From assembly GCA_030149405.1 (NCBI GenBank), contig JASBRM010000013.1, forward strand, positions 1 through 15,232: 15,232 nucleotides of DNA, in the 5' to 3' direction. Under the pieces are notes generated by a model. The model had not been told where the DNA came from and searched no databases. It worked only from the letters and a program-made list of their open reading frames with translations. Below, in pieces: positions 1 to 15,232 of the stretch; within the stretch, counting starts at the first letter, position 1; each line of letters begins with the position of its first letter. This DNA is from Neptuniibacter sp. (lineage in GTDB: Bacteria > Pseudomonadota > Gammaproteobacteria > Pseudomonadales > Balneatricaceae). The translations under genes were made by a program, and so were the position numbers.

Positions 1-239
1 ATCGGATTATTACGCGTAAGTGTCTTCGGGTAATTAACCTTACTTCCATCCATATAGAAAGTAAGACCCCGGCGACACTGAAAATCACCAAATGGCTCCA
101 TGTTAAAGAGTTTATCGGGCTCACGACCACTGAAAAGATAATCGACCTTAACGCCCTCTTTCTCTAATGCAGGCGCCATCACCCGTGCTCTTGTTATGTG
201 GCCATTACCTGTGGCCTGAACACCGTATAAGATTTTCAT
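1..239 (-). CDS. MJ1255/VC2487-type glycosyltransferase, N-terminal part (cut by window edge)
   Basis: An open frame begins with ATG at 239 and runs off the left edge, giving 79 codons. It starts MKILYGVQATGNGHITRA, a glycine- and histidine-containing first strand and loop typical of GT-B fold glycosyltransferases. It continues with GRE and MEPFGDF motifs that I recognise from the MJ1255/VC2487 glycosyltransferase family. The family is thought to transfer a sugar from a nucleotide donor, but donor and acceptor are not defined and the donor-binding C-terminal domain lies outside the window. The gene starts 12 bp after the stop of the PAP2 phosphatase gene on the same strand, so the two very probably form one operon. 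No good Shine-Dalgarno sequence is visible, which fits translational coupling. Coupling to a lipid phosphatase and an upstream PhoB-type site suggest a role in glycolipid or envelope glycan synthesis; that is inference. Confidence 0.8.
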   Translation of the reverse strand, partial: MKILYGVQATGNGHITRARVMAPALEKEGVKVDYLFSGREPDKLFNMEPFGDFQCRRGLTFYMDGSKVNYPKTLTRNNP

Positions 240-251
240 ATGATTATCTGA

Positions 252-782
252 TTAGAAAACAACTGGCAGAAAATGAATCGCAATGGCTGCACTGGACACA
301 CCCAACAGTGCACCCGCTGCAATATCTGACGGGTAATGCACCCCCAATAACACTCTTGAAAGACCAACAAGTACGGCTATTGAGTAAGCGAATCCGGCAA
401 AAGCAGGATAAAACTCAGCAATCAATGTAGCAAATACAAACGCAGCAGCTGAGTGACCGGATGGAAAGCTGAATTTATCTGAAGGAACGATATAAGCTTC
501 AAACGGCAAGATATCACAGGGGCGATCGCGTTTGATGGTGTTTTTCAAAACCAGATAAACCGGAAGCTCTATCGCATAAGCCATCAATCCAGCGATAAAG
601 AACATCAAACCAAATACCGGTTCAAATACTGCGAGGGAAAGACCCAATACCAGATACAAACCGCCATCTCCAATTCGAGAAACCTGACGGCTTACTTTGG
701 CAATTTCTGAAGCACGAGGAAGACCCAGGCACCAGTTAAAGGCGAAAAGGTCAAAAGTAGTCAGTAATTTGATGGCACTCAT
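252..782 (-). CDS. PAP2-family membrane phosphatase
   Basis: This is a 176-residue membrane protein with the three signature motifs of the PAP2 (type 2 phosphatidic acid phosphatase) superfamily. They are K80 followed by RP at 87-88, PSGH at 107-110, and SR at 142-143 with H149 and D153. H110 and H149 are the expected general acid and phosphohistidine nucleophile. Hydrophobic stretches at about 43-82, 112-140 and 153-174 give roughly four to five membrane segments, with the active site on the periplasmic face in known relatives. Possible substrates are phosphatidic acid, phosphatidylglycerol phosphate or undecaprenyl pyrophosphate; the sequence alone does not decide. A strong GGAGG ribosome site lies 6 nt before the ATG. 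The gene follows a PhoB-like array and precedes a glycosyltransferase gene, so a diacylglycerol-supplying role under phosphate limitation is attractive but unproven. Confidence 0.9.
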   Translation of the reverse strand: MSAIKLLTTFDLFAFNWCLGLPRASEIAKVSRQVSRIGDGGLYLVLGLSLAVFEPVFGLMFFIAGLMAYAIELPVYLVLKNTIKRDRPCDILPFEAYIVPSDKFSFPSGHSAAAFVFATLIAEFYPAFAGFAYSIAVLVGLSRVLLGVHYPSDIAAGALLGVSSAAIAIHFLPVVF

Positions 783-814
783 TGGAAGCCTCCAGATACT
801 CTTTCATAAACGAA

Positions 815-870
815 ATAATGAGCATCAAAAGTGACATTCCAGTGAATGCGGATTGACAGTTTTATGACAT
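815..870 (-). promoter_or_regulatory. Candidate PhoB-dependent promoter: four-unit Pho box array plus -10
   Basis: Read on the minus strand, four 7-mers begin exactly 11 bp apart: ATGTCAT (864-870), CTGTCAA (853-859), CATTCAC (842-848) and ATGTCAC (831-837). The known Pho box is two CTGTCAT-type 7-mers separated by 4 AT-rich bases. The first pair, with its AAAA spacer, matches the 18-bp consensus at 16 positions. The last unit ends 10 bp before CATTAT (815-820), a 4-of-6 match to the -10 consensus. That is the spacing used when PhoB replaces a -35 element. The predicted start, near 808, would leave a leader of about 25 nt carrying the GGAGG site of the PAP2 gene. Binding by PhoB is inferred from pattern only. 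Confidence 0.75.
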
Positions 871-881
871 AGTGAAAAAGC

Positions 882-1814
882 TTATAGCGCGGCCGCGGCC
901 ATCTCTTTTACAAACTTTTTCTCAAACCATTGCGCAGCTAGCAAGGCCACCAGCTCGGGCTTGAGGAAAGGCACCATATGCCCTTGCTTTTCCATTACGA
1001 CCAGGTCCATAGGTTGTTCACAGAACTGCATAATTCTTTTTGAGTATTCCAATGGTAAAACTTCGTCATGTTCACCGTGCAGTATGCCTGTTTCGAAAGC
1101 ATGTTCTTTATCAACAAGCTTACATCTGTGAGTAAAAAGACTGGATAAGGTGCTTAATGGGTAGTCAAAAACCATAAGAGGGTCACGATTTATCTCGCTA
1201 CCCGCAGGGTGCCCTTTAAGTAACTGGTTGTAATCAACAAAGGTTTTTAATGGGATTTTTAAGCCCGGCATAAATAAAGAAGAAGCCCAGGTCCAGTTCC
1301 ACCCCATTCTATAGTGAAGATCTGGCGCAACATCTGGGACAAGCAAAGTTCCACATAAAACCGCAGAGAAGCGTTTATCAGAAGCAGCCGCTGCCACTGC
1401 CAGCAAAGCTCCTATTGAGTAGCCATAAATACCAAAAGGCCCCTGATAGCGTTGCTGCAACACATCCAACACAGACGAAACAGCCTGACACATCTGTGCA
1501 ACGGTATACTTACCTCGTGACCCACCTGAATAGCCATGGCCCAACGGATCAATTCCCACCACGTTGTAACCCTGCTGAGAGAGTTTGTATAACATCTCAG
1601 CATAGAGTTCAGAATAAGTACCAATTCCTGGAAGGAACAGAATAGTCGGTGCATCTTCAGCGAACTCATATAACTCACAATGAATTCCACTTTCCCCAAC
1701 CGCAAAAGCGGTACGATGCTTTAGGTAGTCCTCAATTTTGAGCTTTTCTCTCAAAGAAAGGCGGAAGCTGCAATTTTCATGGGATAAAACGGGTGGCCTA
1801 ATCTGTACAGACAT
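882..1814 (-). CDS. Alpha/beta hydrolase, monoacylglycerol lipase-like (S33 type)
   Basis: A 310-residue alpha/beta hydrolase. The LPGIG loop at 61-65 is the likely oxyanion-hole region and DPLGHGYSGG at 89-98 is the usual strand-loop before the nucleophile. GYSIG at 131-135 puts the nucleophile at S133. GEHDEVLP gives D250 and GHMVPF gives H279, completing a Ser-Asp-His triad. The cap between about 160 and 240 is rich in aromatic residues, as in lipid esterases. There is no signal peptide, so it is probably cytoplasmic. The substrate is not evident; monoacylglycerol or lysophospholipid esters are plausible. The start lies 11 bp after the mutM stop with a GAGAG site in the gap, so it is co-transcribed with mutM. 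An odd alanine-rich tail (AAAAL) ends the protein. It could also act with the lipid-type genes that follow. Confidence 0.85.
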   Translation of the reverse strand: MSVQIRPPVLSHENCSFRLSLREKLKIEDYLKHRTAFAVGESGIHCELYEFAEDAPTILFLPGIGTYSELYAEMLYKLSQQGYNVVGIDPLGHGYSGGSRGKYTVAQMCQAVSSVLDVLQQRYQGPFGIYGYSIGALLAVAAAASDKRFSAVLCGTLLVPDVAPDLHYRMGWNWTWASSLFMPGLKIPLKTFVDYNQLLKGHPAGSEINRDPLMVFDYPLSTLSSLFTHRCKLVDKEHAFETGILHGEHDEVLPLEYSKRIMQFCEQPMDLVVMEKQGHMVPFLKPELVALLAAQWFEKKFVKEMAAAAL

Positions 1815-1825
1815 ATAACTCTCAA

Positions 1826-2638
1826 TCAGCGTTGGCAGTGCTTACAGAAGACTGTTGCACGCTGCCCTAAGCGCACTTCGGTAAGAGGGCTCAGGCAGTT
1901 AACACATGGCTGACCTTTTCGACCGTACGCATTCAATTTTTGTTTAAAGTAGCCTGGTTTTCCATCTCCACCTACAAAATCCTTCAGGGTTGTTCCGCCC
2001 TGCTCAATCGCAAAGGACAGCACTTTTTTAATTTCTTCGACTAATCCCGTTAACCGTTGTAAAGAGATATTTCCTGCAGACCGTCGAGGATCAATTCCGG
2101 CAGAGAACAATGCCTCCGTCGCGTAAATATTACCCACCCCCACAACAACATGACTGTCCATTATCACCTGTTTTATTGCCGCTTTGCGTCCATTACAACA
2201 GTTTTTAAGATACTCTGCTGTAAAGTCTTCACTCAGAGGTTCTGGCCCCAGTTTGTACAACAACTCATGATGCTCTCCATCTGGCTGCCACAAAACTGAA
2301 CCGAATCGTCTCGGATCCGTTAAACGCAGAACTTTGCCATTGGAAAAACAAAAATCCACATGATCATGCTTTTCCGGCGCCTTATCACTATCAACAATTC
2401 TAAGGCTTCCTGACATTCCCAAATGGACCAATACCGTTCCACTTTCAACGTGTAAAAGAATATATTTTCCGCGCCTCGAAATCTCTTTAATCACCTTTCC
2501 TTCGACTTCTGACTTAAGAAAGTCAGGAACAGGCCATCTTAGATTTGGATTACGGACAGTAAGGGAAGCTACAACCTGATGTTCAATATGCGGTTCAATA
2601 CCGCGGCAAGTTGTTTCTACTTCAGGTAGTTCAGGCAT
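1826..2638 (-). CDS. mutM: Formamidopyrimidine-DNA glycosylase (Fpg)
   Basis: This 270-residue protein is a bifunctional DNA glycosylase/AP lyase that removes 8-oxoguanine and formamidopyrimidines in base excision repair. After loss of Met1 the mature N-terminus is Pro, the Schiff-base nucleophile, followed by Glu (MPELPEVE). Lys58 in RRGK matches the conserved catalytic lysine. DPRRFG at 108-113 supplies the arginines that fill the helix gap. The helix-two-turn-helix holds N170 in VGVGNIY. The C-terminal zinc finger is intact, with Cys245, 248, 265 and 268. Length matches the E. coli protein (269). No clear Shine-Dalgarno precedes the ATG. In E. coli mutM directly follows rpmG; here an antiporter gene on the opposite strand separates them, so mutM must have its own promoter in the 2639-2774 gap. 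Confidence 0.97.
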   Translation of the reverse strand: MPELPEVETTCRGIEPHIEHQVVASLTVRNPNLRWPVPDFLKSEVEGKVIKEISRRGKYILLHVESGTVLVHLGMSGSLRIVDSDKAPEKHDHVDFCFSNGKVLRLTDPRRFGSVLWQPDGEHHELLYKLGPEPLSEDFTAEYLKNCCNGRKAAIKQVIMDSHVVVGVGNIYATEALFSAGIDPRRSAGNISLQRLTGLVEEIKKVLSFAIEQGGTTLKDFVGGDGKPGYFKQKLNAYGRKGQPCVNCLSPLTEVRLGQRATVFCKHCQR

Positions 2639-2774
2639 AAAAACAGTTGTTAACTCAAGGCTTAAACAGGCTGTACAGTAACATAAAAGCTCAAATAATA
2701 CGTTTAAGCTTCTCCAAGATGGTACAAGCTATGCTACATTCTCCTGATGATTTTATAAGGTCAGTTGTCTGAAT
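2639..2774. other. Divergent promoter region of mutM and the antiporter gene
   Basis: These 136 bp must hold the promoters of both divergent genes. On the plus strand TGCTACATT (2732-2740 region) resembles an extended -10, but no good -35 is seen. On the minus strand TTAAAC and TATGTT at 16-bp spacing are a weak pair for mutM. A CTGTACAG palindrome lies at 2671-2678. None is strong enough to call as a site. Confidence 0.4.
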
Positions 2775-4370
2775 ATGGATTTTATCTGGATTGTTTTTGC
2801 CTTTGTTTGTGGTTATGCCCTGCGTTTAATCGACATGCCTCCACTTATCGGGTACTTATTTGCAGGTTTTTTCCTGCATTTTCTTGGTGTAGAAGCAGAT
2901 GCCAGCCTTAAGACCCTAGCTGACCTCGGCATTACATTAATGCTGTTTACCATTGGCTTGAAACTGGACGTAAAAGATCTGTTCAAGACAGAAGTATGGG
3001 CGGGCACGCTGTCACATATGCTGTTATGGTCTTTGCTCGGTATTAGCTTTTTCCTGCTACTGGCAACCCTATCAATCCCGTATTTCACTGACCTCGACCT
3101 CCAATCTGCAGCGCTGATCAGTTTCGCTTTAAGTTTCAGCAGTACGGTTTGTATTGTTAAATTGCTGGAAGAAAGTGGTGAAATGAAAACCCGCCATGGC
3201 CAACTGGCTATCGGCGTTTTAGTCATGCAGGACATAGTGGCGGTGCTTTTTCTGGCATCAGCAACAGGCAAAGTGCCTTCTGTTTGGGCACTGGCATTAT
3301 TCGGATTAGTATTTGTCCGGCCAGTATTCAACCATATGCTGATGCGGGCAGGTCATGGTGAGCTACTCCCGCTTGCAGGCTTTTTCCTTGCGTTTGGTGG
3401 TTATGAATTATTCAACTTAGTCGGCATCAAAGGGGATCTTGGTGCCCTGATCTTCGGCATGCTTCTTAGTTCACATCCTAAAGCCAGCGAGCTGACAAAG
3501 TCCCTACTCAGTTTCAAAGACATCTTCCTGATTGGCTTCTTTCTATCCATTGGTTTTACCGCTCTACCAAGCTGGTCAATGATGGGGATTGCAACAATAC
3601 TGGCGATATTGATTCCTCTGAAGTACATCTTGTTCTTTGGAATTTTCAGCCGTTTACATCTAAGAGGCCGAACCTCTTACCTGACTGCACTCGCCCTGAG
3701 TAACTTCAGCGAATTCGGCCTTATCGTGGCCTACCTCTGTGTTGATAATGGCTGGCTATCGAACGAGTGGCTGGTCATTCTGGCTCTGGCGGTATCCCTA
3801 TCCTTTATTCTTACCAGCCTGGTCTATCGTTCTGCCCATTCAATCTATCTGCTTTATAAGGATCGGATTAAATCATTTGAAACGGATACTCCCCTTCCCA
3901 GCGATATTGTTCACCAGCCAAAAGGCTCTGAAATTCTGGTCATCGGCTTAGGCCGGGTAGGTAAAGGCGCCTTTAATGCATTACATAGCATGGTGGGAGA
4001 TAAAGTCTGGGGAATGGATGCTGACAGAACACGTATAGAAAAATATCAGTCTAAAGGCATGCATGTATTCTATGGTGACGGTGAAGACGCTGACCTATGG
4101 AATCGCATGGACACTCAGGAGCTTAAACTGGTTTTGCTTGCCCTACCCTCCATCGATGACATCCTCAATATCGCCGAGCAATTACAGTTCGCCAATTATA
4201 AGGGTGAGATCGCAGCGATTGCCCGATTCCCGGATGAGCATGACCAGCTTGTGGAAGGCGGTATCGATAAAGTATTCAACTTTTATACTGAAGCCGGTTT
4301 CGGTTTTGCAGAAGAAAGTCTGGAATTGATCGGTTATACGCAACAAAAACCAGAGTTAAAAGAAGCATAG
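2775..4370 (+). CDS. CPA2 cation:proton antiporter with TrkA-N domain (KefB/YbaL-like)
   Basis: A 531-residue two-part protein. Residues 1 to about 360 form a CPA2-type membrane antiporter with roughly 10-12 hydrophobic segments. They include LGITLMLFTIGL at 51-62, the SFSSTVCIVKLLEE region at 120-133, and MQDIVAV at 151-157, whose D153 is a likely ion-binding residue. Residues from about 385 form a cytosolic Rossmann RCK/TrkA-N domain, with GLGRVGKG at 391-398 and the acidic residue D415 at the end of the second strand, as expected for NAD(H) binding. Relatives exchange K+ or Na+ for protons and are gated by nucleotide or thiol adducts. Whether this one answers to glutathione adducts like KefB/KefC is unknown. 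The ATG has only a distant AAGG about 14 nt upstream. The gene stands alone, divergent from mutM and convergent with rpmG. Confidence 0.9.
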   Translation: MDFIWIVFAFVCGYALRLIDMPPLIGYLFAGFFLHFLGVEADASLKTLADLGITLMLFTIGLKLDVKDLFKTEVWAGTLSHMLLWSLLGISFFLLLATLSIPYFTDLDLQSAALISFALSFSSTVCIVKLLEESGEMKTRHGQLAIGVLVMQDIVAVLFLASATGKVPSVWALALFGLVFVRPVFNHMLMRAGHGELLPLAGFFLAFGGYELFNLVGIKGDLGALIFGMLLSSHPKASELTKSLLSFKDIFLIGFFLSIGFTALPSWSMMGIATILAILIPLKYILFFGIFSRLHLRGRTSYLTALALSNFSEFGLIVAYLCVDNGWLSNEWLVILALAVSLSFILTSLVYRSAHSIYLLYKDRIKSFETDTPLPSDIVHQPKGSEILVIGLGRVGKGAFNALHSMVGDKVWGMDADRTRIEKYQSKGMHVFYGDGEDADLWNRMDTQELKLVLLALPSIDDILNIAEQLQFANYKGEIAAIARFPDEHDQLVEGGIDKVFNFYTEAGFGFAEESLELIGYTQQKPELKEA

Positions 4371-4395
4371 AACCCGTAGCGGTAGAGCTAAAAAC

Positions 4396-4424
4396 AAAAA
4401 ACCCGGTCATAGCCGGGTTTTTTT
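4396..4424. terminator. Bidirectional intrinsic terminator between the antiporter gene and rpmG
   Basis: ACCCGG (4401-4406) and CCGGGT (4413-4418) form a GC-rich stem around a 6-nt loop. An A-run before it and a T-run to 4424 extend the stem and give a U-tract on either strand. It lies between the convergent antiporter (stop 4370) and rpmG (stop 4440), so it can end both transcripts. Confidence 0.9.
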
Positions 4425-4439
4425 AAGTCTGAATTCAAA

Positions 4440-4607
4440 TTACTTGATTTTAGACTCTTTGTATTCAACGTGCTTACGAACAACTGGATCGTACTTTTTG
4501 AACACCATCTTATCTGGAGTGTTACGCTTGTTCTTATCAGTTGTGTAGAAGTGACCAGTACCTGCTGATGAAACCAGCTTGATCTTTTCGCGTGCGCCTT
4601 TAGCCAT
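4440..4607 (-). CDS. rpmG: 50S ribosomal protein L33 (bL33)
   Basis: A 55-residue reading frame starts [20 protein letters not shown] and ends KESKIK, nearly identical in plan and length to E. coli L33. It is a component of the large ribosomal subunit near the E site. There are no cysteines, so it is the zinc-independent form. An AAGGAG ribosome site lies 7 nt before the ATG. It starts 11 bp after the rpmB stop on the same strand, so the two form the classical rpmBG operon. Transcription should end at the terminator at 4396-4424. Confidence 0.97.
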
Positions 4608-4618
4608 GATTCAGCTCC

Positions 4619-4855
4619 TTATACTTTGATGCCGTTGGCACGAACATCAGCAAGAACTGCGTCGATACCTTTTTTATCGATGATACGCATGCCTTTAGAA
4701 GAAACGCGCAGGCGAACGAATTTGTTTTCGCTCTCTACCCAAAAACGGTGCCAGTGCAGGTTTGGCAGAAAACGACGGCGTGTTTTACGCTGTGAGTGGG
4801 AAACGTTGTTCCCTGTAACTGGGCGCTTGCCAGTTACCATGCAAACTTTAGACAT
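4619..4855 (-). CDS. rpmB: 50S ribosomal protein L28 (bL28)
   Basis: A 78-residue protein of exactly the E. coli L28 length. It starts [17 protein letters not shown] and contains the basic block [14 protein letters not shown], typical of this rRNA-binding protein of the large subunit. Only one cysteine is present, so it is the zinc-free form. GGAAGG lies 8 nt before the ATG. It is the first gene of rpmB-rpmG and is preceded by its own promoter (5020-5048) and a leader of about 157 nt with a predicted fold at 4909-4957. radC lies upstream on the same strand, as in E. coli. Confidence 0.97.
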
Positions 4856-4908
4856 ATTAATAGCCTTCCAAAATTAATGGTTACGAATCTGTCCTTTCAT
4901 TATTTATT

Positions 4909-4957
4909 GGAACGGTGATCAGGCGTTATCTGCACTCGTCAGATTCCCTACCATTCC
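4909..4957 (-). promoter_or_regulatory. Structured RNA element in the rpmB-rpmG leader
   Basis: In the minus-strand transcript GGAAUGGU (4950-4957) can pair with ACCGUUCC (4909-4916), eight pairs including one G-U. Enclosed in this is a second hairpin, AUCUG (4940-4944) with CAGAU (4928-4932), around a 7-nt loop. The two helices are separated by 5 unpaired bases on one side and 11 on the other. The element ends about 53 nt before the rpmB start. Leaders of ribosomal protein operons often bind one of their products to control translation; that role here is inference, and I cannot match this fold to a named RNA family. Confidence 0.45.
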
Positions 4958-5019
4958 TCAGGCGGAGCGTCCCGTAACTAGACAAGAAACCGAACCGGAG
5001 TGTGGACAGAAGGTCGCGC

Positions 5020-5048
5020 ATTATACACAAGTGATTTTAATTTAACCA
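5020..5048 (-). promoter_or_regulatory. rpmB-rpmG promoter with GC-rich discriminator
   Basis: On the minus strand a perfect TATAAT (5020-5025) is followed by GCGCGACC, a GC-rich discriminator typical of promoters under stringent (ppGpp/DksA) and growth-rate control. The -35 at 17-bp spacing, TGGTTA (5043-5048), is weak, but the DNA just upstream is AT-rich and could act as an UP element. The predicted start near 5013 lies about 157 nt before rpmB. Placement between radC and rpmB fits a dedicated ribosomal protein promoter. Confidence 0.7.
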
Positions 5049-5064
5049 GTAATTTTCAAAGCCA

Positions 5065-5745
5065 TTAACTGAGAAGCAATCCTCTTTCTGCAAACGAGAT
5101 GACCTCAGTGTCACCAATCACCATATGATCTAAAACCCGGACCTCGATGCCCTCTAATAATTGTTTCAGTTTCGCTGTGATCTGATGATCGGCCTGGCTG
5201 GGCTCAGCCACTCCGGACGGGTGGTTGTGCGCAAGAATAACTGCTGCGGCATTATGCTGAAGCGCCCGGGCAATCACTTCTCTGGGATAAACCGCTGAGG
5301 CATTAATAGTGCCCCAGAAAAGTTCTTCAAAACAGATGACCCGATGTTTGTTATCCAGAAACAAACATGCAAATACTTCCCGATTCTGGTGGCGCATTCG
5401 ACTGGAAAGAAAATCCCGTACTTGCTGTGGATTTTCAAGCGCATTACCTTTTTCCAGACCTGATTGCAGATAGCGGCGACTCATTTCAAGAACAGCCTGA
5501 AGCTGTACATACTTAGCCAGCCCGAGGCCATAAGCAGAACAAAACTTTTTTTGCGGACTTTCCAGTAGCTCCCTTAAACCACCAAAACTGATTAATAATT
5601 CTCTTGAAAGATCAACCGCACTCTTACCCTTCACTCCCGTCCGCAAAAAGATCGCGAGCAGTTCAGCATCAGATAATGAAAAAGCGCCCTGGTTGATTAA
5701 TTTTTCGCGCGGCCGTTCAGATTCTGGCCAATTTGCTATAGACAT
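5065..5745 (-). CDS. radC: RadC-family JAMM/MPN+ domain protein
   Basis: This 226-residue protein starts [16 protein letters not shown], the usual RadC N-terminus. A helix-hairpin-helix-like part includes GLGLAK at 73-78. The C-terminal JAMM domain carries E140/E141 and the metal motif HNHPSG with H173, H175 and D186, so a metal-dependent hydrolase site looks intact. The cellular role is uncertain: the old claim of a DNA-repair function in E. coli was withdrawn, and family members are linked to natural competence or occur on mobile elements. The frame is open to an ATG at 5805, but the start at 5745 has an AAGGAG site 5 nt upstream and matches the family start. It shares a 155-bp gap with the divergent coaBC and is followed by rpmB on the same strand. 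Confidence 0.92.
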
Positions 5746-5750
5746 AACAA

Positions 5751-5756
5751 CTCCTT
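5751..5756 (-). promoter_or_regulatory. Ribosome binding site that fixes the radC start
   Basis: On the minus strand AAGGAG lies 5 nt before the ATG at 5745. It supports this start over the in-frame ATG at 5805, which has no comparable site and would add 20 residues foreign to the family. Confidence 0.8.
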
Positions 5757-5844
5757 TTGATAATCCATCAATCCATGATGATTTCCTCAGATACAATCTA
5801 CGCAATATGTTCTAAAAATGGTATGGTAAGCGTCCATTTTTTGT

Positions 5845-5869
5845 TGTCAGAATCCCTCAGGGCCTGACA
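5845..5869 (+). repeat. Inverted repeat in the radC/coaBC divergent region
   Basis: TGTCAG (5845-5850) and CTGACA (5864-5869) are perfect inverted copies 13 bp apart, with an inner CCC/GGG pairing (5854-5856 with 5860-5862). No T-run follows, so it is not an intrinsic terminator. It could be an operator for the divergent radC and coaBC genes or a hairpin in the coaBC leader. No convincing -35/-10 pair was found nearby. Confidence 0.4.
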
Positions 5870-5900
5870 CCATTCCCAGAGATATCAACAGTTGGCAAGT

Positions 5901-7106
5901 ATGCAGAGACTTACTAACAAACATATTGTTTTAGGTATCAGCGGCGGCATTGCTGCTTATAAAAGTGCTGAACTCACCCGACTTCTCAAAGGCGCTGGTG
6001 CTGAAGTCCGGGTAATAATGACCCCCTCAGCAACAGAATTCATCACCCCACTGACCTTACAAGCACTGTCAGGCAATCCTGTACATCAACACCTTTTGGA
6101 TGCCGAAGCAGAAGCCGGCATGGGGCATATTGAACTAGCAAAATGGGCTGATTTAGTTCTTATCGCGCCCGCTAGTGCCAATCTGATGGCTCGATTAAGC
6201 TCAGGCCAGGGAGATGATCTGCTCACAACTGTCTGTCTGGCGACTGATGCGCCTATTTGTCTGGCTCCCGCCATGAATCAGGCGATGTGGAGAGATACTG
6301 GCACCCAGGCTAATGCAGAAAACCTTATTTCACGCGGTATTAAACTGTTTGGCCCAGGAGTTGGAGAACAAGCGTGCGGTGATACAGGTCCTGGGCGCAT
6401 GCTGGAACCTGAAGAGATTGTCATGCATGCAGCCAATCAATTTGAAACCGGCAATCTGACTGGTAAAACCATCTATATTACCGCTGGACCGACTCGCGAA
6501 GCTCTGGACCCTGTTCGCTACATTTCTAATCACAGCTCGGGAAAAATGGGATACGCTCTCGCTGAAGCAGCAGTAGAAGCAGGTGCAAAAGTTAAATTAA
6601 TTTCCGGCCCTGTCAATATTCCTGCTCCTGAACGAGTTGAACTGATTAAGGTTGAAAGTGCCGAGCAAATGCTGAGCGCGTCCACAGAGTCGCTTTCGGA
6701 TTGTGACATCTTTATAGCAGCAGCGGCCGTGGCTGATTATCGACCAACCGCAGTCTCAGAGCATAAAATCAAAAAAGGCAGCGAAGAGATTATGGAGCTG
6801 CATCTGGTGAAAAACCCGGATATTGTAGCCACTGTAGCAGGGAGTTCACCAAAACCCTTTACCATTGGTTTTGCTGCAGAAACCAAAGATGTTCTTAACT
6901 ATGCTCGCGGTAAGCTGGAACGCAAAGGGCTTGATCTGATTATCGCTAATGACGTTTCTAGAACCGATATCGGCTTTAACAGCGATGAAAACGCCGTAAC
7001 GGTAATATCCAGGCAAGATACCTTAGAACTGCCACAGGCATCCAAACGCCAATTGGCGGTTCGCTTAATTGAACTGATCGCAGCACAATACAAGGCTTCA
7101 AAGTAA
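5901..7106 (+). CDS. coaBC: Bifunctional phosphopantothenoylcysteine decarboxylase / phosphopantothenate-cysteine ligase
   Basis: This protein (401 residues from the ATG at 5901) carries out two successive steps of coenzyme A synthesis. The CoaB half joins cysteine to 4'-phosphopantothenate using CTP, and the CoaC half, an FMN enzyme, decarboxylates the product to 4'-phosphopantetheine. CoaC signs: GISGGIAAYK near the start, H76 in GMGHIELAKW, PAMN ending at N126, and C159 in GEQACGDTG. CoaB signs: TAGPTRE, N210 in RYISNHSSGKMG and K289 in HKIKKG. These match the known E. coli catalytic residues (H75, N125, C158, N210, K289), which supports the ATG at 5901. A TTG at 5892 is an alternative that adds three residues; neither has a good ribosome site. 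In related genomes dut follows; here algC follows after 40 bp. Confidence 0.95.
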   Translation: MQRLTNKHIVLGISGGIAAYKSAELTRLLKGAGAEVRVIMTPSATEFITPLTLQALSGNPVHQHLLDAEAEAGMGHIELAKWADLVLIAPASANLMARLSSGQGDDLLTTVCLATDAPICLAPAMNQAMWRDTGTQANAENLISRGIKLFGPGVGEQACGDTGPGRMLEPEEIVMHAANQFETGNLTGKTIYITAGPTREALDPVRYISNHSSGKMGYALAEAAVEAGAKVKLISGPVNIPAPERVELIKVESAEQMLSASTESLSDCDIFIAAAAVADYRPTAVSEHKIKKGSEEIMELHLVKNPDIVATVAGSSPKPFTIGFAAETKDVLNYARGKLERKGLDLIIANDVSRTDIGFNSDENAVTVISRQDTLELPQASKRQLAVRLIELIAAQYKASK

Positions 7107-7146
7107 TAGCTTTAGGGCAAAAACCTGACAAATTAAAAGGATCGAT

Positions 7147-8535
7147 ATGCGCTATTCACTGAATGATCTAGACCAAACTATTTTCCGCGCCTATGACGTA
7201 CGCGGCATAGTTGATACTGCTCTGACCGATGATACGGTCTACCACCTTGGCCGCGCTTTCGCTGCAGAAGCAGCTTCTCAGGGCGTAACTCTGGTCAATG
7301 TTGCTGCAGATGGCAGGTTATCCAGCCCTAAACTGAAACAAATTTTCAGCGAAGGCCTGATGGACGGCGGTTGTACCGTTAATGATATCGGCTATGTTCC
7401 TACTCCAACTCTTTATTACGCGGCACATCAGGATGAACAGTGCACCGGTGTAATGATCACGGGTAGTCACAACCCATCTGATTACAACGGTTTCAAAATG
7501 ATGCTTGCAGGCCACACACTGTCTGGTGATGATATCCAGAAACTGAAACACCGCATCATTGCTCAGGATTACTCTGAAGGAAACGGTAGCCGTCAGGAAC
7601 AAGATATTCGTGAAAGCTACCTCGAACGTATCCTGAATGACATCAAACTGGATAAAAAGCTCAAGGTTGTTGTGGATTGCGGCAACGGTATTCCAGGCGA
7701 ACTAGCACCAAAGCTGATTGAACAGCTAGGTTGTGAAATTATACCTCTTTTCTGTGAAGTTGATGGCACATTCCCAAACCACCATCCTGATCCGGGCAAG
7801 CCTAAGAACCTGATTGATGCCATTGCGAAGGTTAAGGAAACCGGTGCAGATTTAGGTTTAGCCTTCGATGGGGATGGCGACCGTGTTGGTATCATCACCA
7901 ATAAGGGTAATATCGTTTATCCGGATCGCATTATGATGCTTTTCGCAGAAGATATTATTTCCCGCAATCCTGGCGCAGAAATCATCTTTGATGTTAAGTG
8001 TTCTCGCCTTCTGGCTAACGTAATTCGCGAAGCCGGTGGTAAACCAACCATGTGGCGTACCGGCCACTCTTTGATTAAACAGAAAATCAAAGAGAGCGGC
8101 GCTCTTTTGGGCGGTGAAATGAGCGGCCATATTTTCTTCAAAGAACGCTGGTTTGGTTTTGATGATGCGTTATACAGCGCTGCAAGATTCCTGGAAATTC
8201 TGGCTAAAACCGATCAAACCGCTGAAGAGTTGTTTGAAAAATACCCTGAAGATGTCAGCACCCCTGAGCTGAATATTACGGTTACAGACGAATCAAAATT
8301 TGAAATCGTCACTACATTACAAACTAAAGAGTTCAGTGGTGGGGATGCTAATCATATTGACGGCGTTCGTGTTGACTACCCTGATGGTTGGGGCCTGGTT
8401 CGTGCATCGAACACAACACCGGTTCTGGTGCTGCGATTCGAAGCCGAAACCACCGAAGCACTGGAACGCATTCGAGGACAATTTGAACAAAAGCTGCATG
8501 AAGTAGATAGCAGCCTGATCATCCCTCACGAGTAA
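7147..8535 (+). CDS. algC: Phosphomannomutase/phosphoglucomutase (AlgC)
   Basis: A 462-residue alpha-D-phosphohexomutase that interconverts mannose or glucose 6- and 1-phosphates, supplying GDP-mannose and UDP-glucose precursors for lipopolysaccharide and exopolysaccharide. The four family motifs are present: phosphoserine loop TGSHNP at 105-110 (S107), magnesium loop DGDGD at 241-245, sugar-specificity loop GEMSGH at 323-328, and phosphate-binding RASNTTP at 419-425. Length (463 in P. aeruginosa) and these positions are within one or two residues of P. aeruginosa AlgC. There is no N-terminal membrane extension as found in some relatives. AAAAGG precedes the ATG with 7-nt spacing, 40 bp after coaBC, suggesting co-transcription. 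A perfect hairpin follows at 8547-8580. Confidence 0.96.
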   Translation: MRYSLNDLDQTIFRAYDVRGIVDTALTDDTVYHLGRAFAAEAASQGVTLVNVAADGRLSSPKLKQIFSEGLMDGGCTVNDIGYVPTPTLYYAAHQDEQCTGVMITGSHNPSDYNGFKMMLAGHTLSGDDIQKLKHRIIAQDYSEGNGSRQEQDIRESYLERILNDIKLDKKLKVVVDCGNGIPGELAPKLIEQLGCEIIPLFCEVDGTFPNHHPDPGKPKNLIDAIAKVKETGADLGLAFDGDGDRVGIITNKGNIVYPDRIMMLFAEDIISRNPGAEIIFDVKCSRLLANVIREAGGKPTMWRTGHSLIKQKIKESGALLGGEMSGHIFFKERWFGFDDALYSAARFLEILAKTDQTAEELFEKYPEDVSTPELNITVTDESKFEIVTTLQTKEFSGGDANHIDGVRVDYPDGWGLVRASNTTPVLVLRFEAETTEALERIRGQFEQKLHEVDSSLIIPHE

Positions 8536-8546
8536 TACTGAAATAA

Positions 8547-8580
8547 CCTGCCTTCTACTCTTTACCCTATAGAAGGCAGG
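8547..8580 (+). repeat. Perfect 11-bp hairpin between algC and argB
   Basis: CCTGCCTTCTA (8547-8557) and TAGAAGGCAGG (8570-8580) are exact inverted copies around a 12-nt loop, 12 bp after the algC stop and 25 bp before argB. There is no U-tract after it, so it should not act as a simple intrinsic terminator on the plus strand. It may stabilise the algC 3' end, be a processing site, or cause partial termination with another factor. Confidence 0.7.
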
Positions 8581-8596
8581 CTAAGTAAAGATTTAA

Positions 8597-9505
<909 letters not shown>

Positions 9506-9514
9506 GGGATCAGC

Positions 9515-10105
9515 ATGAGCGAACAAGAAAAACTTTCCCGTCGCGAACAGATCTTACAATCGCTGGCTCAAATGCTGGAAGTCAATCCTGGCCAACGCAT
9601 CACAACGGCTGCACTGGCAAAAGAGGTTGGAGTATCAGAAGCGGCTCTCTACCGTCACTTCCCAAGCAAAGCCCGTATGTTTGAAGGCCTGATCGGATTT
9701 ATTGAAGAAACCATCTTCAGTCGGGTTACGGTTATTACCAATTCGGAATCCGACGGTGTTAAACAGTGTGAACAGATACTGACTCTGCTCTTAGCCTTTG
9801 TTGAGAAAAACCCAGGTATGGCACGTATTCTGACAGGTGATGCTCTGGCGGGTGAAACAGATAGATTACGACAAAGAATTAATCAGTTTTTTGAACGCCT
9901 TGAAACGCAGATCAAGCAATTGCTACGAGAAGCCGAAGCAACACAAGGCCTACGGACAGTCCAGCCTGCTGGAACCAGTGCAAACCTGATGCTCGCCGCC
10001 GCTGAAGGTCGCATTAGGCAGTTCGTTCGTACAGAGTTCCGCCGCAAACCGTCGGAACATTGGCAGGATCAGTGGTCAATTCTGGCTGCTGGTATCTTCA
10101 GATAA
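9515..10105 (+). CDS. slmA: Nucleoid occlusion factor SlmA (TetR family)
   Basis: A 196-residue TetR-type protein (198 in E. coli). The N-terminal DNA-binding domain reads [14 protein letters not shown], then [20 protein letters not shown] at 30-49, whose helix-turn-helix and following [10 protein letters not shown] are hallmarks of SlmA. Bound to its chromosomal sites it disrupts FtsZ polymers and so stops septa forming over the nucleoid. The start lies 9 bp after argB, and the AAGGG ribosome site overlaps the argB stop, so translation is coupled to argB. In E. coli slmA sits near dut and pyrE; here it directly follows argB. The hairpin at 10114-10131 follows it. Confidence 0.95.
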
Positions 10106-10113
10106 TAATGGAC

Positions 10114-10138
10114 AGGGAGCTCAGGCTCCCTTACTTCT
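10114..10138 (+). terminator. Probable weak terminator after slmA
   Basis: AGGGAGC (10114-10120) and GCTCCCT (10125-10131) form a 7-bp GC-rich stem with a TCAG loop, 8 bp after the slmA stop. The following TACTTCT is T-rich but broken, so termination is probably partial. It separates slmA from the TSUP permease gene. Confidence 0.6.
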
Positions 10139-10155
10139 TACCTCTTCTTATTGCC

Positions 10156-10161
10156 TATAAA
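10156..10161 (+). promoter_or_regulatory. Possible -10 element for the TSUP gene
   Basis: TATAAA (10156-10161) matches the -10 consensus at five of six positions. Its expected transcription start, 7-8 bp later, falls at or next to the ATG at 10169. No convincing -35 is seen at the normal distance. Confidence 0.35.
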
Positions 10162-10168
10162 ACCCTGG

Positions 10169-10954
10169 ATGGATACTGTACTGGAACAATTCGCACTTCT
10201 GGTCCTCTCACTGTTTGCCAATGGACTTTCAGCCATGGCAGGAGGGGGCGCTGGTTTACTGCAATTACCCGTACTGCTATTCCTTGGGTTAGGCTTTAGC
10301 ACCGCCCTGGCGACTCATAAAATAGCCAGCGTTGCATTAGGCATCGGCGCGACAATCCGTCATTTGCGCGAAGGTAAACTGGATTATCGCTTTTGCGGCT
10401 TTATTCTTCTCTGCGGATTGCCTGGGGTGATCCTTGGAGCGGATATCATCCTTGAGATACCAGAAGGCTGGACAATTTTTTCTCTGGGGATTCTGACCTC
10501 AGGTCTGGGCCTGTATTCGATCTTCAAGAAATCTCTGGGCTTAACTTCTGAGGAAAAGAACCGGGATAAAAAAGGCCTGATGATTGGCGGCTTCATCCTC
10601 TTTATCATCGGGGCCTTAAATGGTTCACTCACCTCAGGAACAGGCTTGTTCGTCACCATCTGGTTAGTACGCTGGTTCGGACTCGACTACAAAACCGCCG
10701 TAACCTATGTGCTTATTCTCGTAGGTTTGTTCTGGAATTCTACCGGAGCAATTACAATTGCGCTTCAGCAAGAACCACGCTGGGACTGGTTACCGGTTCT
10801 ACTTATTGGTGCAACCTTAGGTTCCTATCTGGGGGCTCATATCGCTATATCGAAGGGCAACAGCTTAGTTAAACGGGCGTTTGAGAGCTTAACGATTTTA
10901 GTCGGAATAAAGCTTATTTATGATGGCCTTGCCATTCTAATGGCTATTAGCTGA
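10169..10954 (+). CDS. TSUP (TauE/SafE) family membrane permease
   Basis: A 261-residue integral membrane protein with about eight hydrophobic segments in two similar halves. The first half carries AMAGGGAGLLQLP near residues 22-34. The second half carries NGSLTSGTGLF, followed by WFGLDYKTAVTYV. These glycine-rich re-entrant motifs are the signature of the TSUP family, whose members move sulfite, sulfoacetate or other small organosulfur or carboxylate anions. The substrate cannot be read from the sequence, and the neighbours (slmA before, a convergent deacetylase gene after) give no clue. An in-frame TTG at 10151 would add six residues, but neither start has a ribosome site. The ATG gives the natural hydrophobic N-terminus and could be leaderless. 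The last 18 bp overlap the end of the convergent deacetylase gene. Confidence 0.85.
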   Translation: MDTVLEQFALLVLSLFANGLSAMAGGGAGLLQLPVLLFLGLGFSTALATHKIASVALGIGATIRHLREGKLDYRFCGFILLCGLPGVILGADIILEIPEGWTIFSLGILTSGLGLYSIFKKSLGLTSEEKNRDKKGLMIGGFILFIIGALNGSLTSGTGLFVTIWLVRWFGLDYKTAVTYVLILVGLFWNSTGAITIALQQEPRWDWLPVLLIGATLGSYLGAHIAISKGNSLVKRAFESLTILVGIKLIYDGLAILMAIS

Positions 10955-11800
10955 ATCGGGCTGAACAGACTCTGGCAGACAATGCCCTTCGTATTGGTCA
11001 CAGGGGTGCTGTTGTTCCTTTGCCAGCAGAAGCGGTTGCCCCGTACGTAATCGGATTAATTCAGAAGCCGAGATCAATTTAACCCCAAGCTGTTCAATAA
11101 TAGGCAAGGCCTTTTCCAGATACTGAATGGTCTCAGGATAGGGGTGACCAATAGCGACTGCATAACCTTTTTTAGTCGCTTCTTTCACCGCCTGTTTAAA
11201 CTGTTGATGGATATACTCTTCGTTTTGTTCATTATCGAGAAAAACATCGCGCAGCAGATAAGGGATTCCGTGTTCCCGAGCCACCTTCCAAGCGACTGTC
11301 TTGGGTGTCGTGACACTGTCCAGAAAAAAAAGATTACGCTGATGTACGATCCCCATTACATCATTCATTTTCTGACGATCTTCAGTCAGCAAGCTCCCCA
11401 TATGGTTATTAATTCCGGAAACAAACGGAATGGAATCAAAATCAGAATTTAAAATGGATTTCAGCTGCTCTGAATCATGACGCTGCTCCAAGGCTCCAGG
11501 ACCAAGGCGCAGCCCTGACTTACTTTCCATCGGGGCATGTAAAATAACTTCTTTGCCGAGCTGATGCGCCTTTTTGGCAAGCGCTTTAGCGTGAGGAGTA
11601 TGAGGCAAGATAGCGTAAGTAATTTTTCCTTTAAGATTGATAGCAGCCAAGCCCCTACCGCGATTGTCACCCAGATCATCAATAACGATGACCAGAACCG
11701 GTGCAATAGCAGGTTTGGAGGCAGCGATTGCAGCACTCCCTGGTAGCCAACAGAGGCCAATAATAAGGAAAAGGGATTGAATACCTTTAGCGCTTATCAT
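10937..11800 (-). CDS. Divergent polysaccharide deacetylase family protein (YibQ-like)
   Basis: A 287-residue exported protein with a signal peptide to about residue 27. The fold is the divergent polysaccharide deacetylase (DUF610) type. VIVIDDLGDN gives D41/D42, HAPMES gives H88, NNHMGS lies at 131-136, DSVT gives D161 and GHPYPET lies at 218-224, a plausible NodB-like metal site. The enzymatic activity of the family is not established to my knowledge; a peptidoglycan or glycan substrate in the periplasm is assumed from context. It starts inside the ctpA stop (ATGA overlap), so translation is coupled to ctpA. In E. coli the homologue yibQ directly follows envC; here ctpA lies between, as in Pseudomonas. 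The 3' end overlaps the TSUP gene on the other strand. Confidence 0.9.
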   Translation of the reverse strand: MISAKGIQSLFLIIGLCWLPGSAAIAASKPAIAPVLVIVIDDLGDNRGRGLAAINLKGKITYAILPHTPHAKALAKKAHQLGKEVILHAPMESKSGLRLGPGALEQRHDSEQLKSILNSDFDSIPFVSGINNHMGSLLTEDRQKMNDVMGIVHQRNLFFLDSVTTPKTVAWKVAREHGIPYLLRDVFLDNEQNEEYIHQQFKQAVKEATKKGYAVAIGHPYPETIQYLEKALPIIEQLGVKLISASELIRLRTGQPLLLAKEQQHPCDQYEGHCLPESVQPDSANSH

Positions 11801-13110
11801 TTGCGTACAATGACCAGCGCCTTCAACAGGTTAATAGCTTCGTAGAGCTGGTAATCACGCTCTGCAAGATGCTCATCTGACACATTGGAATCACCGCTTT
11901 TCTCGCCGTTACCGTTATCCAGATGACCACTGAGGTCACTCTCTTTTAGGAATTGTGGACCATCCTTACGGAGTGTAATTTCAGCATCTTCAACCAGAAT
12001 ATCAGGCTTGATACCTTGAGCCTGGATGGAGCGGCCATCAGGTGTGTAGTAAAGAGCTGTTGTCAGCTTAAGCGCTCTGTCCTGTGTTAATGGCAGGATA
12101 GTCTGCACAGAACCCTTACCAAAACTTGGCTGCCCCATGATCACAGCGCGTTCCTGATCCTGAAGCGCACCCGCGACAATTTCGGAAGCGGAAGCAGAAC
12201 CACCATTAATTAGTACCACCATAGGAAGATCTGGAACCAGAGTTGTGCTGGTAGCACTGAATCTCTGTTCAGACTCAGCCAGACGACCTTCGGTATAAAC
12301 GATCAAACCTTCATTAAGAAAGATATCACTGATATCTACCGCGGCCTGTAACACACCACCCGGATTATTGCGCAGGTCGAGAACAACACCTTTAATGTCC
12401 TTTTCCAGCATCCGTTCAACATGTTTATACACCTCTTTACCTGAGTTCACCTGGAATTGTGAAACCCTGATGTAAGCATACTCTTCATCAATGGTACGAC
12501 TTTTTACGCTGGCAACCTGGATAACATCTCTTACCACCGCAATTTCAAGAGGCTTCTCTTCACCCTCCCGAACAATCGTCAGCATCACCTCAGTTCCAGG
12601 CTTACCGCGCATCAGATCAACCGCTTCATTCAGGCTCAGACCCTGAACAGGCTGATCATCCAATTTAGTAATCAGATCACCTGCTTTAACTCCAGCTCTC
12701 TGTGCTGGGGTATCATCAATAGGAGTAATGACACGAACAAAACCATCTTCCATTCCTACTTCGATACCTAATCCCCCAAACTCACCGCTGGTGTGCTGTT
12801 GCAGGGTTTCAAACTCTCTGGGTTCCAGATAAGCCGAATGGGGGTCTAATCCAAGAATCATTCCACGTAGAGCATCTTCCAACAATGTCGCATCATCAAC
12901 GGGTTCAACATAGGCCGTTTTGATGCGTTGAAAGACTTCAGTAAAAAGCCTGAGTTCATCAAGCGGAAGATTTTTAACCTGCTCAGCAGCTTCCTCAGTT
13001 GGTTGTTGCACCTCAGCAATTGCAGGTGAAGAGAATAACGCCGGTAACGCAAACCCCAGGAGTAATGCCCTTAAGTACGATTTCCGACATACCGCATTTT
13101 TCATAGTCAT
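11797..13110 (-). CDS. ctpA: Carboxy-terminal processing protease (S41 family, PDZ domain)
   Basis: A 437-residue exported serine protease with a signal peptide ending near residue 32. An N-terminal helical region leads to a PDZ domain at about 112-195, which includes GGLGIEVG and GVKAGDLITKLDD and binds substrate C-termini. The S41 catalytic domain follows. In GGSASASE the catalytic serine is most likely S307, with K332 in GKGSVQ 25 residues later and Q336 completing the triad, the spacing known in Prc and CtpB. The charged tail (380-420) is variable. Relatives such as Pseudomonas CtpA degrade peptidoglycan cross-link hydrolases with a lipoprotein adaptor. The gene follows envC by 14 bp and overlaps the deacetylase gene by 4 bp. 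A second ATG two codons in (13104) is an equally possible start; each has a purine-rich site. Confidence 0.95.
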   Translation of the reverse strand: MTMKNAVCRKSYLRALLLGFALPALFSSPAIAEVQQPTEEAAEQVKNLPLDELRLFTEVFQRIKTAYVEPVDDATLLEDALRGMILGLDPHSAYLEPREFETLQQHTSGEFGGLGIEVGMEDGFVRVITPIDDTPAQRAGVKAGDLITKLDDQPVQGLSLNEAVDLMRGKPGTEVMLTIVREGEEKPLEIAVVRDVIQVASVKSRTIDEEYAYIRVSQFQVNSGKEVYKHVERMLEKDIKGVVLDLRNNPGGVLQAAVDISDIFLNEGLIVYTEGRLAESEQRFSATSTTLVPDLPMVVLINGGSASASEIVAGALQDQERAVIMGQPSFGKGSVQTILPLTQDRALKLTTALYYTPDGRSIQAQGIKPDILVEDAEITLRKDGPQFLKESDLSGHLDNGNGEKSGDSNVSDEHLAERDYQLYEAINLLKALVIVRK

Positions 13111-13124
13111 TCCCTACCTTCTTA

Positions 13125-14258
13125 TTATTTCAACCAGCGCCGAGGATTACTGGCCTTACCTTTATAACGAACAGCAAAATACAAACCGTTGTCACTGCGC
13201 CCGCCACTGTTTCCAACCGTAGCTATCGTATCACCCGCTGAAACCCAATCACCGGTATCCAGTAGCAGGCTCTGGTTGTAGCCATACAAACTCATATAAC
13301 CAGAACCGTGATCAACAATAAGTACAAGCCCATATCCGCGCAGCCAGTCTGAAAAAACTACCCGGCCATGATGCACAGCCTTCACAGCGGTCGCTTCAGA
13401 AGCTTTAATCCAGATTCCATCATAGCGGATATTATTCCGCACTGTCCCAAAATTCTGGCTCACTCTTCCTTTTAGCGGCCACGGCAGCTTACCTTTAAGC
13501 TCTCTGAAGCTCTTATCGTCTTTCACCAGATTTTCGAAATTCAGACTTTTTTCGATCTCTTTCAAGACGGCCTGCAATCTCGCCTGGTCCAGCTTCAGTT
13601 GTTTAAGTTTCTTAGCATCTGTTGAGAGCTCTTTGTTTAACTGAGCCAGAGTAGTTTTACGTTGCTTTCTTGATTTCTGCAGCGTCGCCACTTCAGCACG
13701 CAGCAAATTCCTTTTTTCGACAATCGCTTTTTCTGTGTCGCTTAACTGCTCTTCAGTACCGGAAAGATCAGCAAGCTTCTCTCTGAAAGCCGACATGTCC
13801 TTTTTCAGAGCATCGTTTACAAAATCAAAATAGCGGATTGTTCTGTCCAGCGTTTCAGGATCACGCTGCATCAACAGTAACTGCAGACGCGCCTGCTGAC
13901 CCATTTGATATTGCTGGCCAATCTGCTTTTCTATGATCTTCGCTCGAGTGGCCAGTTCCCTGCGCAATTTATCGCGCTTTTGCTCCAGCTTATCCGCACG
14001 GCTATCCAGACCTTTTAGCTGCTTATCTAACGTTTTGATCTGCTTCGCTAAGCGACCAATCTCTACTTCACTTTTACGCAGTTCAGCACTGAGCTCTCTG
14101 GATTCTCCTTCCTGCTTGCGCATGGATTTCTGCAAAGATGAGATATTGCCAGTTAAGCGTTTGAGCTGTTTTTCGGTCAGAGCCTGCTTATCCTCAGCTA
14201 CAGCCGAGAAGGGCCATAACCATAGCAGACAGAGAAAAGCGGATAAGGTTCGCAACAT
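13125..14258 (-). CDS. envC: Murein hydrolase activator EnvC
   Basis: A 377-residue periplasmic protein with a signal peptide ending in AVA at about residue 21. Long coiled-coil segments rich in Lys, Glu, Gln and Leu span roughly 25-125 and 160-245. A C-terminal LytM (M23) domain covers about 258-377. The domain is degenerate: the metal residues of active M23 enzymes are replaced (RYDGIW, SLYGYNQS, GLYFAVRYKG). This is the known condition of EnvC, which does not cut peptidoglycan but activates the amidases AmiA and AmiB at the septum under control of FtsEX. It heads envC-ctpA-deacetylase and lies downstream of gpmI, as in E. coli. No ribosome site is visible before the ATG, and a strong terminator ends about 16 nt upstream. 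Confidence 0.95.
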   Translation of the reverse strand: MLRTLSAFLCLLWLWPFSAVAEDKQALTEKQLKRLTGNISSLQKSMRKQEGESRELSAELRKSEVEIGRLAKQIKTLDKQLKGLDSRADKLEQKRDKLRRELATRAKIIEKQIGQQYQMGQQARLQLLLMQRDPETLDRTIRYFDFVNDALKKDMSAFREKLADLSGTEEQLSDTEKAIVEKRNLLRAEVATLQKSRKQRKTTLAQLNKELSTDAKKLKQLKLDQARLQAVLKEIEKSLNFENLVKDDKSFRELKGKLPWPLKGRVSQNFGTVRNNIRYDGIWIKASEATAVKAVHHGRVVFSDWLRGYGLVLIVDHGSGYMSLYGYNQSLLLDTGDWVSAGDTIATVGNSGGRSDNGLYFAVRYKGKASNPRRWLK

Positions 14259-14273
14259 TAAGGAATCAGAAAG

Positions 14274-14303
14274 AAAAAAGGGATAAATAATTTATCCCTT
14301 TTT
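14274..14303 (-). terminator. Intrinsic terminator after gpmI, directly before envC
   Basis: GGGATAAA (14280-14287) and TTTATCCC (14291-14298) flank a 3-nt loop. The A-run before and T-run after extend the stem to 13 bp (14275-14287 with 14291-14303). On the minus strand the stem is followed by six T, a standard U-tract. It lies 8 bp after the gpmI stop and only about 16 bp before the envC ATG. The symmetry would also work on the other strand. Confidence 0.85.
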
Positions 14304-14311
14304 AACATTTT

Positions 14312-15232
14312 TTAGAAAGATGCCAAAGACTTACCGGTCATCTCATCAGGCTGTTCAATCTGCATCAGATCCAACAGCGTAGGCGCCAGATCACAGAGCG
14401 CACCATCATTGAGCTGCAATGAATCATTTCGAGGACCATCATAAATTAATGCAACTGGCCAGTTTGTATGTGACGTATGTGGCTGACCCGTTTCAGGATT
14501 CACCATCAGTTCAACATTTCCGTGGTCCGCAGTAATCAGAGCCTCACCATCCACTTCACGTAGGGCTGCCAATACCTTTTGAACACTGTCATCAACCACT
14601 TCACAGGCCTGAACCGCAGCATCAAATTTGCCAGTGTGACCAACCATATCGCCATTGGCATAGTTACAAACGATCAGGTCATACTTACCACTCTTAATCG
14701 CTTCAACCAACTTTTCGGTTACTTCAGGCGCACTCATTTCCGGCTTCAGGTCATAAGTAGCAACGTCCGGTGAAGGAATCAAAATTCGGTCTTCACCCTC
14801 GTATACGTCTTCCTGGCCGCCATTAAAGAAGAAGGTCACATGGGCATATTTTTCTGTTTCAGCAATACGCAGCTGGGTTTTACCTATCTGCGACAGGTAT
14901 TCTCCTAGATCATTGCGAATAGCGACTGGAGGGTACGCGCATTCCGCTTCGATATCGGAAGCGTACTGAGTCATCATGACATAGGTTGAAAGCTGCGGAG
15001 CTTTCTCACGCTCAAATCCAGAGAAGTCTGCACCTTCCGTGAATGCTCGAGTAATTTCACGGGCACGATCCGGACGGAAGTTAGCGCAGATTACGGCATC
15101 GCCATCATTGACCGTACCTTTTGCGACACCGTCGGCATCCGTAATCACTGTCGCCTGTACAAACTCATCATTTTCATCACGGGCATAAGCTTCATTCAGA
15201 GCCTGCAATGCTGAACTCGCTGCGCAAGCCGC
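14312..15232 (-). CDS. gpmI: 2,3-bisphosphoglycerate-independent phosphoglycerate mutase, C-terminal part (cut by window edge)
   Basis: The frame is open to the right edge and codes for the last 306 residues of an enzyme usually about 510-515 long. It interconverts 3- and 2-phosphoglycerate in glycolysis using two manganese ions and a phosphoserine. [15 protein letters not shown] provides substrate-binding arginines. [14 protein letters not shown] and HTSHTNWPV supply the Asp and His metal ligands of the phosphatase domain. The phosphoserine loop and true start lie outside the window; an in-frame TTG at 15208 is not the start, since family sequence continues through it. The gene is followed by a strong terminator and then envC. 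The gpmI-envC order is the same as in E. coli. Confidence 0.95.

Follow-up and report, generated by a model that had tools for sequence, protein, structure and literature searches.

Upstream of a gene pair encoding a PAP2-family phosphatase and a glycosyltransferase, four 7-bp units were found on the minus strand, in an 11-bp register and ending 10 bp before a putative -10 element. The arrangement follows the grammar of the pstS and phoB promoters of related genomes, is conserved across genera and is linked to the gene pair. Judged by these sequence comparisons, the array is very probably a PhoB-binding site and a PhoB-activated promoter, from which the PAP2-glycosyltransferase pair would be expressed in phosphate starvation. 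The array's Pho box is a known kind of element. The window, meaning the whole 15 232 bp stretch of Neptuniibacter sp. DNA analysed, carries the features listed in Table 1.

The first-pass annotation had read ATGTCAT, CTGTCAA, CATTCAC and ATGTCAC on the minus strand, starting at 870, 859, 848 and 837 and spaced 11 bp apart. When the sequence was re-read the letters, strand, coordinates and register were all exact, as were the 10-bp gap followed by CATTAT after the last unit and the 99-bp intergenic gap between the hydrolase and PAP2 genes. The minus-strand gene order is mutM, alpha/beta hydrolase, the 99-bp gap, PAP2 and the start of the glycosyltransferase gene, which begins 12 bp past the PAP2 stop. 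CATTAT is weak as a -10 element (matrix score -1.4 versus 8.6 for TATAGT), and neither a consensus sigma-70 promoter nor a terminator was found in a scan of positions 700-1000.

Table 1. Features of the candidate promoter and of the neighbouring genes (positions in the window)
Feature	Position	Strand	Details
mutM	1826-2638	-	
Alpha/beta hydrolase, upstream of promoter	882..1814	-	PF12146, E 4.4e-22
Putative PhoB unit 1, ATGTCAT	864..870	-	Matrix score 8.7 (maximum 11.0); NTGTCAT, NTGTAAT or NTGTAAC in 9/10 nearest genus members, window counted
Putative PhoB unit 2, CTGTCAA	853..859	-	Score 4.9; NTGTMAA or NTGTMAG in 10/10 genus members
Putative PhoB unit 3, CATTCAC	842..848	-	Score -1.4; NATTCAY, in phase, in 9/10 genus members
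Putative PhoB unit 4, ATGTCAC, promoter-proximal	831..837	-	Score 8.8; NTGTCAC in 9/10 nearest genus members, NTGTAAC in the remaining one
Gap between unit 4 and -10, TTTTGATGCT	830-821	-	
Candidate -10 element, CATTAT	815..820	-	10 bp past unit 4
Ribosome-binding site GGAGG ahead of PAP2	789..793	-	Sequence reading
PAP2-family phosphatase, 176 aa, lipid-phosphatase-like	252..782	-	PF01569, E 4.6e-23
MJ1255/VC2487-family glycosyltransferase, N-terminal 79 aa, runs off contig end	3..239	-	TIGR00661, E 4.3e-18, fragment under cut-off

The array has the form of a Pho box, with TGTCAY-like 7-bp tandem units in 11-bp phase, and the units stand 10 bp upstream of a weak -10 as they do ahead of pstS and phoB in related genomes. 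The published Pho-box consensus for the PhoB regulon is CTGTCATNNNNCTGTCAT (PMC8528852). In related genomes pstS is preceded by CTGTCAC-N4-TTGTCAT-N10-TATAGT or a near variant, and phoB by TTGTCAT-N4-GTGTAAC-N10-TCTAAT or a near variant. In-phase pairs matching the consensus at 11 or more of 14 positions were present at 16 of the 17 pstS loci scored and at 27 of the 30 phoB loci, nearly all with an identical 10-bp gap to the -10; the phoB loci without a qualifying pair were L054, L063 and L064, and at phoB loci L048 and L061 the pair was in a shifted register. The pstS genes were named mostly from matches under the family cut-off and, for some, from proximity to phoB, TIGR00975 being above its cut-off in only three of 57 genomes. 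Thirty pstS loci were retrieved and 24 taken further; seven of these were dropped before scoring and L082 after it (start misassigned), which left 16 in the matrix. Those dropped before scoring were L069, L070 and L071, the only three above the cut-off, with a different PstS type and uncertain starts, L091 and L096 (wrong-strand frame), and L077 and L080. By eye, in-phase pairs were present in L069 and L071 and none was seen in L070.

PhoB itself is encoded in the genome from which the window derives (G000:C341, 354 bits, above the family cut-off), this being one of 52 among the 57 genomes searched in which PhoB exceeded that threshold. The pstS promoter of the same genome is CTGTCAC-ATTT-TTGTAAT-N10-TATAGT. 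The array had initially been likened to a multi-box pstS promoter, and the likeness stands for the 7-bp units, the 11-bp phase and the 10-bp gap, which are also those of phoB, and fails for the number of units, as pstS in this genome has only two, and the pstS and phoB promoters compared here likewise have two where the array has four. The array further differs from them in its third unit, a conserved ATTCA variant, and in its -10, CATTAT where they have TATAGT or TGTAAT. The exact degenerate two-unit grammar occurs at four places in this genome: on either side of pstS and ahead of phoB and of hemB. The site a short distance downstream of pstS (L179, G000:C275:8240-8272, minus strand) is a second exact match to the Pho-box grammar there; the site ahead of the hemB homology region (L181, G000:C298:16968-17000, minus strand) has the start of ppk1, encoding polyphosphate kinase, behind hemB.

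Scoring with a PhoB weight matrix and a search for the units in orthologous gaps had been proposed as checks with the original reading. Two matrices, one for the 7-bp unit and one for the -10, were trained on 16 pstS and 16 phoB sites from related genomes and on no PAP2 sites, the phoB sites being picked by hand, without a rule, from the 27 qualifying loci. With these matrices the four-unit array was the best in the window, the composite of four units, N10 and -10 scoring 19.6 and ranking first among 30 354 positions (both strands), with the runner-up at -11.9. When the 99-bp gap was shuffled under an order-1 Markov model, the four-unit composite score was matched in none of 20 000 shuffles, the three-unit score was reached in six and the two-unit score in 202. 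Genome-wide searches with two-unit patterns were rejected as evidence, as signal could not be separated from background: CTGTCAT-N4-CTGTCAT with up to two mismatches was found at 14 places and its reversed pattern at 11, and TGTMAY-N5-TGTMAY-N10-TNNNNT with up to one mismatch at 16 places and its reverse at 17. The strength of the array therefore rests on the four-unit chain and on its conservation.

Both the units and their phase recur ahead of the PAP2 orthologues of the genus and the family. Across the 10 nearest members of Neptuniibacter, window counted, all four unit places are in phase; CATTAT is kept in eight of them, the other two having CATCAT and GATGCT, and GATGCT belongs to the weakest row (L011), in which the array is also weak. 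A more diverged member of the genus, L027 (54-56% PAP2 identity), lies outside this count. Majority identity among the 10 was 94% in the unit cores (five bases each), 93% in the -10, 73% in the 4-bp spacers and 61% in the 10-bp gap, a contrast that is partly built in because the rows were aligned by best unit score. The inner unit had been described as degenerate but in phase. It does score low and does lie in phase, but it is CATTCAC/T or TATTCAT in nine of the 10 and TATTAAT in the tenth, which marks it as a maintained variant and not as decay. Further genera of the family also have four in-phase units, as at L024, L025, L028 and L029.

A wider comparison covered 106 PAP2 homologues scored over the 150 bp upstream, 70 with an MJ1255/VC2487-type glycosyltransferase directly downstream and 36 unlinked, that is, with no glycosyltransferase within the sequence stretch examined; L099 and L100 (on the same contigs as L015 and L018, judged by length and coordinates) and L155 and L160 (upstream sequence too short) were left out. 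An in-phase pair at p <= 0.05 preceded 67 of the 70 linked and 13 of the 36 unlinked homologues, and at p <= 0.01 the figures were 51/70 and 10/36, the compared loci sharing descent, so that these counts are not independent trials. Median pair scores were 11.9 for linked homologues, 0.25 for unlinked and -4.9 for 695 control upstream regions, and a score of at least 10 was reached by 66%, 22% and 2.4% respectively; the controls were mechanical ORFs of at least 150 codons from the same loci, and not all of them need be true genes. Such sites also occur without the gene pair, as the 13 PAP2 homologues that carry one without a glycosyltransferase show. Significant in-phase pairs stand ahead of PAP2-glycosyltransferase pairs in more distant genera as well, the linked loci including Alteromonas, Aliiglaciecola, Marinomonas, Idiomarina, Shewanella, Pseudoalteromonas, Methylobacter, Methylovulum, Zobellella and Halieaceae; the linked loci are from genera of Oceanospirillales, Alteromonadales, Methylococcales and Cellvibrionales type.

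Three of the 70 linked loci (L128, L138 and L170) had no significant pair within 150 bp, and in L128 and L170 nothing was seen further upstream by eye either. In L138, from Shewanella xiamenensis, ATGTCAC-N4-CCGTCAT-N10-TAGTCT lies at about 3282-3315, ~220 bp before the start of PAP2 homology, which suggests that the leader is long or that a small gene was missed. L111 differs in that its distant glycosyltransferase homologue (29% identity) precedes PAP2 instead of following it; the 150 bp ahead of PAP2 contained no significant in-phase pair. Of the 69 linked loci examined (to L154), 25 have the hydrolase gene no more than 300 bp ahead of PAP2, nearly all of these 25 being in the window's own family. 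The pair at p <= 0.05 is still present in 42 of the 44 linked loci without a nearby hydrolase, so the site tracks the PAP2-glycosyltransferase pair and not the upstream gene.

CreB and CpxR are OmpR-family regulators that also have 11-bp direct-repeat sites. Binding of such a regulator in place of PhoB would accord with unit 3, CATTCAC, which resembles the CreB half-site TTCAC and whose NATTCAY form is conserved, and with the at least 41 matches to the PhoB model in this genome (41 of 49 candidates scored), which imply many response regulators of this kind. It is nevertheless highly improbable, given that TGTMAY units with equal -10 spacing stand at pstS and phoB in related genomes and at pstS, phoB and hemB-ppk1 in this one, and that several further genera of the family have a unit 3 that reads like TGTCAT, TTTCAC or GGTCAC. 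A chance match within an AT-rich gap, for which the background frequency of two-unit patterns across the genome speaks, is contradicted by the composite rank, the shuffles and the in-phase conservation across genera and can practically be dismissed; the original reading had called chance agreement unlikely.

Taken as a whole, the PhoB interpretation put forward in the first-pass annotation is supported, with induction by phosphate starvation as its prediction. With their 11-bp repeat the four units would lie on one face of the DNA as two neighbouring pairs, and the array stops 10 bp short of the -10. In phosphate starvation, phosphorylated PhoB would bind them as two tandem dimers and, as in its general mode of action at promoters lacking a -35, would substitute for the missing element and recruit sigma-70 polymerase. 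Transcription would begin near 808, leaving a leader of ~26 bases, with the GGAGG, ahead of the PAP2 start codon, and would switch on PAP2 and the glycosyltransferase from within the mutM-hydrolase-PAP2-glycosyltransferase string. As no terminator was found after the hydrolase gene, the promoter is probably an internal, phosphate-controlled one in a longer gene string.

PAP2-family matches were obtained in 44 of 57 relatives, many of them weak; 30 loci were retrieved and 29 aligned (L037 omitted), and K80, R85, R87, P107, S108, G109, H110, R143, H149 and D153 were invariant among the 29. The predicted model of the window's PAP2 protein (pLDDT 89) has the helical-bundle fold of PAP2 lipid phosphatases, and its nearest solved structures are LpxE (6EBU) and PgpB (5JKI). 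The glycosyltransferase was assigned to TIGR00661/PF13528, and three of three full-length relatives scanned passed the TIGR00661 cut-off; its alignment held 59 of the 68 listed full-length sequences. The fold is of UGT/MurG type, and since the matches listed are GT-B enzymes with diverse acceptors, it does not set the acceptor of the transferase; no diacylglycerol glycosyltransferase was present among the best 50 fold matches listed. In Vibrio cholerae the chitin regulator ChiS is reported to give a ChIP peak upstream of VC2487 (PMC11856585), the glycosyltransferase for which the family is named, whose regulation may therefore differ in Vibrio.

What the pair does under such control can be proposed with less assurance. 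It is an evenly balanced judgement that the two enzymes convert membrane lipid phosphate to a phosphorus-free glycolipid: PAP2 would dephosphorylate a membrane lipid, phosphatidic acid for example, to diacylglycerol, and the glycosyltransferase would add a sugar to it, yielding a lipid without phosphorus and saving phosphate. More tentatively, PAP2 and the MJ1255/VC2487-type transferase may constitute a second, PlcP-independent pathway of starvation lipid remodelling, from phosphatidic acid through diacylglycerol to glycolipid, which would be PhoB-controlled across much of Gammaproteobacteria.

LpxE removes phosphate from lipid A, and Aquifex LpxE is the nearest solved structure to the window's PAP2 in a sequence-profile search (E 4.6e-22) as well as in a fold comparison (TM-score 0.81, 6EBU). 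The pair, while controlled by PhoB, might on these grounds act on lipid A, with PAP2 removing a phosphate and the sugar masking or replacing it. PgpB, a phosphatidylglycerophosphate phosphatase, is nearly as close in fold (TM-score 0.76), however, and PAP2-type lipid phosphatases are often promiscuous, so that the fold does not set the substrate. An action on lipid A appears unlikely. Rather less likely still is recycling of the undecaprenyl carrier, in which PAP2 would dephosphorylate undecaprenyl diphosphate and the transferase would load a sugar for a starvation-induced glycan; PAP2 matches to undecaprenyl-diphosphatase models fall far under the family cut-offs (47.5 versus 250 bits and 36.7 versus 229), although such matches exist and MurG is among the close folds of the transferase in the matches listed.

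If the proposal of glycolipid formation is true, a widely conserved PhoB-controlled PAP2-glycosyltransferase operon would widen the reach of lipid remodelling to lineages in which PlcP may be absent, and it provides a testable condition, low phosphate, together with candidate substrates for two protein families that are poorly characterised. No report placing the operon in the Pho regulon was found in searches of an open-licence literature collection, subscription papers being mostly outside it. Four PF00149 matches were found in the window's own genome, three of them ApaH-, CpdA- and LpxH-like and one without assignment; a clear PlcP was not seen among the four, in a genome ~96% complete in 397 contigs and in a comparison made without a PlcP reference. 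In Pseudomonas aeruginosa a plcP mutant keeps residual glycolipid, for which the authors invoke another supply of diacylglycerol (PMC8528852); a PAP2-glycosyltransferase route may bear on this residue, the presence of the pair in that species being hypothetical.

The window's PAP2 shares its fold and catalytic residues with LpxE and PgpB, with only 25% identity to them in the fold alignments, and unlike them its gene has a glycosyltransferase partner and a Pho box. PlcP-Agt is a described bacterial route for swapping phospholipids for glycolipids in phosphate-poor water (PMC4796936). PlcP-Agt is likewise a Pho-box operon that joins a lipid-dephosphorylating enzyme to a glycosyltransferase (PMC4796936, PMC8528852), and the window operon resembles it in having a Pho box and an adjacent glycosyltransferase, the lipid part of the likeness being presumptive. 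PlcP in that system is a metallophosphoesterase phospholipase C, whereas the enzyme in the window operon is a PAP2 phosphatase, and the operon is therefore not a member of the PlcP-Agt system despite its similar logic. The window transferase, of the MJ1255/VC2487 family (PF13528), is set beside Agt by description and not by sequence.
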